Source of the DNA: an uncultured Olsenella sp.
GTDB lineage: Bacteria; Actinomycetota; Coriobacteriia; Coriobacteriales; Atopobiaceae
Length of the DNA stretch: 64,000 bases
Direction of reading: 5' to 3'
Assembly: GCA_900314495.1 (NCBI GenBank)
Contig: OMVJ01000002.1
Coordinates: 1 to 64,000, forward strand
The translations under genes were made by a program, and so were the position numbers. Numbering within the stretch: position 1 is the stretch's first letter; each line of letters opens with the position of its first letter. Under the pieces are notes generated by a model that was not told the origin of the DNA, ran no database searches, and saw only the letters and a list, made by a program, of their open reading frames with translations. This document shows positions 1 through 64,000 of this stretch, piece after piece.

Positions 1-478
<478 letters not shown>

Positions 479-486
<8 letters not shown>

Positions 487-1609
487 CGGCACCGTCCTCC
501 TCTGCGTTCTCCGCATTGCTGTTGGCGTCGATCATGGCGTCCACGCCCTCGGGCGCAAGCTTGGGCCCGTGCCGGCCACGCAGGCGCAGCCGCATGTTGC
601 GCAGGGCGTTCTTGGCGCGCGGGCTGTTGGTGATGAGCATGGCGGCAATGAGGACGATGGAGTAGATGAGCATGCGGTAGGTGCTCAGGAAGCGCAGGGC
701 CTCGGGCAGGACGGTCAGGATGGCCGCGGAGATGAGGCCGCCGCGAATGGAGCCGATGCCGCCCAGCACCACGAAGACCAGGATCATGATGGAGTTGTTG
801 AAGTCGAACTTGCTGGGAATGAAGCTGGAGTAGTTGAGGCCGTAGAGCGTGCCGGCCATGCCCGCCAGCACAGCGGAGACCACGAAGGCCATCATGCGGT
901 ACTTGGTGGAGTTGATGCCGCAGGCCTCGGCGGCGATGCGGTTGTCGCGCACGGCCAGGATGGCACGGCCGGACCGGCTGTTGACTAGGTTGAGGGCCAC
1001 GAAGAGGCAGAAGCACACCAGCAGGATGCCCACGATGAAGGTAGACATCTTGTTGACGCCGACGGCGCCCTTGGGGCCGGACAGCAGCACGCGGCCACCC
1101 TCCGCCAGGCCCAACGCACCCTCGCTGGAGAAGGTCACGTGCAGGCCGGCGTCGTCCAGGCCAACGTAGATGTTGTTCATGATGTTCTTGATAATCTCGC
1201 CGAAGGCCAGCGTGACGATGGCCAGGTAGTCACCAGAGAGGCGCATGACCGGGATGCCGATGAGGAAGCCCACGACGCCTGCGAGCAGGCCGCCGAAGAG
1301 CATGGACAGGATGAGCACCACGGGCTCGCTGGAGATGCTCTGCGAGAGCAGGGCGGAGACCACGGCGCCAGAGAAGGCACCCACGCTCATGAAGCCGGCG
1401 TGGCCCAGCGACAGCTCGCCGGAGATGCCGACCACCAGGTTGAGCGAGATGGCCATGCAGGCGTAGGCGCAGATGGGCACCAGCTGGCCCTGGAGCGAGT
1501 ACGTGAGGATGTGAGCCTGGATCAGGATCTCGCAGATGACGAAGAAGCCCAGGACGATGCCGTAGGTGATGAGGTTGGAGCGCAGGCTGCGCGAAACTTT
1601 CTTTGCCAT
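479..1609 (-). CDS. livM: Branched-chain amino-acid ABC transporter permease LivM
   Basis: A 376-residue polytopic membrane protein, one of the two permeases of the Liv-type importer. It has about ten hydrophobic segments and the conserved LivM stretch ISGELSLGHAGFM, followed by the permease loop around AVRDNRIAAEACGIN. The C-terminus ends in an acidic Asn/Glu-rich tail of about 20 residues. I chose the ATG at 1609, which has an AGGTGG-type ribosome site just inside the livH stop; a GTG nine bases upstream is also in frame. It follows livH with a 9-base gap and overlaps livG, so it sits in the middle of a livK-livH-livM-livG operon. Substrate specificity cannot be read from the sequence. Confidence 0.94.
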
Positions 1610-1618
1610 GGCGACCAC

Positions 1619-2494
1619 CTACACCTTCTCGTTCACGTGCTTGCCGAGCAGGCCGGCGGGGCGCACCAGGAGCACGACGACCAGCACGCCGAAGACGATG
1701 GCGTCGGCGAACTTGGTTGAGATGTAGGTGCGGGCCAGCATCTCGATCACGCCCAGGATGAGGCCGCCCAGGAAGGCACCCGGGATGGAGCCGATGCCGC
1801 CGATGACGGCGGCGATGAAGGCCTTGATGCCGGGCATGGAGCCGGTCATGTAGTACAGGGTGGGGTAGGAGGAGCACAGGAGCACGCCGGCCACCGCAGC
1901 CAGGCCGGAGCCGATGGCGAAGGTGAGCGAGATGGTCTTGTTGACGTCAATGCCCATGAGCTGGGCGGCGCCCTTGTCCTCACTGACGGCGCGCATGGCC
2001 TTGCCCATCTTGCCGCGCTGGGTGAAGAGCGTGAGCGCAACGGTGATCAGGACGTTGACCACGATGGAGACCAGCGCCGTGGCCTTGATGGTGAGGCCAC
2101 CTATGACGATGGGCTCCGCCGTCACGACGGAGGTGAACGTCTTGGGGTTGGAGCCGAAGAGCAGAAGGGCGCCGTTCTCCAGGAAGTAGGAGACGCCGAT
2201 TGCGGTAATCAGCACGTCCAGGGAGGGGGCGCTGCGCAAGGGCTTGTAGGCAAGGCGCTCGATCACGATGCCAAGCACCGTGCAGCCAACCATCGAGATG
2301 AGGATGGAGACCAGGGGCGGCAGGCCGAACAGGCCCATCATGTAGAAGCAGATGTACGCGCCGACCATGATGATGTCGCCGTGGGCGAAGTTCAGCATCT
2401 TGGCGATGCCGTACACCATCGTGTAGCCCAGGGCGATGACCGCGTAGATACTGCCCAGCGAGAGGCCGTTGATTACGGTCGAGAGAAAGACCAT
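1619..2494 (-). CDS. livH: Branched-chain amino-acid ABC transporter permease LivH
   Basis: A 291-residue membrane permease, the usual LivH length, that pairs with LivM to form the channel of the importer. Visible hallmarks are NGLSLGSIYAVIALGYTMVYG near the N-terminus, the LNFAHGDIIMVGAY segment, and the cytoplasmic loop with GKAMRAVSEDKGAAQLMGID, which contacts the ATPases. The ATG at 2494 is preceded by GAAAGGAGCTGG, a strong ribosome site. A longer in-frame extension upstream has no such site and crosses non-coding sequence. The gene is preceded by livK and a GC-rich hairpin, so part of the livK transcript may stop before reaching livH. Confidence 0.94.
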   Translation of the reverse strand: MVFLSTVINGLSLGSIYAVIALGYTMVYGIAKMLNFAHGDIIMVGAYICFYMMGLFGLPPLVSILISMVGCTVLGIVIERLAYKPLRSAPSLDVLITAIGVSYFLENGALLLFGSNPKTFTSVVTAEPIVIGGLTIKATALVSIVVNVLITVALTLFTQRGKMGKAMRAVSEDKGAAQLMGIDVNKTISLTFAIGSGLAAVAGVLLCSSYPTLYYMTGSMPGIKAFIAAVIGGIGSIPGAFLGGLILGVIEMLARTYISTKFADAIVFGVLVVVLLVRPAGLLGKHVNEKV

Positions 2495-2646
2495 TGCGCC
2501 AGCTCCTTTCTTTTTTGTTCGTGTGTTCCGGAGTACCGACCAATGCAACACAACCGTGATACAACAAACCGCGCCAAAAGACGGCGCGGCCGTGCGGTTT
2601 GTCACAAACAAGAAAGACAGTGCATCAAAGTTGATGCACACAAGAA

Positions 2647-2678
2647 GGGGCGGGGGCACCCTGAGCAGCCCCCGCCCC
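2647..2678 (-). terminator. GC-rich hairpin between livK and livH
   Basis: Perfect 11-bp arms GGGGCGGGGGC (2647-2657) and GCCCCCGCCCC (2668-2678) enclose a 10-base loop. On the minus strand the hairpin is followed by TTCTTGTG, a poor U-tract. It lies downstream of livK and upstream of livH, so it probably trims or stabilises the livK mRNA 3' end and lowers permease expression rather than fully ending transcription. The hairpin is seen directly; its role is inferred. Confidence 0.55.
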
Positions 2679-2700
2679 TACTGGATGTGAGTACTGTTAC

Positions 2701-3951
2701 CTACTCGACAATCTCGTACTTGCCGTCCTTGATGACGTAGCACTGCGGGACCTTGGAGACGGTGCCGTCATCGCTCCAGGTCATGTCCTTGCCGGTCAGG
2801 CCGGAGTAGGTGAAGTCGCTGGAGGTGAAGGCCTTCACCAGCTCGTCGCAGATGGCGGAGGGGTCCATGTCGGGCGTGACGCCGGACTTCTCGATGGCCT
2901 GCTTGATGGCGTAGACGCAGTCGTAGGCGTCAGCGCCGAACTGGTTGGGGGCCACGCCGCCGTCTGAGATCTTCTCGTAGGCCTCGTCGAACTTCTGGGT
3001 GGCGTCGTCGGTGGCGTCTGCCGTGAACGGGGTGATGAGGTAGAGGCCCTCGGCCAGGCTGGCATCGAAGCCGTCCTGGGCCAGGATGCCGTCCATGCCG
3101 TCCATGCCGACGAAGGCGGCCTCAAAGCCCATGTCCTTGGCCTGCTTGAGGACCAGGCCGCCCTGCTGGTAGTAGAAGGGCATGATGACGACGTCGGCGC
3201 CGTTGGACTGGGCGTCCGTCAGCTGGGCGGAGAAGTCCTGGTTGCTGTCGGCCGTGAACGCCTGCTCGGAGACGATCTCCAGGCCAATCTCGCCAGCCTC
3301 GGCAACGAAGCCGTCGCGCAAGCCGGTGGAGTAGGTGTCGGACTGGTCGTAGATGATGGCGATCTTGGAGCCCAGGTTCTTCTCCTTGACCATCTGGGCG
3401 GAAATCTTGCCCTGGTTGGGGTCGGTGAAGCACATCTGGAAGACGTTGGCCTTGCGCGCGGAGCCCTCGCCCACGACGTCCACGGAGGAGGCGGAGGGGG
3501 TCAGCTCGAAGATGTTGTCGTTGTTGGTCTCGGCGGAGACGGCCACGCAGGGGGCGGTGGTGGTGGTGCCGACCAGGATCTGCAGGCCCCAGTCCTTGAG
3601 GTTGTTGTAGGCGTTGACGGAGGTCTCGGCGTTGTGGGTGTCGTCCTGGCAGTTGTAGGAGAACTTGACGTCGCCACCCTCGGCGTTGATCTCGTTCACG
3701 GCAACCTGGGCGCCCCAGTTGGTGGCGGTGCCGTAGATGGCCGCGGCACCCGTCAGCGGGCCGATGTTGCCCAGCTTGAAGGAGCCGTCGCCGCCGTCGA
3801 TCTGGTTGGAGGCGCCGGAGTCACCCGACGCAGCCGCAGAGCCAGAGGCGTCGGAGCTGCCGCTGCCACCGCAGCCGGCAAGGGCCAGGCCGGCCATAGC
3901 AACGCCAGCGGTGCCGAGGAAGCTCCTACGAGTCATGTCATTCAGTGCCAT
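2701..3951 (-). CDS. livK: Branched-chain amino-acid-type substrate-binding lipoprotein LivK
   Basis: A 416-residue periplasmic-binding-protein-like lipoprotein that would deliver substrate to LivHMG. The N-terminus carries a Tat-like motif TRRSFLG, a hydrophobic stretch and a lipobox LAGCG, so the mature protein is anchored through Cys near residue 28. A Ser/Gly/Ala-rich linker follows. The body is a type I periplasmic binding fold of the LivJ/AmiC kind, starting at KLGNIGPLTGAAAIYG. The ATG at 3951 is preceded by AAAGGGGATC. It is the first gene of the operon. The 212-base gap upstream (3952-4163) must hold the promoter, but I see no convincing -35/-10 pair there, only a CCCTT/AAGGG inverted repeat about 25 bases before the start. 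The ligand could be an amino acid, amide or short peptide. Confidence 0.92.
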   Translation of the reverse strand: MALNDMTRRSFLGTAGVAMAGLALAGCGGSGSSDASGSAAASGDSGASNQIDGGDGSFKLGNIGPLTGAAAIYGTATNWGAQVAVNEINAEGGDVKFSYNCQDDTHNAETSVNAYNNLKDWGLQILVGTTTTAPCVAVSAETNNDNIFELTPSASSVDVVGEGSARKANVFQMCFTDPNQGKISAQMVKEKNLGSKIAIIYDQSDTYSTGLRDGFVAEAGEIGLEIVSEQAFTADSNQDFSAQLTDAQSNGADVVIMPFYYQQGGLVLKQAKDMGFEAAFVGMDGMDGILAQDGFDASLAEGLYLITPFTADATDDATQKFDEAYEKISDGGVAPNQFGADAYDCVYAIKQAIEKSGVTPDMDPSAICDELVKAFTSSDFTYSGLTGKDMTWSDDGTVSKVPQCYVIKDGKYEIVE

Positions 3952-4163
3952 AAGATCCCCTTTCACGTATAACCCTTCCCAAGGGATTTGCTCGCACTCC
4001 CCTTACACTTCCGGTACAAGAGTGTGTGAGGTCACTGTAGGGGCTGCCGACGCGCAAACCGCTGGCCTTTTGGGTTTGTTTTCTAACAAGAAATAACTAT
4101 GGAGCTGCGACCGCGCGCAGCAAGCTGCAGCAATTGCGTGCCGCATGCTCCAAAGGCGGGGCG

Positions 4164-4652
4164 TCAGCACACCCGGAAGTGACGCCCGCGGCACCTGCGA
4201 CGGCGAGCATGGCTCACCAGGGCACAAAGGGCACACATGGCCCCAAAGCCGCAGAGGTCAATGGCAACGTCCCGCAGGCTGCTGGACCGGCCGGGCACGC
4301 GGGCCTGAATGGCAAACTCGTCCACCAGGGGCACCGCCAGCCCGTAGGCCAGCGCTCCAAACGCAAGTGGCGCGCGTCCCGCGCGTCCAGGCACCCTGCG
4401 TGCGCACTGCCACACCAGCAGGCCCAGCACCGCATATTCCAGGAAGTGCGCCGTCTTGCGCACCACGAAGGTCATGCTGCCCCACCTGCTGACGCCCAGC
4501 CACAGGAAGAGCGGCCGTACGAGGCCTGCCACCAGGTCGCTCTGCGAGGTTGAGGCCGCGCCCGTGTTGAGCGAGTTGCCCCATATGAAGCACGTCCACA
4601 GGGCAACCAGGAGCAGCCAGGGCCAAAGGCGGGGCCCATGCACGCGGCGCAA
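4164..4652 (-). CDS. VanZ-like family membrane protein
   Basis: A small membrane protein with the two VanZ family signatures: VRKTAHFLEYAVLGLL, and later DEFAIQARVPGRSSS followed by RDVAIDLCGFG. VanZ-type proteins are linked to teicoplanin resistance in some enterococci, but most homologues have no known role beyond the envelope. Start choice is uncertain. The frame is open further upstream but would overlap the preceding gene by 74 bases. I use a TTG at 4652, nine bases after AGAAGGAAG. A GTG at 4643 is the alternative. The gene lies right behind the 505-residue membrane-anchored protein and is probably cotranscribed with it. The domain is clear, the function is not. Confidence 0.8.
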   Translation of the reverse strand: MRRVHGPRLWPWLLLVALWTCFIWGNSLNTGAASTSQSDLVAGLVRPLFLWLGVSRWGSMTFVVRKTAHFLEYAVLGLLVWQCARRVPGRAGRAPLAFGALAYGLAVPLVDEFAIQARVPGRSSSLRDVAIDLCGFGAMCALCALVSHARRRRCRGRHFRVC

Positions 4653-4656
4653 GGGC

Positions 4657-6174
4657 CTACGCTTCCTTCTCCCTGGGCTCGCGCGGGAAGTGCTTGGCGT
4701 TTGCCGCCTTGCGAGCGTCGGAAAGGTCACCCGTGCCCTCGAAGACCGTCAGGAAGGAGCGGGAGTACCTGCGCGCACGGCCAGCGCGGTTGCGCTCCAC
4801 CTCCTCCTGAACCAGGCGGTCCACGTAGGCGGCCGCGCTTGCGTCTGCCTCCGCGTTGGCGTCCGTGGTCACCACGGCGCCCGTCTTGAGGTTGGCCGTG
4901 GTGTCCAGCATGGAGACAGCCGCCGCAGCATCCGCGGAGGTGCGCACACCAACCGCCGGCATCTGGGCGTCCATGGCGCGCATGGCCTCCTCGAACGTGT
5001 CCACATCCGCGGCCTCGACGCGACGGTCCGGGTACAGGCTCTCGTCGAAGCCGGCGACGCGGCTTTGTATGACGCGCGAGCGAGAAAAGCGGTCGAGCTT
5101 CGCGGTGGACGAAAGCGCTCCGGCACCTGCCGCCGGCTGGGGACGGGTCAGGTCCGCCGTGCCAAGAATCTGCGCGTTGCGGGCCGCACGCTGCAGCTCT
5201 GCGCGACGCAGCGCCGCGGTGGCGAGCGGGTCCACAGACTCTGTGGCGGGTCTGAGATTGGCGGTGTTGTCGGCCATGCCAATAAGGCGGCCGTTCATGG
5301 TGTTGTCCCACCACGCCGTGCCAACGTCGGCCACGGAACCGTCCGCGCGCTCGATGACGGGCAGGCCGTCCAGCATGCCGTCGCCCAAGCGCTCGGAAAG
5401 AATGGCGCGGACGCCACGCGCACGGCGCTTCTTGCGGGTCTCGAAGTCCGTCTTCGCGTACTCGCGGGCCGCGGCAACCGCCTCCTGGCGTGCAGCGGCA
5501 GCGCGGTCCGCAGGGGCGGGCACGCTCTCGATGGTGGGAAGGACGGCGTTCAGACGGGCGGAAACCCTGCGCGTGAGAGCGCTGGCCTGCACGGCGGGAG
5601 CCTCCCCCGGCGCGGCGGCTGCCATAACCGACGCCGCAGGAGCCGCCACCGGCGCCGCAGGCTCCTCCTGAGCGGCACGAACGCGACCGAGGGAGGCCGT
5701 GGTGTCCTCCTCCTCGTCCTCGGACCCTTCCACGCGCTTGAGCGAGGCCGTGGTGTCCAGCTCGGACTCGGCCTCCGCGGAGCCAGCCGCGACGGACTCC
5801 TCCGCAACAACCTGAGCGGGTGCGGGCTGCGCGGGTGCGGCCTCTGCGGATGCCGCCACTTCGGCGGGCGCCACCACTTCGGAGGGCGCCTCTGCCTTTG
5901 GCTCCTCCACCGCAGGGACAGCCTGCGACTTTGCCTCAAGCTCGCTCAGCTCGTTCCGGAGCCTCTTCACAGAGCGGTGCGCGGCAATGCCGGCTATGGT
6001 GCCCGCAACGGCGGCGCCGGCAACGCAGCCCAGCGCAAAATACACAAGGGGCGTGCCAAGGAGGTCGTCAATGGTAACGTTCACGGGAGCCGCATGAGCA
6101 GCCACCGGGATGGACCACACGCCACAGCCGGCGAGCCCGGCAAAGATTGCCGGCGTCCTTCTCGTACCATTCAT
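4657..6174 (-). CDS. Membrane-anchored Ala/Glu-rich protein with repeated T-A-x-L motifs, function unknown
   Basis: I do not recognise a family. The 505-residue protein starts with a signal-like segment (residues 1-29, ending AAHA), then a transmembrane helix (about 42-66) followed by HRSVKRLR. That charge pattern suggests the long C-terminal part faces the cytoplasm. Residues 80-200 are Ala/Pro/Glu-rich and disordered. A short motif recurs: DTTASL at 140 and 157, NTANL at 303, GTADL at 338, STAKL at 356 and DTTANL at 424. A basic, more folded segment spans about 195-290 and includes TRKKRRARG. The ATG at 6174 has GGAGGACTGGAC before it. VanZ follows 4 bases after its stop. The T-x-x-L spacing resembles phosphothreonine sites read by FHA domains; that is inference. 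Confidence 0.75.
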   Translation of the reverse strand: MNGTRRTPAIFAGLAGCGVWSIPVAAHAAPVNVTIDDLLGTPLVYFALGCVAGAAVAGTIAGIAAHRSVKRLRNELSELEAKSQAVPAVEEPKAEAPSEVVAPAEVAASAEAAPAQPAPAQVVAEESVAAGSAEAESELDTTASLKRVEGSEDEEEDTTASLGRVRAAQEEPAAPVAAPAASVMAAAAPGEAPAVQASALTRRVSARLNAVLPTIESVPAPADRAAAARQEAVAAAREYAKTDFETRKKRRARGVRAILSERLGDGMLDGLPVIERADGSVADVGTAWWDNTMNGRLIGMADNTANLRPATESVDPLATAALRRAELQRAARNAQILGTADLTRPQPAAGAGALSSTAKLDRFSRSRVIQSRVAGFDESLYPDRRVEAADVDTFEEAMRAMDAQMPAVGVRTSADAAAAVSMLDTTANLKTGAVVTTDANAEADASAAAYVDRLVQEEVERNRAGRARRYSRSFLTVFEGTGDLSDARKAANAKHFPREPREKEA

Positions 6175-6331
6175 GTCCAGTCCTCCCAGAAGATTCCCGC
6201 GTGCCTCCGCAGGCGCCCCGCCTGCACGAAACGCACTTCACCATAGCACCTAATTGCCCTTTGGGTATGTTCACGTTTCATGATAACCGAGAGATGCACG
6301 CACCGCGCGGGCTTCGCGCACATAAAACACC

Positions 6332-6366
6332 GCGGGCCGCCCCCCCACCACTGGGAAACGGCCCGC
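6332..6366 (-). terminator. Intrinsic terminator downstream of rho
   Basis: Eight-bp arms GCGGGCCG (6332-6339) and CGGCCCGC (6359-6366) form the stem. On the minus strand the hairpin is followed by GTGTTTTATG. It lies 47 bases beyond the rho stop codon and ahead of the next minus-strand gene. Confidence 0.65.
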
Positions 6367-6412
6367 TAGCTGCGGTTATTTGGCGCACGCCGCCTTTGGC
6401 CAACGGCAGGCC

Positions 6413-8404
6413 TTATGCAACGTATTCCTGCTGCTGGGCCTTCTTGGCGGAACGGATGAGGAACTCCTGGTTGTCGTTGGTGGCGCGCAGGCCCTTTACC
6501 AGCGCGGTGGCCGACCTCTCCACGTTGTTCATGTTGGCCAGGATGCGACGCAGGCCCCAGATGAAGGGCGTGAGCTGCGGGTCAAGCAGCAGCTCCTCGT
6601 TGCGCGTGCCGGAGGCCACGGGGTCGATGGCCGGGAAGATGCGCCTGTCGGCAAGGTCGCGGTCGAGCTTGAGCTCCATGTTGCCGGTGCCCTTGAACTC
6701 CTCGAAGATGACCTCGTCCATCTTGGAGCCCGTGTCGATGAGGGCGGAGGCCAAAATGGTGAGGGAGCCGCCGTTCTCTATGTTGCGGGCCGCGCCCAGG
6801 AACTTCTTGGGCGGGTACAGGGCGGCGGAGTCCACGCCACCAGAGAGGATGCGGCCGCTGGTGGGGGCGGCAAGGTTGTAGGCGCGCGCCAGCCTGGTGA
6901 TGGAGTCGAGCACGACCACCACGTCCTCCCCCATCTCTACCAGGCGCTTTGCGTGCTCGATCACAAGCTCCGCGACGGCGGTGTGGTTGGAGGCCGGCAT
7001 GTCGAAGGTGGAGGCGACGACCTCGCCCTTGATGGAGCGCTCCATGTCCGTGACCTCCTCGGGGCGCTCGTCCACCAGCAGGCAGAAGAGGTGCACCTCG
7101 GGGTTGTTGGCGGAAATGGACTGGCAGATGTGCTTGAGGACCGTGGTCTTGCCCGCCTTGGGGGGCGAGACGATGAGGCCGCGCTGGCCCTTGCCGATGG
7201 GCGCCACCAGGTCTATGGCGCGGCCGGTAATGGAGTCCTTGCCGTGCTCCATGACCAGGCGCTCGTTGGGGTAGATGGGTGTGAGGTCGCGGAAGCGGGG
7301 GCGCTTCTTGGCAGCCTCCGGCGCGAAGCCGTTGATGGTCTCGATCTTGCCCAGGGGCGGGAACTTGTTGCTGGACTTGCCAGGCATCATGGTGCCAGCA
7401 ATCTTGTCACCGGGACGCAGGGAGAACTGGCGAATCATGGACTGGTGCACGAAGGCGTCGTTGTCGCCCTGCATGTAGTTGCCGGTGCGCAGTATGCCGT
7501 AGCCCTCGTTCTGAATCTCCAGCACGCCTTCCACCGGACGGAAGCCCTCGGCCAGGGCGGCCGCCTGGTAGATGGCGGAGACGAGCTCCGCCTTGCGCAG
7601 GCCAACGTACTCCACGTCCAGCTCGGCCGCCTTGCTGCGCAGCTCGGCAACCTTCATGACCTGCAGGTCCTCCATCTTGAGGGAGGGCTCGACGGGCTCG
7701 TTCTGGTTGTTGCCGTTGTGGCCGCGGCGACGGCCCTGGCGGTTGTTGCCGTTGTTGCCGACCTCGTTGCGCTGGCCGTTGCGGTCGTTGCGGTTGCGGT
7801 TGCGGTCGCGCTGGTTGCGACGGCGGCGGCGACCGTTGCCCTGCTCGTCGTCGCCCTGGTCCTGGTGGTCCTGGCGCTGCTCGGCCTGGGGGCTGGCGGC
7901 CTCCTGCTCGCGGCCGGCCTGGGGCTGGTCTGCGGCGTGGTCGGCAGGCGCGCCTTCCGCCTCGCGCCCCTCGCCGGCGTCCTGCCGGCCGCTCGCAGCA
8001 TGCTCCGCCGCACCATGCTCGCCTTGTGCGGTTTCCGGGTTGGGCACGGCGTCCTGGTTCTTTGTGGCAGAGGGCTCGGCATCGTGGGGTCCCTCGGGAG
8101 CGGGCGCCTGCTGCGCGGCAGCCCCCGCGTCCTTGTTGGCAGCCTTGGGCGTGGCACGGCGCCTTCTGCGCGGCGCGGGAGCAGCCTCGGCCCCCGCACC
8201 GGGGGCTGCATCCGCAGTGGTGCCGGCATCGCCCTCGGGCGCGCCCTGTGGGGCCTCCTCCGCCACCTTCTTCCGGGGCGCCCTGCGACGACGGACGGGC
8301 TTGGGCGCCTCTGCCTCCGCGGGCGCCGCAACCCGGGTTGACTCCTCGTGAGCCCCCTGGGGCGTCGAAACCGTTTCAGTGAGCTCTGTTGTGTCTTCTG
8401 CCAT
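6413..8404 (-). CDS. rho: Transcription termination factor Rho with long Arg/Asn-rich N-terminal extension
   Basis: A 663-residue Rho, the hexameric RNA helicase that ends untranslated transcripts. The catalytic part is canonical: an RNA-binding cold-shock-like domain from about residue 270 (GVLEIQNEGYGILRTGNYM), Walker A PPKAGKTT near 414, Walker B VVVLDSITRLARAYN, and the Q- and R-loop regions through SGRILSGGVD. Ahead of this lie about 238 extra residues. They begin acidic and Ala/Pro-rich with RRRR patches (PVRRRRAPRKK) and end in an Arg/Asn/Asp-rich tract around RNRNRNDRNGQRN. Such extensions occur in Rho of high-G+C Gram-positives, where they bind RNA and can promote phase separation. 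The ATG at 8404 follows GGGAGAGGCAG. The gene stands alone between its own promoter and a terminator. Confidence 0.97.
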   Translation of the reverse strand: MAEDTTELTETVSTPQGAHEESTRVAAPAEAEAPKPVRRRRAPRKKVAEEAPQGAPEGDAGTTADAAPGAGAEAAPAPRRRRRATPKAANKDAGAAAQQAPAPEGPHDAEPSATKNQDAVPNPETAQGEHGAAEHAASGRQDAGEGREAEGAPADHAADQPQAGREQEAASPQAEQRQDHQDQGDDEQGNGRRRRRNQRDRNRNRNDRNGQRNEVGNNGNNRQGRRRGHNGNNQNEPVEPSLKMEDLQVMKVAELRSKAAELDVEYVGLRKAELVSAIYQAAALAEGFRPVEGVLEIQNEGYGILRTGNYMQGDNDAFVHQSMIRQFSLRPGDKIAGTMMPGKSSNKFPPLGKIETINGFAPEAAKKRPRFRDLTPIYPNERLVMEHGKDSITGRAIDLVAPIGKGQRGLIVSPPKAGKTTVLKHICQSISANNPEVHLFCLLVDERPEEVTDMERSIKGEVVASTFDMPASNHTAVAELVIEHAKRLVEMGEDVVVVLDSITRLARAYNLAAPTSGRILSGGVDSAALYPPKKFLGAARNIENGGSLTILASALIDTGSKMDEVIFEEFKGTGNMELKLDRDLADRRIFPAIDPVASGTRNEELLLDPQLTPFIWGLRRILANMNNVERSATALVKGLRATNDNQEFLIRSAKKAQQQEYVA

Positions 8405-8631
8405 GCAACTGCCTCTCCCAGCAAGTCAAGCCGGACTCTCCCACGTTTGATAACCGCAGGAATGCACGCCACCAAACCAGCCCGTCGCACGCCGTCGCCC
8501 ACGGGCGATGGCCGAGCAGCTGGTCAGATGGTCAACGTTCTTATGCGCAACGCGCTTGAATACAAAGGCGCGAACGGTACAACCCGCTACGCCACACACC
8601 CGCTCATCACGCGGATGCAGCGACTATACCA
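8405..8631 (-). promoter_or_regulatory. rho leader and extended -10 promoter
   Basis: The 311-base gap between rho and the upstream regulator gene contains no convincing gene. On the minus strand it has an extended -10 element, TGGTATAGT at 8623-8631, with TTGGCG 15 bases further upstream. A start near 8616 would give a leader of about 210 bases before the rho ATG. Long leaders are typical of rho genes, which commonly autoregulate by terminating in their own 5' region. The -10 is seen; leader function is inferred. Confidence 0.5.
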
Positions 8632-8715
8632 CGTGCGGGGCCGCGCCAAGGCGCGAAACCCGTCACGCATGAATATATTCCCGTTTTTCTTCCCAGGCCG
8701 CGCCCGGCAGCCGCC

Positions 8716-9399
8716 CTATGCCTCGCGCAGCTTCCTTGCCTTGCGGTGAACCACAACCTTGGAGATGCGCTCGCCAAGCACCCGCGCCGTCGCCATGCCC
8801 TCTTCCGTGAGCGAGACGCTGGCGGTGCGGCCCCCGTCACCCTGGTGTCCGCGCTCCACAAGCCCGGCCTCGCACAGGGAACTCACCGACATTGAGACCG
8901 TTGGCTGAAGCAGACCCAGCGCGTCCACCAGTCGCATGATGGTGCTGGAGCCGTCTGGAGCGCACAGCAGGCCCAGGAGCACCAAGTCCCCGGCGGTGCA
9001 GTACACGGACCCCATGGAATCCACGTACTTGCGGATGCGCTCCGCAGACGTCCGGGCAAGGGGCTGGCCTGCGGGGATGCGGGCACACGTGCGCTGGGAC
9101 AGATCGCGCACGAAGGCACGGCCGTCCTCAGAGATGGTGCACACTATGTTTCTGTGGTCGGTGACGCCCTCGCCGCGGTCGATGAAGCCGAGCCGGGCAA
9201 GGTGGTTGGTCCTGTGCGTCATTGTCGGGCGAAGGGCACCCTGGTACTCCGCAATGTCGGAGGTCTTGATGGGCTCACCCGCAACGTCGAGCTTGCAAAG
9301 TATGGAAAACTCCTCAAACGTCAGGCGCCGGTTGGATTCCATGCTCTGGCGAACCAGGTTGTACGCCCGGCGTACAGACATGTACTCTCTCAGCTCCAC
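8716..9399 (-). CDS. Tandem MarR-type transcriptional regulator (two winged-helix domains)
   Basis: A 227-residue protein with two consecutive MarR-like winged helices. The first (about residues 10-105) includes RRLTFEEFSILCKLDVAGE and SDIAEYQGALRPTMTHRTNHL, with wing DRGEGVTDHRNIVCTISEDG. The second (about 125-220) includes TAGDLVLLGLLCAPDG, LGLLQPTVSMSVSSLCEAG and wing RGHQGDGGRTASVSLTEEG. A normal MarR has about 145 residues and one domain and works as a dimer, so this looks like a covalent dimer or a duplication. I chose GTG at 9399 because AGGAGG lies five bases upstream; the frame stays open further but without a ribosome site. It stands between the argS terminator and rho and is probably monocistronic. 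Target genes are unknown. Confidence 0.82.
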   Translation of the reverse strand: MELREYMSVRRAYNLVRQSMESNRRLTFEEFSILCKLDVAGEPIKTSDIAEYQGALRPTMTHRTNHLARLGFIDRGEGVTDHRNIVCTISEDGRAFVRDLSQRTCARIPAGQPLARTSAERIRKYVDSMGSVYCTAGDLVLLGLLCAPDGSSTIMRLVDALGLLQPTVSMSVSSLCEAGLVERGHQGDGGRTASVSLTEEGMATARVLGERISKVVVHRKARKLREA

Positions 9400-9515
9400 G
9401 AAAACCTCCTGACGGCATCCACTGGACGCGCAATACCTTTGGCCGCTGCTTGCCCTCTCCAGCATTAGTCACTTTAAAGCATATCTACAAAACATTTCAC
9501 TCGTGTGTCCCCGCA

Positions 9516-9549
9516 CAAAAAAACAGCCCAGCGCGTATGCACTGGGCTG
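9516..9549 (-). terminator. Intrinsic terminator of argS
   Basis: Stem CAGCCCAG (9524-9531) and CTGGGCTG (9542-9549) with a 10-base loop. Read on the minus strand, seven T residues follow directly (complement of 9517-9523). It sits 40 bases past the argS stop. Confidence 0.92.
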
Positions 9550-9589
9550 ATATTGCAACTATGAAATGATGCAGAGGTCATCGGCCGTA

Positions 9590-11434
9590 TCACATGGCCT
9601 GCGGCGCGGAAACGCCAATCAGGCTCAGGGTCAGGGCCAGAACGGAGCGGACCGCGTCGCATGCTGCAAGGCGTGCGCGGGACAGTTCCGGCTCAACCGG
9701 ACGCCCCTCGCTGGGCAGCACCTGACATTGCTGGTAGAAGCCATGGAACTCCGCGGCAAGCTCCTCCGCGTAATGGGTCAGGCGGAAGGGGGCACGGTCG
9801 CGGGCGCAGGCCGCCACAAGCTCCGGGAACTCCGCCACCTTGCGGGAGAGCGCCAGCTCCGCCGGGTCGCTCAGGAGGCCCAGGTCGTAGTCCTCCCCCA
9901 CGGCGCGGCGGCCGACCTCCGCCATGCCAAGCTGAGCCGCCTCCTCCTTGGATACGCCGGCACCCCGCCGCAGGATGGAGCATATGCGGGCGTGCGCGTA
10001 CTGCACGTAGTACACGGGGTTGTCGTTGCTCTGGCGCTTCACGGCCTCTATGTCGAAGTCGATCATCTGGTTGGAGCTCTTGGAGATGAGCGTGTAGCGC
10101 GTGGCGTCCACGCCCACCTCGTCCAGCAGCTCGTCGAAGGTGATCATGGTGCCCTTGCGCTTGGACATGCGCACGGCCTCGCCGTTGCGCAGCAGGTTCA
10201 CCAGCTGGCCCAGCAGCACCTCGAACTTGCCCTCGTAGCCCAAGGCGGCGCAGGCGGAGTCCACGCGCTTGATGTAGCCGTGGTGGTCTGCGCCCCAGAT
10301 GTCTATGACGTGCTCCACGCGCTGGAACTTGTTGTAGTGGTAGGCAATGTCGGACGCGAAGTAGGTGTACTCGCCGTTGGTCTTGACCAGCACGCGGTCC
10401 TTGTCGTCCCCGAAGGCCGTGGACTTGAACCACAGGGCGCCGTCTTCGGTCTTGTACAGATAGCCCATCTGGTCCAGCTTTTGGAAGGCGCGGCCCACCG
10501 CGTCCATGCCGTCGGCACCCTTCTCGTACAGCGACCGCTCCGAGAACCAGACGTCGAAGTCGCAGCGCGCCTGGTGGCAGGTCTCCCTGATGGAGGCAAG
10601 CATGAGCTGGTAGCCCGTCTCGCGGAACTCGTGCACGCGCTCGTCCTCCGGAACCGAGACCCACTTGCTGCCGTCCTCGCGCGCGAAGTGCAGGGCCAGG
10701 TCAATTATGTAGGTGCCGCCGTAGGAGTTCTCGCCCAGGGACGCCATGAAGTCATCCTGGTAGGGGTGGCTGTCCGGGTGCAGGTCCTCCTCGTCGTCCA
10801 CGTAGGCGTTGCGGTCCGCCACAAGCTTGGCGTAGGCGGCCTGCAGGTCGCAGGCGTCCGCGGCCACGACGTCAAAGAGCTGCAGGTAGCGCTTGGCAAC
10901 GGAGCGGCCGAAGACGTCCATCTGGCTGCCGTGGTCGTTGATGTAGTACTCGCGCTCAATGTCGTAGCCGGCGTGCTCCATCACGCGGCAGAGGGAGTCA
11001 CCCAGCGCGGCCCAGCGGCCGTGGCCGATGTGCATGGGGCCCACGGGGTTGGCAGATATGAACTCCACCTGCGTCTTGACGCCCTGGCCCACGTTGCTGC
11101 GGCCGAAGTCCATGCCCTGCTCGCGCGCGGTGCGGAAGACCTCGTTGTTGCTGGCGGCGTTGAGGTAGAAGTTGATGAAGCCGGGGCCCGCCACCTCCAC
11201 CTTGGCCACGGAGGCGTCCTGGGCGAGATTGGCGACGATGGCGTTGGCTATGTTCCGGGGGCTGGTGTGCGCCAGGCGGGCCGAGCGCATGGCAACGGTG
11301 GACGACCAGTCACCGTTGGAGGTGTCCGCCGGGCGCTCGAAGCCAAGGTCACCTGGCTCGAACTCCGCCAGCTCGCCGGCCGCCTGGGCGGCCCTCAGGG
11401 CTTCCATCACAAGTTTCTCGAGCTTCTCGGGCAT
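9590..11434 (-). CDS. argS: Arginyl-tRNA synthetase
   Basis: A 614-residue class I synthetase that charges tRNA-Arg. The N-terminal Add-1 domain is followed by the HIGH motif within NPVGPMHIGHGRW and the KMSKS-like loop VRMSKRKGTMITF. The C-terminal DALR anticodon-binding domain ends near VLALTLSLIGVSAPQAM. Length and order of domains are normal. The ATG at 11434 has GAGGAGTTCCA upstream. It has its own extended -10 promoter and a strong terminator, so it is a single-gene unit. Confidence 0.97.
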   Translation of the reverse strand: MPEKLEKLVMEALRAAQAAGELAEFEPGDLGFERPADTSNGDWSSTVAMRSARLAHTSPRNIANAIVANLAQDASVAKVEVAGPGFINFYLNAASNNEVFRTAREQGMDFGRSNVGQGVKTQVEFISANPVGPMHIGHGRWAALGDSLCRVMEHAGYDIEREYYINDHGSQMDVFGRSVAKRYLQLFDVVAADACDLQAAYAKLVADRNAYVDDEEDLHPDSHPYQDDFMASLGENSYGGTYIIDLALHFAREDGSKWVSVPEDERVHEFRETGYQLMLASIRETCHQARCDFDVWFSERSLYEKGADGMDAVGRAFQKLDQMGYLYKTEDGALWFKSTAFGDDKDRVLVKTNGEYTYFASDIAYHYNKFQRVEHVIDIWGADHHGYIKRVDSACAALGYEGKFEVLLGQLVNLLRNGEAVRMSKRKGTMITFDELLDEVGVDATRYTLISKSSNQMIDFDIEAVKRQSNDNPVYYVQYAHARICSILRRGAGVSKEEAAQLGMAEVGRRAVGEDYDLGLLSDPAELALSRKVAEFPELVAACARDRAPFRLTHYAEELAAEFHGFYQQCQVLPSEGRPVEPELSRARLAACDAVRSVLALTLSLIGVSAPQAM

Positions 11435-11509
11435 TGGAACTCCTCACTCATCCGCCGAGGGGGCGGCTGGCGCACGACGCGCCATGGAACCTCACAGTTA
11501 GCGTGCACG

Positions 11510-11518
11510 ATTCTAGCA
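11510..11518 (-). promoter_or_regulatory. Extended -10 promoter of argS
   Basis: On the minus strand the sequence reads TGCTAGAAT, an extended -10 (TGn then TAGAAT) with five of six consensus bases. No good -35 is seen 17 bases upstream. The predicted start near 11503 gives a leader of about 70 bases for argS, and the site lies just beyond the pncB terminator. Confidence 0.5.
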
Positions 11519-11554
11519 GCACGCGGGCACGAAGGCCCCCGCGGTGCAGCAGGC

Positions 11555-11596
11555 AAACAAAAGGAGCGGAGGTCCCCCCGCCTGAGGGGCCTCCGC
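11555..11596 (-). terminator. Intrinsic terminator of pncB
   Basis: Arms GCGGAGG plus CCCC (11566-11577) pair with GGGG plus CCTCCGC (11586-11596), with one bulged T. On the minus strand the hairpin is followed by TTTTGTTTG. It lies 43 bases beyond the pncB stop. Confidence 0.82.
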
Positions 11597-11638
11597 CAGA
11601 GCCAAACTGCGTTGGTGCCTTGCCTTCGGTGCCTCGCC

Positions 11639-13123
11639 CTACGCCTTGCGGCCGGAGCCGGCGCGCTCCACCCGGGCAAGCTCCTGGCGCAGGTCCGCCA
11701 GGCCCTGCTCCATGCCCACGGGGTAGACCTGCGGGTTCAGGAAGCGCTTGATGGCTGGGTCCAGGTGCATGACGGTGCTGCGGCAGCGCTCCTTTGCCTG
11801 CTGGATGGTGTCGGGCTCCTTGGCGCGCACGCCGTCTTTGACCACGCACTCCAGCAGCTCGTGGGCCTCGTAGCCGGTCAGGTCGTACGTGGTGACGGGG
11901 TCCAGGATGTCCACCGCGCGGGTGTGGTCGCCGGTATCCACGGAGTCGTCCACGATCATGTCGCCCATGGGGCTGCCCGTGCCGTCCACGAAGCGCAGCA
12001 CGTGCTGAACGCCGGGGATGGTGCGCTTGTAGGCCTGCTCGGACAGCTTGATGACGGGGTTCCATGGCTCGTCCGCGCTGCGGCGCGTGGCGGAAAGCTT
12101 GTACACGCCGCCCAGCGAGGGCTGCGGGTCGCAGGTTGCCAGCTTGGTGCCCACGCCGAAGGAGTCGATGGGCGCGCCCTGCGCGAAGAGGGACTGGATG
12201 GTGTACTCCTCCAGGTCGTTGGAGACGGAGATCTTGACGTAGGGCAGGCCCGCCTCGTCGAAGGCCTTGCGGGTCTCCTTGGAGAGCTTGGCCAGATCGC
12301 CGGAGTCGATGCGGATTGCGGCAAGCCGCTCGCCGGCGGCCTCCATCTCCTTGGCGACCGTGATTGCGTTCTTTATGCCCTGGTGGACGTCGTAGGTGTC
12401 CAGCAGGAGCACGCAGTTCTTGGGGCTGGACTTGGCGAAGGCGCGGAAGGCCTCCACCTCCGTGGGGAAGGCCATGACCCAACTGTGGGCGTGCGTGCCA
12501 AAGACGGGGATGCCGTAGATCTTGCCCGCCAGCACGTTGGAGGTGCTGGACGCGCCGGCAATGTAGGACGCGCGGGCCACGGCCAGGCCGCCGTCCGGCC
12601 CCTGGGCGCGGCGCAGGCCGAAGTCAGAGACGGGATGCCCCTCCGCCGCGTGCACTATGCGCGCCGTCTTGGTGGCCACCAGGGTCTGGAAGTTGACCAG
12701 GTTGAGCAGGGCCGTCTCCAGCAGCTGGCAGGCAATGACGGAGCCCTGCACCCGCACCATGGGCTCGCGCGGGAAGACGACGTCGCCCTCGGGCACGGCG
12801 TACACGGTGACGTCCATCCTGAAGTCGCGCAGGTAGTCCAGGAAGCCCTGCTTGAACATGGGGCCGCCACCGGGAGCGTTGATGGAGGCCAGGTACTCTA
12901 TGTCCTCGTCCTCGAATACGAAGTTCTCCACCAGGTCCGCAATCTGACCCATGCCGCATGCTATGGCATAGCCGCCGTGGAAGGGGTTGTCGCGGAAGAA
13001 GACGTTGAAGCAGGCCTGGTCGTCCACGAGGCCGGACTCCCAGAAGCCCTGGGCCATGGTCAGCTCGTAGAGGTCTGTGTTGAGCGAGACGTCGCTCGGC
13101 TTGGTGCGGTCGGTAAGAGACAT
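11639..13123 (-). CDS. pncB: Nicotinate phosphoribosyltransferase
   Basis: A 494-residue enzyme of NAD salvage that joins nicotinate to PRPP, with ATP hydrolysis, to give nicotinate mononucleotide. Recognisable stretches are LNTDLYELTMAQGFWESG at the N-terminus, SDFGLRRAQGPDGGLAVARA in the middle, IRIDSGDLAKLSKETR, and SFGVGTKLATCDPQPSLGGVYKL near the phosphate-binding region. These match the longer bacterial NaPRTase family. The ATG at 13123 follows CAGGGAGAG with a 9-base spacer; the frame is open upstream into an untranslated region. It has a good terminator. Nothing in the flanks suggests a dedicated NAD operon. Confidence 0.95.
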   Translation of the reverse strand: MSLTDRTKPSDVSLNTDLYELTMAQGFWESGLVDDQACFNVFFRDNPFHGGYAIACGMGQIADLVENFVFEDEDIEYLASINAPGGGPMFKQGFLDYLRDFRMDVTVYAVPEGDVVFPREPMVRVQGSVIACQLLETALLNLVNFQTLVATKTARIVHAAEGHPVSDFGLRRAQGPDGGLAVARASYIAGASSTSNVLAGKIYGIPVFGTHAHSWVMAFPTEVEAFRAFAKSSPKNCVLLLDTYDVHQGIKNAITVAKEMEAAGERLAAIRIDSGDLAKLSKETRKAFDEAGLPYVKISVSNDLEEYTIQSLFAQGAPIDSFGVGTKLATCDPQPSLGGVYKLSATRRSADEPWNPVIKLSEQAYKRTIPGVQHVLRFVDGTGSPMGDMIVDDSVDTGDHTRAVDILDPVTTYDLTGYEAHELLECVVKDGVRAKEPDTIQQAKERCRSTVMHLDPAIKRFLNPQVYPVGMEQGLADLRQELARVERAGSGRKA

Positions 13124-13167
13124 TCGTGTCACTCTCCCTGTTGGTGCTTGCGTTCCGAGAAATGCTG

Positions 13168-13213
13168 GAGCCCCGCCGCCGCGCCGAGCATTGGCGTGGA
13201 GACAGCGGGGCTC
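13168..13213 (-). terminator. Hairpin between the tail-anchored protein gene and pncB
   Basis: Perfect 9-bp arms GAGCCCCGC (13168-13176) and GCGGGGCTC (13205-13213) enclose a 28-base loop. On the minus strand the flank is CAGCATTTCTC, only weakly T-rich. It probably separates the upstream small gene from pncB, with read-through possible. Confidence 0.45.
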
Positions 13214-13223
13214 TTGGTTGCGG

Positions 13224-13688
13224 CTAATGGGGGCCGAAGACGATTGCCAGAATGGCGATGAGGGCACCAACGAGCACGGCAACGAGCACGATCTTCTGCG
13301 CCATGGGCATGTTGAGGTCCTCGTCGGGCTCCATGATCTTGGCGTTGCGCTCGCGCGTCTGCCTGTCGCGCTCGATCTGCTCCGCCTCCTCCTGGGTCAC
13401 CGTGCGCCTGCGCACCACGCGCTGCGTGGCCTGGGGCGCCGGCTCCTGGATGCGCGCGGTTTGGGACCGCGCGGGCTGCGAGCCGGCGCGCTTTGGCTGC
13501 CCGTTCGCCTGCGCCGCACGCGACCGCTGGGGCCTTGCGACGGCCTGGGCCTTCTCCGCCCGAAGCCGCTCCAGCTCCGCGCGCTCGCGACGGGCCCTCT
13601 CGGCCTCCTGGCGACGGGCCTTCTCGGCGCGCAGCTCCTGAAGCTCCGCCCGCTCGTCGTCCGAGAGCGGTGTGTAATCATCTGCCAT
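13224..13688 (-). CDS. Small tail-anchored coiled-coil protein, function unknown
   Basis: A 154-residue protein that I cannot place in a named family. Residues 5-50 form a highly charged Glu/Arg/Ala helix likely to be a coiled coil (DDERAELQELRAEKARR and onward). A basic Gln/Pro/Ala-rich linker follows, then another charged helix. A single C-terminal transmembrane segment, KIVLVAVLVGALIAILAIVF, leaves only three residues after it, so the protein is tail-anchored with its bulk in the cytoplasm. The ATG at 13688 has AAGGAG five bases upstream. It lies downstream of the radical SAM gene (82-base gap) and upstream of pncB. A weak TATAGA -10 is visible near 13753. Confidence 0.7.
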   Translation of the reverse strand: MADDYTPLSDDERAELQELRAEKARRQEAERARRERAELERLRAEKAQAVARPQRSRAAQANGQPKRAGSQPARSQTARIQEPAPQATQRVVRRRTVTQEEAEQIERDRQTRERNAKIMEPDEDLNMPMAQKIVLVAVLVGALIAILAIVFGPH

Positions 13689-13770
13689 GTGGTCTCCTTG
13701 GTGCCGTAAGCTGCCGTTTGCTTGCCGGCAGCCGGCAGGACGTTTGCAAGAGTCTATACCCACTTGCCCG

Positions 13771-14724
13771 CTAGCGAGCCCCAAGTTCGGGCCCTTGGAC
13801 GCCCGTCGCGTCGAACGCCGGGACGAACGACTCCGAGACCGTCCCTCCCTGCTGCCACCACATGCGCTCGAAGCCCAGGTCGTCCGCGTGGTCCAGCACG
13901 AGCTCGTACTCCTGGTCCGTCAGGGAGCGGGCCAGGTCTCCCCCGCGAGCGCGGCAGACGTCGTTGGGCGTGTATTGGTTCATGACGGAGATGTCGACCT
14001 CGTTGCCACAGATCTGCCAGACGCGGTCCAGAACCGCACAGGAGTCGTCCGCATGCCCTGGCAGCACCAGGTGGCGCACCACTATTCCCCGCCTCATGAG
14101 GCCATCTTCGCCCACGAGCTCCCCGCCCTTGGAGCGCAGGGACGCCAGCATGGCGCGCAGGGCGGCATCCGCCACCTGCGGGTAGTCGCGCACGGCAGAG
14201 AGCCTGGCCGCCAAGTCCGCGGACGCATACTTGTAGTCCGTGAGCCAGATGTCCACCACGTCCGCCATGGCGGCAACGACCTCGGGCCGCTCGTAGCCGG
14301 AGGTGTTGCAGACTATGGGCAGGCCCAGCCCCGCGGTTCGGGCCAGCCCCAGAGCCTGGCGAATGTGCGGGGCGTAGTGGAAGGGCGTCACCAGGTTGAT
14401 GTTGTTTGCCCCCTGGGCCTCAAGCTCCAGCATCATCTGGGCCAGACGGGACACCGTGACCTCAAGCCCAAAGCCCTCCTGGGAGATCTCGTGGTTCTGG
14501 CAGAAGACGCAGCGCAGCGGGCAGCCCGTGAAGAAGATGGCGCCGGAGCCAGACTCGCCAGAGATGGGCGGCTCCTCCCAGAAGTGCAGGGCGGAGCGGG
14601 CAATGCGCAGGGTGGACGTGGCCCCGCACAGGCCCGCCTGGCCAGCCGCCCGCCTGGCGTGGCAGCGCCTGGGGCAGAGCTCGCAGCGCTCGTAGGCCTT
14701 TGCCGTGACGTCAGCCCTCTCCAT
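13771..14724 (-). CDS. Radical SAM protein, pyruvate formate-lyase-activating-enzyme-like (COG1313 type)
   Basis: A 317-residue radical SAM enzyme. The cluster motif is CPLRCVFC (Cys-x3-Cys-x2-Cys) after GAIFFTG. An additional Cys-rich N-terminal segment, CELCPRRCHARRAAGQAGLCG, matches the PflA-like COG1313 family. Downstream, NINLVTPFHYAPHI, CNTSGYE and WLTDYKY are the SAM-binding and barrel strands expected for this group. The real substrate of COG1313 members is mostly unknown; the label as a PFL activase comes from similarity only, and no glycyl-radical enzyme lies nearby. The ATG at 14724 follows GGAGGCG. It is flanked upstream by a palindromic repeat and tRNA-Ala. Confidence 0.88.
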   Translation of the reverse strand: MERADVTAKAYERCELCPRRCHARRAAGQAGLCGATSTLRIARSALHFWEEPPISGESGSGAIFFTGCPLRCVFCQNHEISQEGFGLEVTVSRLAQMMLELEAQGANNINLVTPFHYAPHIRQALGLARTAGLGLPIVCNTSGYERPEVVAAMADVVDIWLTDYKYASADLAARLSAVRDYPQVADAALRAMLASLRSKGGELVGEDGLMRRGIVVRHLVLPGHADDSCAVLDRVWQICGNEVDISVMNQYTPNDVCRARGGDLARSLTDQEYELVLDHADDLGFERMWWQQGGTVSESFVPAFDATGVQGPELGAR

Positions 14725-14757
14725 TGTGGGCGCCTCCCATCTTGCACGGGCACACGG

Positions 14758-14817
14758 GACACCTGGGGGCTGGCCCCGGGCATCCCATGAGTCAGTTGGG
14801 GCCTGGCCCCAAGTGTC
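14758..14817. repeat. REP-like palindromic element, two inverted units
   Basis: Two imperfect palindromic units lie head to head. The first starts GACACCTGGGG (14758-14768), loop GCTGG, then CCCC. The second is TTGGGG (14796-14801), loop CCTGG, then CCCCAAGTGTC (14807-14817). A third, perfect unit occurs at 36790-36816. The second unit sits directly behind the T-tract of the tRNA-Ala terminator. Such dispersed short palindromes are usually REP-type elements; no transposase for them is in the window. Confidence 0.7.
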
Positions 14818-14823
14818 TCATAC

Positions 14824-14852
14824 CAAAAGGGCCCGGGTGGAAACCCGGGCCC
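14824..14852 (-). terminator. Intrinsic terminator of tRNA-Ala
   Basis: Ten-bp perfect arms GGGCCCGGGT (14829-14838) and ACCCGGGCCC (14843-14852) with a GGAA tetraloop. On the minus strand TTTTGGT follows. It starts 10 bases after the tRNA CCA end. Confidence 0.82.
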
Positions 14853-14862
14853 ATCACATTCC

Positions 14863-14938
14863 TGGTGGAGATGAAGGGATTCGAACCCTCGGCCTCTGCC
14901 TTGCGAAGGCAGCGCTCTCCCAACTGAGCTACATCCCC
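14863..14938 (-). tRNA. tRNA-Ala (anticodon CGC)
   Basis: On the minus strand a 76-base cloverleaf is readable. The acceptor is GGGGATG paired with CATCTCC, the D-arm GCTCAGTTGGGAGAGC, the anticodon stem CTGCC/GGCAG with loop TTCGCAA, and the T-arm contains GGTTCGAATCC. The loop places CGC at positions 34-36, which reads GCG alanine codons. The 3' CCA is encoded. A promoter and terminator flank it. Confidence 0.95.
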
Positions 14939-14960
14939 AGACGCGTTTCGCGCGAGGGAT

Positions 14961-14989
14961 ATTGTTGCAGCAAACCAAGCCCGTGTCAA
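14961..14989 (-). promoter_or_regulatory. Promoter of tRNA-Ala
   Basis: On the minus strand a consensus -35 TTGACA (14984-14989) is separated by 17 bases from AACAAT (14961-14966). The predicted start near 14954 lies 16 bases before the tRNA 5' end. Confidence 0.75.
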
Positions 14990-15347
14990 CGGAAAACTTG
15001 CGCGCACGCCCATGCGACAAAAGGCGGGCACCGGCAAACGCCGCCCCCTGCGGTGACGATAATGAACCCACCTATCCACAGGTGGGTGCCCTCGACGCCT
15101 GTTCCAGCTTCCTCAGCAACGGAGGATCCCTGTACTGAGCACGAGATGCAGGCTCCCAAATAACACTTGTCGGTTCACCCAGTTTGTACCGCAGGGGGTC
15201 GACAACACCCAATATACGTGCGGCAACCGCGGATACCAGTCTTGACTTACTCCGAATGTACGGAAAAATAAAAGAGAGTGCGGTAGCGTCCAGCTGGCTC
15301 AAAGTCGTCTCACCGCAGTGGAAGTGGCCTGCAAGAGGGAGGCATGA
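14990..15347. other. Intergenic region upstream of the WecA-like gene; hairpin and weak promoter only
   Basis: This 358-base stretch has no gene I can support. It holds a perfect hairpin ACCCACCT/AGGTGGGT (15066-15087). A larger fold follows, with GCCTG/CAGGC outer arms around an inner TCCTC..GGAGGA stem between about 15099 and 15154. A TTGACT hexamer at 15242-15247 has only an A-rich, poor -10 17 bases later. The minus strand is open from about 15264 down to 15072 with unusually low G/C at third positions, which could be a gene remnant. G/C is lower than in the neighbouring genes. Confidence 0.4.
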
Positions 15348-16568
15348 ATGGAGAGCTGGTGGCTGCCGTTCGTGGCGCTGTTCGCGGCGTCCCTCATAGT
15401 CACCCTTCTCGCCACACCCCTCGCGCGCAAGATTGCCTGGCGCGTCGGCGCCGTGGACTACCCCAACAAGCGTCGTGTCAACAAGGAGCCCGTACCCCGC
15501 ATGGGAGGCATCGCCGTCTTCTGCGCCCTCACCGTGGGCCTGGCCCTGCAGATGCTGGGGCCCAGCCTCTTCGGCTGGCCGCTCGCCTTCGCCACCTGCG
15601 GCATCGGCCGCATCAACTACGTGCTGGTCTACCTCTCCTTCGTCATCATCTTCGTGACGGGCCTGGTGGACGATAAGCTTTCCCTCAAGCCGTGGCAGAA
15701 GTTCCTGGGCCAGCTGCTTGCCGCCTGCGTGGCCGTGGCCGGCGGCCTGGTAATTGACACCGTGGTCAACCCCCTCCAGAACACCGGCTTCGAGCTTGAC
15801 CTCGCCGGCTACCCCATCACGGTCCTCTACCTGGTTGCCTACGCCAACATCTTCAACCTCATAGACGGCCTGGACGGCCTCTCCTCGGGCATCGCCTGCA
15901 TAGCCAGCATCACCATGTGGGTCGTCTCCACCATGTCCGGCCACATTGGCGCGGCGTCGCTGGCAATCATCCTGTGCGGGGCCACGCTCGGCTTCCTGCG
16001 CTACAACTTCCACCCCGCGTCCATCTTCCTGGGCGACTCCGGTTCCCTCACCATAGGCTTCGTGCTGGGCAGCATCTCCCTCTTGTCAGTCTCGCGCATC
16101 GCGGGCCTGACCTCCATCATCGTGCCTTTGGTCGTGGCCGGAATCCCCATCATAGACACGCTCTCCGCCATCGTACGGCGCGGCCGCGCGCACGTGAGCA
16201 TTGGCCAGGCGGACAAGGGCCACATTCATCACCGCCTGCTTGGCGAGGGCTTCAACCAGCGGCAGACCGTCCTCGTCATGTACGTGTGGACGGCAATCCT
16301 GTGCGCCGGCGCCATCCTCATGACCCAGGTGCCAGTCATGCCCCGCATCATCATCTTCATTGTGCTGATAATCGCGTCCGGCCTGTTTGCGGCGCACCTG
16401 CACCTCTTCGAGCCCGTATTACTGCACCACTACGACCCCAAGACTGGCAAGGACGAGCTGGTGGCTCCCCAGGACCCCGAGTTCAAGATCGAGGCGGAGA
16501 AGCTTGAGGAGAGACACGAGGAGCACCTGCGCCACCTGACGGGCTACAGGCCCCCCAACCAGGACTGA
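15348..16568 (+). CDS. Undecaprenyl-phosphate N-acetylhexosamine-1-phosphate transferase, WecA/TagO family
   Basis: A 406-residue membrane enzyme of glycosyltransferase family 4. It would transfer GlcNAc-1-phosphate (or a similar sugar) from UDP to undecaprenyl phosphate, the first step of teichoic-acid-like or other wall glycans. About eleven transmembrane segments are visible. Family motifs are RVNKEPVPRMGG, the metal-binding VTGLVDDKLSL, YANIFNLIDGLDGL, FLGDSGSL and the C-terminal loop KGHIHHRLLGEG. A polar tail of about 60 residues follows the last helix. The ATG at 15348 has GAGGGAGG upstream. It reads alone, against the flow of its neighbours. Which glycan it starts cannot be told from the window, but a surface O-acetylation cluster lies 11 kb away. 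Confidence 0.9.
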   Translation: MESWWLPFVALFAASLIVTLLATPLARKIAWRVGAVDYPNKRRVNKEPVPRMGGIAVFCALTVGLALQMLGPSLFGWPLAFATCGIGRINYVLVYLSFVIIFVTGLVDDKLSLKPWQKFLGQLLAACVAVAGGLVIDTVVNPLQNTGFELDLAGYPITVLYLVAYANIFNLIDGLDGLSSGIACIASITMWVVSTMSGHIGAASLAIILCGATLGFLRYNFHPASIFLGDSGSLTIGFVLGSISLLSVSRIAGLTSIIVPLVVAGIPIIDTLSAIVRRGRAHVSIGQADKGHIHHRLLGEGFNQRQTVLVMYVWTAILCAGAILMTQVPVMPRIIIFIVLIIASGLFAAHLHLFEPVLLHHYDPKTGKDELVAPQDPEFKIEAEKLEERHEEHLRHLTGYRPPNQD

Positions 16569-16622
16569 CGCGGGCCACGGGCCTCTCAACCGGGCGGCAC
16601 GTCATTACACCCAGCAACAGCA

Positions 16623-16656
16623 AAGAGGGGCGCACCGGAATCCGGGCGTCCCTCTT
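16623..16656. terminator. Hairpin between convergent wecA-like gene and rplT
   Basis: Arms AAGAGGG (16623-16629) and CCCTCTT (16650-16656) extend by three more pairs (one G-T) to a 10-bp stem. The minus-strand flank is TTTGCTGTTG and the plus-strand flank GAGGTGC, so it suits the rplT transcript better but may serve both convergent genes. Confidence 0.5.
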
Positions 16657-16691
16657 GAGGTGCAGACTATGAACCCGCAGCCGCAGGAAGC

Positions 16692-17066
16692 CTACTCGGC
16701 AGCCTCGGCGGAATCCAGGGCCTTCTTCGCAATGTTGGCGAGGTCGGCGAAGCCCTGCTCGTCCTCGTAGGCAATCTGGGCCAGGACCTTGCGGTCCAGC
16801 TCAACGCCGGCGAGCTTCAGGCCGTGCATGAACTTGCTGTAGGAAAGGTCGTTCATGCGGGCGGCAGCGTTGATGCGCTGGATCCACAGGCTGCGGATGT
16901 CGCGCTTCTTGTTGCGGCGGTCACGGTACTGGTACTGCAGAGAGTGCTGGACCTGCTCCTTCATACCGCGGAAGGTGCGGGAGCTGGTGCCGTAGTAACC
17001 CTTAGAACGCTCGACGAGGGTCTGACGCTTCTTGCGGCCAGCCACTGCGCGCTTGATACGTGCCAT
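16692..17066 (-). CDS. rplT: 50S ribosomal protein L20
   Basis: A 124-residue L20, starting [19 protein letters not shown] and containing [20 protein letters not shown] and [19 protein letters not shown], all standard for the family. L20 binds 23S rRNA early in 50S assembly and in many bacteria represses its own operon. The ATG at 17066 is preceded by AGGAGTGATTGTAT. A TTG two codons earlier is in frame but unneeded. It is the last gene of infC-rpmI-rplT. Confidence 0.98.
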
Positions 17067-17115
17067 ATACAATCACTCCTTGAAAGCTGAAAAACTAAAG
17101 ATGACGCAGTGACGC

Positions 17116-17310
17116 CTACTTGCCCATGCGCTGGGAGACGGTGTGCACGTCGCTCTTGGCGAGCTGGGTCTCCTGACGGAAACCACGAATGCGCTTCTGG
17201 GACTTCTTGGTCAGGATGTGGCTCTTGAATGCCTTGGCACGCATGATCTTGCCAGTGCCGGTGCGGCGGAAACGCTTGGCCGAACCCTTGTGAGTCTTCA
17301 TCTTGGGCAT
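17116..17310 (-). CDS. rpmI: 50S ribosomal protein L35
   Basis: A 64-residue, very basic protein beginning [20 protein letters not shown], the L35 signature. It is part of the large ribosomal subunit. The ATG at 17310 has AAGGAGAGTTTGTT upstream. It lies 18 bases after infC and 49 bases before rplT in the conserved order. Confidence 0.98.
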
Positions 17311-17328
17311 AACAAACTCTCCTTCTAA

Positions 17329-17889
17329 CTAATCCTTCTTTGCGTCGTCCCCGTCGGGCACGTTGTCGAACGCGCCCTTGATGGGAGCGAGGAGCATGTG
17401 CATATTGCGGCCTTCCATCTTGGGCTGCTGCTCCACCGTGGCGTAGGGCTTCAGGTCCTCTGCAAGACGATCCAGAACGTTGAGGCCTTGGTCGGGATGA
17501 GCCATCTCGCGGCCACGGAACATGATCGTGACCTTGACGCGGTTGCCCTTCTTGAGGAAGCGCATGACGTGACCCTTCTTGGTCTCGTAGTCGCCCACGT
17601 CAATCTTCGGACGGAACTTCATCTCCTTGACCTCGACCTTGACCTGCTTCTTGCGAGCGGCCTTGGCCTTGCGGTCCTGGTCGTACTTGAACTTGCGATA
17701 GTCCATGACCTTGCACACCGGAGGCTCCGAGTTCGGAGAAATCTCCACGAGGTCAAGGTTCTGCTCATTCGCGATGCGCTGGGCGTCACGAATGCCGAAC
17801 AGACCAAGCTGGGACCCATCGACACCGATGAGGCGGCAGGTGCGTGCGGTGATGTCCCCATTGATGCGGGGACCTTCGTTCCTGGCTAT
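17329..17889 (-). CDS. infC: Translation initiation factor IF-3, with an apparent AUA start codon
   Basis: A 186-residue IF-3. The N-terminal domain reads ARNEGPRINGDITARTCRL then GLFGIRDAQRIANEQNLDL. The C-terminal domain holds CKVMDYRKFKYDQ, KFRPKIDVGDYETK and RGREMAHPDQG. IF-3 proofreads start codons. Upstream of the conserved N-terminus the frame is closed by TAG two codons before ATA. No ATG, GTG or TTG occurs until codon 48, inside the domain (GTG at 17748). The only plausible start is therefore ATA at 17887-17889, with GAAGGTG six bases before it. Rare start codons on infC are known from other bacteria and let IF-3 repress its own synthesis. The leader carries an attenuator-like hairpin. 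Confidence 0.95.
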   Translation of the reverse strand: MARNEGPRINGDITARTCRLIGVDGSQLGLFGIRDAQRIANEQNLDLVEISPNSEPPVCKVMDYRKFKYDQDRKAKAARKKQVKVEVKEMKFRPKIDVGDYETKKGHVMRFLKKGNRVKVTIMFRGREMAHPDQGLNVLDRLAEDLKPYATVEQQPKMEGRNMHMLLAPIKGAFDNVPDGDDAKKD

Positions 17890-17925
17890 CTTCTACACCT
17901 TCCCTTCGTCGCGGCAGAGCCGCTC

Positions 17926-17982
17926 AAAAAAACTCCCGCCACATGCTTGTGCCGGGAGACAAAAGACCTCTTGCAGGAGGTC
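17926..17982 (-). promoter_or_regulatory. infC leader attenuator: two hairpins, the second with a T7 tract
   Basis: In transcript order there is first a stem GACCTC/GAGGTC (17965-17982). Next comes a longer stem CTCCCG-CACA with TGTG-CGGGAG (17933-17958) followed at once by seven T residues (complement of 17926-17932). This is a full intrinsic terminator within the 5' leader, 37 bases before the infC start. Its place matches leaders of infC-rpmI-rplT operons in Gram-positives that are controlled by attenuation, in Bacillus by L20 binding. The terminator is seen; the ligand is inferred. Confidence 0.75.
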
Positions 17983-18073
17983 ATACGAATTCTTTGTCTG
18001 ACCAGGCAGCAACCAGTGGCGCCGCGTAGGTGGGGACGCACGTTCCATCCCACTTCGCAATTCACACTTGTTC

Positions 18074-18102
18074 AGGATAACGCCGCGACCAGCCCCGCGC
18101 AA
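18074..18102 (-). promoter_or_regulatory. Promoter of infC-rpmI-rplT
   Basis: On the minus strand TTGCGC (18097-18102) and TATCCT (18074-18079) are spaced by exactly 17 bases. The predicted start near 18067 gives a leader of about 178 bases that contains the attenuator. Each hexamer matches four of six consensus bases. Confidence 0.5.
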
Positions 18103-18216
18103 GAACTATTTGCGCGTGTGCGACTCTTCACAGCTTGCACAAGCAAATTGGCTTCCTCCCAGTCCGTGGGGGTATGGGCCAATTTGGGGTGCACCCGCAT
18201 TCACGCAGGTAAAACA

Positions 18217-18302
18217 TGGTACCGGCGGAGGGGCTCGAACCCTCACCCAGTCGCCTGGAGCAGATTTTGAGTCTGCCGCGTCTGCCATTCCGCCACGCCG
18301 GC
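18217..18302 (-). tRNA. tRNA-Leu (anticodon CAA)
   Basis: An 86-base type II tRNA with long variable arm is readable on the minus strand. The acceptor is GCCGGCG with CGCCGGT (last pair G-T), the anticodon stem GCAGA/TCTGC with loop CTCAAAA, and the T-arm contains GGTTCGAGCCC. Positions 34-36 are CAA, reading TTG leucine codons. CCA is encoded. An inverted repeat CAAATTGGC/GCCAATTTG (18144-18186) lies downstream and may act as a terminator, though without a T-tract. Confidence 0.95.
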
Positions 18303-18319
18303 ACGTAGCAACGACCGCT

Positions 18320-18325
18320 ATTGTA
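18320..18325 (-). promoter_or_regulatory. -10 element of tRNA-Leu
   Basis: On the minus strand TACAAT lies 17 bases upstream of the tRNA 5' end, matching five of six consensus bases. The -35 region is not clear. Confidence 0.45.
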
Positions 18326-18361
18326 TCAGATTGTCACGCGAGGTCGAGCACGCGGTTGGGA

Positions 18362-19000
18362 CTAGTCCATCTGACCGTTGAGCCAGGGGTTGCCCACAAG
18401 CTCGCGCTCCATGGTGGTCGCGGCGTTGTGGCCGCACAGAAGCACCGTCTTGGGGGGAATCAGGGTCCTCAGGCGCGCCAGAGTCTGCTTCATCACTTGC
18501 GGGTCGCCACCGGGAAGGTCCGTGCGGCCGGCGGAGCCTGCGAAGATGGTGTCGCCAACGAAGGCAATGCCCTGGCCCAGCAGCACCAGGCCGCCCGGCG
18601 TGTGGCCCGGCGCGGCAATGACCTCGAAGTCGGCGGACCCAATGTGGATGGTGTCCCCCTCCTTGAGAATGCGGTCGGGCTCCGGGGCGTCCTCGTCCGC
18701 AAAGCGCGAGGTCTGCGTGGCGTGCGTGGCCATCTCGCGGTCCTCGGCGCTCATGGCGAAGGGCGCGTCGGTCTCCTCCTTGAGGGCGGCCACGCCGCTC
18801 ACGTGGTCGCCGTGGCCATGCGTCGCCACTATGAGCCTCACGTCCACGTCGTCCAGCCTGTCTGCTATGTCCGCGCCGGAGTCCCCGGGGTCCACGACCA
18901 TGCACTCGCCGTCGGAGACGAAGGCGTAGCAGTTGGTCTGGATGGGGCCCACCACGAACTGGCGGATCTCGTTCTGGGAAGACTGCTGGTTCTCTGCCAT
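18362..19000 (-). CDS. MBL-fold metallohydrolase, glyoxalase II-like
   Basis: A 212-residue metallo-beta-lactamase-fold hydrolase. The metal-binding motif THGHGDH, the second-site GHTPGG, the FVGDTIFAGSAGRTDLPGG strand-loop and the final CGHNAATTM place it in the hydroxyacylglutathione-hydrolase-like (YcbL/GloB-like) group. The likely activity is thioester or related hydrolysis; the physiological substrate is unknown. The ATG at 19000 is one base from the rel stop codon, so it is translated from the same message, a pairing common in Gram-positives. No terminator follows before tRNA-Leu. Confidence 0.9.
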   Translation of the reverse strand: MAENQQSSQNEIRQFVVGPIQTNCYAFVSDGECMVVDPGDSGADIADRLDDVDVRLIVATHGHGDHVSGVAALKEETDAPFAMSAEDREMATHATQTSRFADEDAPEPDRILKEGDTIHIGSADFEVIAAPGHTPGGLVLLGQGIAFVGDTIFAGSAGRTDLPGGDPQVMKQTLARLRTLIPPKTVLLCGHNAATTMERELVGNPWLNGQMD

Positions 19001-19001
19001 G

Positions 19002-21374
19002 CTAGTTGGTCCTTCTCTTCATCTCGTTGCCGCCCTCGCCGGGCATGATGCGGCGCGCGTCATACACGGACGGCACCCGGCTCACCGTGGAAAGCAGGGC
19101 GTCCAAGAGGCTTGCGTCGGAAATCACCACCAGGAAGCGGAGCCGCGCGATCCCCTGCTTGCTGGTCTGCGTTGCCGCGGAGAGTATGTTGGCGCCGGCC
19201 GCGTTCACGGCGGTGGTGACATCCTTCAGAAGGCCCATGCGGTCCGTGGCCTCCACCACTATCTCCACCTGGAACTCCGTGGCGCCGGAGGTGTCCCACT
19301 CCACGTTTATCATGCGCTCCGGGTGCTGCATGAGGCCCTTGACGTTGGGGCAGCTGGACCGGTGGACCGAGACGCCCCTTCCCCGCGTGATGAAGCCCAC
19401 AATGTCGTCACCCGCGACGGGGTTGCAGCAGTGCGCCAGGTGCACCAGCAGGTCAGGGTCCCCCGTCACCACAACGCCACAGTTGCTGCGCTTGCGCACG
19501 GGGGAACGGTGGGAGGTGCGCTGCACGACCTGCTGGGCATGCAGGGGCCTGTCGGCCGCTATGGCCTCCTGGAACTCCGCCTCTGCCTCCGCGTGCCTCT
19601 GTGCGGCCGCGGCGGCCTCCGGCGAGCCCTCCTCCAGGATGGCCTGGATGCGGTTGGCCACCTGCTTCACGGAGTTCTTGCCGTTGTAGATGCCCTGGTA
19701 CAGGTCGTCCACCGTGCGGACGTCAAACTGCGTGACCACCTTCTCTATGGCCTTGGTGGTGCGCGGGGTGGAGATTCCGTACCCGCGCTTTCGGAGCTCG
19801 CGCGCCAGCTCCGCCCTGCCCTGCTCGGCGTCGTCCGCCTTGGTCATGGTGGAGAAGTACTTGCGGATCTTGCTGCGGGCGGAGGGGGTTGCCACCAGCG
19901 TCAGCCAGTCGTGGCTGGGGCGCGCGTTCTTGTTGGTGAGGACCTCCACGCGGTCGCCCATCTGCAGCTTGTAGGTGAGCGGCACCACGGACCCGTTGAC
20001 CTTGGCGCCCACGCAGTGGTTGCCCACCTCCGTGTGCACGGCGTAGGCAAAGTCCAGCGGCGTGGAGTCGCGCCTCAGGCTCATGACCTCGCCCTTGGGC
20101 GTGAAGACGAAGATCTCGTCCTCGAAGAGGTCCACGCGCAGGTTGTTGAGGAACTCGTGCGGGTCGTCTATCTCCGCGTCGTTCACCCAGTCCAGGCTGC
20201 GGCGGATGTGGTTGATGGTGGAGTCGATGTTCTTGTCCTCCACGGACATCTTCCCCTGGGAGTTGCCGGCCTTCTTGTACAGCCAGTGGGCGGCAACGCC
20301 GTATTCCGCGTGCTCGTGCATCTCCTGCGTGCGAATCTGAATCTCGATGGGGCGGGCGTCCGGGCCGATGACCGTCGTGTGCAGCGACTGGTACAGGTTC
20401 GGCTTGGGCATGGCGATGTAGTCCTTGAAGCGGCCGGGAAGCGGGTGCCACAGCGAGTGCACCGCACCCAGGACCGAATAGCACTCCCCCACGGTGTCGG
20501 TGATGACGCGCAGGGCAATGAGGTCGTAGATGTCCGAGAACTCCAGGCTCTTCATCTGCATCTTGTGGTAGATGGACCACAGGTGCTTGGGCCGGCCAGA
20601 GATCTGGAAGTGCTCTATATGCGCGTGGCGCAGCTCGTTGCCCAGCAGTTGGATGGCCTTCTCGGTGTCGCGCTCGCGCTGCGCGCGGGAGTCCTGCACC
20701 ATGCGGGCGATGCGGCCGTACTCCTCCGGGTCAAGGTACAGGAAGGCCAGGTCCTCCAGCTCCCACTTTATGGAGCTGATGCCCAGGCGGTCCGCCAAGG
20801 GGGCGTACACGTCCATGGTCTCGCGCGCCTTGAAGAGGCGGCGGTCCGGGGGCAGGGCGGCCAGGGTGCGCATGTTGTGCAGGCGGTCCGCCAGCTTGAT
20901 GATGACCACGCGGATGTCCTTGGACATGGCCAGGAACATCTTGCGCAGGTTGAGGGCCTGCTTCTCGTCCATGGAGGCGACCTGGATGGACGTGAGCTTG
21001 GTCACGCCGTCCACCAGCTCCGCCACGGTCTGGCCAAAGCGAACGCGCAGGTCGTCAAGGGTGGCGGGGGTGTCCTCCACCGTGTCGTGCAAGAGGGCGG
21101 CGCAGATGCAGTCCTCGTCCATGCGCAGGTCCTTGGCAAGGATGAGCGCGACCTCGACGGGGTGGTTGATGTAGGCCTCCCCGGACCGGCGGCGCTGGTC
21201 CTTGTGGAACTCCGCGGCAAAGTGGTAGGCCCGCTCGCACTTGGCGCACTCCTCAGCACTCAGGTAGCTGCGGCAGGTGTTGGACAGCAGGCGGTAGTGG
21301 TCGGCCTCCGGGATGCGCACCTTACCCTTGGTCGCGGCTTCCTGACGCGCAGGACTCTCTTCTTGCGTAGACAT
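19002..21374 (-). CDS. rel: Bifunctional (p)ppGpp synthetase/hydrolase, Rel
   Basis: A 790-residue RelA/SpoT homologue of the long bifunctional kind. The HD hydrolase domain shows HPVEVALILAKDL and ALLHDTVEDT. The synthetase domain shows GRPKHLWSIYHKM, ALRVITDT, the RFKDYIAMPKPN loop and YQSLHTTVIG. The RxKD form is the one seen in bifunctional Rel. TGS (DEIFVFTPKGEVMSL), zinc-finger-like (NCGVVVTGD..VHLAHCCNPV) and ACT domains follow. The ATG at 21374 follows TAGGAGGGAG. It lies 13 bases after the RecJ-RecQ fusion gene and one base before the MBL gene, so it belongs to the secD-to-MBL transcription unit. Confidence 0.96.
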   Translation of the reverse strand: MSTQEESPARQEAATKGKVRIPEADHYRLLSNTCRSYLSAEECAKCERAYHFAAEFHKDQRRRSGEAYINHPVEVALILAKDLRMDEDCICAALLHDTVEDTPATLDDLRVRFGQTVAELVDGVTKLTSIQVASMDEKQALNLRKMFLAMSKDIRVVIIKLADRLHNMRTLAALPPDRRLFKARETMDVYAPLADRLGISSIKWELEDLAFLYLDPEEYGRIARMVQDSRAQRERDTEKAIQLLGNELRHAHIEHFQISGRPKHLWSIYHKMQMKSLEFSDIYDLIALRVITDTVGECYSVLGAVHSLWHPLPGRFKDYIAMPKPNLYQSLHTTVIGPDARPIEIQIRTQEMHEHAEYGVAAHWLYKKAGNSQGKMSVEDKNIDSTINHIRRSLDWVNDAEIDDPHEFLNNLRVDLFEDEIFVFTPKGEVMSLRRDSTPLDFAYAVHTEVGNHCVGAKVNGSVVPLTYKLQMGDRVEVLTNKNARPSHDWLTLVATPSARSKIRKYFSTMTKADDAEQGRAELARELRKRGYGISTPRTTKAIEKVVTQFDVRTVDDLYQGIYNGKNSVKQVANRIQAILEEGSPEAAAAAQRHAEAEAEFQEAIAADRPLHAQQVVQRTSHRSPVRKRSNCGVVVTGDPDLLVHLAHCCNPVAGDDIVGFITRGRGVSVHRSSCPNVKGLMQHPERMINVEWDTSGATEFQVEIVVEATDRMGLLKDVTTAVNAAGANILSAATQTSKQGIARLRFLVVISDASLLDALLSTVSRVPSVYDARRIMPGEGGNEMKRRTN

Positions 21375-21387
21375 GTGCCGCTCCCTC

Positions 21388-24300
21388 CTACTTGTCGACC
21401 ACGGTGCCAAAGGCCGGCACGATGGGCCGATTTATTCTGTCGAGCATCTCCTGCGGCCGCGAGGACAGGGCCCAGTCGCAGAAGGCGACGAACTCCTCGC
21501 GCGAGCGGATGCCCTCCAGGTAGCGAATGGAACGGTCAAGCTCCATCCGCTGCGGGCTTGCTACCATGGTAATCCGTCTGGCGGTTCCGTAGCCCCTCGT
21601 TGTGAGGAACCCAAGCTCTTTGAAGATTGATACCCCGCATGACACGGAGTGCTCGTCCAGCTCCGTGCACTGGTCGATGGTCAGCGCGCAACGCACTATG
21701 TCCGCGTTGGAGAGGCAGAACGAGCCGTCCCCGCCCTGCGCCTCGGAGCTGCGGGCAAGCCACGTGAGGGCGCGGTAGAGGGTCACCAGGTCACAGCGAG
21801 ACGGCGCGGCGGAGGCCAGGATCCTCTGGTTGATGCGGCTGTCGCGGCTGCCGAAGAGCAGGTACACCGTGGCGGGCTTGCCGTCGCGGCCGGCGCGGCC
21901 GCTCATCTGGTTGAACTCCACCGCGCCGAAGGGCATGTGGTACAGGATGACGTTCCTGATGTCCGGCAGGTTGACGCCCTCGCCAAAGGCGCTGGTGCTG
22001 ACTATGCAGCAAAGCGCGCCGCTGCGGAAGGCCTTCTCCACCCTGGAGCGGTCCGTGCGCGAGAGGCCGGCGTTGTAGAAGGCAATCTTCTGGCCAAGGT
22101 CTGGCAGGCTGTGCCTGAGCATGCGGGCAAGCGTCACCGACTGCTCGCGCGAGTTCACGTACACCACCGTCTTCTGGCCCGTCGCCACAATGGACACGAC
22201 GGCGGCCTCACGGTCGCGCAGCTCCCGGCAGTCCACCACGGAGAGGTTCTTGCGCACGGACTGGTCCACCACCACGTCGTTGGCGGAGATGCTGAGCAGG
22301 CGGCAGATCTCGCGCGCGATGGGCGTCGCAGCCGTTGCCGTGACGGCGAGTGCGGTCGGGTTGCCCAGGGTGGCCAGGACCTCGGGCAGGGAGGTGTAGG
22401 CGCCACGCTTGCCGCCCTTTGCCATGCCCGCGTGGTGGGCCTCGTCCACCACCAGGAAGCCCACCCTGTGCGCCTGGGCAAAGCGGTCGGCGTGGATGAC
22501 CAGGAACTCCGGCGTGGTAAGCAGCACGTCCACCGCTCCCGAAGCCAGGGCCGAGAAGGTGTCGTCGCGCTCGTCCAGGGAGGTCTCGCCCGTGAGGACG
22601 CGCACCTGCATGCCCAGCTGGCCAAACTCCTCCTGCAGGTGGAAGGCCTGGTCTGCCACCAGGGCCCGCAGCGGGTACACGAACACGCTCGCCCGCCCGC
22701 GCACTATGGCCTCGCGCGCGGCGTGAATGTGAAAGATGAGCGACTTGCCCCTGCCGGTAGCCATGACGCACAGGGTGGAGTGGCCCTGGGCAAGCTTCTG
22801 CAGGGCGGCGCGCTGGGCGGGAAGCAGGTCGTGCCTGCCGATCATCTCGGTCTTCAGGTGGTCCGTGAGCTCGTCGTAGGAGTACCGGGCAAGCTGGCCG
22901 CGGCGGTCGTTGGGCTCCGCGCTGGGGGCGCCGCCCGCCTTGGCGGGCTCGTCCGTGCGGACGATCTGCACGTTCACGCCCAGGGAACGCCTGCCGTCGC
23001 CACCCGTGACCTCGCGGACGTTTGCCACATAGGTCGCCCCCGCGTCGATCAGCGGTGCCAGCACGCTGGCGATCTGGCGCCTGAGGAAGCCCACCTGGCG
23101 CGCGTGCGCCGTCATCAGCGCCAGGGCGTTGGGATCAAACTGGTTGTCCGCCTCGTGCACCACGGAGAGGACGTCCCCCACGCACAGCTGCGTCAGCACC
23201 TCCTGACGGCCCTCGAGGGTGACGCCCACCGCCTTGGTGAAGAAGGTCTTGGCCTCGGCGATGCCGCTGTACTCGTCATGCGAGAGTATCTCGTCCGTGC
23301 GCGAGAAGAGGTCATCCGTCAGGGAGTCCGCCTGGGCCTGGGCGGCGGGGGCGTCGCGGTACAGAATGTCTTTCACCATGAGCTTTGGCTTGGTGCGGTC
23401 CTGCCAAGTCTCGTTCACGGCGTCGAACACCAGGTCCACGGCACCGTCGTAGCTGGCCGCCCGCTCAATGTCCGGCGTACGGAACATGATGGCCGGCACC
23501 GTGCTGAGGCCGTCCGTGGCAAGGAAGCGCAGGTGCGTCCTGCCGCCTCCCACGCGAGACCGATTGCGCATGAGCACGCCCGTGGTTCCCAGCAGGGGCT
23601 TCTTGTTGCCCTGGCCAAAGGGCTGCAGGACCTCCAGTGCGTCGATGTTCTCGCGCGTGAGCTCGCCCAGGCCAACCAGGGCGGCAACCTCGCCCCTGTC
23701 CTCGAACTGCTCGCTGGGGAGCTCGTCCATGACCTCCTCCAGCCGGCTGCGGAAGGCGTCCAGGTTTGCGGCGTCGCAGGTGACGCCCACCGCGCCCGCG
23801 TGGCCGCCGAAGCGCACCAGGAGGTCCGAGCACTGCTCCACGGCATGGAAGAGGTCCACGGAGCCGACGCTGCGGCCGGAACCGCGCGCCACCCCGTCGG
23901 AGATGGTGAAGAGGATGGCGGGCACGTGATACTTGCTCACGATGCGGCTTGCCACGATGCCCTTCACGCCCTCGTGCCAGCCCTCGCCGCCGACCACGAT
24001 GACGCGGCCGCCGGTGTAGGTGGCATCCAGCTTGGCCATTGCCTCGTCCGTGAGCACGGACTCAATCTCGCGCCGCTCCGTGTTCGTCTGCTCCAGCTTG
24101 CCCGCCAGGACCGCCGCCTCCGCCGGGTCGTCCGTGAGGAGAAGGTCGAAGGCCACGTCCGTGGTTCCCATGCGGCCCGCCGCGTTCAGGCGCGGTATCA
24201 GTGTGAAGGGAAGGTTGTCCGCCGTGATCGTAGCAAGGTCCACCCCCGCCGTGGCGGCTAGGGCGACTATGCCGGGACGTCGCGTCGCGCGCATGTGCTC

Positions 24301-25059
24301 TATGCCGTCCGTCACCAGGGCGCGGTTCTCGCCCTGCAGCAGCATCATGTCGGAGATGGTCCCCAGGGTCGCCACCTCGGTGTAGCCACGCCACAGGTCG
24401 GGCTCTCCCAGCCTGCGGCCCAGCTCGCACACCAGCTTCAGCGCCACGCCGGCACCGGCCAGCTCGCGCGAGTAGTTCTCCTGGTCCATCTTGGGGTCAG
24501 TGACGGGCACGCCCTCCGGAACAAGGTCGCCCGGCTCGTGGTGGTCCGTCACCACCACGTCTACGCCCTGCTGCCTCAGGGCGGCAACCTCCTCCTTGGC
24601 GGCGATGCCGTTGTCCACCGTGACTATGAGGTCTGGGTGGCACTTGCCCATGACGCGCTTCAGGGCCTCCACGGAAAGGCCGTAGCCCTCGCCAAAGCGG
24701 TGGGGTATGAAGGGCGTCACGTCAGCACCGAAGTGACGCAGCGCAAGCGTAAGCAGGCAGGTGGAGCTCATGCCATCCACGTCGAAGTCACCGAAGATGG
24801 CAATCCTCTCGTGCCGGTCAAGGGCCAGAAGCACGCGGTCCACGGCGGCGGCCATGCCCGGGATGTCCAGCGGATCCGCCCAGTCCCTCTCCAGGGAGGG
24901 GGTGAGGAAGGCGCGCGCGGCCTCCGGCGTCCTAATGCCCCGCGCCACCAAGACCCTGGCAACCAGCGGCGGAATGCCGCAGGCCCCGCTCAGCAAGCCT
25001 TCGGCCTCGGGGTCTGACCCAAGTACCTCCCACCGCCTGTTGTCCCGAAGGCCCGCCAT
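21388..25059 (-). CDS. recJ: RecJ exonuclease fused to HIRAN and RecQ-like helicase
   Basis: A single 1223-residue frame joins three modules. Residues 1-570 are RecJ, the 5'-3' single-strand DNA exonuclease: DFDVDG (91-96), VDNGI (148-152), TDHHE (171-175), GGHAGAVGV (418-426) and an OB-like region to about 570. Residues 605-702 form a HIRAN-like domain with NQFDPNAL (639-646) and GFLRRQIASVLAPL. Residues 725-1223 are an SF2 RecQ-type helicase: Walker A ATGRGKS (767-773), DEAH (872-875), VTATAA (906-911) and motif VI MSGRAGRDG (1052-1060). All catalytic residues are present. Ordinary RecJ is about 570 residues and RecQ is separate. RecJ and RecQ act together in recombination, which makes the fusion sensible. 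It follows secF by 29 bases. Confidence 0.93.
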   Translation of the reverse strand: MAGLRDNRRWEVLGSDPEAEGLLSGACGIPPLVARVLVARGIRTPEAARAFLTPSLERDWADPLDIPGMAAAVDRVLLALDRHERIAIFGDFDVDGMSSTCLLTLALRHFGADVTPFIPHRFGEGYGLSVEALKRVMGKCHPDLIVTVDNGIAAKEEVAALRQQGVDVVVTDHHEPGDLVPEGVPVTDPKMDQENYSRELAGAGVALKLVCELGRRLGEPDLWRGYTEVATLGTISDMMLLQGENRALVTDGIEHMRATRRPGIVALAATAGVDLATITADNLPFTLIPRLNAAGRMGTTDVAFDLLLTDDPAEAAVLAGKLEQTNTERREIESVLTDEAMAKLDATYTGGRVIVVGGEGWHEGVKGIVASRIVSKYHVPAILFTISDGVARGSGRSVGSVDLFHAVEQCSDLLVRFGGHAGAVGVTCDAANLDAFRSRLEEVMDELPSEQFEDRGEVAALVGLGELTRENIDALEVLQPFGQGNKKPLLGTTGVLMRNRSRVGGGRTHLRFLATDGLSTVPAIMFRTPDIERAASYDGAVDLVFDAVNETWQDRTKPKLMVKDILYRDAPAAQAQADSLTDDLFSRTDEILSHDEYSGIAEAKTFFTKAVGVTLEGRQEVLTQLCVGDVLSVVHEADNQFDPNALALMTAHARQVGFLRRQIASVLAPLIDAGATYVANVREVTGGDGRRSLGVNVQIVRTDEPAKAGGAPSAEPNDRRGQLARYSYDELTDHLKTEMIGRHDLLPAQRAALQKLAQGHSTLCVMATGRGKSLIFHIHAAREAIVRGRASVFVYPLRALVADQAFHLQEEFGQLGMQVRVLTGETSLDERDDTFSALASGAVDVLLTTPEFLVIHADRFAQAHRVGFLVVDEAHHAGMAKGGKRGAYTSLPEVLATLGNPTALAVTATAATPIAREICRLLSISANDVVVDQSVRKNLSVVDCRELRDREAAVVSIVATGQKTVVYVNSREQSVTLARMLRHSLPDLGQKIAFYNAGLSRTDRSRVEKAFRSGALCCIVSTSAFGEGVNLPDIRNVILYHMPFGAVEFNQMSGRAGRDGKPATVYLLFGSRDSRINQRILASAAPSRCDLVTLYRALTWLARSSEAQGGDGSFCLSNADIVRCALTIDQCTELDEHSVSCGVSIFKELGFLTTRGYGTARRITMVASPQRMELDRSIRYLEGIRSREEFVAFCDWALSSRPQEMLDRINRPIVPAFGTVVDK

Positions 25060-25088
25060 GCGCTACTCCCCCGCCATCATCTGCTTCG

Positions 25089-26042
25089 CTACTCCCCGGC
25101 AGCGGTAACCGTAGCCGAACCGGCACCGTAGCGCGACTCCAATGCGGCCCATTTGGGCTCGCGCGTCTTCCACATGGCAAGGAGGGGCGATGCGATGGCG
25201 AAGCTGGAGTAGGTGCCCAGCGCCTCGCCGATCAGCATGGCGAAGGCGAAGTCCCTGAGGGTGGCACCGCCAATGACCAGCATGGCAACGACGGGGACCA
25301 GCGTGGTGATGGTGGTGTTGATTGAGCGGACGATCACCTCGTTGATGGAGAAGTTGCAGATCTGGTAGTAGGTGCGGTGCACGCCGTCCTTGAGTTCCTT
25401 TGCGTTCTCGTTCATGCGGTTGAACTCCACCACGGTGTCGTACAGCGAGAAGCCCATGATGGTGAGGAGGGCGGCAACCACGTTCGGCGTGATGGCAATG
25501 CCCGTCCACGCGTACACGCCCAGCGTGATGACCAGGTCGTGCACCAAGGCCACCACGGCCGTGATGGACATCTTGAACTCGTAGCGAATGGAGACGTAGG
25601 CGATGATGGCAAGGATTGCCACACCAAAGGCCAGCAGGGACGAGCGCGTGGTGTCCGCACCCCAGTCGGGGCCGATGGTGGTGGTGAGGTAGTTGTCTGA
25701 CGTGAGGCCCAGCGCCGCGGCCGTGGCGGCCGCATGCTCGTTGGCGGCATTGGGGTCCGTGGTGTCGGACCGGACGATGAAGCCGTTGGAGCCGTCCGTC
25801 GTTGCCGTCTGCACGGTGGGGTCCGCCTCGCCCGCGTCAACCAGGGCGGAGCGCATCTGCTCTATGGTAATGTCGCCCGTGTCGGTGAAGTCGATCTCCG
25901 TGCCGCCCTGGAACTCGATGCCAAAGGTCAGGCCGCGAACGAGGAGCCCCACGACGGCCAAGACCACCAGCACGGCGGAGATGCCCAGGAAGACCTTCCT
26001 GTGCTGGATGAACGGGATCTCGAACGAGAAGTGGCTACGCAT
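25089..26042 (-). CDS. secF: Protein translocase subunit SecF
   Basis: A 317-residue membrane protein with six expected transmembrane segments. It starts MRSHFSFEIPFIQHRK, has the first-loop GIEFQGGTEIDF, and the later DLVITLGVYAWTG and FSLYDTVVEFNRMNEN motifs of SecF. Together with SecD it uses the proton-motive force to help Sec-dependent export. The ATG at 26042 overlaps the secD stop by 8 bases. The frame is open upstream but inside secD. Confidence 0.96.
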   Translation of the reverse strand: MRSHFSFEIPFIQHRKVFLGISAVLVVLAVVGLLVRGLTFGIEFQGGTEIDFTDTGDITIEQMRSALVDAGEADPTVQTATTDGSNGFIVRSDTTDPNAANEHAAATAAALGLTSDNYLTTTIGPDWGADTTRSSLLAFGVAILAIIAYVSIRYEFKMSITAVVALVHDLVITLGVYAWTGIAITPNVVAALLTIMGFSLYDTVVEFNRMNENAKELKDGVHRTYYQICNFSINEVIVRSINTTITTLVPVVAMLVIGGATLRDFAFAMLIGEALGTYSSFAIASPLLAMWKTREPKWAALESRYGAGSATVTAAGE

Positions 26043-27537
26043 CGGCGCCACCCCCTTCCACGGCAGTGGCGACCGACATCGCATCGCGCTTCCTCTGGCC
26101 CTCCGCAAGGTCATGCTTGATACCCCAGAAGCCGGGGTGCTTCTCTATGGTGTGGAGCGCGAGCAGGCGCAGCGCCGGCGCCTTGAAGCAGAACATGGTG
26201 ATGACGTCGCACACGACGCCAAGCGCCAGCGTCAGGCCGAAGCCCTTGACGGGGCCCACGGCCACGAAGAAGAGGGCGAGGGCGGTGACCAGCGAGACCG
26301 CATCCGCATCCAGCGAGGTCATGATGCCGTGCTTGGCACCCGAGACCGACGCGTTCTTCACCGTGCGACCCATGCGAATCTCCTCGCGGAAGCGCTCCAG
26401 AACCAGGATGGAGGAGTCCGCCGCAGAGCCCGTGGTGAGCACGACCGCCGCCAGGCCGGGAAGCGTCAGCGAGTAGGCGCCAAAGTGCGAGAGCAGAGCA
26501 AGAATGCCCAGGTAGACGATGCCAAAGACGATGAGCGACCCCATGGTGAGGATGCCCAGGCCCTGGTAGAAGACGAAGAGGTACACAATGACGATGGCGG
26601 CACCGATGACGATGGCGCGCACGCCCTGGTTGAGGGAGTCCTGGCCAAGCGTGGGACCGACCACGCGGCTCTCCGAATACGTGAGCGTGACGGGGAGCGA
26701 GCCGGAATCCAGGACGGTCTTCAGCGACTTGGCCTCGTCCACGCTGAAGTTGCCCGTGATGGAGACCTGGCCACCCGTGATCTCGGACTGAACGGCCGGG
26801 GCGGAGCTCACCTTGCCGTCCAGTACGATGGCGATCTGGCCCTTGGTGGGCGCCAGCTCCTTGGTGACCTGGGCAAACTTCTGCGTGCCCTCGGAATCAA
26901 ACGAGATGTCCACCGAATACTCGCCGGTGGCGGACTCTGACGCCTGGTTCACCGAGGTGCTGGAGATGTGGGAGCCGTCCAGAAACGCCGTGTAGGTGCC
27001 TGGCTTGAGCTCGACGTCCTTGGTGCCCGCGTTGATCTTCGCCAGCGCGTCCGCGTCACCTATCTGGTCCATGCGGACGAACTCCAGGTGGCCCGTCTCG
27101 CCGATGGTCTTCACCGCGGCGTCCGCGTCGGTGGCGCCGGGAATCTGCACCAGGATGGAGTTGGCACCCTGCTGCTGGACGCTGGTCTCAGCCGCGCCCA
27201 GGGAGTTGACGCGCTGCTGGACGATCTGCACCGCGGTTGCCATCTCGTCGCCGGAGGGGGTGGAGCCGTCCTCCTTGGAGGCGGTCATGATGACGGAGAC
27301 ACCGCCCTCGATGTCCAGGCCGCGGGTGATCTTGTCGCCAAGCGGCGTGAAGCCCCACACGCAGACCGCCATGCCAACCAGCAGCACGAAGAGCGTGCTG
27401 AGATAGCGCCGCCTGTCTGCGCGCGTGCGGCGGTTGCGCGCGCGGCCACCGTTCTTGCCTCGCGGGGAAGACGCCGCCTCGTCCGCGTTCCAGCGGTCGA
27501 CGCCCGTCTTCTCCTCGTCCTTGTTGTGTCGTGCCAT
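26035..27537 (-). CDS. secD: Protein translocase subunit SecD
   Basis: A 500-residue SecD. After a basic Arg-rich start (RNRRTRADRRRYL) comes one transmembrane helix, then GLDIEGGVSVIMTA (the family GLDLxGG motif), a large extracytoplasmic domain, and five more helices with TLPGLAAVVLTTGSAADSSILVLER. The ATG at 27537 has AGGAAATCTGC upstream. It is the first gene of a unit that continues through secF, recJ-recQ, rel and the MBL gene. YajC is not in the window. Confidence 0.96.
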   Translation of the reverse strand: MARHNKDEEKTGVDRWNADEAASSPRGKNGGRARNRRTRADRRRYLSTLFVLLVGMAVCVWGFTPLGDKITRGLDIEGGVSVIMTASKEDGSTPSGDEMATAVQIVQQRVNSLGAAETSVQQQGANSILVQIPGATDADAAVKTIGETGHLEFVRMDQIGDADALAKINAGTKDVELKPGTYTAFLDGSHISSTSVNQASESATGEYSVDISFDSEGTQKFAQVTKELAPTKGQIAIVLDGKVSSAPAVQSEITGGQVSITGNFSVDEAKSLKTVLDSGSLPVTLTYSESRVVGPTLGQDSLNQGVRAIVIGAAIVIVYLFVFYQGLGILTMGSLIVFGIVYLGILALLSHFGAYSLTLPGLAAVVLTTGSAADSSILVLERFREEIRMGRTVKNASVSGAKHGIMTSLDADAVSLVTALALFFVAVGPVKGFGLTLALGVVCDVITMFCFKAPALRLLALHTIEKHPGFWGIKHDLAEGQRKRDAMSVATAVEGGGADA

Positions 27538-27610
27538 GCAGATTTCCTAACCCTCGGGCCGGATCACAGCCATCCAGCCGAGCCACTCCAATCAGACATG
27601 TAACCCAGAC

Positions 27611-27616
27611 ATTATA
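27611..27616 (-). promoter_or_regulatory. -10 element of the secD operon
   Basis: On the minus strand a perfect TATAAT lies 74 bases before the secD ATG. The -35 position shows only GTGTGC. The predicted start near 27604 gives a leader of about 66 bases. Confidence 0.5.
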
Positions 27617-27695
27617 AGAGGGTTGCGTCGAGAGCACACGGAAAACACCCCAGGGTTGGCTAAGTCTGAACAGGAGCACGAGGCAGCAACAAAGA

Positions 27696-27729
27696 CGCGG
27701 CGCCCCCATGAGCTGCAGGGAGCGCCGCG
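27696..27729 (-). terminator. Hairpin terminator at the end of the surface-protein cluster
   Basis: Eight-bp arms CGCGGCGC (27696-27703) and GCGCCGCG (27722-27729) stand 23 bases past the stop of the transglutaminase-like gene. On the minus strand TCTTTGTTG follows, a moderate U-tract. Confidence 0.6.
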
Positions 27730-27751
27730 AGCGACCAGCTTGGCGGAGAAT

Positions 27752-29548
27752 CTAGTTCTTGGCGTAATCGGCGATGAGCCTCCCCTTCAGATCCCAATAT
27801 CTCAGCGGAGCGTTGTTGTAAGGAATCATGAACCAGTTTCGGTTGGGAAACATGTCAGTACGGCCGAGCGAAGAGTCCACAACGCGAACAGTCCCGTTCG
27901 GTTGCGTGACCTCGCACCAACCGTGACAGACCCTGCTATCATCGCCGGGAACGTAACCGATGCGCACCTTGGCGTCGTAGCCAAGAGCGCGAAGCGTCCA
28001 CGTCACCGTCGACGCAAAGCGGTAGCAGTTGCCGCTCCTGTGTGTGACCATATCTTTCACGCAGGCGGGGCTCCAAGATGCCCAGCTATCCTGATCCGCC
28101 TGCGTGGTACGCGTCTCCCCATGACGATAGGAGAAGGATGTGCGCACGTAATCATACGTCTTTCGAGCCGCATCGGAATCCGTACCCGTATGTTCCTTGA
28201 TGATTGTCGCGATCATACGATCCAGTTCGGCATCGCCCGTGCCCGTAAGCGACGACTGGATCCTACCCTGGGAGTCTGCGCGGACCACCTGGCCACCAGT
28301 AATGGCAGCCGCATTCCTCAGCATGTTACCCGTCTTGACCACATAGACGTTGTAGGAGTAGCCCGTGCCCTCGGAGGGATTCACGTAGCGGGACTTTGCC
28401 AGGTTGCCGTTGGACTGCACCCAGTAGCGGCCACCCTCCACGCCCCAGGAGGAGGACGTGAGCCAGCGTGCCTTTATGGGCACGTAGTCGGAGGCCGAGC
28501 CCGTGCTCCACGTGCCGGCCTCCGCCTCGAGCGTCCAGCCGCGCTCGGTGCTGAGGACCCTGGCCTCGTAGGCGTCGCGGGTGTAGAGGTGCTGCCCGCT
28601 CCGGGGGTCGAAGAGGCGCGTCAGGCGGTAGGGGCCGGCGCCGTACCAGGCCAGGCCCTCGTCGCTCCAGCCCCTCCTCTGGGTGAGGAGGACGCGCCTC
28701 TCCCAGGCGTCCGTGGTCCAGAGGTGCAAGCCCGTCGCGGAGTCGTAAAGACGCCACACCGCCTGGCCCTTGCTGGATGAGGCCGTAAAGCCTACGCCCT
28801 CCCACTGCCAGCCACGCTGCTCAGTGATGGCCTCGGCTTCGTGAAGGTCCTTGGTGTAGAGATGCTCCCCGTTCTGGGGGTTGTATAGGCGGTAGACGTT
28901 CATCTTGTCCACGATGGAGGACGAGGAGGCCTCTGTCTTGGCGGCGGGGGCGGGCTCGGCGGGGACCAGTGACGCCGCGGAAGCCGCAGGGGCCGAGGTA
29001 GACGACGCGCTCACTTCCGACGAGACCTCGCCCGAAGCCGCAGCTTCTGCAGAAGGCATCGATGCGTCCTCGGAGGCAGAAGAAGCAGGGGCCAGAACGG
29101 CGTTTGCATCCGATGCGTCCGCAACTTCTTGTGCTGCGGTATCCTCAATGGCCACGGTTTCCTCGGCCACTGCCACGTCGGCCTGCTGCACAGTCCTGTC
29201 GACCCGCACCTCAGCAGCTGGTTGTACTGCGTTCGATGAGTCATTGGCCTCGTTGGTGACTGCCGGAACGGGTTCAGGCATCTGCTCGCCGGATTCCGGG
29301 GCGGCATTCTCGGTGATCGCAGACGGTACATCAGACGTCGCGGACGCGACTGCGGCCTGCACTTCTCCGGACGCATCGGCCGGGATGACGTCCGAGGCCA
29401 CGGCATCCACCGTAGCCACACCTTGATCCGCCAGCTCTTCCGCAATTGCAGGCGCCGCAGCGACCTGCGGCGCGAGAAGTGTAATCGCCACCACCGCCGT
29501 TGCAAACGGCCTGACGTGGAAACTGAGCTTAGGATCGTATGTAGGCAT
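27752..29548 (-). CDS. Secreted transglutaminase-like protein with YRLYNP-type repeat module
   Basis: A 598-residue exported protein. Residues 1-36 are a signal peptide. Residues 37-212 are an Ala/Glu/Ser-rich spacer. Residues 217-345 hold three related units: VYRLYNPQNGEHLYTKD, VWRLYDSATGLHLWTTD and LTRLFDPRSGQHLYTRD. Residues 346-432 resemble a wall-binding-repeat region (GGRYWVQSNGNLA). The C-terminal 435-598 is a transglutaminase-like cysteine domain with a full candidate triad Cys508 (SGNCYR), His542 (CHGW) and Asp558 (VVDSS). The spacer and module suggest it works at the cell surface on peptides or wall proteins. The ATG at 29548 has GGAGGAATC upstream. It is last in the five-gene cluster, 50 bases after the lipoprotein. 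The protease or cross-linking role is not decided by sequence. Confidence 0.82.
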   Translation of the reverse strand: MPTYDPKLSFHVRPFATAVVAITLLAPQVAAAPAIAEELADQGVATVDAVASDVIPADASGEVQAAVASATSDVPSAITENAAPESGEQMPEPVPAVTNEANDSSNAVQPAAEVRVDRTVQQADVAVAEETVAIEDTAAQEVADASDANAVLAPASSASEDASMPSAEAAASGEVSSEVSASSTSAPAASAASLVPAEPAPAAKTEASSSSIVDKMNVYRLYNPQNGEHLYTKDLHEAEAITEQRGWQWEGVGFTASSSKGQAVWRLYDSATGLHLWTTDAWERRVLLTQRRGWSDEGLAWYGAGPYRLTRLFDPRSGQHLYTRDAYEARVLSTERGWTLEAEAGTWSTGSASDYVPIKARWLTSSSWGVEGGRYWVQSNGNLAKSRYVNPSEGTGYSYNVYVVKTGNMLRNAAAITGGQVVRADSQGRIQSSLTGTGDAELDRMIATIIKEHTGTDSDAARKTYDYVRTSFSYRHGETRTTQADQDSWASWSPACVKDMVTHRSGNCYRFASTVTWTLRALGYDAKVRIGYVPGDDSRVCHGWCEVTQPNGTVRVVDSSLGRTDMFPNRNWFMIPYNNAPLRYWDLKGRLIADYAKN

Positions 29549-29598
29549 GTCTTGATTCCTCCCCAAGGTATCAGGTGGCTGGCTTCAACAGCCGGGAG

Positions 29599-30591
29599 CT
29601 AGTTATCGAGAACGATGTTCTCGGCGGTACAGTCCTCGCTAGACTGGGCAGGCCCATCGAGCACGATATTGTCGGCCGTGCAGTCCTCGCTGGACTGGGC
29701 GGGTGCTGGGGCCGGCTCCGCTGCCGGAGCCGGGGCCTCTGCAGCGCTGCTGGAAGGCTCACTCGACGGTGCAGGAGCGGAGTAAGAACTGGAGTTGCCA
29801 CCGGAAAACGAGGAGCTGGAAGCCTGCGCCGCCGCTGCAGCCTGAGCGGCCTGCTCCTGGGCGGCCTTTTCTGCAGCCGCCTGCTCATCGGCCTGCTGCT
29901 TCAGCGTCTGCAGCTGCGCCTCGTCGTCCGTCAGCTTGGCCAGGGACTCGCTCGGAACGAGCTCCTTCTGCGCATCCGTGAGCGCATCGTAGGCGGAGCG
30001 CGCGTCGGTGATGGCAGTCTCGTCGTCGGTGGTTAGGGCGTCCTTGGAGGGCAGGGCGTCTAGCGTCTTGGCTACCGCATCCGCAGCCTCCTGGTCCGCC
30101 TTCTTCTGCTCGCGGGCCTGCTGGGCGGCAACAGAGGCGTCCTTGGTGCTCTTGTCGTTGCCGTCGGCATCCTTGTAGGTCAGGAAGCCAACACCATCCT
30201 CGTACTTGACGAAGTAGGCGTCCGCAGCCGTCATGTCCACGTCGTCCACGAGCACCTGGGTGCCGTCATCACAGGTGAAGAGCAAGTCTACGTCGGTGGC
30301 CGTTACGTCTGCAGGCAGGTAGGCCTCGTCGGTGGCACCGCTTTCGAAGGTCTGGCCCTCGGCCATGAAGGACGCCGGGAAGTCATCCTCGCTGGCGCCC
30401 GCGCGCACGGCGACCGCCGTCACGTGCTGGCCAATCTCATTCGTGAGCTGGAAAGACTCCGCACCATCTGCCTTGGTGCCAAGCTCCGGCATGGAACTAC
30501 CACACGCAGCCAGCGCGGCGGCAAGCGCTACCGCAGTCGCCATGCCGCCAAACCTGCCCAACAGGCGAGCCCCGTTCCTCTCGTTCTTCAT
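29599..30591 (-). CDS. Lipoprotein with duplicated Cys-containing C-terminal motif, function unknown
   Basis: A 330-residue lipoprotein: basic N-terminus, hydrophobic stretch and lipobox ALAACGSS put the anchor at Cys30. Residues 35-150 form a folded-looking domain with many Asp residues (VDLLFTCDDGTQVLVDDVDM). A helical segment follows (about 165-235, AKTLDALPSKDALTTDDE), which resembles the small helical repeats of Gram-positive surface proteins. Then comes an Ala/Gln/Ser/Pro-rich linker. The last 34 residues are two copies of a 17-residue unit, PAQSSEDCTADNIVLDG and PAQSSEDCTAENIVLDN, each with one Cys. The ATG at 30591 has AGGGAGG five bases upstream. It lies between the SGNH and transglutaminase-like genes. 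I do not recognise the family. Confidence 0.75.
   Translation of the reverse strand: MKNERNGARLLGRFGGMATAVALAAALAACGSSMPELGTKADGAESFQLTNEIGQHVTAVAVRAGASEDDFPASFMAEGQTFESGATDEAYLPADVTATDVDLLFTCDDGTQVLVDDVDMTAADAYFVKYEDGVGFLTYKDADGNDKSTKDASVAAQQAREQKKADQEAADAVAKTLDALPSKDALTTDDETAITDARSAYDALTDAQKELVPSESLAKLTDDEAQLQTLKQQADEQAAAEKAAQEQAAQAAAAAQASSSSFSGGNSSSYSAPAPSSEPSSSAAEAPAPAAEPAPAPAQSSEDCTADNIVLDGPAQSSEDCTAENIVLDN
29602..29703 (-). repeat. Tandem 51-bp duplication at the 3' end of the lipoprotein gene
   Basis: Two in-frame 51-base copies (29602-29652 and 29653-29703) encode 17-residue units that differ at two residues (Asp/Glu and the final Gly/Asn). Synonymous differences separate the copies, so it is not a very recent slippage product. 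Confidence 0.85.
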
Positions 30592-30664
30592 GAAAACCTC
30601 CCTCGCGGCGTTCAGCCGCCAACAAAGTCCGACACTTGATGAGAATCCTGAGAAAGTAGTGCAA

Positions 30665-32170
30665 CTATCGGAGTATGGCCCTAAAGTCCACCTGCGTCGA
30701 GAGGACGTGGGACGAATGCATTGCAGATGACACCGTAATCACCACGTCCGCCACCCCCTGGGGGCACGCGTCCGCAGGGACATAGGCAAGATACCCGTCG
30801 TCGCCCTCAAATGCCGCATCGTTGGCGTCCGTGCCCTCGGCATCCGCAACCTGGCCCTCAGAAGAAGAGACCGTGTAGCATTCGTATGTGTGGCTGATAC
30901 CGCCTTCTCCGGTCACGGTCGCATAAGTCACGGCGTCAGTCGGCAGGTTGCGCGGGTCAACCGAGCCCTTGAGCTCAACGTACGGACCGTTCTTCTCCGC
31001 CGTAAGGGTGGTCGTGGTGGTAACACCCACCGCCCCCTCGACCACGGAGGGATCGCGCTCCGGCGCAGGCAGGTAGGCCGGGCGCGTAGCAAAGCTCGCC
31101 ACGTGTCGCTCCGCGCGCAGGACCACCACATCCGAGCCACCCGACGCCGCCGTGAGGTCATACGGAATGAGGCGAGAGAACAGGGCCGTGCCGTAGCTCG
31201 TGGCCATGAAGGGTAGCATGGCATTGCCAAAGGAATCCCGGTACATGACCAGCGAGCCCGTACCACCCGCCGTGGAGGCCGTCTGCACCGTATCGTCCTC
31301 CGGGAAGGAGGCGTCGTTCGTGCAGCGGAAGCCCCAGGCATCCTGGTAGCGGGGAACCTTCTCGGGCACCGCAGTCTCCGGATAGAGCATACTGGCAAGG
31401 TCTCCCGTGCTCTGAACCGTAGTGACGGCAGACGCAGAGAAGTCCTCGTGCGCGTGGTTAAGCTCGTCCATGATGGCCTGGGCTGCGAGGCCAGCCCCCT
31501 CGGCCGTCCAATGCGTGTCCTCCTTGCGGTACAGCACGGAGTCCGAGCCGGAGAAGGCCTGCGCCAGGTCCACGTAGCTCACCCCATTGGCCGCAAGCTG
31601 GCCGTAAAGCCGCTCCACGTTGGAAGCTCCGGAACCAGCCTGCACGTAGTAGGGCAGATGCTCCGGGTAGATTGTGCACTTGTCCGGCGCCACGGCGACC
31701 ACCAGGTGGCCACCCTTCGCTTCCACGTACTCACTGGCAAGCGTCAGGTTGTGCGCTGCGTTCCAAACCGCACGGTCACTCATGCGACTCTGGCGCTGGT
31801 AGTCCAAGACCGAGCCGCGGTAGTAGAGCCACCCGTCCGTGCCCACCACCACGTTCTGGGCAGAGGACGTTCCCAGCGCCGCCGCGCGGACGCGAGCGTT
31901 GGCGTCCACCAGCTGGTTGCGTAAGGCGTAGTGGTCGCCGAACCAATCCCCAAGTTCGGAAAGGTAGGCCAAGTTCGGGCTCCCGTCCTCCCGCGTGAGC
32001 GCCGGCCAGGCCGCAAGCTCGCGCTTCTCCCCCGACTCCGTGGTGGGGACCACGAACGTCGCCGCAAAGGGAACCGCCATCATGGCCACGGCCGCCACCA
32101 CAAAAACGACGCGCCACACGCGACCGAGCGCCGATTCTGAAGACCTGACCTCGCGCATGTGCTTCGCCAT
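30665..32170 (-). CDS. AlgJ/AlgX-like SGNH-type acetyltransferase partner protein
   Basis: A 501-residue protein with one N-terminal transmembrane helix (about 19-41) and an extracytoplasmic domain of the AlgJ/AlgX (DHHW-like) type. Key stretches are WFGDHYALRNQLVDANARV, GTDGWLYYRG, RKEDTHW with Asp218 and His220, and YRDSFGNAML carrying the candidate nucleophile Ser. In alginate and other systems such proteins receive acetyl groups passed across the membrane by an MBOAT partner and place them on a polysaccharide. The last 120 residues form an added beta-rich domain. The ATG at 32170 follows GAGGAGGG. It lies 60 bases behind the MBOAT gene. Confidence 0.85.
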   Translation of the reverse strand: MAKHMREVRSSESALGRVWRVVFVVAAVAMMAVPFAATFVVPTTESGEKRELAAWPALTREDGSPNLAYLSELGDWFGDHYALRNQLVDANARVRAAALGTSSAQNVVVGTDGWLYYRGSVLDYQRQSRMSDRAVWNAAHNLTLASEYVEAKGGHLVVAVAPDKCTIYPEHLPYYVQAGSGASNVERLYGQLAANGVSYVDLAQAFSGSDSVLYRKEDTHWTAEGAGLAAQAIMDELNHAHEDFSASAVTTVQSTGDLASMLYPETAVPEKVPRYQDAWGFRCTNDASFPEDDTVQTASTAGGTGSLVMYRDSFGNAMLPFMATSYGTALFSRLIPYDLTAASGGSDVVVLRAERHVASFATRPAYLPAPERDPSVVEGAVGVTTTTTLTAEKNGPYVELKGSVDPRNLPTDAVTYATVTGEGGISHTYECYTVSSSEGQVADAEGTDANDAAFEGDDGYLAYVPADACPQGVADVVITVSSAMHSSHVLSTQVDFRAILR

Positions 32171-32230
32171 GTTCCCTCCTCAACACGTCTACGAGCGGCC
32201 TTGCCAGAACGCCGCAAACCTGAACTAGAC

Positions 32231-33625
32231 CTAGAACCTGAAGTAGATGAAGGGGTTGTAGGCCCCGCTCGCCAAAGAGAGTATGCTCAGCACCAAGACC
32301 ACCAACGCACCCGCATGGGAAAGGGCTTCCAGCACGTCCACCAGGCGCGTCCCCTCCGCGCGTGCAGAGACTGCCGTGCGCAGAGGCATGCACGTCACCG
32401 CGCCAAAGACCAGCGCCAGCAGGAAGGCGGGGGTGAGCTGGCCCACCAGCGGCACCAGTTGGTCGGGCGCCGCACCGAACCGCGTGAACATGGCCGCGTA
32501 CACGGTGCCCGCCTGGGCCAGGCCGTCAGACCTGAACACCACGAACGAGAGCACGGTCACGAGCAGCAGGTACGCATGGCCCAACACGCGCGGGAGGCGC
32601 CGCAGAGGCACAACCTCCTCAAGCAGCGAGAAGGCGCCCTGGATGGCACCCCACACCACGAACGTCCAGTTGGCACCGTGCCACAGGCCGCAGAGCAGAA
32701 ACACGGTCACCTTGTTGAGGACCGTTCTGGCCCAGCCACGCCGATTGCCGCCCAGCGGAATGTACAGGTACTCCTTGAACCAAGTGGAAAGGGAGATGTG
32801 CCAGCGCCGCCAGAACTCCTTCAAGCTGGTGGAGGAGTATGGGTAGTCGAAGTTCTCCAAGATGTGAAAGCCGAACATGCTCCCCATGCCGATTGCCATG
32901 TCTGAGTAGCCAGAGAAGTCGAAGTAGATCTGCAAGGCGTAGGACACGGCAGCCACCCAAGCCGAACCCGCGAAGAGCTCGCTCGCGTCGAGCGCGTAAA
33001 GCGCATCCGCACAGCTGGCGAGGGTGTTAGCCACCAGCACCTTCTTGCCCAAGCCATAGCAGAACCGCCTGAGGCCGCTGGCGACGCCTTCCACGCTCAC
33101 CTGTCGCTCGTCGATCTGCCGCTCTATGTCGTGGTACTTGACAATGGGGCCAGCAATGATCTGCGGAAAGAACGAAATGTAGAGCAGCATCTTGGAATAG
33201 GGGTCCTTACCGGAGGCCTCGCCCCGCCAGACGTCAATCACGTACGAGAGTGCCTGGAAGGTATAGAACGAGATGCCCAGCGGGAGCGCGAGGCCAGGTA
33301 GGTCCATGTCCAAGCCAAGGAGAGCATCGGCCGTGCCCACCACCATATCCGCGTACTTGAACACGCCAAGGAAGGCCAGATTGACGAAGACCACGACAGC
33401 GAGCACGCATCCCCTGTGCCAGCGGGCAAGCGCCCTGCCAAAGAGCCAGTTGACTGCCGTGGACGCCAACATGAGCAACACGTACACGGGCTCCCCGTAG
33501 GCATAGAAGAGAACCGATGCCACGATGAGCAGCGCATTCTTCCCGCGCGTGGAGGGAATAACCAACGAGAGCAAGAACGTCACCGGAAGGAAGACGCAGA
33601 GAAATACCAGAGAGCTGAAGACCAT
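32231..33625 (-). CDS. MBOAT O-acyltransferase (AlgI/DltB-like)
   Basis: A 464-residue polytopic membrane protein of the MBOAT family. It shows the N-terminal MVFSSLVFLCVFLPVTF of AlgI-type members, LPLGISFYTFQALSYVIDVWRG, the YSDMAIGMGSMFGFHILENF segment, FWRRWHISLSTWFKEYLYIPLGGNR and the catalytic His in HGANWTF (near residue 318). MBOATs of this sort move acetyl groups from cytoplasmic acetyl-CoA across the membrane for glycan O-acetylation. The ATG at 33625 has GAAGGACG upstream. It lies directly before the AlgJ-like gene, the usual pairing. Confidence 0.93.
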   Translation of the reverse strand: MVFSSLVFLCVFLPVTFLLSLVIPSTRGKNALLIVASVLFYAYGEPVYVLLMLASTAVNWLFGRALARWHRGCVLAVVVFVNLAFLGVFKYADMVVGTADALLGLDMDLPGLALPLGISFYTFQALSYVIDVWRGEASGKDPYSKMLLYISFFPQIIAGPIVKYHDIERQIDERQVSVEGVASGLRRFCYGLGKKVLVANTLASCADALYALDASELFAGSAWVAAVSYALQIYFDFSGYSDMAIGMGSMFGFHILENFDYPYSSTSLKEFWRRWHISLSTWFKEYLYIPLGGNRRGWARTVLNKVTVFLLCGLWHGANWTFVVWGAIQGAFSLLEEVVPLRRLPRVLGHAYLLLVTVLSFVVFRSDGLAQAGTVYAAMFTRFGAAPDQLVPLVGQLTPAFLLALVFGAVTCMPLRTAVSARAEGTRLVDVLEALSHAGALVVLVLSILSLASGAYNPFIYFRF

Positions 33626-33659
33626 ACTTTGCGTCCTTCTTTACCTCTACCGGCTAGCC

Positions 33660-35456
33660 CTAGCGTACAGCCACCGCTCCGCGCAGAACCTCCCAGACGC
33701 GCGTGTAGGTGTCCCACCCGACCCAATACTGGCGCTTGCTGTTGGCGGGGTCGGACACCTGGAACTCGCGCGTGGTGGGGTTGTAGCCCATGAGCGTCAT
33801 CACGTGCCACGTGGAGGCGGACTTGCCGTACCACTCGTTGCGCGGATAGATGGCCTTGAAGCGCGGGCTCACCCAAACCACCAGGGGATTGCCCTGCGCA
33901 AGCTCCGCAACGAGCGTCCCCTCGCCGCAACCCGTGAGGTCCTCCACCGGGGCGTACCTGGCGCCCCACTTGGCGACACCACCCATGAGCATGCCGTTGT
34001 ACTCGTAGGGGTCGTAGCCTGGCCACGGCGAGCCAATGAAGCCGTGGTAGGGGTTGCCGTCCGGGGCATAGGGCATGGTCCCCATGAACTGGCGGTAGGT
34101 CATGTTGGGAATGTAGCCCTTTGCGCGCAGCGCCATGTACAGGCCGGCACCCTCGCACCCCATGGGAGCGCCCTCGTCGTATTGGTTGGTGTAGGGAACG
34201 TTGAGCGAGATGCTGGACGTGATTGGAATGAGCCTGCCGTCCTTGTTCGCGGCGGTGAGGACGCCGTCTATGCGCGTCGCGTCGTCGCGCAGCATGGCGC
34301 CCGTGGAGGTGGCGTACACGTTGTAGCCGTAGCCCGTGCCTTCGGCGGGGGCCAAGTAACGATCGTGCGCAATGCTACCGTCGGCCTGAATCCAATAGCG
34401 GCCGCCAGCCACTCCCCAGGAATCGCTGACCAGCCACTGCGGTTCCACGGGTACATAGTCGGAAGCAGAGCCTGTGTCCCACGTGCCAGCGCCATCCTCC
34501 AGCCTCCAGCCCCGCTGACCGGTAAGAAGGGAGACCTCGTTGGCGTCGCGGGTGTAGAGGTGCTGGCCAGAGGCGGGGTCGTAGAGCCTGGACAGGCGGT
34601 AGGGCCCAGCACCGTACCAAGCCAGGCCCTCGTCGTCCCAACCCTTGCGCCCGGCCAGCAGCACCCTCCGCTCGTTGGCATCCGTCGTCCAAAGGTGCAA
34701 GCCCGAGGCTCTCTCGTATAGGCGCCACACCGCCTGGCCCGTGGTCGAAGAGGCGGTGAAACCCACGCCCTCCCACTGCCAGCCCTGTTCGGAGGCGATA
34801 GTCTTCGCCTCGTAGAGGTCTCTGGTGTAGAGGTGCTCTCCGTTCCGCGGGTTGTACAGACGATAGACATTCATCTTGTCCGCGACACCGAAGGAGGTCT
34901 CGGACTGGGCGGCCGTAGCAAAACTCTGCAGCTCCAAGCCCGTAGCACTCCCGACATTCTCGGCACGTGTCGAATTCACATCCCCATCGGAAGCTGTGGG
35001 CTGCACGGCATCATGCTCTACCGAATTCGATGCATCGGCTTCGTCAGGCTTAAATTGTTCAGGAGTCGACACTTCTTCTGCAGAATTCTTTGGAGAGTCA
35101 AGGACGGCATCGAATTCCGAGGGCGTTACCTCTTCAGAAGGTTCGTTCCCCGGCTCCATAGCCCGCTCAGCTGGAACCGCGACCTCCTGGGCTGTCGCCT
35201 TCTGCTGTAGGTCGCTCTCGTCATCGGAAGGGAGCTCATCTTGAACCACATCTGCAACAGCAGCGTTCGACAGGTCCCCCGCACCGTCACTCTCGACCGT
35301 CACAGCACTGATTGGGGCAGACACTTGGGCCGGCTCCGCCTCCGCGCCGAACGCAACCGCGGGAACACCCAGGCCCACCCCAACGGACAAGACCAACGAA
35401 ACGCCCAGGCCCACGAAACGAGCTTGGGTGGATGGACGCGCACCACACCTAACCAT
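33660..35456 (-). CDS. Secreted C39-like cysteine peptidase domain protein with YRLYNP-type repeat module
   Basis: A 598-residue exported protein built on the same plan as the transglutaminase-like protein at the other end of the cluster. Residues 1-39 are a signal peptide. Residues 40-190 are an acidic Ser/Glu/Pro spacer. Residues 197-325 carry three repeat units (VYRLYNPRNGEHLYTRD, VWRLYERASGLHLWTTD, LSRLYDPASGQHLYTRD). Residues 326-400 are a wall-binding-like region. The C-terminal 415-598 is a papain-like C39-type domain with Gln425, Cys434 (MGCEG), His551 (STWHVM) and Asp569. The ATG at 35456 follows GGTGGG; a TTG seven codons earlier is possible. It leads the five-gene cluster. Substrate unknown; it could be a surface peptidase or a binding protein. 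Confidence 0.82.
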   Translation of the reverse strand: MVRCGARPSTQARFVGLGVSLVLSVGVGLGVPAVAFGAEAEPAQVSAPISAVTVESDGAGDLSNAAVADVVQDELPSDDESDLQQKATAQEVAVPAERAMEPGNEPSEEVTPSEFDAVLDSPKNSAEEVSTPEQFKPDEADASNSVEHDAVQPTASDGDVNSTRAENVGSATGLELQSFATAAQSETSFGVADKMNVYRLYNPRNGEHLYTRDLYEAKTIASEQGWQWEGVGFTASSTTGQAVWRLYERASGLHLWTTDANERRVLLAGRKGWDDEGLAWYGAGPYRLSRLYDPASGQHLYTRDANEVSLLTGQRGWRLEDGAGTWDTGSASDYVPVEPQWLVSDSWGVAGGRYWIQADGSIAHDRYLAPAEGTGYGYNVYATSTGAMLRDDATRIDGVLTAANKDGRLIPITSSISLNVPYTNQYDEGAPMGCEGAGLYMALRAKGYIPNMTYRQFMGTMPYAPDGNPYHGFIGSPWPGYDPYEYNGMLMGGVAKWGARYAPVEDLTGCGEGTLVAELAQGNPLVVWVSPRFKAIYPRNEWYGKSASTWHVMTLMGYNPTTREFQVSDPANSKRQYWVGWDTYTRVWEVLRGAVAVR

Positions 35457-35503
35457 GTTCCCACCAACCCTACGCAACGCCGAACAGCAGATGAACGTGA
35501 TTC

Positions 35504-35509
35504 AGTATA
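35504..35509 (-). promoter_or_regulatory. -10 element of the surface cluster
   Basis: TATACT on the minus strand, five of six consensus bases, stands 47 bases before the ATG of the C39-like gene. No clear -35 is present 17 bases upstream. Confidence 0.4.
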
Positions 35510-35561
35510 GTCACCCGCAAGAGGGCAGAGGCATGCCTTCGTGCCTGCTGTGCAAGCGCCG

Positions 35562-36773
35562 CTAGTAGTCCCTTGCCGCCGGCAGGTCATTCCACTCCCG
35601 AACGAAGGCCCCGTAGCGCCCCTCTATGATTGCCTGGCGCGCCCGGCGCATGAGGTCCAGCAGGTAATATATGTTGTGCAGGCTCAGCAGGATGGATCCC
35701 ACCATCTCGTGCTGGCGCACCAGGTGGTGGATGTAGGAGCGGGAGTAGCCGCCCGTGCACACGGGGCAGGTGCAATTCTGGTCCAGGGGGCCGGCGTCGT
35801 GCACGAACCGGGCGTTCTTGAGGTTGAGCCGGCCCTCGCCGCTGAAGGCCGTGCCCATGCGGGCCGTACGGGTGGGCAGCACGCAATCGAACATGTCTAT
35901 GCCGCAGGCCACGCCCCGCACCAGCGTGGTTGGGTTGCCCACGCCCATGAGGTAGCGAGGCTTGCCCTTGGGCATGTAGTCAGAGACCAGCGGCTCCAGC
36001 GTCCGGAACATGGTCTCGTGGTCCTCGCCCACGGAGTAGCCGCCAATGCCGTAGCCGGGGAAGTCCCCGGCCTCCTCCAGGTGGCGCAGGCTGCGCAGGC
36101 GCAGGTCCATGTGCATGCCGCCCTGCACGATGCCGAAGAGGGCCTGGTCGGGCCGGGTGTGGGCGGCAAAGCAGCGGTCCGCCCACTTGCTGGAGAGCTC
36201 CACCGCCCGCTCCACGAAGCGCCGCTCCGCCGGGTATCCCGGGCACTGGTCAAGCTGCATGGCTATGTCTGAGCCCAGGAGCTGGGCGATCTGCATGTTC
36301 TTCTCGGGCGTCCAGTGCACGTAGGTTCCGTCGTAGTCCACCACGCGGAAGGTGACACCGTCGTCGGTAAGCTTCACGTTGTCCCCGTGCGAGAAGACCT
36401 GGAAGCCGCCGGAATCCGTGAGTATGGGGCGATGCCACTGCATGAACTGGTGCAGGCCGCCCATCTCGTTTATGAGGTCCTCGCCAGGCCGCTGCGAGCA
36501 GTGGTAGGTGTTGGCGAGGATGATCTTGGCACCCAGCTGCTCCAGCTGCGCCGGAAGAATGCCCTTGACGGTGGCCTTGGTGCCCACCGGCATGAATATT
36601 GGCGTGGGAACGTCACCGTGCGGCGTGTGGAGCACGCCGGCGCGCGCATGGGTCTCCGGGTCCTCCGCAACAATGTCATAGCTGAACCAGGGCCTGCCGT
36701 CGGGTGCCACGTCTGGCATCTGGTTGGCGTAGCCATGGGATTCCGGAATCTGGTGGTCGTCTTGCAAAGGCAT
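35562..36773 (-). CDS. tgt: tRNA-guanine transglycosylase
   Basis: A 403-residue Tgt, which swaps guanine 34 of GUN-anticodon tRNAs for preQ1 in bacteria. Seen are VLTDSGGFQVFS-type sequence (ILTDSGGFQVFSHGD, with the catalytic first Asp), MQLDQCPGYPAE, FGIVQGGMH, the nucleophile region GIDMFDCVLPTRTARMG and the zinc site CTCPVCTGGYSRSYIHH. The ATG at 36773 lies three bases after GGGAGGG. The first 28 residues are extra, and an internal ATG at codon 19 would also fit. It is upstream-flanked by a palindromic repeat and the HPr terminator. queA and queH lie 2-4 kb away on the same strand. Confidence 0.96.
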   Translation of the reverse strand: MPLQDDHQIPESHGYANQMPDVAPDGRPWFSYDIVAEDPETHARAGVLHTPHGDVPTPIFMPVGTKATVKGILPAQLEQLGAKIILANTYHCSQRPGEDLINEMGGLHQFMQWHRPILTDSGGFQVFSHGDNVKLTDDGVTFRVVDYDGTYVHWTPEKNMQIAQLLGSDIAMQLDQCPGYPAERRFVERAVELSSKWADRCFAAHTRPDQALFGIVQGGMHMDLRLRSLRHLEEAGDFPGYGIGGYSVGEDHETMFRTLEPLVSDYMPKGKPRYLMGVGNPTTLVRGVACGIDMFDCVLPTRTARMGTAFSGEGRLNLKNARFVHDAGPLDQNCTCPVCTGGYSRSYIHHLVRQHEMVGSILLSLHNIYYLLDLMRRARQAIIEGRYGAFVREWNDLPAARDY

Positions 36774-36789
36774 ATGCCCTCCCGAATAA

Positions 36790-36816
36790 GACACTTGGGG
36801 TCAGGCCCCAAGTGTC
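36790..36816. repeat. REP-like perfect palindrome
   Basis: Arms GACACTTGGGG (36790-36800) and CCCCAAGTGTC (36806-36816) are perfect over 11 bp, with loop TCAGG. The element repeats the units at 14758-14817. As there, it sits directly behind the T-tract of an intrinsic terminator, here that of ptsH. It overlaps the region just before tgt. Confidence 0.8.
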
Positions 36817-36820
36817 TCAC

Positions 36821-36852
36821 AAAAAAAGACCCGGCACCTGAAGTGCCGGGTC
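36821..36852 (-). terminator. Intrinsic terminator of ptsH
   Basis: Perfect 10-bp arms GACCCGGCAC (36828-36837) and GTGCCGGGTC (36843-36852) with a 5-base loop. On the minus strand seven T residues follow. It is 27 bases beyond the HPr stop codon. Confidence 0.94.
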
Positions 36853-36879
36853 CCAGTGGACGGCTTTTACCCGTTACTA

Positions 36880-37152
36880 CTACTCACCGAAGCCAGAGTC
36901 GATGAGGGCGATGAGGGCGTCCAGAGCCTCCTGCTCGTCGGCGCCGTCGCAAGCGACCTCAACCTGGGTGCCAGAGCCCATGCCAGCGGCAAGAATCATC
37001 ATGATGGACTTGGCGTTGACGGGAGCGCTGCCCTTGGTGACGTCCTTGATGGTGACGGAGGACTTATACTTCTTGGCCTCGGTCACGAAGACGGATGCGG
37101 GGCGAGCGTGCAGGCCCGTGGCGTTCACGATGGTAGTCTGCTTAGAAACCAT
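36880..37152 (-). CDS. ptsH: Phosphocarrier protein HPr
   Basis: A 90-residue HPr that passes phosphate from Enzyme I to EIIA proteins of the sugar phosphotransferase system. The active His15 sits in ATGLHARPAS. The regulatory serine region NAKSIMMILAAG is also present (Ser49 here, equal to Ser46 elsewhere). The ATG at 37152 follows AAGGAGAAATCATC. The frame is open upstream but in non-coding sequence. It is monocistronic with a strong terminator. Enzyme I is not in the window. Confidence 0.96.
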   Translation of the reverse strand: MVSKQTTIVNATGLHARPASVFVTEAKKYKSSVTIKDVTKGSAPVNAKSIMMILAAGMGSGTQVEVACDGADEQEALDALIALIDSGFGE

Positions 37153-37446
37153 GATGATTTCTCCTTTGTCTTTACTCTCCGGTGTGCAGTTTGGGCTGTC
37201 CCAACCACGCACCGTATCCTAACAGACGCTGGAAAAAGTATGGCCAAAGACGGTGATTTCGGTGCCGCATTATCGTCAAACGTTAGGAATCTGGCCGTCT
37301 TCGGCCGATTGGGGCATATTTCGCGCCGCTCCCGACCCGGGCACACGGGCACCGAAAGTGGTGTTTGCTTCACAACCGCGTCCGCCAAGGGCTCAGGGTG
37401 TATCTTTTCTCCATGTGTAGATTCGCACGTCGAGAGGAACGCTCGC

Positions 37447-38835
37447 ATGGCAAGCAGGTCTGCCTCCCAAAGCAGGAAGAGCCGCCGTCCGGACGGCGAG
37501 GGCCCGACTGAGGACCAGATGGAGCAGCCCACGCGCCGACTTCGCAAGAGGGAGAAGCGGCAGGCACGGCAGGACGATGGGGACCCGGCAGGCGAGCAGG
37601 CCAGCGAGGGGGGAACGCCCGTCTCTGGCGACGCGGCGGTTGGCTCCGCCATCAGCAAGGGTGCCGGCGCCGCAGCGGGGGCAGCCTCCGGCATGGGCAA
37701 GTCCATCATGGGCGGCTACCGGGCGCTACGCCAGGTTCGGGAGGCAAACAAGCAGCTGGCAACCGCACAGGCGGAGCAGAAGAAGATCATGGCGGGCCTG
37801 GACGAGGACCGGGCAATGCTGGCCCACCGGGAGGACATCACCCGCAACTACGCCCAGATTATGGCGACGCAGACCACGGAGCGCGACACGGCCCAGTCCG
37901 CGGCGGACGACGCCGGCAAGCGTGCGGAGAAGATAACCGCAGAGCGCGACCAGATAGTCCAGGACCTGACGCGCCTTAAGGCCGACAACGAGAACAAGCT
38001 CCGCCCCTACCGCAACCTCATGGAGAGCTCCAAGGGGCGTGCGGACGACACCGCAAAGTCGCTGGCAAACTCCCGCCGCGCCCTGAAGGCCTGCGAGGGC
38101 GAGGTCTCCGCGGCGACCAAGCGGCGCGAGCAGCGCATTCAAGCGGCAAACCAGGCGGTGGACAACGCGCAGGAGAGGCTGCGCCGCGTGCAGGCGGAGC
38201 TGGCCGACATGAAGGCCGACTCCGAGGCGGCACCCGGCGCAGTCGCCAAGATGCAGACGGAGGTCCAGGCGGAGGAGGCCCACCTGGAGACCGCGCGCCA
38301 GGACGTCACCCGCATCACCCGCGAGGCCCAGGCGGACGTGGACAGCGCCCAGCAGCACCTGTGGGAGCGCCAGAAGCTCACTGACGAGGCAGAGCGCCTG
38401 GCAAGCTCCGCCAAGACGGAGGCAAACAGCCACAAGTCCGAATTCGACCGCATGTTCAAGGCGGCGCAGAGCAGCGAGAAGAACCTGGACGACGCCATAA
38501 AGGCGCGCGAGGCCACGCTGAAGGAGATTGCCAAGCAGCGCGAGGCCGCAGAGAAGCGCGTAAGGGAGGCAACGGAGGCCATAACCGAGGCGACGGAGAT
38601 TCACGGCCACCCCGAGACCACGGCTGGCCTTCGCGAGCGCATTGCCAACGAGGAGCAGGACCTGGCGGACAAGCAGGCGGAGGTCTCGGACCTGACCAAG
38701 TCCGTCCGCGGGCTCAAGCACTCCACGCGCGGCATGCGCGCCGCCTTCATAGCAACCGTCATCGTCGTTCTGGTTGTGGTCATCGCGCTGCTGTGGTACT
38801 TCGTCATGGCGCCAGGTGCCGCGGGCATCCAGTAG
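37447..38835 (+). CDS. Long coiled-coil protein with C-terminal membrane anchor, function unknown
   Basis: A 462-residue protein with no family I can name. Residues 1-60 are basic and low-complexity (RKSRRPDGEG, RRLRKREKRQARQ). A Gly/Ala-rich patch follows at 65-90. Residues about 95-425 are an almost unbroken heptad-rich helix full of Glu, Lys, Ala and Gln (ANKQLATAQAEQKKIMAGL and onward). A single transmembrane helix (FIATVIVVLVVVIALLWYFV) ends nine residues from the C-terminus. It is thus a tail-anchored rod on the cytoplasmic face. The ATG at 37447 has GAGAGGAA upstream. It reads opposite to ptsH and queA. The 294-base gap before it shows no clear promoter. A role in cell shape, division or membrane organisation is possible but only a guess. 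Confidence 0.75.
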   Translation: MASRSASQSRKSRRPDGEGPTEDQMEQPTRRLRKREKRQARQDDGDPAGEQASEGGTPVSGDAAVGSAISKGAGAAAGAASGMGKSIMGGYRALRQVREANKQLATAQAEQKKIMAGLDEDRAMLAHREDITRNYAQIMATQTTERDTAQSAADDAGKRAEKITAERDQIVQDLTRLKADNENKLRPYRNLMESSKGRADDTAKSLANSRRALKACEGEVSAATKRREQRIQAANQAVDNAQERLRRVQAELADMKADSEAAPGAVAKMQTEVQAEEAHLETARQDVTRITREAQADVDSAQQHLWERQKLTDEAERLASSAKTEANSHKSEFDRMFKAAQSSEKNLDDAIKAREATLKEIAKQREAAEKRVREATEAITEATEIHGHPETTAGLRERIANEEQDLADKQAEVSDLTKSVRGLKHSTRGMRAAFIATVIVVLVVVIALLWYFVMAPGAAGIQ

Positions 38836-38896
38836 AGGACGGCCCATCTGGCCGCGGGCGGGCCTCCACCAGCCCGCGGCGCCCCGGCAACCACGC

Positions 38897-40060
38897 CTAG
38901 CGAATGAGCATGGCGTCGCCGAAGCTCAGGAACCGGTAGCGCTGGTCCATGGCGGCCTGGTAGGCAGCCATTATCTGCTCGCGCGTGGCAAGCGCGGAAA
39001 CCAGCATCATGAGCGTGGAGCGCGGCACGTGGAAGTTGGTGATGAGGGCGTCCACCACGTGGTAGGTTGAGCCGGGCATCAGGTACAGGCTGGTCTTGGC
39101 GTCGCGGCGCTCCACCAGGTCCCCCCTGCCCAGCGTCTTGGCCGAGTCCGGCGCGTCCTCGAAGCGGCGCGCCACCATGGGCGGGTCGGCCACGGGGGCC
39201 TCCGGGTCAAAGGCGCTCTCCAAAGAGCGCACGCTGGTCGTGCCCACGGCAATCACGCGGTGGCCCGCCGCCTTGGTGGCATGCACGGCATCCACCACCG
39301 ACTGCGGCACGTGGTAGCGCTCCGTGTGCATGACGTGCTGGGTGGGGTCGTCCTCCTCCACCAAGCGGAAGGTGTCTATTCCCACCTCCAGCTCCACCGT
39401 TGCCCAACCGATTCCCGCGTCCTCGATCCTGCGGATGAGCTCCGGCGTGAAGTGCAGGCCTGCCGTGGGCGCGGCTGCGGAATGCTCCTCGTGCATGGCG
39501 TAGACGGTCTGGTACTTCTCGGGGTCGCCCTCGTACCGGGTGATGTAGGGCGGCAGGGGCACGTGCCCGGCCTTGTGGATGGCCTCGTCCAGGCCAAGGC
39601 CCTGTGCGGGCTCGAACCGCACCAGGCGGCCGCCGCGATTCTCGTCCAGGTAGTCAATGATTTCCGCGGTGAGCACCACGGGCGCGCTGAGGGGGGCGTG
39701 GGCTCCGCCCTCGCGGTACTCCACCACGGCACCCTGCTTGAGGCGCTTGCCGGGCTTCACCAGGCACTCCCACATGTGCCCCAGCGCGTCCACGTCCTCC
39801 CGACGCTTGAGGAGGAGCGTCTCCGCCACGCCGCCCGTCCCGCGCTTGTGACCCATGAGGCGGGCCGGCATCACGCGCGTCTTGTTGGCAACCAGCAGGT
39901 CACCCGGGTCCAGGTAGTCCAGGACGTCCGTGAACCTACGGTGCTCCACGCTCCCGTCGGCACGGTTCAGCACCAGCAGGCGGCAGGAATCGCGCGGCTC
40001 CGCCGGTGCCTGGGCAATTAGCTCGTCTGGGAGCGGGTAGTCAAAGTCTTCGGTACGCAT
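38897..40060 (-). CDS. queA: S-adenosylmethionine:tRNA ribosyltransferase-isomerase QueA
   Basis: A 387-residue QueA, which adds the ribosyl part of SAM to preQ1 in tRNA to form epoxyqueuosine. Family stretches are DFDYPLPDELIAQAPAEPRD, NKTRVMPARLMGHK, HSAAAPTAGLHFTPELI, RYHVPQSVVDAVHATKAAG and ALITNFHVPRSTLMMLVSA. The ATG at 40060 follows AAGGAGAGC. It lies 78 bases behind queH and converges on the coiled-coil gene; a GC hairpin GCCGCGGGC/GCCCGCGGC (38851-38880) separates the two stops but has no T-tract. Confidence 0.97.
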   Translation of the reverse strand: MRTEDFDYPLPDELIAQAPAEPRDSCRLLVLNRADGSVEHRRFTDVLDYLDPGDLLVANKTRVMPARLMGHKRGTGGVAETLLLKRREDVDALGHMWECLVKPGKRLKQGAVVEYREGGAHAPLSAPVVLTAEIIDYLDENRGGRLVRFEPAQGLGLDEAIHKAGHVPLPPYITRYEGDPEKYQTVYAMHEEHSAAAPTAGLHFTPELIRRIEDAGIGWATVELEVGIDTFRLVEEDDPTQHVMHTERYHVPQSVVDAVHATKAAGHRVIAVGTTSVRSLESAFDPEAPVADPPMVARRFEDAPDSAKTLGRGDLVERRDAKTSLYLMPGSTYHVVDALITNFHVPRSTLMMLVSALATREQIMAAYQAAMDQRYRFLSFGDAMLIR

Positions 40061-40138
40061 GGTGGCAAAGCTCTCCTTGTTTGCGCGTTACAACACAACG
40101 CGAGCAAGGATACCCCACCCGGGCGCAGGGCGCGCCAA

Positions 40139-40759
40139 CTACCGGGAACAACCACCCGTGGCGCGGGCAGCCCTTGCCTGCGCCTTGGCGGCCTTTCGGG
40201 CGTCGCGCGCCTCGTGCCGCTCAATCGCCGCCTCCGCGGCGGAGAAGCGACACCCACAGTAGTTCTGCCGATACATTCCCAGCTCGCGCGACTCCACCAC
40301 GGACTCCGGGTAGTGCGGGCGAAAGTCCCGCCAGACGGGTGTGAGGCCGTTCTTGCGCGCAAGGGCCAGCAGCTGGTCATGGCAAACGTCGAATAGTTGG
40401 TAGGGCGAGACCACGAGCGTGGTGGATATGTGGGTGAAGCCGCGCTCGCGCGCCACGCGGCAGGCCTCCGTCAGCCGCACCGCGTAGCAGGCGCGGCAGC
40501 GGCGCTCCCGGTCGAAGCCCGCCGGCGCCGCGGCGGACTCCCATGCGTCACGCGGGTCCGCGGCAACAATGACCTGAACGTGCGCGACGTCGTGGGCCCA
40601 GCGCATGAGAACATCCAGCCGGTGGTCGTGCTCGGCCACGGGCTGGATGTTGGGGTTGCACCAGCAAATGGTGGGCTCGAAGCCCGCTTCCCGCAGGTAC
40701 TTTACGGGTTCCAGCGAGCAGGGGCCGCAGCAGGCGTGCAGCAGCAGCGGCGTGGCCAC
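40139..40759 (-). CDS. queH: Epoxyqueuosine reductase QueH
   Basis: A 206-residue member of the QueH (formerly DUF208) family, the non-cobalamin enzyme that reduces epoxyqueuosine to queuosine in tRNA. Diagnostic cysteines are present: HACCGPC (Cys10, Cys11, Cys14), CRACY (Cys88, Cys91) and YCGC (Cys168, Cys170), with NPNIQP between. They can bind an Fe-S cluster and a second metal as in characterised QueH. A basic Ala/Arg/Lys tail ends the protein. It starts with GTG at 40759, immediately after the EIIA stop codon, so it is coupled to EIIA translation. queA follows 78 bases later, giving the last two steps of queuosine synthesis in one transcript. Confidence 0.93.
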   Translation of the reverse strand: MATPLLLHACCGPCSLEPVKYLREAGFEPTICWCNPNIQPVAEHDHRLDVLMRWAHDVAHVQVIVAADPRDAWESAAAPAGFDRERRCRACYAVRLTEACRVARERGFTHISTTLVVSPYQLFDVCHDQLLALARKNGLTPVWRDFRPHYPESVVESRELGMYRQNYCGCRFSAAEAAIERHEARDARKAAKAQARAARATGGCSR

Positions 40760-41311
40760 CTACTCCGCCACCTCAAGCAGCGGCTCGCCCACCTTCACCA
40801 GGTACTTGCCGTCGATCTTGGTACCGCTCTTGGCCAGGATCTGCACGTTCTTCTCGTCCACGTTGGTAACGGAGACGATCACGATGTCGTCGTAGCCGGC
40901 GGAGGCAATCTTCTCCCTGTCGAAGGCGATGAGGGGCTGGCCGGCAACCACCGTCTCGCCCGCCTCCACGAAGCGCTGGAAGCCCTTGCCGTTCATCTTC
41001 ACGGTGTCGATGCCGATGTGGATGATGACCTCCGCGCCGTCGGCCGTGGTCATGCCAATGGCGTGGTTGGTGACGGTGGTGGCGCTTATGCGGCCGTCGG
41101 CGGGGGCGTACAGGACGCCGCTCTCTGGGCTGATGCCGGTGCCGACGCCGAAGATGCCCTGGTCAAAGGTCTTGTCACCCGTCTTGCCGAAGGGAACGAC
41201 CAGGCCCGTGACAGGTACATATATAGTGTCGGGCTTGGTCTTGAAGCGCGCCAGCTTGGGCTCCGGAATGGAGGCGTTGCCACCCAGCGTGAGCCTTTCG
41301 AAGAATCCCAT
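40760..41311 (-). CDS. crr: PTS glucose-type EIIA component
   Basis: A 183-residue soluble EIIA of the glucose family (PTS_EIIA_1). Both active-site histidines are present at normal spacing: His83 in TNHAIGMTTADG and His98 in VIIHIGIDTVKMNGKGF. The region PADGRISATT and the late GYDDIVIVSVTN are also typical. Standing alone, it may serve several IICB transporters or act as a regulator as in catabolite repression. The ATG at 41311 has AGAGGAACG upstream. It is the first gene of a crr-queH-queA transcript. Confidence 0.93.
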   Translation of the reverse strand: MGFFERLTLGGNASIPEPKLARFKTKPDTIYVPVTGLVVPFGKTGDKTFDQGIFGVGTGISPESGVLYAPADGRISATTVTNHAIGMTTADGAEVIIHIGIDTVKMNGKGFQRFVEAGETVVAGQPLIAFDREKIASAGYDDIVIVSVTNVDEKNVQILAKSGTKIDGKYLVKVGEPLLEVAE

Positions 41312-41436
41312 GCGTCGTTCCTCTCTGTCCTTGCCGCGCACCATGCGCGACACATTTTCGCAACAGTATGGGACCTGATTCGAAATCACATGTGCCTCTT
41401 CGGGGCACTTTCGCCAAGCGTTCACACTTGCGGCGG

Positions 41437-41976
41437 CTAGGAGTCCTCGTACAGGGCCACGCCCTTCTCCGTATCCTCCACAAGCAGGGCCCGCGGCTCG
41501 CCCGCTATGGCCCTGACCATGGCGAAGTCGCCCGTGCAGCCAGACAGGTGCAGGACGGCGACGGCCCAGCCCGCAAGCGGCTGGCCAATCAGGGCCCCGG
41601 CAACCAGGAGCGCCGCCGTCACGATGACCGAGGGCCCCAGCAGCACGCAGCAGAACTGCTTTCGAGGCAGGACCAGACCCTTGGCGGATGTGTAGAGCAT
41701 GCCCCAGCGGGCACCGAAGCCAACATGGGCACCCCTGCCACCGAAGAGCTTGAAGAGGCAGGCGTGAACCAGCTCGTGCACGGCGAGCGACGCCACGTAG
41801 GCCGCCGCCACGCACAGAAACCAGGCCACGCCGACGCCCCTGGGCGAAAGGAGACCCAGGGCGATGCCGGCCAGGCCCAGCGCGACGCCAGCGGCGAGGA
41901 TGATCCACCCCTGCACGGTCATGTCCCGCAGGAGGCTCTGGTCGTCCAGTATGTCTATGTCCGCGATTCGTCTCAT
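41437..41976 (-). CDS. DUF3267-type putative zinc metalloprotease, membrane
   Basis: A 179-residue membrane protein with about four helices and the zincin-like motif HELVH within SLAVHELVHACLFKLFGG. That motif and the following AHVGFGARWGMLYTSAKG match the DUF3267 (YhgN-like) family, thought to be site-2-protease-related, with no proven substrate. The ATG at 41976 follows AGGATTCACGG. It is a single gene divergent from the TRIC-type channel gene. A GTGCC/GGCAC hairpin lies downstream near 41390. Confidence 0.75.
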   Translation of the reverse strand: MRRIADIDILDDQSLLRDMTVQGWIILAAGVALGLAGIALGLLSPRGVGVAWFLCVAAAYVASLAVHELVHACLFKLFGGRGAHVGFGARWGMLYTSAKGLVLPRKQFCCVLLGPSVIVTAALLVAGALIGQPLAGWAVAVLHLSGCTGDFAMVRAIAGEPRALLVEDTEKGVALYEDS

Positions 41977-42067
41977 GCCGTGAATCCTAGCATGAACGCT
42001 CTGGCAAGGGCGGACCCGAGGCGCTACGCTAACGCTGCCAGTTGGCCAGCACCGGGAGGAGGCCTCC

Positions 42068-42823
42068 TTGTACGACCTGTTCTTCGTCGCTTCGGGCATA
42101 GACACCAGCCCCCTGGCTCTACCCCTGTGGCTTGACCTCGCCGCCGTCGCCGTCGGCTCCTTCTCGGGCGTGCTGTCCGCGCAGAAGAGGCACCTGGACC
42201 TGGTGGGCATGCTCGCCCTCTGCTTCTGCTGCGGGTTGGGCGGTGGCATCATCCGCGACGCCATCATGCAGGTCGGCAACGTGTACGTGCTCAACTCCAG
42301 GTGGGCCATCCCCGTCTCCATTGCCGCCGGCATCTTCGGCTTCGCCTTCCCCGGCATCTTCCACCGCTTCCCGCGCCTCTTCGAGTGGGTGGACGTGCTG
42401 TCCCTCGCGCTCTTCGTCGCAACCGGAACGGACAAGGCCATAGCCTACGAGCTCCACGCGTCGGCGTGCATCCTCATGGGCCTGCTCACGGGGGTGGGCG
42501 GCGGTGCCATACGCGACGTCTTCCTGGGCGAGGTCCCACGCATATTCAAGCGTGGCAACCTCTATGCCCTCTGCGCGGTGGCGGGGTCCATTGCCTACTA
42601 CGTGTGCATCGTGTTCCTGCGCCTGCGGCGGCCCTGGGCGGCGGCGGCCTCCGTCGTGGTGACGGTGGGCCTCAGGCAGCTCTCGCTCAGGTACAACATA
42701 CTCTCCCCCACGAGCGTGGACTTGACGCCGGGGGTCTCCAGGGAGGCGCGCAAGGTGGCGCACGAGGTGCGGCACGTCCGCCTCTACCACCACAAGCGCA
42801 CAAAAAACGGTACCAACGAGTAA
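42068..42823 (+). CDS. TRIC-type (UPF0126/YadS-like) cation channel family protein
   Basis: A 251-residue membrane protein with about seven helices and the internal duplication of the prokaryotic TRIC family. Each half carries a glycine motif followed by Arg-Asp: GLGGGIIRDAI and GVGGGAIRDVFLGEVP. Bacterial TRIC homologues form homotrimeric monovalent cation channels; the role in the cell is poorly known. The start is TTG at 42068, with GGGAGGAGG six bases upstream. A basic cytoplasmic tail of about 45 residues (REARKVAHEVRHVRLYHHK) follows the last helix. It is monocistronic, just before metG. Confidence 0.88.
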   Translation: MYDLFFVASGIDTSPLALPLWLDLAAVAVGSFSGVLSAQKRHLDLVGMLALCFCCGLGGGIIRDAIMQVGNVYVLNSRWAIPVSIAAGIFGFAFPGIFHRFPRLFEWVDVLSLALFVATGTDKAIAYELHASACILMGLLTGVGGGAIRDVFLGEVPRIFKRGNLYALCAVAGSIAYYVCIVFLRLRRPWAAAASVVVTVGLRQLSLRYNILSPTSVDLTPGVSREARKVAHEVRHVRLYHHKRTKNGTNE

Positions 42824-42871
42824 CAAGACCACAAGAGCACCACTTGCACGGCATGCGAGGAGCGGCGTTTG

Positions 42872-42880
42872 TGGGATAAT
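42872..42880 (+). promoter_or_regulatory. Extended -10 promoter of metG
   Basis: TGGGATAAT combines a TGn extension with GATAAT (five of six bases). The predicted start near 42887 gives a leader of about 50 bases. No -35 of note. Confidence 0.45.
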
Positions 42881-42937
42881 CGGCCACGTTCCACAGGTGC
42901 CGCCAGCGTGCGGCAAACAGCAGACAAGGACCCTTGC

Positions 42938-44965
42938 ATGTCTTCTGAGGTTTCCATGGAAAGCCGTCCGACCTTCCCCCACCGCGCCGTTATCACGGGC
43001 GGCATGCCCTACGGCAACAAGAACCTGCACTTCGGCCACATTGGCGGCGTCTTCGTTCCCGCCGACTTCTTCGCGCGCTTCCTGCGCGACCGCATCGGCG
43101 CGCAGAACGTGGTGTTCGTCTCGGGCACCGACTGCTACGGCTCGCCCATCATGGAGGGCTACCGCAAGAAGGTCGAGGGCGAGGGCTACCAGGGAACCAT
43201 CACGGACTACGTGGAGGGCAACCACAACGACCAGCTGCGCGCCCTCAACAAGTACGGCATCAGCCTCAACCTGTACGCAGGCTCCGGTCTGGAGCCCGCG
43301 AAGAAGTTCCACGCGGACCTCACCGCGGAGGTGCTGAAGCGCCTGTACGACCGCGGCTACCTGCACAAGATGAGCACCCGCCAGTTCTTTGACGTGAAGG
43401 CGGGCCAGTTCCTGAACGGCCGGCAGGTCATAGGCAGGTGCCCCGTGCGCGGCTGCAAGTCCGAGAAGGCCTATGCGGACGAGTGCGACCTCGGCCATCA
43501 GTTTGACCCGGAGGAGCTGATCGAGCCCGTCTCTCAGCTCACCGGTACCACGCCCGAGCTGCGCCCCGTTGACAACTGGTACTTCGACCTGCCCGCCTTC
43601 CAGAAGACGCTCGAGGAGCTCATGGACGAGTGGGACATGGACGAGCAGGTACGCTCCATCGTGACCAAGACCGTGCGCGAGTCGCTTGCGGCCCCCGTCA
43701 TCTACATCCAGAGCAAGTTCCGCGAGGGCTTCGACGCCGCGGAGGGCAAGCTGCCCGCCCACACCGTTCACGAGGCCGAAGGAAACCAGCAGTCCTTCAG
43801 CGTGGAGTTCCGGGACTGGAAGGACCGCGACGCCGCGCGAGAGGTGCTGGAGGCCGCCGGCGTGCGCTTCCGCACCGGCAAGACCCTGCTGCCCTTCCGC
43901 ATCACGGGCAACATTGACTGGGGCGTTCCCGCACCGGACCTTGCCGACGTGCGCGACCGCACCGTCTGGTGCTGGCCGGAGTCCCTGTGGGCGCCAATCA
44001 GCTTCGTTCAGACGGCCCTTGCCACGGCGCCGGAGGGCACCTACAGCTCCACGGACTGGCGCGACTGGTGGTGCGCGGACGACGCCAAGGTGTACCAGTT
44101 CATTGGCCAGGACAACATCTACTTCTACTGCACGGCGCAGCCCGCCCTGTGGGAGGCGCTGGACTGGGGCCTCTTCCAGGACACGCCCATAGCTAACTAC
44201 CACATACTGTTCATGAACAAGAAGGCCTCCAGCTCCGGCAAGATCAAGCCGCCCATGGCCGAGGAGCTGCTAGACTACTACACGCCGGAGCAGCTGCGCT
44301 GCCACTGGCTGTCCTTGGGACTGGACCAGAAGGCCGTGTCCTTCTCGCCCAAGGCGTTTGACACCAGCGTGAGCCACAAGGACAAGAAGACCGGCCAGGA
44401 GGTGCTGGTCAAGGACGACCCGCGCGTGGTTGACCCGGCCCTCAAGGAGTCCGCCTTCCTCACCAACATCTTCAACCGACTGGCACGCAGCTGCTTCTAC
44501 GGCGCACAGAACGCCTGCGGCGGCCACCTGCCCGCGGTGGAGGCGGACGCGGACGTGATTGACGCCTGCACCAAGGGCACGCTGGAGTACGAGCGAGCCG
44601 CCTACCTCTTTGACGCGCACGGCGCGCTGGCGGTGGCGGAGACCTTCTGCCGCGACGCCAACAAGCGCTGGGGCGACGAGTCCAAGGCGGCCAAGGGCGA
44701 CGACGAGGCCTACGCGCACGCCCTGGCCAACGCCTTCGCGGCCCTGCGCACCGTCACGCTGCTCATGCACCCCGCGGCACCCTTTGGCTGCGAGAAGATC
44801 TGCGAGCACTTTGCGTTTGACCCCGTGGCCTTCTTCAGCTGGGACAACGCGTTCAAGACGCCTGCCCAGCTGGCTGCCGACGCGGGCGAGAGGCCCGAGG
44901 AGCATGCCCTGGTGGAGCTTCCGCCCCGCACGGACTTCTTCCAGAAGCTGCCCCACCAGAAGTAA
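42938..44965 (+). CDS. metG: Methionyl-tRNA synthetase, divergent KMSKS loop
   Basis: A 675-residue class I synthetase of the MetRS type. The first signature is HFGHIGG (31-37), followed by FVSGTDCYGSPI, a zinc knuckle around GRCPVRGCKSEKAYADECD and the NWYFDLPAFQ stretch. Further on are WGVPAPDLADVRDRTVWCWPESLWAP and FIGQDNIYFYC. The usual KMSKS is replaced by KKASSSG (428-434), after HILFMN. The second half is an anticodon-binding helical domain, without a C-terminal tRNA-binding OB domain. The ATG at 42938 has AAGGACCC upstream, and an intrinsic terminator follows. I am confident it is MetRS-like. Whether it is the housekeeping enzyme depends on there being no second metG in the genome. 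Confidence 0.88.
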   Translation: MSSEVSMESRPTFPHRAVITGGMPYGNKNLHFGHIGGVFVPADFFARFLRDRIGAQNVVFVSGTDCYGSPIMEGYRKKVEGEGYQGTITDYVEGNHNDQLRALNKYGISLNLYAGSGLEPAKKFHADLTAEVLKRLYDRGYLHKMSTRQFFDVKAGQFLNGRQVIGRCPVRGCKSEKAYADECDLGHQFDPEELIEPVSQLTGTTPELRPVDNWYFDLPAFQKTLEELMDEWDMDEQVRSIVTKTVRESLAAPVIYIQSKFREGFDAAEGKLPAHTVHEAEGNQQSFSVEFRDWKDRDAAREVLEAAGVRFRTGKTLLPFRITGNIDWGVPAPDLADVRDRTVWCWPESLWAPISFVQTALATAPEGTYSSTDWRDWWCADDAKVYQFIGQDNIYFYCTAQPALWEALDWGLFQDTPIANYHILFMNKKASSSGKIKPPMAEELLDYYTPEQLRCHWLSLGLDQKAVSFSPKAFDTSVSHKDKKTGQEVLVKDDPRVVDPALKESAFLTNIFNRLARSCFYGAQNACGGHLPAVEADADVIDACTKGTLEYERAAYLFDAHGALAVAETFCRDANKRWGDESKAAKGDDEAYAHALANAFAALRTVTLLMHPAAPFGCEKICEHFAFDPVAFFSWDNAFKTPAQLAADAGERPEEHALVELPPRTDFFQKLPHQK

Positions 44966-45008
44966 CACGCGGCCCGAAGGCATGGCCCTGGCACCAAGTT
45001 CACACCCT

Positions 45009-45046
45009 CGCCCCGGACGGCACGTGCGTCGTTCGGGGCGTTTTTT
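45009..45046 (+). terminator. Intrinsic terminator of metG
   Basis: Arms CGCCCCG (45009-45015) and CGGGGCG (45034-45040), with further inner pairing, are followed by six T residues (45041-45046). It is 44 bases after the metG stop and just before the next ribosome site. Confidence 0.93.
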
Positions 45047-45063
45047 CTCACCTAGGAGGAACC

Positions 45064-45912
45064 GTGGCACCCGTCCAACCCCAGCTGCACTTCCCCAGCC
45101 CCTACCTGTTGCCCACCGCGGCGCTGACGCGAGCCCTGTGCGTCGCCATGCCCGACGGGGCGCAGATTGCCACCTTCGTGTACGGCGCGCAAGATCCCGC
45201 AGCCACCACCCCCGTCTTGCTGCTGCACGGCAACGGGGAGGAGCACGGAATCTTCGGGCAGGTAATAGACGCTGCGGTGCGCGCCGGCCACACCGTGGTG
45301 GCCCCCGACAGCCGCGGGCAGGGCAAGTCCACCCGCGGCACGGCTCCCCTCACCTACGAGCTCATGGCGGAGGACGCGCTGCGCGTGCTGGACGCGCTTG
45401 GCGTGACGCGCGCCCACGTGCTGGGCTTCTCCGACGGGGGCATAGAGGCGCTGCTCATGGCCCGCGACCACGGCAACCGCGTGGCGACCCTTGTTGCGGA
45501 GGGTGCCAACCTGACGCCGGAGGGCGTGCTGGACGAGGACGGCGGACTCCTTGACGCGCGCCGGGCGCTGGACGCCTGGGCGGACTATTGGGAAGGTTCG
45601 GACGCGCCCGGCGCGGTGGACGTTGCGCTGCTGACCCCCACCCCGGAAGAGGCCCGCCACACCTCCGAGCTGCTGCGGCTGATGGAGGTTGAGCCGCACA
45701 TAGAGGCTGCTTCGCTCGGGCGCATCACCTGCCCGACCACGGTGCTGGTGGGTGAGTTCGACATGATTGACCCCGCGCAGACGCGCGCCATTTGCGATTC
45801 CATTCCGGGCGCGGTGCTTGAGATCGTGCCGGGGTGCGGCCACACGCTGCCCAAGGAGGCGCCGGACGCGGTGGCGGGTTGCCTGCTGCGCACCATCGCC
45901 CGCTGCGCGTAG
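45064..45912 (+). CDS. Alpha/beta-fold hydrolase
   Basis: A 282-residue alpha/beta hydrolase. The oxyanion-hole strand is LLLHGNGEEH, the nucleophile elbow GFSDGG (Ser), the acid is likely Asp in LVGEFDMID, and the His is in PGCGHTLPKEAP. PDSRGQGKSTR is the conserved strand after the first helix. The fold is certain but the substrate is not; esters, lactones or peptides are all possible. It starts with GTG at 45064, five bases after AGGAGG. It appears to depend on read-through or on an unseen promoter, because the metG terminator is only 18 bases upstream. Confidence 0.85.
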   Translation: MAPVQPQLHFPSPYLLPTAALTRALCVAMPDGAQIATFVYGAQDPAATTPVLLLHGNGEEHGIFGQVIDAAVRAGHTVVAPDSRGQGKSTRGTAPLTYELMAEDALRVLDALGVTRAHVLGFSDGGIEALLMARDHGNRVATLVAEGANLTPEGVLDEDGGLLDARRALDAWADYWEGSDAPGAVDVALLTPTPEEARHTSELLRLMEVEPHIEAASLGRITCPTTVLVGEFDMIDPAQTRAICDSIPGAVLEIVPGCGHTLPKEAPDAVAGCLLRTIARCA

Positions 45913-45966
45913 CTGCGCACAACTCCGCTAGTTGCGGGCAACTGTGCACAAATAAGCTGATTCCTG

Positions 45967-46002
45967 TAGGTACTTGACGATTATTCGTTAGGTACCTAGG
46001 AT
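45967..46002 (+). promoter_or_regulatory. Promoter and probable operator of the marR-ABC exporter operon
   Basis: TTGACG (45974-45979) and TAGGAT (45997-46002) are 17 bases apart. A perfect palindrome TAGGTACCTA (45989-45998) overlaps the -10, and its half TAGGTAC occurs also at 45967-45973, flanking the -35. This is the layout expected for a MarR autorepressor. The predicted start, near 46009, lies past the first in-frame ATG (46007), which supports translation from the next ATG. Confidence 0.65.
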
Positions 46003-46039
46003 TCTTATGGCAAACGTGATTGGCAAAAGAAAGGAATCA

Positions 46040-46519
46040 ATGTTTGACGCGGTCTGCACGCAGGGCCCCCAGCTCAGCATCGAGCATGACGTCCTGCATG
46101 ACTTTGGCTTCTTCGGCCATTACCTGCACGTCCACGCAGGCGGCCGAAGCGGCATGCGGCACATCCTCACGCGACTCCTGTGCGCCGGGGGGCGCCTGTC
46201 GCAGAGGGAGATACAGGAGGTCTCTGGCGTCAGTTCCGCCGCGCTGTCAGAGACGCTTGGCAAGCTGGAGGCGCGGGGCCTGGTGGAGAAGACCGTCTCT
46301 GAGGACGACGCCCGCCAACGCGACATCGCGCTCACGAGCGCTGGCAAGGCGCGCGCGGAGGAGTTCCTCAAGGAGAAGCGTGCCTTCGAGCAAACCTGCC
46401 TGGCCCCGCTGACGGGCGAGGAGCGGCAGCAGCTGCTGGACATGCTTGACCGAGTGGTGAGTCACTGGAAGAGGCTGGAAGAGGAAATGCCAGCCAACGT
46501 AGAAGAGAGGGGGATGTAG
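46040..46519 (+). CDS. MarR-family transcriptional regulator
   Basis: A 159-residue MarR protein with the winged helix SQREIQEVSGVSSAALSETLGKLEARGLVEK and wing SEDDARQRDIALTSAGKA. I chose the ATG at 46040, which has AAAGGAATC upstream and lies beyond the predicted transcription start; an ATG at 46007 in the same frame would need leaderless translation. Its stop codon TAG touches the GTG of the first ABC subunit, so regulator and exporter are coupled. It probably represses the operon and responds to a compound that the exporter removes. Confidence 0.9.
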   Translation: MFDAVCTQGPQLSIEHDVLHDFGFFGHYLHVHAGGRSGMRHILTRLLCAGGRLSQREIQEVSGVSSAALSETLGKLEARGLVEKTVSEDDARQRDIALTSAGKARAEEFLKEKRAFEQTCLAPLTGEERQQLLDMLDRVVSHWKRLEEEMPANVEERGM

Positions 46520-48424
46520 GTGGCACAGAAGTTCACAGAGGAAGAGAAGGCCGCCATCGCACGCGAGCAGGTGGTGGAGAGCCACCAGCGCACGGGCGGG
46601 GGCAAGGACCTCACGCTTGGGGAAATCTTCCACACCCTGGGGCAGAGCGTCAGGGAATACAAGAAGCTGTCACTGCTGACGCCCGTTCTCATCATTGGTG
46701 AGGTCGTCATCGAGTGCATCATCCCCTTCATCACGGCGCAGCTCATCGACGAGCTGAACGCCGGCGCAGACATGAGCCGCATCGGCTACTACAGCCTGAT
46801 CCTCATCATCCTCGCCCTCGTGTCGCTCGCATGCGGCGCCAGTGCGGGCATCACCTGCTCCGTCGCGGCCACGGGCTTCGCAAAGAACCTGCGGCACGAC
46901 ATGTTCCAGAACATCCAGCGGTTCTCGTTCTCCAACATAGACCGCTTCTCAACCAGCTCGCTGGTGACCCGCCTCACCACGGACACCAACAACGTGCAGA
47001 TGGCGTACATGATGATCATCCGCGTGGCCATAAGGAGCCCCATGATGCTGGTATTCGCCATCGTCATGGCCTTCGTCACCGGCGGCTCCATGGCCGTGGT
47101 GTACGTGGTCGTGTCCATCATCCTGGGCTTCCTGCTGATCTTCATCGCCGTGAAGGTCATGCCCATGTTCAAGCGCATCTTCAAGAAGTACGACCGCCTG
47201 AACGACTCCGTGGAGGAGAACGTCTCCGGCATCCGCGTGGTCAAGGGCTTCGTGCGCGAGGAGTACGAGAAGCAGAAGTTCAACGCGGCGTCCGGCGCCC
47301 TCTACCACGACTTCGTGCACGTGGAGCGCATCCTTGCCTTCAACATGCCGCTCATGTCGCTGGCAATCGACACGGTGTACACCTTCGTCATCTTCTTCGG
47401 CTCGCGCGCCATCGTCCAGTCCGCCGGCACCGCCATGCAGGTGGGCCAGCTCTCCGCCCTCATCACCTACGGCTTCTCCATGCTCATCAGCCTCATGATG
47501 TTCTCCATGATCTTCGTCATGGTCACCATGTCGGAGGAGAGCGCCCGCCGCATCTGCGAGGTCATCCGCGAGCAGCCGGACCTGGCCAACCCGCAGGAGC
47601 CCCTCACCAGCGTGGCCGACGGCTCCATCGACTTCGACCACGTGAGCTTCGAGTACTCCGCGGACGCGGAGCGCATGGCCCTCACGGACGTGGACCTGCA
47701 CATCAAGAGTGGCGAGGTCATTGGCATCATCGGCGGCACGGGCTCGTCCAAGTCCACGCTGGTGCAGCTGATCAGCCGCCTGTACGACGTGACGGAGGGC
47801 TCCGTGAAGGTGGGTGGCCACGACGTGCGCGAGTACGACCTTGACACCCTGCGCGACAAGGTGGCCATGGTGCTGCAGAGGAATGTCCTCTTCACGGGCA
47901 CCATCAAGGACAACCTGCGCTGGGGCGACCCCAACGCCACCGACGAGGAGCTGGTGGAGGCCTGCAAGCTTGCCCAGGCGGACGAGTTCATCCAGCTCTT
48001 CCCCGACAAGTACGACACCATGATCACCCAGGGCGGCACCAACGTCTCCGGCGGCCAGAAGCAGCGCCTGTGCATTGCGCGCGCCCTGCTCAAGAGGCCC
48101 AAGATCCTGATTCTGGACGACTCCAGCAGCGCCGTGGACACCAAGACGGACAAGCTCATTCGCCAGGGCTTCAGGAGCTTCATCCCCGAGACCACCAAGA
48201 TCATCATCGCCCAGCGCACCAGCTCCGTGGAGGACGCGGACCGCATCGTGGTCATGGACGACGGCCGCATCAGCGCCATTGGCACCCACGAGGAGCTGCT
48301 GCGCACAAGCGACATCTACCGGGAGACCTACACCTCGCAGAACAAGCAGTCCCACGACGTGGAGATGGGGTCGATGGCAAGCGGGGCATCCGCCACCAAG
48401 GAGGGGGTGAGCGACCATGAGTAA
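46520..48424 (+). CDS. ABC multidrug-type exporter, subunit with degenerate ATPase site
   Basis: A 634-residue half-transporter with six transmembrane helices (about 55-340) fused to an ATPase domain. Walker A is GGTGSSKS (near 405-412) and the signature NVSGGQKQR is good. Walker B reads LILDDSSSAVD, with Asp where the catalytic Glu should be, and the switch position is Gln (IIAQRTSS) instead of His. These changes mark the non-catalytic half of a heterodimeric exporter such as TM287/288 or BmrCD. It starts with GTG at 46520 and overlaps the next gene by 8 bases. The substrate is unknown; drug or lipid export is typical of the family. Confidence 0.92.
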   Translation: MAQKFTEEEKAAIAREQVVESHQRTGGGKDLTLGEIFHTLGQSVREYKKLSLLTPVLIIGEVVIECIIPFITAQLIDELNAGADMSRIGYYSLILIILALVSLACGASAGITCSVAATGFAKNLRHDMFQNIQRFSFSNIDRFSTSSLVTRLTTDTNNVQMAYMMIIRVAIRSPMMLVFAIVMAFVTGGSMAVVYVVVSIILGFLLIFIAVKVMPMFKRIFKKYDRLNDSVEENVSGIRVVKGFVREEYEKQKFNAASGALYHDFVHVERILAFNMPLMSLAIDTVYTFVIFFGSRAIVQSAGTAMQVGQLSALITYGFSMLISLMMFSMIFVMVTMSEESARRICEVIREQPDLANPQEPLTSVADGSIDFDHVSFEYSADAERMALTDVDLHIKSGEVIGIIGGTGSSKSTLVQLISRLYDVTEGSVKVGGHDVREYDLDTLRDKVAMVLQRNVLFTGTIKDNLRWGDPNATDEELVEACKLAQADEFIQLFPDKYDTMITQGGTNVSGGQKQRLCIARALLKRPKILILDDSSSAVDTKTDKLIRQGFRSFIPETTKIIIAQRTSSVEDADRIVVMDDGRISAIGTHEELLRTSDIYRETYTSQNKQSHDVEMGSMASGASATKEGVSDHE

Positions 48425-50411
48425 CGCAACCAACGCCAGGGGCATCCAGGCGATCAAGAACGACAAGGCCCGCCTGAAGGACGCACCGGAGCCCGGCGCG
48501 TCCGGCAACGGCAAGGGGCGCGGCGCAGCCAACCCCATGCAGGTGCTGCGCGGCACCATCAAGCTGGTCTTCACCTTCTACCCCGTCATGCTCGTCATCA
48601 TGATCGCAACCATCGCCCTGGCTGCCATCCTCACCTCCCTGCCGTCCGTCTTCATGCAGCGCGCCATCGACGTCATAGGCCGCTACTGGCAGGCCGGCAA
48701 CTGGAACGCCGCCGTGCGGGAGCTTGTGCCCATCGTGCTGCAGCTCATTGGCGTGTACGCGGTGGCCATCGGCTGCAACGTGGCGCAGACGCAGCTCGCC
48801 GCCGTCATCACCCAGGGCACCCTCATGCAGGTGCGCAACAAGATGTTCGACCACATGGAGGACCTGCCGATTGGCTACTTCGACAGGAACGCCCACGGCG
48901 ACATCATGAGCCACTACACCAACGACGTGGACACCCTGCGCCAGCTCATAAGCCAGGCCCTTCCCAACCTGCTGACCATGTTCCTGCAGATGCTCTTCAC
49001 CCTCTGCATCATGGTCTGGTACTCCGTGAACCTCTCGCTTGTCGTGCTGGCCATCGTGGCCTTCATGGCCTGGCTGGTGAGGTTCATGGGCGGCAAGTCG
49101 GCCCACTTCTTCCTGGCGCAGCAGGTCACCCTGGCAAAGGAGGAGGGCTTCGTCGAGGAGGCCATGAACGGCCAGAAGGTCATCAAGGTCTTCACCCACG
49201 AGGCCGCCGAGCAGGAGCAGTTCGACAAGGTCAACGAGGAGCTCTTCCAGGCATCAAAGAACGCCAACATCTACGGCAACACCATGGGCCCCATCCTCAT
49301 GAACCTGGGCAACGTGGCCTACGTGCTGGTGGCACTTGCCGGCGGAATCATGCTGGCCCTGGGCACGCCCAACCTCGCGATTTCCGGCATGGTGCTGGGC
49401 ATAGACATCGTGGTGCCCTACCTCAACCTCACCAAGCGCTTCGCCGGCTCCATCGGACAGGTGTCGCAGCAAATCAACTTCGTGGTCATGGGCCTGGCCG
49501 GTGCCGAGCGCATCTTCACCCTGCTGGACCAGATCCCCGAGAGCGACGAGGGCTACGTCACGCTCACCAACATGAAGATGGAGGGCGGCGAGCTCGTCCC
49601 CACCACCGACCGCACGGACATGTGGGCTTGGAAGCACCCCCACACCGACACCAGCAAGCTCACGGACTACCAGCCCCTCCGCGGTGACGTCGTCCTGGAG
49701 CACGTCAGCTTTGGCTACGTGCCCGACCACGAGGTCCTGCACGACATCAACATCCACGCGACCCCCGGACAGAAGGTTGCCTTCGTCGGCGCGACCGGTG
49801 CCGGCAAGACTACCATCACCAACCTCATCAACCGCTTCTACGACATCTCCGACGGCAAGATCCGCTACGACGGCATCAACATCGAGAAGATCAGGAAGGC
49901 GGACCTGCGCCAGTCGCTGGGCATCGTCCTCCAGGACGTGAACCTCTTCACCGGCACGGTCATGGACAACATCCGCTACGGCCGTCTGGACGCCACGGAC
50001 GAGGAGTGCATTGCCGCGGCCAAGCTGACAGGTGCCCATTCCTTCATCGAGCGCCTGCCGCAGGGCTACGAGACCTGGCTCACGGACAACGCGGAGTCCC
50101 TCTCGCAGGGCCAGCGCCAGCTCCTCTCCATCGCCCGCGCCGCCGTCGCCGACCCGCCGGTCATGATTCTGGACGAGGCCACGAGCTCCATCGACACCCG
50201 CACCGAGCAGATCGTCCAGCGCGGCATGGACGCCCTGATGGAGGGCCGCACCACGTTCGTGATTGCCCACCGCCTCTCCACGGTCCGAAACTCCGACATG
50301 ATCATCGTCCTGGACCACGGCCGCATCATCGAGCGCGGCACGCACGACGAGCTCATCGCCAAGAAGGGCACCTACTACCAGCTGTACACCGGCGCATTCG
50401 AGCTGGAGTAG
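48417..50411 (+). CDS. ABC multidrug-type exporter, subunit with catalytic ATPase site
   Basis: A 664-residue partner of the preceding half-transporter. Six helices (about 45-370) precede an ATPase domain with Walker A GATGAGKTT, Walker B VMILDEATSSID with the catalytic Glu, and switch His in IAHRLST. The signature is LSQGQ rather than LSGGQ. In a heterodimer this altered signature faces the degenerate Walker B of the partner, so both defects fall in the same non-consensus site. An insert around residues 375-420 (GGELVPTTDRTDMWAWKHPH) lengthens the linker before the ATPase domain. Start ATG overlaps the upstream stop. Confidence 0.93.
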   Translation: MSNATNARGIQAIKNDKARLKDAPEPGASGNGKGRGAANPMQVLRGTIKLVFTFYPVMLVIMIATIALAAILTSLPSVFMQRAIDVIGRYWQAGNWNAAVRELVPIVLQLIGVYAVAIGCNVAQTQLAAVITQGTLMQVRNKMFDHMEDLPIGYFDRNAHGDIMSHYTNDVDTLRQLISQALPNLLTMFLQMLFTLCIMVWYSVNLSLVVLAIVAFMAWLVRFMGGKSAHFFLAQQVTLAKEEGFVEEAMNGQKVIKVFTHEAAEQEQFDKVNEELFQASKNANIYGNTMGPILMNLGNVAYVLVALAGGIMLALGTPNLAISGMVLGIDIVVPYLNLTKRFAGSIGQVSQQINFVVMGLAGAERIFTLLDQIPESDEGYVTLTNMKMEGGELVPTTDRTDMWAWKHPHTDTSKLTDYQPLRGDVVLEHVSFGYVPDHEVLHDINIHATPGQKVAFVGATGAGKTTITNLINRFYDISDGKIRYDGINIEKIRKADLRQSLGIVLQDVNLFTGTVMDNIRYGRLDATDEECIAAAKLTGAHSFIERLPQGYETWLTDNAESLSQGQRQLLSIARAAVADPPVMILDEATSSIDTRTEQIVQRGMDALMEGRTTFVIAHRLSTVRNSDMIIVLDHGRIIERGTHDELIAKKGTYYQLYTGAFELE

Positions 50412-50465
50412 CCGCCGACGCCACGCGCTCGCGGCCGCCGCGCGCAATACGAACATCCGACCAAT

Positions 50466-50498
50466 TTGGGGAGCCCAGTCGTACGACGGGCTCCCCAA
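50466..50498 (+). terminator. Hairpin after the ABC exporter operon
   Basis: Perfect 11-bp arms TTGGGGAGCCC (50466-50476) and GGGCTCCCCAA (50488-50498). No T-tract follows on the plus strand. Position and stability suggest a terminator or 3' end. A TATGAT hexamer (50503-50508) just after it could be the -10 of the next gene. Confidence 0.5.
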
Positions 50499-50547
50499 CC
50501 CGTATGATGGGTACTCACGACAAAGGAGCAGGGGCAAGGAGGTCCGC

Positions 50548-51273
50548 ATGTCTTTTCAGATGAGTCGCAGGCACTTTGTGGAGGCCATGGCCTTGGGAAC
50601 GGCGAGCTTGGGCCTCGCGGCGTGCGGAGCCTCTCAGGCATCGTCCTCGAGCCAGGCTCCGGCGGGTTCCTCCGCGGGGAGTTCCGGCCAAGGGGGCCAG
50701 GGAAGCGCCGCGTCATCCAGCACGGCGGACGAGGACTCCTCCCTCATCACCAAGCCGCTTGACAACGGGTACGGAGAGGGGCTCCACCACGCCACCATCG
50801 AGGTCAAGGACTTCGGCACCATTTCCGTCGAGCTCAACGCCAACATGGCCCCCATCACCGTCAGCAACTTCGCACAGCTCGCCAACGACGGCTTCTACGA
50901 CGGCCTGACGTTCCACCGCATCATCAAGGGCTTCATGATCCAGGGCGGGGACCCCAACGGCGACGGCACCGGCGGTTCCGAGAGGCGAATCAAGGGCGAG
51001 TTCGTCGCCAACGACGTGAACAACACCCTCGTGCACACGCGGGGAACCATCTCCATGGCGCGCTCGAACTCCAACGACTCCGCGAGCTCCCAGTTCTTCA
51101 TCATGCAGGAGACCACGGACTCCCTGGACGGCCAGTATGCGGCGTTCGGCCACGTAACCGAGGGCATCGAAGTCGTGGATGCCATTGCGGACAAGACGCC
51201 CGTGCAAGACGACAACGGAACCGTTGCCAGGGACGACCAGCCCGTCATCGCTTCCGTCAAGATGGTGGACTAG
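50548..51273 (+). CDS. Lipoprotein cyclophilin-type peptidyl-prolyl cis-trans isomerase
   Basis: A 241-residue exported protein. The N-terminus has a twin-Arg-like SRRHF, a hydrophobic stretch and lipobox GLAACGAS, then a Ser/Gly/Gln-rich linker to about residue 70. The remainder is a cyclophilin: GFYDGLTFHRIIKGFMIQGG with the catalytic Arg, then NSNDSASSQFFIM and YAAFGHVTEGIEVV. It would speed proline isomerisation in proteins folding outside the membrane. The ATG at 50548 has AAGGAGG upstream. Its stop is 10 bases from that of the convergent glycosidase gene, with no room for a terminator. Confidence 0.93.
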   Translation: MSFQMSRRHFVEAMALGTASLGLAACGASQASSSSQAPAGSSAGSSGQGGQGSAASSSTADEDSSLITKPLDNGYGEGLHHATIEVKDFGTISVELNANMAPITVSNFAQLANDGFYDGLTFHRIIKGFMIQGGDPNGDGTGGSERRIKGEFVANDVNNTLVHTRGTISMARSNSNDSASSQFFIMQETTDSLDGQYAAFGHVTEGIEVVDAIADKTPVQDDNGTVARDDQPVIASVKMVD

Positions 51274-51283
51274 ACCAGCGGGC

Positions 51284-52888
51284 TCAGTCCTTGCGGCTGC
51301 AGAAGGCTCTCACGGCACTGCGGTACCGTAAGAGCTGGTCCTGGCCCCACTCCCCCATGTCATCGGACGTGAAGAGCACCCCGCCACACGCTACATCCGC
51401 CGCGAGCAGGTCCTCTCGCTGGGAGGGCGTCAGCCGCACGTCGCTGCGCAGGAAGAAGACGTCTGGGTCGTTCAGAAAGGCGCGGCCGTTCAGGTGCGCC
51501 CTGCCCAGGGTGTTGGCAAGGCTGTTCTTGGTGCTCACGCGTTCGCGATGCAGCATGCGCATGTAGGGCTTGTCGTCCCAGTCAAGGCCGACGTCGCACC
51601 CCACGCGGCAATACTCGCACCTGCCAAAGGCAGAGACCAGGGGTACGCCGCAGAGGTCGAAGGCGACTCCCGCCGGCACGGAGGCGCGCAGCAGGTCCAG
51701 CGCGTCCGCCATGAGCTGCCCGCGATTGAGGCCGTCGTGGGGCACCATGCAGGCCGCATACAGAAAGTCCAGCTTCAAGAGGCTAAAGCCCCACTCGCGC
51801 GTTGCCGTGCCGAGACAGCTGGCAACGTACGCACGGACATCCGGGTTGCGCGTGTCCAGCGCGACGCCTCCCGACCAATGGCTCCCCGTGGCTATGGGCT
51901 CGCCGGCCTCGTCCCGCATGACCCAGTCCGGGTGGCTGCGGAAGAGGTCAGACTCCCGCTCGCACACGAAGGGCGCCATCCACAGGCCCGGAACGTAGCC
52001 TGCCGCCCGGATGCTACTCGCAAGCGGGGCGAGGCCCTCCGGAAACCTGAGGCCGTCAGGCTGAAGCCAGTTCCCCACCTTTGCATAGCCGTCGTCAATC
52101 TGGAAGACCCGGGCACAGCCCTGCGTGTCAAGACCGTCAAGCACGGCGCGGAACCCCGCGAAGTCCCGCGCAAGGCAGGTGGCATCAATCTGGCCGTAGT
52201 GCCGGTACCAGCTGGAGAACCCCACGGCGCGCTCCGCCGGCCTGCGGGCGATTCCCTGCAGGTCCATGTAGGTGGAGAAGGCCTGGCCAAGCTCGTCACG
52301 AATCACTGCCAGAGAGAAGAGCTCCAGGGTCTCCCCCTGTTCAAGCAGCCTTGCCGGCGGTTCCTTTTGGAACTCCATCATGTTGTGCCACGCGTCCTCG
52401 CGAAGAGTCGTGAAGCCGGTGTCCTCACCAAGGGACCCGAACAGGGTCACGCGGCCACCGTTGCGCGTGTAGCCATAGCCAAAGCCATGCTGGTGCCCCG
52501 GCCTCGCGTCCTCCTTCGTGAAGCGGTAGTCCCCAGACCCGTCCAGGGCCCATTTGCCCACCACCGCGCGCGGAACGCCGTGCAGGCCACGCATCCCCGC
52601 CCAGGGGCTGCGCTCCACCGAGTCCGTCCAGGAGTTGTAGCCATTGAGGAAGAGCGCCTCCGCGTGGCGCAGCTCGCAGGGCATGGTGGCGCACACAGAC
52701 GTGACTCGCACTTGGCACCGCGTGGTTGCCACCAGCCGCCAGGACTCCCAGGTCTCCCCGGCGGCGTGCACCACCCGCACGTCTATGGGCAGCAGGGACA
52801 TTGGGTCGCCCATGCCGGCAGGCAGGCAGACCTCGTACAGGCCGCCTTTCGCCTCATAGCGCACCCGGAAGCTTGGCGCGAGGCTCAT
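51284..52888 (-). CDS. GH36-like alpha-galactosidase-family glycosidase
   Basis: A 534-residue glycosidase of clan GH-D. Residues 1-215 are a beta-rich N-terminal domain and 220-534 a TIM barrel. QIDDGYAKVGNW (263-274), the nucleophile region LLKLDFLYAA (Asp374) and the acid/base region CEYCRVGCDVGLDW (Asp432) fit the GH36/melibiase pattern, and NDPDVFFLR follows. It is shorter than typical GH36 (about 700 residues) and has no signal peptide, so it should act inside the cell on an imported glycoside. It is the last gene of a TetR-transporter-glycosidase unit, two bases after the transporter stop. Substrate could be an alpha-galactoside or related sugar. Confidence 0.85.
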   Translation of the reverse strand: MSLAPSFRVRYEAKGGLYEVCLPAGMGDPMSLLPIDVRVVHAAGETWESWRLVATTRCQVRVTSVCATMPCELRHAEALFLNGYNSWTDSVERSPWAGMRGLHGVPRAVVGKWALDGSGDYRFTKEDARPGHQHGFGYGYTRNGGRVTLFGSLGEDTGFTTLREDAWHNMMEFQKEPPARLLEQGETLELFSLAVIRDELGQAFSTYMDLQGIARRPAERAVGFSSWYRHYGQIDATCLARDFAGFRAVLDGLDTQGCARVFQIDDGYAKVGNWLQPDGLRFPEGLAPLASSIRAAGYVPGLWMAPFVCERESDLFRSHPDWVMRDEAGEPIATGSHWSGGVALDTRNPDVRAYVASCLGTATREWGFSLLKLDFLYAACMVPHDGLNRGQLMADALDLLRASVPAGVAFDLCGVPLVSAFGRCEYCRVGCDVGLDWDDKPYMRMLHRERVSTKNSLANTLGRAHLNGRAFLNDPDVFFLRSDVRLTPSQREDLLAADVACGGVLFTSDDMGEWGQDQLLRYRSAVRAFCSRKD

Positions 52889-52890
52889 GA

Positions 52891-54279
52891 CTATTCGCCG
52901 TCCTTCCCTTCGGGTTCCCGTGGCGCATTGCCGTCAATGGTCTTCAGCACGTCGCGCTCGCGGTACCTGGTGAAGATCAGGCCACCGGCCAGGCAAAAGC
53001 ACGTGGCGATGACTGCCGTCAGGCGGTAGCCAAGCCCATTGGTGCCGAGGATGGAGACCGAGGTGAAGAGGATCATTGCCAGGGTCTGGCCCAAAGTCAT
53101 GCTGAAGGACCGCGCTGCATAGAACATGCCGGACCTGTTCTCACCGGTGACCACGGAATCGGCCTCCGCGATGTCTGCCAGAACCGCCTGCGGAAGGATG
53201 CCGAGGATTGCCATGGGGATGGCGGCGAGCACGGCAACGAGCACGCCCCACACCATGCCGGGAATCCCAAACTGCCCGCAGACCGAGGTCACGAAGAAGG
53301 CCACGCAGAAAAAGAAGAAGCCAAAGGCGACCAGGCGCTTCTTGCCGTACTTCTTGGCAAGCACGTTGACCGGGGCGTAGAACGCCAGGGAGATGACGGT
53401 CATGGCGGCGAAGAAGACGAACGACAGGGAGTCCGACAGGCCCATGAGCTCCGTGATGTAGTACGTCATGCCCGTCTGGAACATGGTGATGGCAACCCAA
53501 TAGAGCACGTCCGAGCTCTCGAACACGAGGAAGTTGCGGTTCCTGAAGGTCTTCCCCACGGACTGGAACATGGGCGTGTCCGACGGGATGATGTCCGCAT
53601 AGCGAGTCTCGTCAATGCCGAAGGCGGGAACGAGCATGCAGATTGCCGCAAGGACGGAAAGGACCGCCACGGTGAGCCTGAAGCTGCCCACGAGCCCGAA
53701 GGTGGGCTCCAGGAAGCTGGTGACGGTGGTCACCAGGTAGGCAAGGGCCGTGCCCAGGAAGTACGTGACGGAGATGTACGTGGAGAGGTTGATGCGAAGC
53801 TCCTGCGTGCGACCCAGCTCTGGAATGAGCGCGTTGAACGGCGTGCAATAGAGCGACAGGGTGACGTAGAAGAGCATGAGGCAGACGAAGAGCAGCACGT
53901 TGTTGACGGTTGGGTTGGAAGTGCCGGGAACCACGAAGACCAACGTGGTCATGAGGGCGAAGGGCACCGCCGCAAGACGCATGAAGGGAATGCGCCTGCC
54001 AAGCGGATTCTTCAGCGAGTCGGACCTGGAGGCGATGTACGGGTCGATGAAGCCGTCCAGCAGGCGGCCGCAGCCCGTGATGACGCCGATGACGGTCAGG
54101 CCCAGGAAGACGGCGCCCTGGGTGATGAAGACCGACATGCCCCTGCCAAGCATGGTCTCGGACGGCATGTAGAAGTACACCAGCCAATTGCTGATGATGC
54201 CCGAGAGTATTGCCCAGCCCAACTGACCGATGGCAAACAGCCTGAGAATGCGCCCGTCTGCCAGTTCCTTCTGCTCCAT
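52891..54279 (-). CDS. GPH-family (glycoside-pentoside-hexuronide:cation) symporter, MFS type
   Basis: A 462-residue membrane protein with twelve helices. GCGRLLDGFIDPYIASRSDSLK and PLGRRIPFMRLAAVPFALM are classic GPH-family sequences (Asp-rich motif near helix 2-3), and LADIAEADSVVTGENRSGMFYAARSF is the late family motif. It would import a glycoside with sodium or protons, to be cut by the GH36-like enzyme encoded next. The ATG at 54279 has GGAGGAATCGC upstream; the frame upstream is non-coding. It follows the TetR gene by 85 bases. Confidence 0.92.
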   Translation of the reverse strand: MEQKELADGRILRLFAIGQLGWAILSGIISNWLVYFYMPSETMLGRGMSVFITQGAVFLGLTVIGVITGCGRLLDGFIDPYIASRSDSLKNPLGRRIPFMRLAAVPFALMTTLVFVVPGTSNPTVNNVLLFVCLMLFYVTLSLYCTPFNALIPELGRTQELRINLSTYISVTYFLGTALAYLVTTVTSFLEPTFGLVGSFRLTVAVLSVLAAICMLVPAFGIDETRYADIIPSDTPMFQSVGKTFRNRNFLVFESSDVLYWVAITMFQTGMTYYITELMGLSDSLSFVFFAAMTVISLAFYAPVNVLAKKYGKKRLVAFGFFFFCVAFFVTSVCGQFGIPGMVWGVLVAVLAAIPMAILGILPQAVLADIAEADSVVTGENRSGMFYAARSFSMTLGQTLAMILFTSVSILGTNGLGYRLTAVIATCFCLAGGLIFTRYRERDVLKTIDGNAPREPEGKDGE

Positions 54280-54364
54280 GCGATTCCTCCCCTGCGGCCC
54301 AGCCGCCTCGGGCGGCAAGAGACACCGCCACACTTCCAGGCGACGCAATGCGCCGCCAGCATCC

Positions 54365-55054
54365 CTAGTTCTCGGTCCCCAGCGCAAGCACCGCCATCTG
54401 GACGATGCACCTCAGCTCCTTCTCGCCCGCCGAGAAGTCATCCGACGGGATGATCTCCCCCCTCGTGAACTTCTCCGCCACGCCCATGAGGGCGTGGGCG
54501 ACCGCATGGTAGTAGGAGTTGAACTCGATCACGCGCTTGATAGAGCCGTCCTGCCTGCCAAGCAGGTACGCGTCGTCGAAGATGAGGTAGAACGAGTCCA
54601 CCTCACGCCCGTACTCCTCCAACTCGGACTTCTGCACGCCCTCCGCCAGCACCAGATGGTCGAACTCGTCCAGGAAGCGGACGAAGGTGGGGTGCGCGAC
54701 GTAGACCTCGCAGTACTCCGCCAGCAGGGCCTCAAGGCGCGACAGGCCGTTGAGCCGCAGGAACTCCCCGGACTCAACAAGGTCGTGTATGCCGGCGTTG
54801 ATGCGCCGCCACATGAGGGTGCCCGCGGCAATGGCAAGGCGTGACTTCGTGGAGAAGTGCCTGTAAAGCGTGGCGACGCCAACGTTTGCCTCACGCGCGA
54901 TGTCGGTCATCTTCACGTTGCCGATGCCGTCCCTCAGGAACAGGGAGGCCGCGCACACGACCGCCCTGTCCTCCTGGGGATACTCCCACTCGTCCAAGGA
55001 GATGCCCTGCGCGAACTTGGGAAACGCAGCCTGCAACCGCGCGTCCTGTGCCAT
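54365..55054 (-). CDS. TetR-family transcriptional regulator
   Basis: A 229-residue TetR-type repressor. The helix-turn-helix is IGNVKMTDIAREANVGVATLYRHFSTKSRL near residues 45-75; the rest is a helical ligand-binding domain of no named subclass. The ATG at 55054 follows AAGGAGGAG. Two near-identical palindromes in the intergenic region upstream are its likely operators. It leads the symporter and glycosidase genes and is divergent from the GT-B-like gene, so it probably controls both directions. Confidence 0.92.
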   Translation of the reverse strand: MAQDARLQAAFPKFAQGISLDEWEYPQEDRAVVCAASLFLRDGIGNVKMTDIAREANVGVATLYRHFSTKSRLAIAAGTLMWRRINAGIHDLVESGEFLRLNGLSRLEALLAEYCEVYVAHPTFVRFLDEFDHLVLAEGVQKSELEEYGREVDSFYLIFDDAYLLGRQDGSIKRVIEFNSYYHAVAHALMGVAEKFTRGEIIPSDDFSAGEKELRCIVQMAVLALGTEN

Positions 55055-55087
55055 CACAACTCCTCCTTGACCGCCGTTCCCGTTTGG

Positions 55088-55124
55088 TGATAGTCTGTCT
55101 ATCAGAATGATAGTCAAACTATCA
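55088..55124. promoter_or_regulatory. Twin TetR operator palindromes in the divergent promoter region
   Basis: Two 17-bp palindromes, TGATAGTCTGTCTATCA (55088-55104) and TGATAGTCAAACTATCA (55108-55124), share perfect TGATAG/CTATCA arms. Their centres are 20 bp apart, about two helical turns. They lie between the divergent TetR and GT-B-like genes. On the minus strand TTGACT falls inside the second palindrome and could be the -35 for the TetR operon. Confidence 0.85.
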
Positions 55125-55156
55125 CTTCATGCACCACACCGTCAAGGGGGATGAAG

Positions 55157-56698
55157 ATGGCGTTCGGGAACGACAGGGCACAGTCGGTCTTCGGTAACAC
55201 TCAGGACGAGAGGACCTATCGCAAGGCATGCCAGTCCAAAGAGGGCTACCTGAAGAAGTACGGTGACGACACGAACGCCATCTACCACCTCAAGAGCGCT
55301 CCCGTGCCCGTGATCAGCGAGGCGCTCGGCGTCCGCAACCTTGTCATGGCCGCAGGGGGCGACGCGCCGCTGGACATCAACGCCGACGCGGCCAGCGCAC
55401 CCAAGCCGGGGCAGACCAGCAGGACCGTCCCCGGCGCGGACGGCAAGCCCGTCATTGTTGGCAACATCCGCATGGGCTTCGGCCACTACCGCATCTCCAT
55501 GGCCATGGCCTCGGCGGCGCACGCAATGGGCTACACCCCCTACTGGCTTGACCTCGCCAGCTTCAAGGGCACCACGGGGTCCGCCATGATCGCCCACCAG
55601 AACGACCTCTATTCCATGGGCTCCCGCCTCTCGCAGAAGGTGGGGTTGTTCAACAGGCTGGTCTGGGAGCCGCTTAACTCGGAGGGCTTCCGCCAGCTCT
55701 CGTACAACTCGGCGGACCAGAAGAACACCGAGCTCTGCGTGCCCATCTTCCGCGACATAGACAAGGACACCCCCTATGTTGGCACGCACGTCTGGCCAAG
55801 CCAGGCGGCCGTGCACGCCGGCATGACCCACGTGGTCAACGCCATCCCCGACAACTGGCCCATGGCGCTGCACCTGGCGGAGGGTTCCATCCACACGGTG
55901 CAGACTCCCAGCGCCTACCTTGGCTACCATCAGCTGCGGGGAATGGACTCCTCGCGCCAGCTCCTCCCCATGCCGGAGGGCTCGCTCTTCTACACGGGCC
56001 ATTACGTTGACCACGAGCTGGTGGCAAACATCCATGCAGACTGCGAGCGCAGGCGCAGTCGCGTCGCCGGTAACGGCCCAGTGCGCTACCTGCTCTCCGT
56101 GGGTGGCGCCGGCGCCCAACAGGGACTCTTCGCCGCTATCGTCACGCACGTCCTGCCGTACGTGCGGTCTGGGGCCGCCACGCTCTTCGTCAACGTGGGA
56201 GACCACAAGAACGTCTGGCACGCGCTGAAGAAGCAGGTGAGGGGCCTTTCGGCCGTCAGCGTGGAGCACTTTGGCAGCTTTGCCGAAGTGGACGAGTTCG
56301 CCAGGGCCGCCCTGGACGGCGAGGCAGGCGGCGTTCACGCCTTCTGGGACGAGGACATCTTCTCCGCCGTGTACAGCTCCAACGTACTCATGCGCTGCTC
56401 GGACGTGCTCGTGACGAAGCCCAGCGAGTTCTCGTTCTACCCCGTGCCGAAGCTCATGATCCACCGGGTGGGCGGCCACGAGGCATGGGGTGCCATCCGG
56501 TCTGCGGAGGTCGGCGACGGCACCTACGAGCTGGATGACACCAACGAGGTGCTGGACATGATCGACAGCTTCCAGAACGACCGCGCGCTCATCCCCTTCA
56601 TGTGCGACCGCATTGAGGACGCAAACGCGCAGGGCGTGTACGATGGCGCCTACAAGGTCATCTCCCTCGCGACGCAGGGTGTCGCGGCCATTCGCTAG
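55157..56698 (+). CDS. GT-B-fold glycosyltransferase-like protein, function unknown
   Basis: A 513-residue soluble protein. I do not recognise a characterised family, but the layout looks like a two-domain GT-B fold: GNIRMGFGHYRISMAMASAA (103-122) resembles the Gly-rich first loop of MurG/MGDG-synthase-type enzymes, YLLSVGGAGAQQGLFAAIV the start of the second Rossmann domain, and VLVTKPSEFSFYPVPKLMI followed by RVGGHEAWGA a nucleotide-sugar or phosphate site. I chose the ATG at 55157, where AAGGGGG has a usable spacing; an ATG two codons earlier has none. It is divergent from a TetR-symporter-glycosidase operon and shares the operator region, which suggests work on the same glycoside, as a transferase or phosphorylase. 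Confidence 0.7.
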   Translation: MAFGNDRAQSVFGNTQDERTYRKACQSKEGYLKKYGDDTNAIYHLKSAPVPVISEALGVRNLVMAAGGDAPLDINADAASAPKPGQTSRTVPGADGKPVIVGNIRMGFGHYRISMAMASAAHAMGYTPYWLDLASFKGTTGSAMIAHQNDLYSMGSRLSQKVGLFNRLVWEPLNSEGFRQLSYNSADQKNTELCVPIFRDIDKDTPYVGTHVWPSQAAVHAGMTHVVNAIPDNWPMALHLAEGSIHTVQTPSAYLGYHQLRGMDSSRQLLPMPEGSLFYTGHYVDHELVANIHADCERRRSRVAGNGPVRYLLSVGGAGAQQGLFAAIVTHVLPYVRSGAATLFVNVGDHKNVWHALKKQVRGLSAVSVEHFGSFAEVDEFARAALDGEAGGVHAFWDEDIFSAVYSSNVLMRCSDVLVTKPSEFSFYPVPKLMIHRVGGHEAWGAIRSAEVGDGTYELDDTNEVLDMIDSFQNDRALIPFMCDRIEDANAQGVYDGAYKVISLATQGVAAIR

Positions 56699-56785
56699 CC
56701 CCTGGCCGCGCGAGGGCGGCGGGCAGAGACTACCGGGCAGAACTTCTGATATTCTCGTGGCGCAGCCGCAGGAAGGAGACCAGCT

Positions 56786-57808
56786 ATGACCAGCAGAGAG
56801 TTTCTCGAATCTGACAAGATGCTCCTCAGGCCCTGGCTGCCCTCCGACGCGGACGCACTTGCCGAGCTTGCCTCCGACCCCGAGGTCGCACGGGCAACCC
56901 ATTTGCCCGCCCACCCCTCCCGCAGGGTACTGCTGGACACGCTCGAGGACCTGGAGGGAGAGCCGGAGGTCTTTGCCATAGTCCTGCGTGGGGACGGCCA
57001 ACCGCTCACTCCAAACGGTTGCATCGCCCTGCGCATTGGCGGGCTGTCAGGCCTGGACATAGACGAGACCGAGGCCCTGGTTGACTACTGGGCAGGACCT
57101 GCCCTTCGCGAGTCCGGGCTTCTTCCCGAGGCCATCAGGCTCATGAACCAATACGCCTTCCGTGACCTGGAGCTGGACGCCGTGTGGAGCGCCGGTTCAG
57201 GTCCTGCCGGCACGCGCCAGCTCACCCGCACGGAGTGGGAGACGGCGAACAAGGCAGACTCCACCGAGCCTGGCTTCGTCGCCCAACAGCAGAGCGAGGC
57301 CGACGCGCTGGACGCGAGCATCGCACGCATTGCCTACGTTCGCACTGGCGGCCAAACCGGCGCGGACAGGGGCGCCTTGGATGCGGCGCGCGGCGCCGGG
57401 GTCCCCATATGCGGCTGGTGCCCCAAGGGAGGCCTGGCGGAGGACCTGCCGGTTGCGCCCGGGTTACTAGCTACGTACCCCGAGCTCAGGGAATGCCCGA
57501 CGGACAGCTACGTGGAGAGGACCGCGTGGAACGTGCGGGACTCGCATGCCACCCTCATCGTCGCGCCAGCCGGCCTGGAGCCAAAGAGCGGGACGGAGAT
57601 GACGGCGCGCTTCGCAATCTCGTACGGACGGCCGCTCCTGGTGGTCAGTGGGGCCGACGACCTCCAGCGGGTGCGCACCTGGCTGGCGGGAATCGGCCGC
57701 GGCATCACGTTGAACGTGGCCGGCCCGCGCGAGTCCAAGCTCCCCGGCGTTTACCAGACCACGCGCACCCTCGTCGCGCAACTGCTGGCAGGTCAGGACT
57801 TGGCATAG
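56786..57808 (+). CDS. GNAT acetyltransferase-like domain fused to a putative molybdenum-carrier (YpsA-like) domain
   Basis: A 340-residue two-domain protein. Residues 10-165 look like a GNAT acetyltransferase (LLRPWLPSDADALAELASDPEV, then LLPEAIRLMNQYAFRDLELDAVWS). The acetyl-CoA loop is poorly conserved, and GLSGLDIDETEALVDYW stands where the central strand is expected. Residues 182-335 match the PF12694-type putative molybdenum-cofactor-carrier fold: VRTGGQTGADRGALDAA, GWCPKGGLAED, YPELRECPTDSYVERT and PKSGTEMTARFA. Both kinds normally occur as separate proteins. The ATG at 56786 has GGAAGGAG upstream. It reads alone; no molybdenum genes are near. The function of the fusion is unknown. Confidence 0.8.
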   Translation: MTSREFLESDKMLLRPWLPSDADALAELASDPEVARATHLPAHPSRRVLLDTLEDLEGEPEVFAIVLRGDGQPLTPNGCIALRIGGLSGLDIDETEALVDYWAGPALRESGLLPEAIRLMNQYAFRDLELDAVWSAGSGPAGTRQLTRTEWETANKADSTEPGFVAQQQSEADALDASIARIAYVRTGGQTGADRGALDAARGAGVPICGWCPKGGLAEDLPVAPGLLATYPELRECPTDSYVERTAWNVRDSHATLIVAPAGLEPKSGTEMTARFAISYGRPLLVVSGADDLQRVRTWLAGIGRGITLNVAGPRESKLPGVYQTTRTLVAQLLAGQDLA

Positions 57809-57862
57809 GGCCACAATCGACATGAGTGGTCTGCGGTAACGCAGGCTGGTTGCTTGGTCTGC

Positions 57863-59851
57863 CTACTTGCCGCGCTTCCTGCCCTCGCGCATGATTGAAA
57901 GAATAATCCACACGCCCAGGACGAACGCCGCCAGGAATCCCACGAAGCCCACGATGGGAATGCCAAAGATGACGGGCTGCACGCCCGCGTAGTAGATGAC
58001 CGACGAGCCAATGAACAGGCCCGCAATCACGATTCCCATGGTAAGGCGGTCAAACGCGTGCGCGAAATCCGCAATGGGGTCATCGGTTCCCGGCAGGTCA
58101 AGGTTCATGCGCAACTGACCGCGCGTCAGCATGTTCATGGCAAGGTTGGCCTGGGAGGCCGCGCCCAAAAGGCCATGCGTTGCCGCCCGCCCCTCTCGCG
58201 CAAGGTCCTTGACCTCCTGCTTGGCAGTGTCGCCGTACGAGCGGTGCGCCTTCAGGTGCGTGGAGACGATCTGCACCATGCTGACGCCGGGTAGGAACTC
58301 GTCCACCACGCCTTCCAGCGTCACGAGCGAGCGCGCCAGCATGGTGGCCGAGCTGGGGAGCTCTATGTTGTTCCTTCGCGCCAACGAGAAGATGGCGTTC
58401 ACGAACGAGCCAAGGTTCAGGTCCGCAAGGTCCGCCGTGCCATAGTTGTCCACGATCGCGTCGAGGTCCGCCAGGAGCTGCGCGTGGTCAATCTTCGAGG
58501 TGTCCGGCATGACCGAAAAGCGAACGAGGCCGTTCTTCAGGCGCGGGGTGTCACGCAGGCCCACGGCCACCACGATCTCTGACAGGGCGGCGCGGTCGTG
58601 CGACGAGAGCCTGCCCATGATGCCCAGGTCAATGAAGACTATCTTGCCGCCGGAGATGATGATGTTCCCCGGGTGGGGGTCGGCATGGAAGAAGCCGTCG
58701 TCCAGCATCTGCCTGGTGTAGTTGTCTACGAGCTTGGTGCCAATCTCCTCCAAGTCGTAACCGGCCTCCTTGAGCGCCTTGGTGTTGGAGATGGGAATTC
58801 CCTGCACGTAGTCCATCACGACCACGTGCTCCGTACACCACCTGAGGTAGGGCTTGGGGCAGTCAACGAACTTGCAGTCCGCGTTGTTGCTGCGGAACTC
58901 CGCCAGCGCGCGAGCCTCCACCAGGAAGTCGGTCTCGTCACGGAAGGAGGTCCAGAGCTCCTCCACCACGGACTGGATGTCGATGAAGGCGTCGTCCCCC
59001 ATGAACTTGCTCATGTGCCTGGCAAGGCTGCGGATGATGTCGATGTCCTGCGCCATCACCTCTTGCACGCCCGGCCGCTGAACCTTGATTGCCACGAGCT
59101 CGCCCGTCACCAGGCGCGCCTTGTGAACCTGTGCCACCGAGGCCGAGCCAAGCGGCACGTCGTCAATGGCATCGAAGATGTCCTCGATGGGCGTCTTGTA
59201 CTCGTTGCGCAAGGTCTGGAGAACGACCTCGCGATCCATGGGCTCGACGTCCGTGCGCAGCTTGGAGAGCTCGCGCAGGAAGGGCTCTGGCAGAATCTCG
59301 GAACGCATGGAGAGGATCTGGCCGGCCTTCACGAAGGTGGGGCCAAGCTCCTCCAGCATCTGCCGCAGGCTCACCGGGGTGAGGCCGTGGAAGATGTCGT
59401 ACTTCCTGACGATGCCCAGCATCTCGCGGATGCGCCTGCTACGGCTGCGACGAGTCAGGTTATAGCGGTCCTCGTCACCGCGATGGCCGCCAAAAAGGCC
59501 GATGGTGTCCTGCCACTCATCCTCAGCCTTGGCGTTCACGAAGTCATACCAGTCGTGTCCGTTGGGAGGCGTGTGCGAGTGGTTGGACTCCGGACCAGGC
59601 CCGAACTCGTCGCGCATGGAGTCGATTATGTTGGCATAGTCGTCCAGCGTGCGTCCATGCACCCTGCCGCCCGCCTCGGACTCGCCCACTGCCGCGCTCG
59701 CGGCCTCATCCACGGGTTCGGTGCCTCGCACAGAAGAATCCGCGCCTGCCGCACCAGCCGTTGCGCCAGGGCCTGGCCCACCGTCACTTGTATCCGAAAC
59801 CCGCCCGGGGGCCTTCCCCTCGGGCGGGTCGCTCAAATCCCTGCTGTCCAA
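57863..59851 (-). CDS. ABC1/UbiB-family atypical kinase-like protein
   Basis: A 662-residue UbiB/AarF-type protein. Residues 1-100 are a disordered acidic/Gly-rich extension. The kinase-like core follows: the family KxGQ motif in FVKAGQILSMRSEILPEPF, the Ala-rich-like nucleotide loop LGSASVAQVHKA, Lys in VAIKVQRPG, the catalytic-loop equivalent FHADPHPGNI and the metal-binding FIDLGIMGR. Two C-terminal transmembrane helices end the protein. In other organisms UbiB proteins support quinone or lipid metabolism by an ATPase activity. The start is uncertain; I use TTG at 59851, 12 bases after the phasin-like stop. The pair forms a two-gene operon. Confidence 0.88.
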   Translation of the reverse strand: MDSRDLSDPPEGKAPGRVSDTSDGGPGPGATAGAAGADSSVRGTEPVDEAASAAVGESEAGGRVHGRTLDDYANIIDSMRDEFGPGPESNHSHTPPNGHDWYDFVNAKAEDEWQDTIGLFGGHRGDEDRYNLTRRSRSRRIREMLGIVRKYDIFHGLTPVSLRQMLEELGPTFVKAGQILSMRSEILPEPFLRELSKLRTDVEPMDREVVLQTLRNEYKTPIEDIFDAIDDVPLGSASVAQVHKARLVTGELVAIKVQRPGVQEVMAQDIDIIRSLARHMSKFMGDDAFIDIQSVVEELWTSFRDETDFLVEARALAEFRSNNADCKFVDCPKPYLRWCTEHVVVMDYVQGIPISNTKALKEAGYDLEEIGTKLVDNYTRQMLDDGFFHADPHPGNIIISGGKIVFIDLGIMGRLSSHDRAALSEIVVAVGLRDTPRLKNGLVRFSVMPDTSKIDHAQLLADLDAIVDNYGTADLADLNLGSFVNAIFSLARRNNIELPSSATMLARSLVTLEGVVDEFLPGVSMVQIVSTHLKAHRSYGDTAKQEVKDLAREGRAATHGLLGAASQANLAMNMLTRGQLRMNLDLPGTDDPIADFAHAFDRLTMGIVIAGLFIGSSVIYYAGVQPVIFGIPIVGFVGFLAAFVLGVWIILSIMREGRKRGK

Positions 59852-59863
59852 GCCCAGAGCGTG

Positions 59864-60235
59864 CTACTCGGCGCTGTCCGGCTCGACGGGCTCGTCTTCC
59901 GCATCCACGGACTCGGCCTCGCCCTTGGCCTCCTTGGCCTCCTCGGCGTCCACGGCAGCGGCAGCCTCCGCGACCTTCCTTGCGTAGGCAGCGCGGTCCT
60001 CTGCGCTCATGGTCCTCAGGCGCGCGCGAAGGAGCGTGTCCTCGGAATCGCTCATGGTGGCGCTTGCCTTGCGCGTGAGCTCCTCGTTCAGGGCCTTGCC
60101 CTGCTCGACGGTGAGCTCGCCCTTCTTCACGAGGTCAGAGATGACCTCCTGCGTCTTCTCGGCACCCGTGGCCGCGAAGCCGACACCCACCAGGAACGTC
60201 TTGCGAACGATGTCCATAGGATCAAAACCAGCCAT
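59864..60235 (-). CDS. Phasin-like small helical protein
   Basis: A 123-residue protein of the phasin/PhaF-like (COG3937) kind. Its N-terminal half is an amphipathic helix pair, MDIVRKTFLVGVGFAATGA then QEVISDLVKKGELTVEQGKALNEEL, the family signature. The C-terminal half is acidic, Ala/Glu-rich and probably disordered. Phasins coat polyester granules, but many Gram-positives without polyester genes carry this family next to UbiB, as here. The ATG at 60235 has AAAGGGG upstream. It lies just before the UbiB-like gene in one transcript. Confidence 0.8.
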   Translation of the reverse strand: MAGFDPMDIVRKTFLVGVGFAATGAEKTQEVISDLVKKGELTVEQGKALNEELTRKASATMSDSEDTLLRARLRTMSAEDRAAYARKVAEAAAAVDAEEAKEAKGEAESVDAEDEPVEPDSAE

Positions 60236-60348
60236 GATGGCCCCTTTCTGACAAGCGGGATACCGCCTACCTGTCCTCAACATGCTCACCTTTTACCCAT
60301 AGAACGGGCATCAGATACCATTTTCCGCCGATGGGCGGTGGCAATGTT

Positions 60349-61026
60349 CTAGCCGAGCAGCACCCGCCCAAGCTCTTCAACGCTGTCGACCACTATGTCG
60401 GCTCCGGCACCCGAAAGCTCTGCCACGTCACCCGTGCCGCCGTATGTCACGCCAACGCAGGGAACGCCGCACTCCCTCGCCCCCAGGGCGTCGTGGCTGC
60501 GGTCGCCCACCATCACCGCGTCGCCCGCAGTGAGGCCAAAGTGATCGAGCACCGCGGCAATGGTCTGGGCCTTGGTCGTGGCGTCGTCCACCTGCTTGCC
60601 GCGAACGTAATCGAAGAGGTCCGTCACGCCCTCGTCGTCCAGGGCCTTCTGCAGCACGGTCTGCCGCTTGGACGAGGCGACGGCCACCAGCTTCCCAGCC
60701 GCGCGGAGCCTGCCCAGCAGCTCCGGTATGCCCGGGAAGCTGGGCCAGGCCTCAAGACCATAGTTGTGGTAAATGGCCCGGTAGCGGCGCGTGACCTCCG
60801 CCGCGTCCTCCGCCGAAAGCCCGTACACCTCGCTGAAGGCGGAGGGGAAGGGAGGGCCGATGATGCGGCCCACGTCACCCAGCTGGTCCTGCGTGAGCCC
60901 AAAGCCCAGGAGCACCTTGGTCGCGGTCTCCACGATCTTGGTCTTGGTGTCGGCAAGCGTGCCGTCAAAGTCGAAGATGGCCAGGCGACGCGCTGCCACG
61001 TCCGCCTTGGAGTACGTCCGTATCAT
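60349..61026 (-). CDS. HAD-superfamily phosphatase, phosphoglycolate-phosphatase-like
   Basis: A 225-residue HAD hydrolase with all four motifs: FDFDGTLADT (nucleophile Asp), VASSK, a Lys in the KAQTIAAVL region and VMVGDRSHD. The helical cap between motifs I and II is of the Gph/PgmB type. It should dephosphorylate a small phosphate ester such as phosphoglycolate or a sugar phosphate. The ATG at 61026 has AAGGGACTTGG upstream and overlaps the TGA of a possible small ORF in the form ATGA. It is divergent from serC; a role as phosphoserine phosphatase is conceivable from its position but not shown by the sequence. Confidence 0.9.
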   Translation of the reverse strand: MIRTYSKADVAARRLAIFDFDGTLADTKTKIVETATKVLLGFGLTQDQLGDVGRIIGPPFPSAFSEVYGLSAEDAAEVTRRYRAIYHNYGLEAWPSFPGIPELLGRLRAAGKLVAVASSKRQTVLQKALDDEGVTDLFDYVRGKQVDDATTKAQTIAAVLDHFGLTAGDAVMVGDRSHDALGARECGVPCVGVTYGGTGDVAELSGAGADIVVDSVEELGRVLLG

Positions 61027-61193
61027 GCCAAGTCCCTTCGTTCCCGGTTGGTGCAGGGGTCGGCCCCGTGAGCGCTCGCCCCCGGCGGCGCGGTCGCGCA
61101 GGCCAGCGGCACCACTTTCAGCATCATAGCGTTGTCACGCCTGAGGGGACTCGGCGCACCCGCCAGGATCGTGGTCTTGCCCAGCCCTTCCAT
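61023..61193 (-). CDS. Candidate small ORF (56 aa) coupled to the HAD phosphatase gene
   Basis: A 56-codon frame starts MEGLGKTTILAGAPSPLRR with a strong ribosome site GGAAGGAGGGC directly before its ATG (61193). It ends in a TGA that overlaps the phosphatase ATG by ATGA. Third codon positions are mostly G or C, as in neighbouring genes. No domain is recognised beyond a GKTT stretch that resembles a partial P-loop. It could be a real small protein or a coupling leader; chance cannot be excluded in DNA of this composition. It lies in the divergent serC promoter region. Confidence 0.35.
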   Translation of the reverse strand: MEGLGKTTILAGAPSPLRRDNAMMLKVVPLACATAPPGASAHGADPCTNRERRDLA

Positions 61194-61245
61194 GCCCTCC
61201 TTCCATACTCCTTTCGTAACGCTTTGATTTCCGGTCGCTTTCATG

Positions 61246-61254
61246 TGCTATAAC
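61246..61254 (+). promoter_or_regulatory. Extended -10 promoter of serC-serA
   Basis: TGCTATAAC gives a TGn extension and TATAAC (five of six). TTGATT lies 19 bases upstream (61224-61229), a long spacer. The predicted start near 61261 gives a leader of about 28 bases for serC. Confidence 0.6.
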
Positions 61255-61288
61255 CGTCTGAACCCAAAGGCCACACGAAGGGACGTTT

Positions 61289-62392
61289 ATGGCTCGTGTG
61301 TACAACTTCTCTGCCGGCCCTGCCGCAATGCCAGAGTCGGTTCTGCGCGAGGCACAGGGTGAGATGCTCGATTACCGCGGCACGGGCATGTCCGTGCTGG
61401 AGATGAGTCACCGCTCCAAGGAGTACCAGGCAATCATCGACGACGCGGAGGCAGCCCTGCGCGAGCTCTACTCCATTCCGGACGACTACCGCGTGCTCTT
61501 CCTTCAGGGTGGCGCCACGCTGCAGTTTGCCGGCGTGCCCATGAACCTCATGCGCACGGGCCATGCGGGCTACCTGGTTAGCGGCGGCTGGTCAAAGAAG
61601 GCTTGGCAGGAGGCCGCGCGCTACGGCCAGGCAGACGTGCTTGCCTCGAGCGAGGACACCCACTTCGACCACGTGCCCACACTCGGCGCTCCCGTGAGCC
61701 AGGACCTTGACTACGTCTACATCTGCCAGAACGAGACGGTCTTCGGCACCATGTACCGCGCCCTGCCCCAGACCGGCAGCGTCACGCTGGTCTCGGACGT
61801 CTCCAGCATGTTCCTCTCGTGCCCCATTGACGTCACGCGCTACGGCCTGGTGTACGCCGGCGCACAGAAGAACGGCGGTCCGGCGGGCGTCACCGTGGTC
61901 ATCGTGCGTGACGACCTCATTCAGGACGGCCCGGCGCTGGCGGACATCACCCCCACCTACATGGGCTACAAGCTCCAGGCGGACAAGGGCTCCATGTACA
62001 ACACGCCCAACACCTACGGCATCTACCTCTGCGGGAAGATCTTCCGCTGGGTGCTTGACGGCGGCGGCGTTGAGGCCATGGGAGAGCGAAACTGGAGCAA
62101 GGTCCAGCCGCTTTACGACGCCATTGACCAGAGCCCCTTCTACGCCGGCTACGCGCAGCCGCAGGACCGCTCCATAGCAAACGTCACCTTCCACACCCCC
62201 ACGCCGGAGCTGGACGCCGCCTTCGTCGCGGGCGCCCGGGAGCACGGCATAGTCAACATCAAGGGCCATCGCAGCCTGGGCGGCCTACGCGCAAGCTGCT
62301 ACAACGCCGTCTCCGAAGAGGCGGTGAGCGCCCTCATCTCGTACATGGGCGAGTTCGAAGCCGCCCATGCTGCGGAGGCCCGATCTCTGTAG
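61289..62392 (+). CDS. serC: Phosphoserine aminotransferase
   Basis: A 367-residue PLP enzyme that converts 3-phosphohydroxypyruvate and glutamate to phosphoserine, the second step of serine synthesis. It starts ARVYNFSAGPAAMPESVL, has LFLQGGATLQFAGVPMNL, and the PLP lysine lies in YAGAQKNGGPAGVTVVIVR. NTPNTYGIYL and the final GHRSLGGLRASCYNA are also typical. The ATG at 61289 has GAAGGGACG upstream. serA follows after 56 bases. Confidence 0.97.
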   Translation: MARVYNFSAGPAAMPESVLREAQGEMLDYRGTGMSVLEMSHRSKEYQAIIDDAEAALRELYSIPDDYRVLFLQGGATLQFAGVPMNLMRTGHAGYLVSGGWSKKAWQEAARYGQADVLASSEDTHFDHVPTLGAPVSQDLDYVYICQNETVFGTMYRALPQTGSVTLVSDVSSMFLSCPIDVTRYGLVYAGAQKNGGPAGVTVVIVRDDLIQDGPALADITPTYMGYKLQADKGSMYNTPNTYGIYLCGKIFRWVLDGGGVEAMGERNWSKVQPLYDAIDQSPFYAGYAQPQDRSIANVTFHTPTPELDAAFVAGAREHGIVNIKGHRSLGGLRASCYNAVSEEAVSALISYMGEFEAAHAAEARSL

Positions 62393-62448
62393 CCGGCTAC
62401 CCGGCCGGCTCCCCAGACACCGTCAGGCATCCGCAGAAAGGAATCATC

Positions 62449-63639
62449 ATGCGCTACGTACGCGTTCTCGACAACATAACCCAGAACATCACGAAGGACG
62501 GCGTCTCCAAGCTGGGCGACGGCTATGCCTCCACGCAGGACATAAACAAGGCCGACGCGATCCTCATCCGCGCCTCGGACATCAACGACCTTGAGTTCCC
62601 GCCCTCCATCCGCTGCATCGCCCGCTCCGGCTCCGGCGTCAACAACATTCCGTACGAGCGCGTCGCCAAGCAGGGCATCGTGGTCTTCAACGCCCCCGGC
62701 GCCAACTCCAACGCCGTGAAGGAGCTGGTCCTGGGCATGATGCTGTCCCACTCGCGCGACGTCACGGGTGGCGTCAACTGGTGCCTGGAGCACGCGGACG
62801 ACCCAGACATCACCAAGGACGCCGAGCGCAGCAAGAAGGCCTTCGTGGGCCACGAGCTCATGGGCAAGAAGGTCGGCGTCGTGGGCGTGGGCAACATCGG
62901 CTCCAAGGTGGCGAACGCCCTGTCGCACCTGGGCGCCCATGTGTTCTGGTACGACCCCTACCTCTCTGTGGAGCACGCCCTGAAGGTCTCCGCCAGCGTC
63001 ACGCGCGTGCACGACCTTGACGACCTCTGCCGCGACTGCGACTACCTGACCCTGCACGTGCCCTCCAAGGAGGACACTATCCGCATGATCGGCGAGCCGC
63101 AGATATACAAGATGAACCGCGGCGCCATGCTTCTGAACTACGCCCGCGCGGACATCGTGGACGAGGATGCCGTGGCGCACGCGCTGGACATGGGGCACCT
63201 CTCCCACTTCTGCACCGACTTCGCCACGCCCAAGACCATGCGGATGAAGAACACCACCGTCACCCCGCACATGGGTGCCTGCACGCGCGAGGCGGAGCAG
63301 AACTGCGCCAACATGGCCATCAGCGAGATGAAGGACTACCTGGAGAACGGCACCGTCCACAACTCCGTCAACTACCCGGACATCGACCTGGGAACCTGCC
63401 TGTACGACGGACGCATGTGCGCCCTGCACGCCAACAAGCCCAAGATGGTTGCGCAGATCACCTCCATCATGGCCGACGCGGACGTGAACATCCAGAAGAT
63501 GGCCAACGTCTCGCAGGGTGGCAACGCCTACACCATGGTCGACTTCTCCGGCGACCTGGATGACCCCACCATCCAGCGCCTGCGCTCCATTACCGGCATG
63601 TACCTGGTAAGGATCCTGCCGGGCACGTCCCAGCAGTAG
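62449..63639 (+). CDS. serA: D-3-phosphoglycerate dehydrogenase (short, ACT-domain type)
   Basis: A 396-residue NAD-dependent dehydrogenase for the first step of serine synthesis. Substrate-domain motif IARSGSGVNNIPYERV, dinucleotide fold VGVVGVGNIGSKVANAL, catalytic Arg in NYARADIVDED and His in TPHMGACTREAEQN are present. A C-terminal ACT domain (MVAQITSIMADADVNIQKM) probably binds serine for feedback control. The usual DVFxxEP motif with the catalytic Glu is replaced by TDFATPKTM, a variant of a short SerA subgroup found in anaerobic Gram-positives. The ATG at 62449 has GAAAGGAATCATC upstream. It sits between serC and the DUF1015 gene. Confidence 0.93.
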   Translation: MRYVRVLDNITQNITKDGVSKLGDGYASTQDINKADAILIRASDINDLEFPPSIRCIARSGSGVNNIPYERVAKQGIVVFNAPGANSNAVKELVLGMMLSHSRDVTGGVNWCLEHADDPDITKDAERSKKAFVGHELMGKKVGVVGVGNIGSKVANALSHLGAHVFWYDPYLSVEHALKVSASVTRVHDLDDLCRDCDYLTLHVPSKEDTIRMIGEPQIYKMNRGAMLLNYARADIVDEDAVAHALDMGHLSHFCTDFATPKTMRMKNTTVTPHMGACTREAEQNCANMAISEMKDYLENGTVHNSVNYPDIDLGTCLYDGRMCALHANKPKMVAQITSIMADADVNIQKMANVSQGGNAYTMVDFSGDLDDPTIQRLRSITGMYLVRILPGTSQQ

Positions 63640-63702
63640 GGTCGCCACGTTAGGGCGCATCGCCCAACCGGCACAGGATCACGACCAGGTGGGAGGCACG
63701 TC

Positions 63703-64000
63703 ATGCGAGTGGAGCCAATCGATTGCCTGAGGCCCCGTCCCGAGAAGGTGGGCGAGTTCACCTCGCTTCCCTACGACGTCTTCACGGAAGGCGAGGCGCG
63801 CGCCTACGCGGCCGCGCACCCCACCTCCTTTCTGGCCATAGACCGGCCGGAGACCAACTTTCCCGCAGGCCAGGACCCCTACGCGCCCGAGGTTTACGAG
63901 AAGGCCCACCAGCTGCTGCTGGACCGCCAGCGCGACTTCACGCTCCTGCGCGAGGAGAGACCCTGCCTCTTCCTGTACGAGCTGACGGAGGCCTCGGGCC
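63703..64000 (+). CDS. DUF1015-family protein (partial, 3' end off window)
   Basis: The first 99 codons of a protein whose start MRVEPIDCLRPRPEKV, then SLPYDVFTEGEARAYAAAHP and SFLAIDRPETNF, match the DUF1015 family (about 410 residues when complete). The ATG at 63703 has GGGAGG nine bases upstream. It lies 63 bases after serA. The order serC-serA-DUF1015 recurs in many Gram-positives, so a link to serine metabolism is likely; no reaction is established that I can name with certainty. Confidence 0.85.
   Translation, partial: MRVEPIDCLRPRPEKVGEFTSLPYDVFTEGEARAYAAAHPTSFLAIDRPETNFPAGQDPYAPEVYEKAHQLLLDRQRDFTLLREERPCLFLYELTEASG

Follow-up and report, generated by a model that had tools for sequence, protein, structure and literature searches.

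The recJ gene of an uncultured Olsenella sp., lying within a window of 64,000 nucleotides (contig OMVJ01000002.1, assembly GCA_900314495.1), encodes a RecJ nuclease, a HIRAN domain and a RecQ-like SF2 helicase in one polypeptide, and we consider this protein to be probably the housekeeping RecJ in an apparently ancestral, complete form that couples unwinding to digestion. This three-part architecture had been proposed in a sequence-only reading of the DNA and is borne out by Pfam, where DHH, DHHA1, RecJ_OB, HIRAN, DEAD and Helicase_C each score above the curated cut-off (Table 1). The same reading placed the gene correctly and left its strand unstated; it runs on the minus strand, from 25059 to 21388. 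Its claim that every catalytic motif of both enzymes is intact also stands, as DFDVDG, DHH, GRGKS, DEAHH and GRAGRDG are all present and their residues, for the most part, vary little or not at all across the 42 relatives compared.

Table 1. Features of the recJ fusion and its neighbourhood in window coordinates; scores are given in bits against the curated cut-off.
Feature	Position	Strand	Details
recJ-HIRAN-helicase fusion gene	21388..25059	minus	1,223 aa; ATG 25059, stop TAG 21390-21388
DHH nuclease domain	24361..24807	minus	residues 85-233; PF01368, 77.7 vs 28.1
DFDVDG and DHH motifs	within DHH domain	minus	residues 91-96 and 172-174 of the protein
DHHA1 domain	23728..24009	minus	residues 351-444; FGGHAG motif; PF02272, 48.3 vs 25.9
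RecJ OB domain	23368..23676	minus	residues 462-564; PF17768 (RecJ_OB), 64.1 vs 27
HIRAN domain	23002..23247	minus	residues 605-686; PF08797, 35.5 vs 24.7
Helicase RecA1 domain	22324..22821	minus	residues 747-912; GRGKS 769-773, DEAHH 872-876; PF00270 (DEAD), 75.6 vs 26; structure model
Helicase RecA2 domain	21880..22194	minus	residues 956-1060; PF00271 (Helicase_C), 82.8 vs 23.5
Motif VI NQMSGRAGRDG	residues 1050-1060 (GRAGRDG 1054-1060)	minus	in RecA2
C-terminal winged-helix-like/helical domain	21394..21804	minus	about residues 1086-1222; unlike RecQ RQC; the portion akin to PF10141 of Bacilli RecJ
secF	25089..26114	minus	upstream neighbour, 29 nt gap; ORF list and synteny
secD	26035..27537	minus	upstream neighbour; ORF list and synteny
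rel, (p)ppGpp synthetase/hydrolase	19002..21374	minus	downstream neighbour; likely ATG 21374

The nuclease half is that of a regular RecJ. It passes the NCBIfam RecJ model TIGR00644 (464.7 bits against a cut-off of 396.9), its DxDxDG, DHH and GGH motifs (the last at residues 418-420) are invariant or nearly so in the 42 members, and from the DHH-DHHA1-OB arrangement it is predicted to be a 5'-3' single-strand exonuclease. RecJ proteins represented by this model, for example those of E. coli, Thermus, Deinococcus and S. aureus (8y30), share with the fusion the DHH, DHHA1 and OB domains, all motifs and the recJ-rel locus. The E. coli protein stops at the OB domain, whereas in the fusion a whole helicase with a HIRAN domain follows. 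In Deinococcus a non-catalytic C-terminal domain, which binds HerA (PMC4663267), and in Bacilli the PF10141 domain stand where the fusion instead has its helicase.

Far from being a special feature of this genome, the fusion was matched in 140 of 140 genomes of the host's family and in 294 of the 298 surveyed from class Coriobacteriia, mostly as one long frame, and is therefore class-wide. It is also found in Ca. Oleimmundimicrobium, another actinobacterial lineage, and in Bacillota, one phylum of which carries the full architecture in 31 of 398 sampled genomes (~8%), Acetohalobium arabaticum among them; a few of these 31 have no HIRAN domain. In one genus of Coriobacteriia the helicase has been lost entirely, its RecJ being 571-584 aa long. 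The secD-secF-recJ-rel arrangement is conserved across two phyla, and in the window the likely rel start, 13 nt past the recJ stop, is preceded by a GGAGGGAG site. Because the fusion is the only RecJ found in its genome, keeps its locus in two phyla and is nearly universal in Coriobacteriia, the housekeeping use suggested by the sequence-only reading can be upheld.

The label "RecQ-like" holds for the motor core and not for what follows it. The RecA1/RecA2 cores of RecQ, WRN, BLM and RECQL5 are the best fold and sequence matches of the fused motor: a structure model (residues 155-645 of the model) matched WRN at a Z score of 26.8 and both BLM and the RecQ of D. radiodurans at 26.4, and a sequence search matched the RecQ structure 4tmu with E 3e-32. 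Both NCBIfam RecQ cut-offs were nevertheless missed (162.1 vs 219.8 for TIGR00614, recQ_fam, and 178.2 vs 640.2 for TIGR01389). No cysteine is conserved past residue 1060 in the 42 members, while the zinc cysteine columns of the RQC domain are kept in 15 of 16 stand-alone RecQs, and no Pfam match to HRDC, a domain that some true RecQs also lack, was obtained in the fusion at E values up to 1. The helicase is thus a RecQ-like core rather than a canonical RecQ, and differs from that family further in having its own C-terminal winged-helix-like domain and in being joined to a 5'-3' nuclease. Since a separate RecQ is encoded in the same genome, the fused motor is not the sole RecQ-type helicase there. 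A role as an anti-phage defence helicase (DpdF, PsyrT) was rejected, as the PADLOC match covers the motor only (204 bits) and the gene sits in the housekeeping secDF-recJ-rel locus.

How might such a protein work? The general logic of the sequence-only reading, in which RecQ unwinds what RecJ digests, agrees with PMC4846377, which cites Morimatsu and Kowalczykowski 2014 for the requirement of E. coli RecJ for RecQ in resecting blunt or 3'-overhang ends. Coupled unwinding and digestion is the best mechanism we can offer for the fusion, and a plausible one. At a break, a gap or a fork that has stalled, the helicase would load onto the 3'-ending strand and travel along it with 3'-5' polarity. The displaced 5'-ending strand would be taken up and digested by the RecJ site within that polypeptide, leaving a 3' tail for RecA. 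One chain would then perform the job of the separate E. coli RecQ and RecJ, and the HIRAN domain may recognise or hold the 3' end. The HIRAN domain of HLTF binds 3' single-stranded DNA ends, and its aromatic-stacking residues are named as Y72 and Y93 (PMC4666394).

The HIRAN assignment itself is sound, since the match in the window protein passes the curated cut-off and a profile built from 19 HIRAN domains of the fusion family retrieves the solved HLTF HIRAN domain (E = 1.7e-11). PF08797 was matched in 25 of the 42 members, and the domain is cleanly missing from many close relatives that retain both nuclease and helicase, so that it cannot be essential to the machine. The "sensing" module proposed earlier is therefore present in the window protein and dispensable in the family. 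Indeed, HIRAN has been lost repeatedly within the fusion lineage; for active forms the tree yields 11 changes, a count that is approximate given how many of its forks are open.

These losses bear on an alternative in which HIRAN and helicase resemble HLTF or RecG in their main action, the reversal or regression of stalled forks, with RecJ trimming the regressed or nascent 5' end and the helicase being no resection motor. Such a fork remodeller would fit the link between the HLTF HIRAN domain and fork reversal noted in PMC4666394 (citing Kile 2015), as well as the processing of blocked forks by E. coli RecJ and RecQ (Courcelle and Hanawalt, as cited in PMC4846377). We regard it as unlikely, given that HIRAN has disappeared time and again from forms with an intact helicase, and that the motor core is nearest to RecQ, WRN and BLM rather than to SNF2 or RecG translocases. 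HLTF and Rad5 resemble the fusion in placing HIRAN beside an SF2 motor; HLTF differs from it in having an SNF2 translocase and a RING domain and no nuclease.

It is rather unlikely, too, that the fusion serves for tethering alone, so that two independently working enzymes are present in the same quantity and recruited together, for example to SSB. Linkers between OB domain and helicase vary widely, from 62 to 217 residues with or without HIRAN, and show no sign of a fixed geometry, and the helicase may decay or vanish while RecJ persists, as this explanation would allow. Against it, at least two phyla retain both the architecture and the order of the domains, which suggests a benefit in cis.

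In other Bacillota, RecJ proteins carry a helicase that has decayed in place and retains no motifs. For example, L257, in which HIRAN is still detectable, and L258 encode dead full-length helicases at the same locus; L076, L078, L079, L253, L255 and L256 were excluded as relics by their intact helicase motif columns. Using hhalign, the dead intermediates were aligned with RecA2 plus winged helix of the intact fused forms (99.9%, E 1e-32, 251 columns) and with PF10141-type domains (99.1%, E 7e-19, 190 columns). Fused and PF10141-type forms also matched directly, at 97.5-98.0% over 206 columns, as compared to 0.3% for a reversed control and 1.7% for stand-alone RecQ. A calibrated PDB search with the dead intermediates only returned both WRN RecA2 (E 5e-8) and the C terminus of S. 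aureus RecJ (8y30 610-735, E 2.8e-6). Plain HMMER, which found the helicase in the intermediates, did not find it in the forms from Bacilli, a result that speaks against the relic reading. PF10141 (ssDNA-exonuc_C), the C-terminal RecJ domain in Bacilli (B. subtilis, S. aureus), has about 200 residues and neither a helicase motif nor RecA1, and from the profile comparisons appears to be a catalytically dead remnant of RecA2 and winged helix, that is, a proposed degenerate homologue of this part of the fusion.

Fused, decayed and Bacilli-type forms share the secD/F-recJ-(x)-rel locus and are akin by vertical descent, and the descent of many Bacillota RecJ proteins from the fusion is well supported by the alignments. 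On a tree of the RecJ core, with forms labelled intact or relic by hand from the motif columns, relics are scattered among intact forms (L230 with L253/L254, L257 with L241-L244), so that helicase decay has been repeated; constraining them to one clade gave p-AU 1.6e-5, and at least 7 changes were counted, on what is a quick tree with odd composition in many rows. These features of the tree would leave room for separate origins, in which PF10141 has no kinship with the helicase, and the latter was acquired on several occasions. So would the weak structural match of PF10141 to helicases, its model alone finding S. aureus RecJ 8y30 at Z 15.9 and RECQL4 and RECQL5 at Z ~6, within noise and tied with other folds. 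Such origins are nevertheless quite improbable in view of the chain of significant profile matches with its reversed and RecQ controls, and gain cannot account for the dead helicases that persist, at full length, in that locus. The RecJ-HIRAN-helicase protein is, in our judgement, likely to be the RecJ ancestral to that of much of Bacillota and of Coriobacteriia, a one-chain resection machine. RecJ of B. subtilis, S. aureus and L. lactis would be its fossil, the motor having lost its function in several independent events, with a structural domain remaining that took on a new role, for example in partner or SSB binding.

Finally, the chance that an assembly or annotation artefact explains the fusion is negligible: the frame is uninterrupted, with no frameshift between residues 590 and 760, frames of equal length in the congener L009 and many relatives show that the window fusion is no assembly chimaera, and this frame recurs in dozens of genomes that are independent of one another, some of them in a single contig, for example that of Acetohalobium arabaticum (2,469,596 bp; PMC3035264).

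Other proteins also join a nuclease to a helicase in one chain. WRN does so with a RecQ-type motor; its exonuclease is a 3'-5' DEDD enzyme, and the 5'-3' DHH nuclease of the fusion is of independent origin. Among bacteria, DinG with an exonuclease domain (S. aureus, B. subtilis) is likewise a fusion of nuclease and SF2 helicase (PMC12345164, PMC12525004), and differs in that its nuclease is a 3'-5' DEDD exonuclease and its motor is of the XPD type, with 5'-3' polarity. A search of the open literature returned no paper that describes the RecJ-HIRAN-helicase fusion or interprets PF10141 as the relic of a helicase. The plain annotation "RecJ" conceals a helicase throughout Coriobacteriia. The fusion offers a single-polypeptide model for RecQ-RecJ end resection, otherwise studied with separate proteins, and natural controls are on hand in relatives without HIRAN, with a dead full-length helicase or without a helicase. 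It further provides a hypothesis that can be tested on how RecJ in Bacillus, Lactococcus and Staphylococcus came by its C-terminal PF10141 domain.

Two smaller observations concern the searches themselves. Deinococcus RecJ was weakly listed in the structure search with the PF10141 model (E 0.011). As to taxonomic labels, L154 and L157 (Firmicutes) were considered and rejected as mislabelled Coriobacteriia, being 38-44% identical to all Actinomycetota members and 65% to each other, and the "Aeromicrobium" entry L143, ~70% identical to Coriobacteriia members, is probably mislabelled.

The fusion gene runs on the minus strand from 25059 to 21388, reads from ATG to TAG without interruption and encodes 1,223 aa. 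The sequence-only reading had described RecJ, HIRAN and a RecQ-like helicase in one protein, without giving the strand; its coordinates and domain borders proved correct in a frame check and against Pfam, and every motif it named was found. NCBIfam likewise assigns the protein to RecJ (464.7 bits versus a cut-off of 396.9). On the same strand, secD-secF lies upstream across a gap of 29 nt and rel lies downstream, its likely ATG 13 nt past the fusion stop and preceded by GGAGGGAG; a consensus scan found no terminator-like site between secD-secF, the fusion gene and rel on their strand. No second RecJ was found in this genome, which encodes a separate RecQ (G000:C21:136942) whose cysteine columns resemble those of other RecQs.

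Domains of the fusion protein and further features of the window
Feature	Position	Remark
DHH	residues 85-233	Pfam, above curated cut-off
DHHA1	residues 351-444	Pfam, above curated cut-off
RecJ_OB	residues 462-564	Pfam, above curated cut-off
HIRAN	residues 605-686	Pfam, above curated cut-off
DEAD	residues 747-912	Pfam, above curated cut-off
Helicase_C	residues 956-1060	Pfam, above curated cut-off
Metallo-hydrolase gene	18362-19000	comes after rel
tRNA gene	18220-18302	minus strand, just past metallo-hydrolase gene

A structure model of residues 572-1223 (pLDDT 87.8) resembles the cores of WRN, BLM and RecQ, with Z about 26. Aligned to the fused helicase, stand-alone RecQs from 16 genomes covered just its RecA2 part (162 columns), and it lacks the RQC cysteines retained in RecQs. 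Therefore, the fused helicase is a RecQ-like motor with a C-terminal domain that differs from that of RecQ.

RecQ-type motors move 3'-5', and RecJ digests 5'-3'. In E. coli, blunt or 3'-overhang ends are opened for RecJ by RecQ (PMC4846377). By analogy, a single chain carrying both enzymes would load onto the 3' strand, its helicase part would unwind the duplex, and the 5' strand would be fed to the RecJ nuclease of the same chain. The HIRAN of HLTF binds 3' DNA ends (PMC4666394), and a profile built from fused HIRANs matched HLTF HIRAN structures (E 1.7e-11); in the fusion, HIRAN could anchor the 3' terminus. Plain tethering and fork remodelling are rival roles to this putative load-unwind-feed mechanism.

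Each of the 140 genomes searched in the family, and 294 of 298 in the class, gave a match to the fusion protein, mostly as a single long frame of 1,000-1,350 aa. In one 99% complete genome (G003:C3) it occupies two overlapping frames (L087) broken at about residue 395, reflecting either a sequencing error or a genuine frameshift. Elsewhere in the phylum it was seen only in families f30, the Candidatus Oleimmundimicrobium lineage, and f83. In a record titled Aeromicrobium sp. (L143), the fusion shares about 70% identity with members from Coriobacteriia; this record is probably a mislabelled MAG. Two records titled Bacillota/Firmicutes (L154, L157) also encode the fusion and do not represent mislabelled Coriobacteriia. 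Strong matches (E below 1e-90) came from 31 of 398 sampled genomes from the phylum of L154, including Acetohalobium arabaticum (G951); almost all of these matches lie in frames of some 1,090-1,270 aa, and most have HIRAN.

HIRAN was matched in 25 of 42 members. In every sampled Coriobacteriia genome from orders other than Coriobacteriales, except two that lost the whole helicase part, it is about 92 aa long, as it is in f30 and most Bacillota forms. In many Coriobacteriales fusions it is cleanly absent, leaving short linkers. A class-wide census was consistent: HIRANs of other orders lie mostly within frames over 1,000 aa, and, among the matches listed, families f2 and f3 have theirs in short frames of their own (about 110-250 aa). 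Because it was lost repeatedly, HIRAN is accessory. Among Coriobacteriales genomes in which HIRAN has gone from the RecJ fusion, such short separate HIRAN frames are common; the window's genome holds an additional stand-alone frame of 138 aa (L092, G000:C17:92062-92328).

Bacilli RecJ ends in a C-terminal domain, PF10141, whose weak matches to fused members led us to survey it. It was present in the B. subtilis and L. lactis controls and, in the phylum of L154, strong in some genomes and weak in RecJs of 770-996 aa. In these intermediate RecJs of 770-996 aa, RecA2 and winged-helix sequence is recognisable and no helicase motifs were found. L257 (G929; 1,175 aa) matches HIRAN (8e-17) and full-length helicase (2e-49) with motifs I, II, III, V and VI all destroyed; L258 (G649) likewise keeps a full-length helicase with destroyed catalytic motifs, but lacks HIRAN. 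Profile comparisons linked fused forms to intermediates (99.9%, E 1e-32), intermediates to PF10141-type forms (99.1%, E 7e-19) and fused to PF10141-type forms (97.5-98.0%; controls: reversed 0.3%, stand-alone RecQ 1.7%). In a calibrated search of PDB sequences, intermediates alone retrieved WRN (5e-8) and the S. aureus RecJ C terminus (2.8e-6). When a PF10141 model was compared by fold on its own, helicases (RECQL4/RECQL5) matched at Z about 6, level with other folds. The recJ-rel neighbourhood is common to fused, decayed and PF10141-type forms. From these sequences, we read the C-terminal tail of Bacilli RecJ as a relic of the fused helicase. The fusion's components were already known, and the domain combination is probably listed automatically in databases; in the open literature we found no account of the complete architecture, its spread or this relic reading.

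In a quick RecJ-core tree, relic rows are dispersed among intact ones with at least 7 changes, and a single relic clade was rejected (p-AU 1.6e-5). This quick tree has no root and contains many rows of deviating composition, so the losses cannot be counted exactly. The direction of change is read as loss of the helicase because dead remnants cannot be gained. Within Coriobacteriia, the helicase has been lost completely from two genomes, G145 and G218, which group with the fused G141; their RecJs (L080, 571 aa; L081, 584 aa) lie at the secDF-recJ-rel locus and, next to this fused relative, represent a natural helicase deletion.
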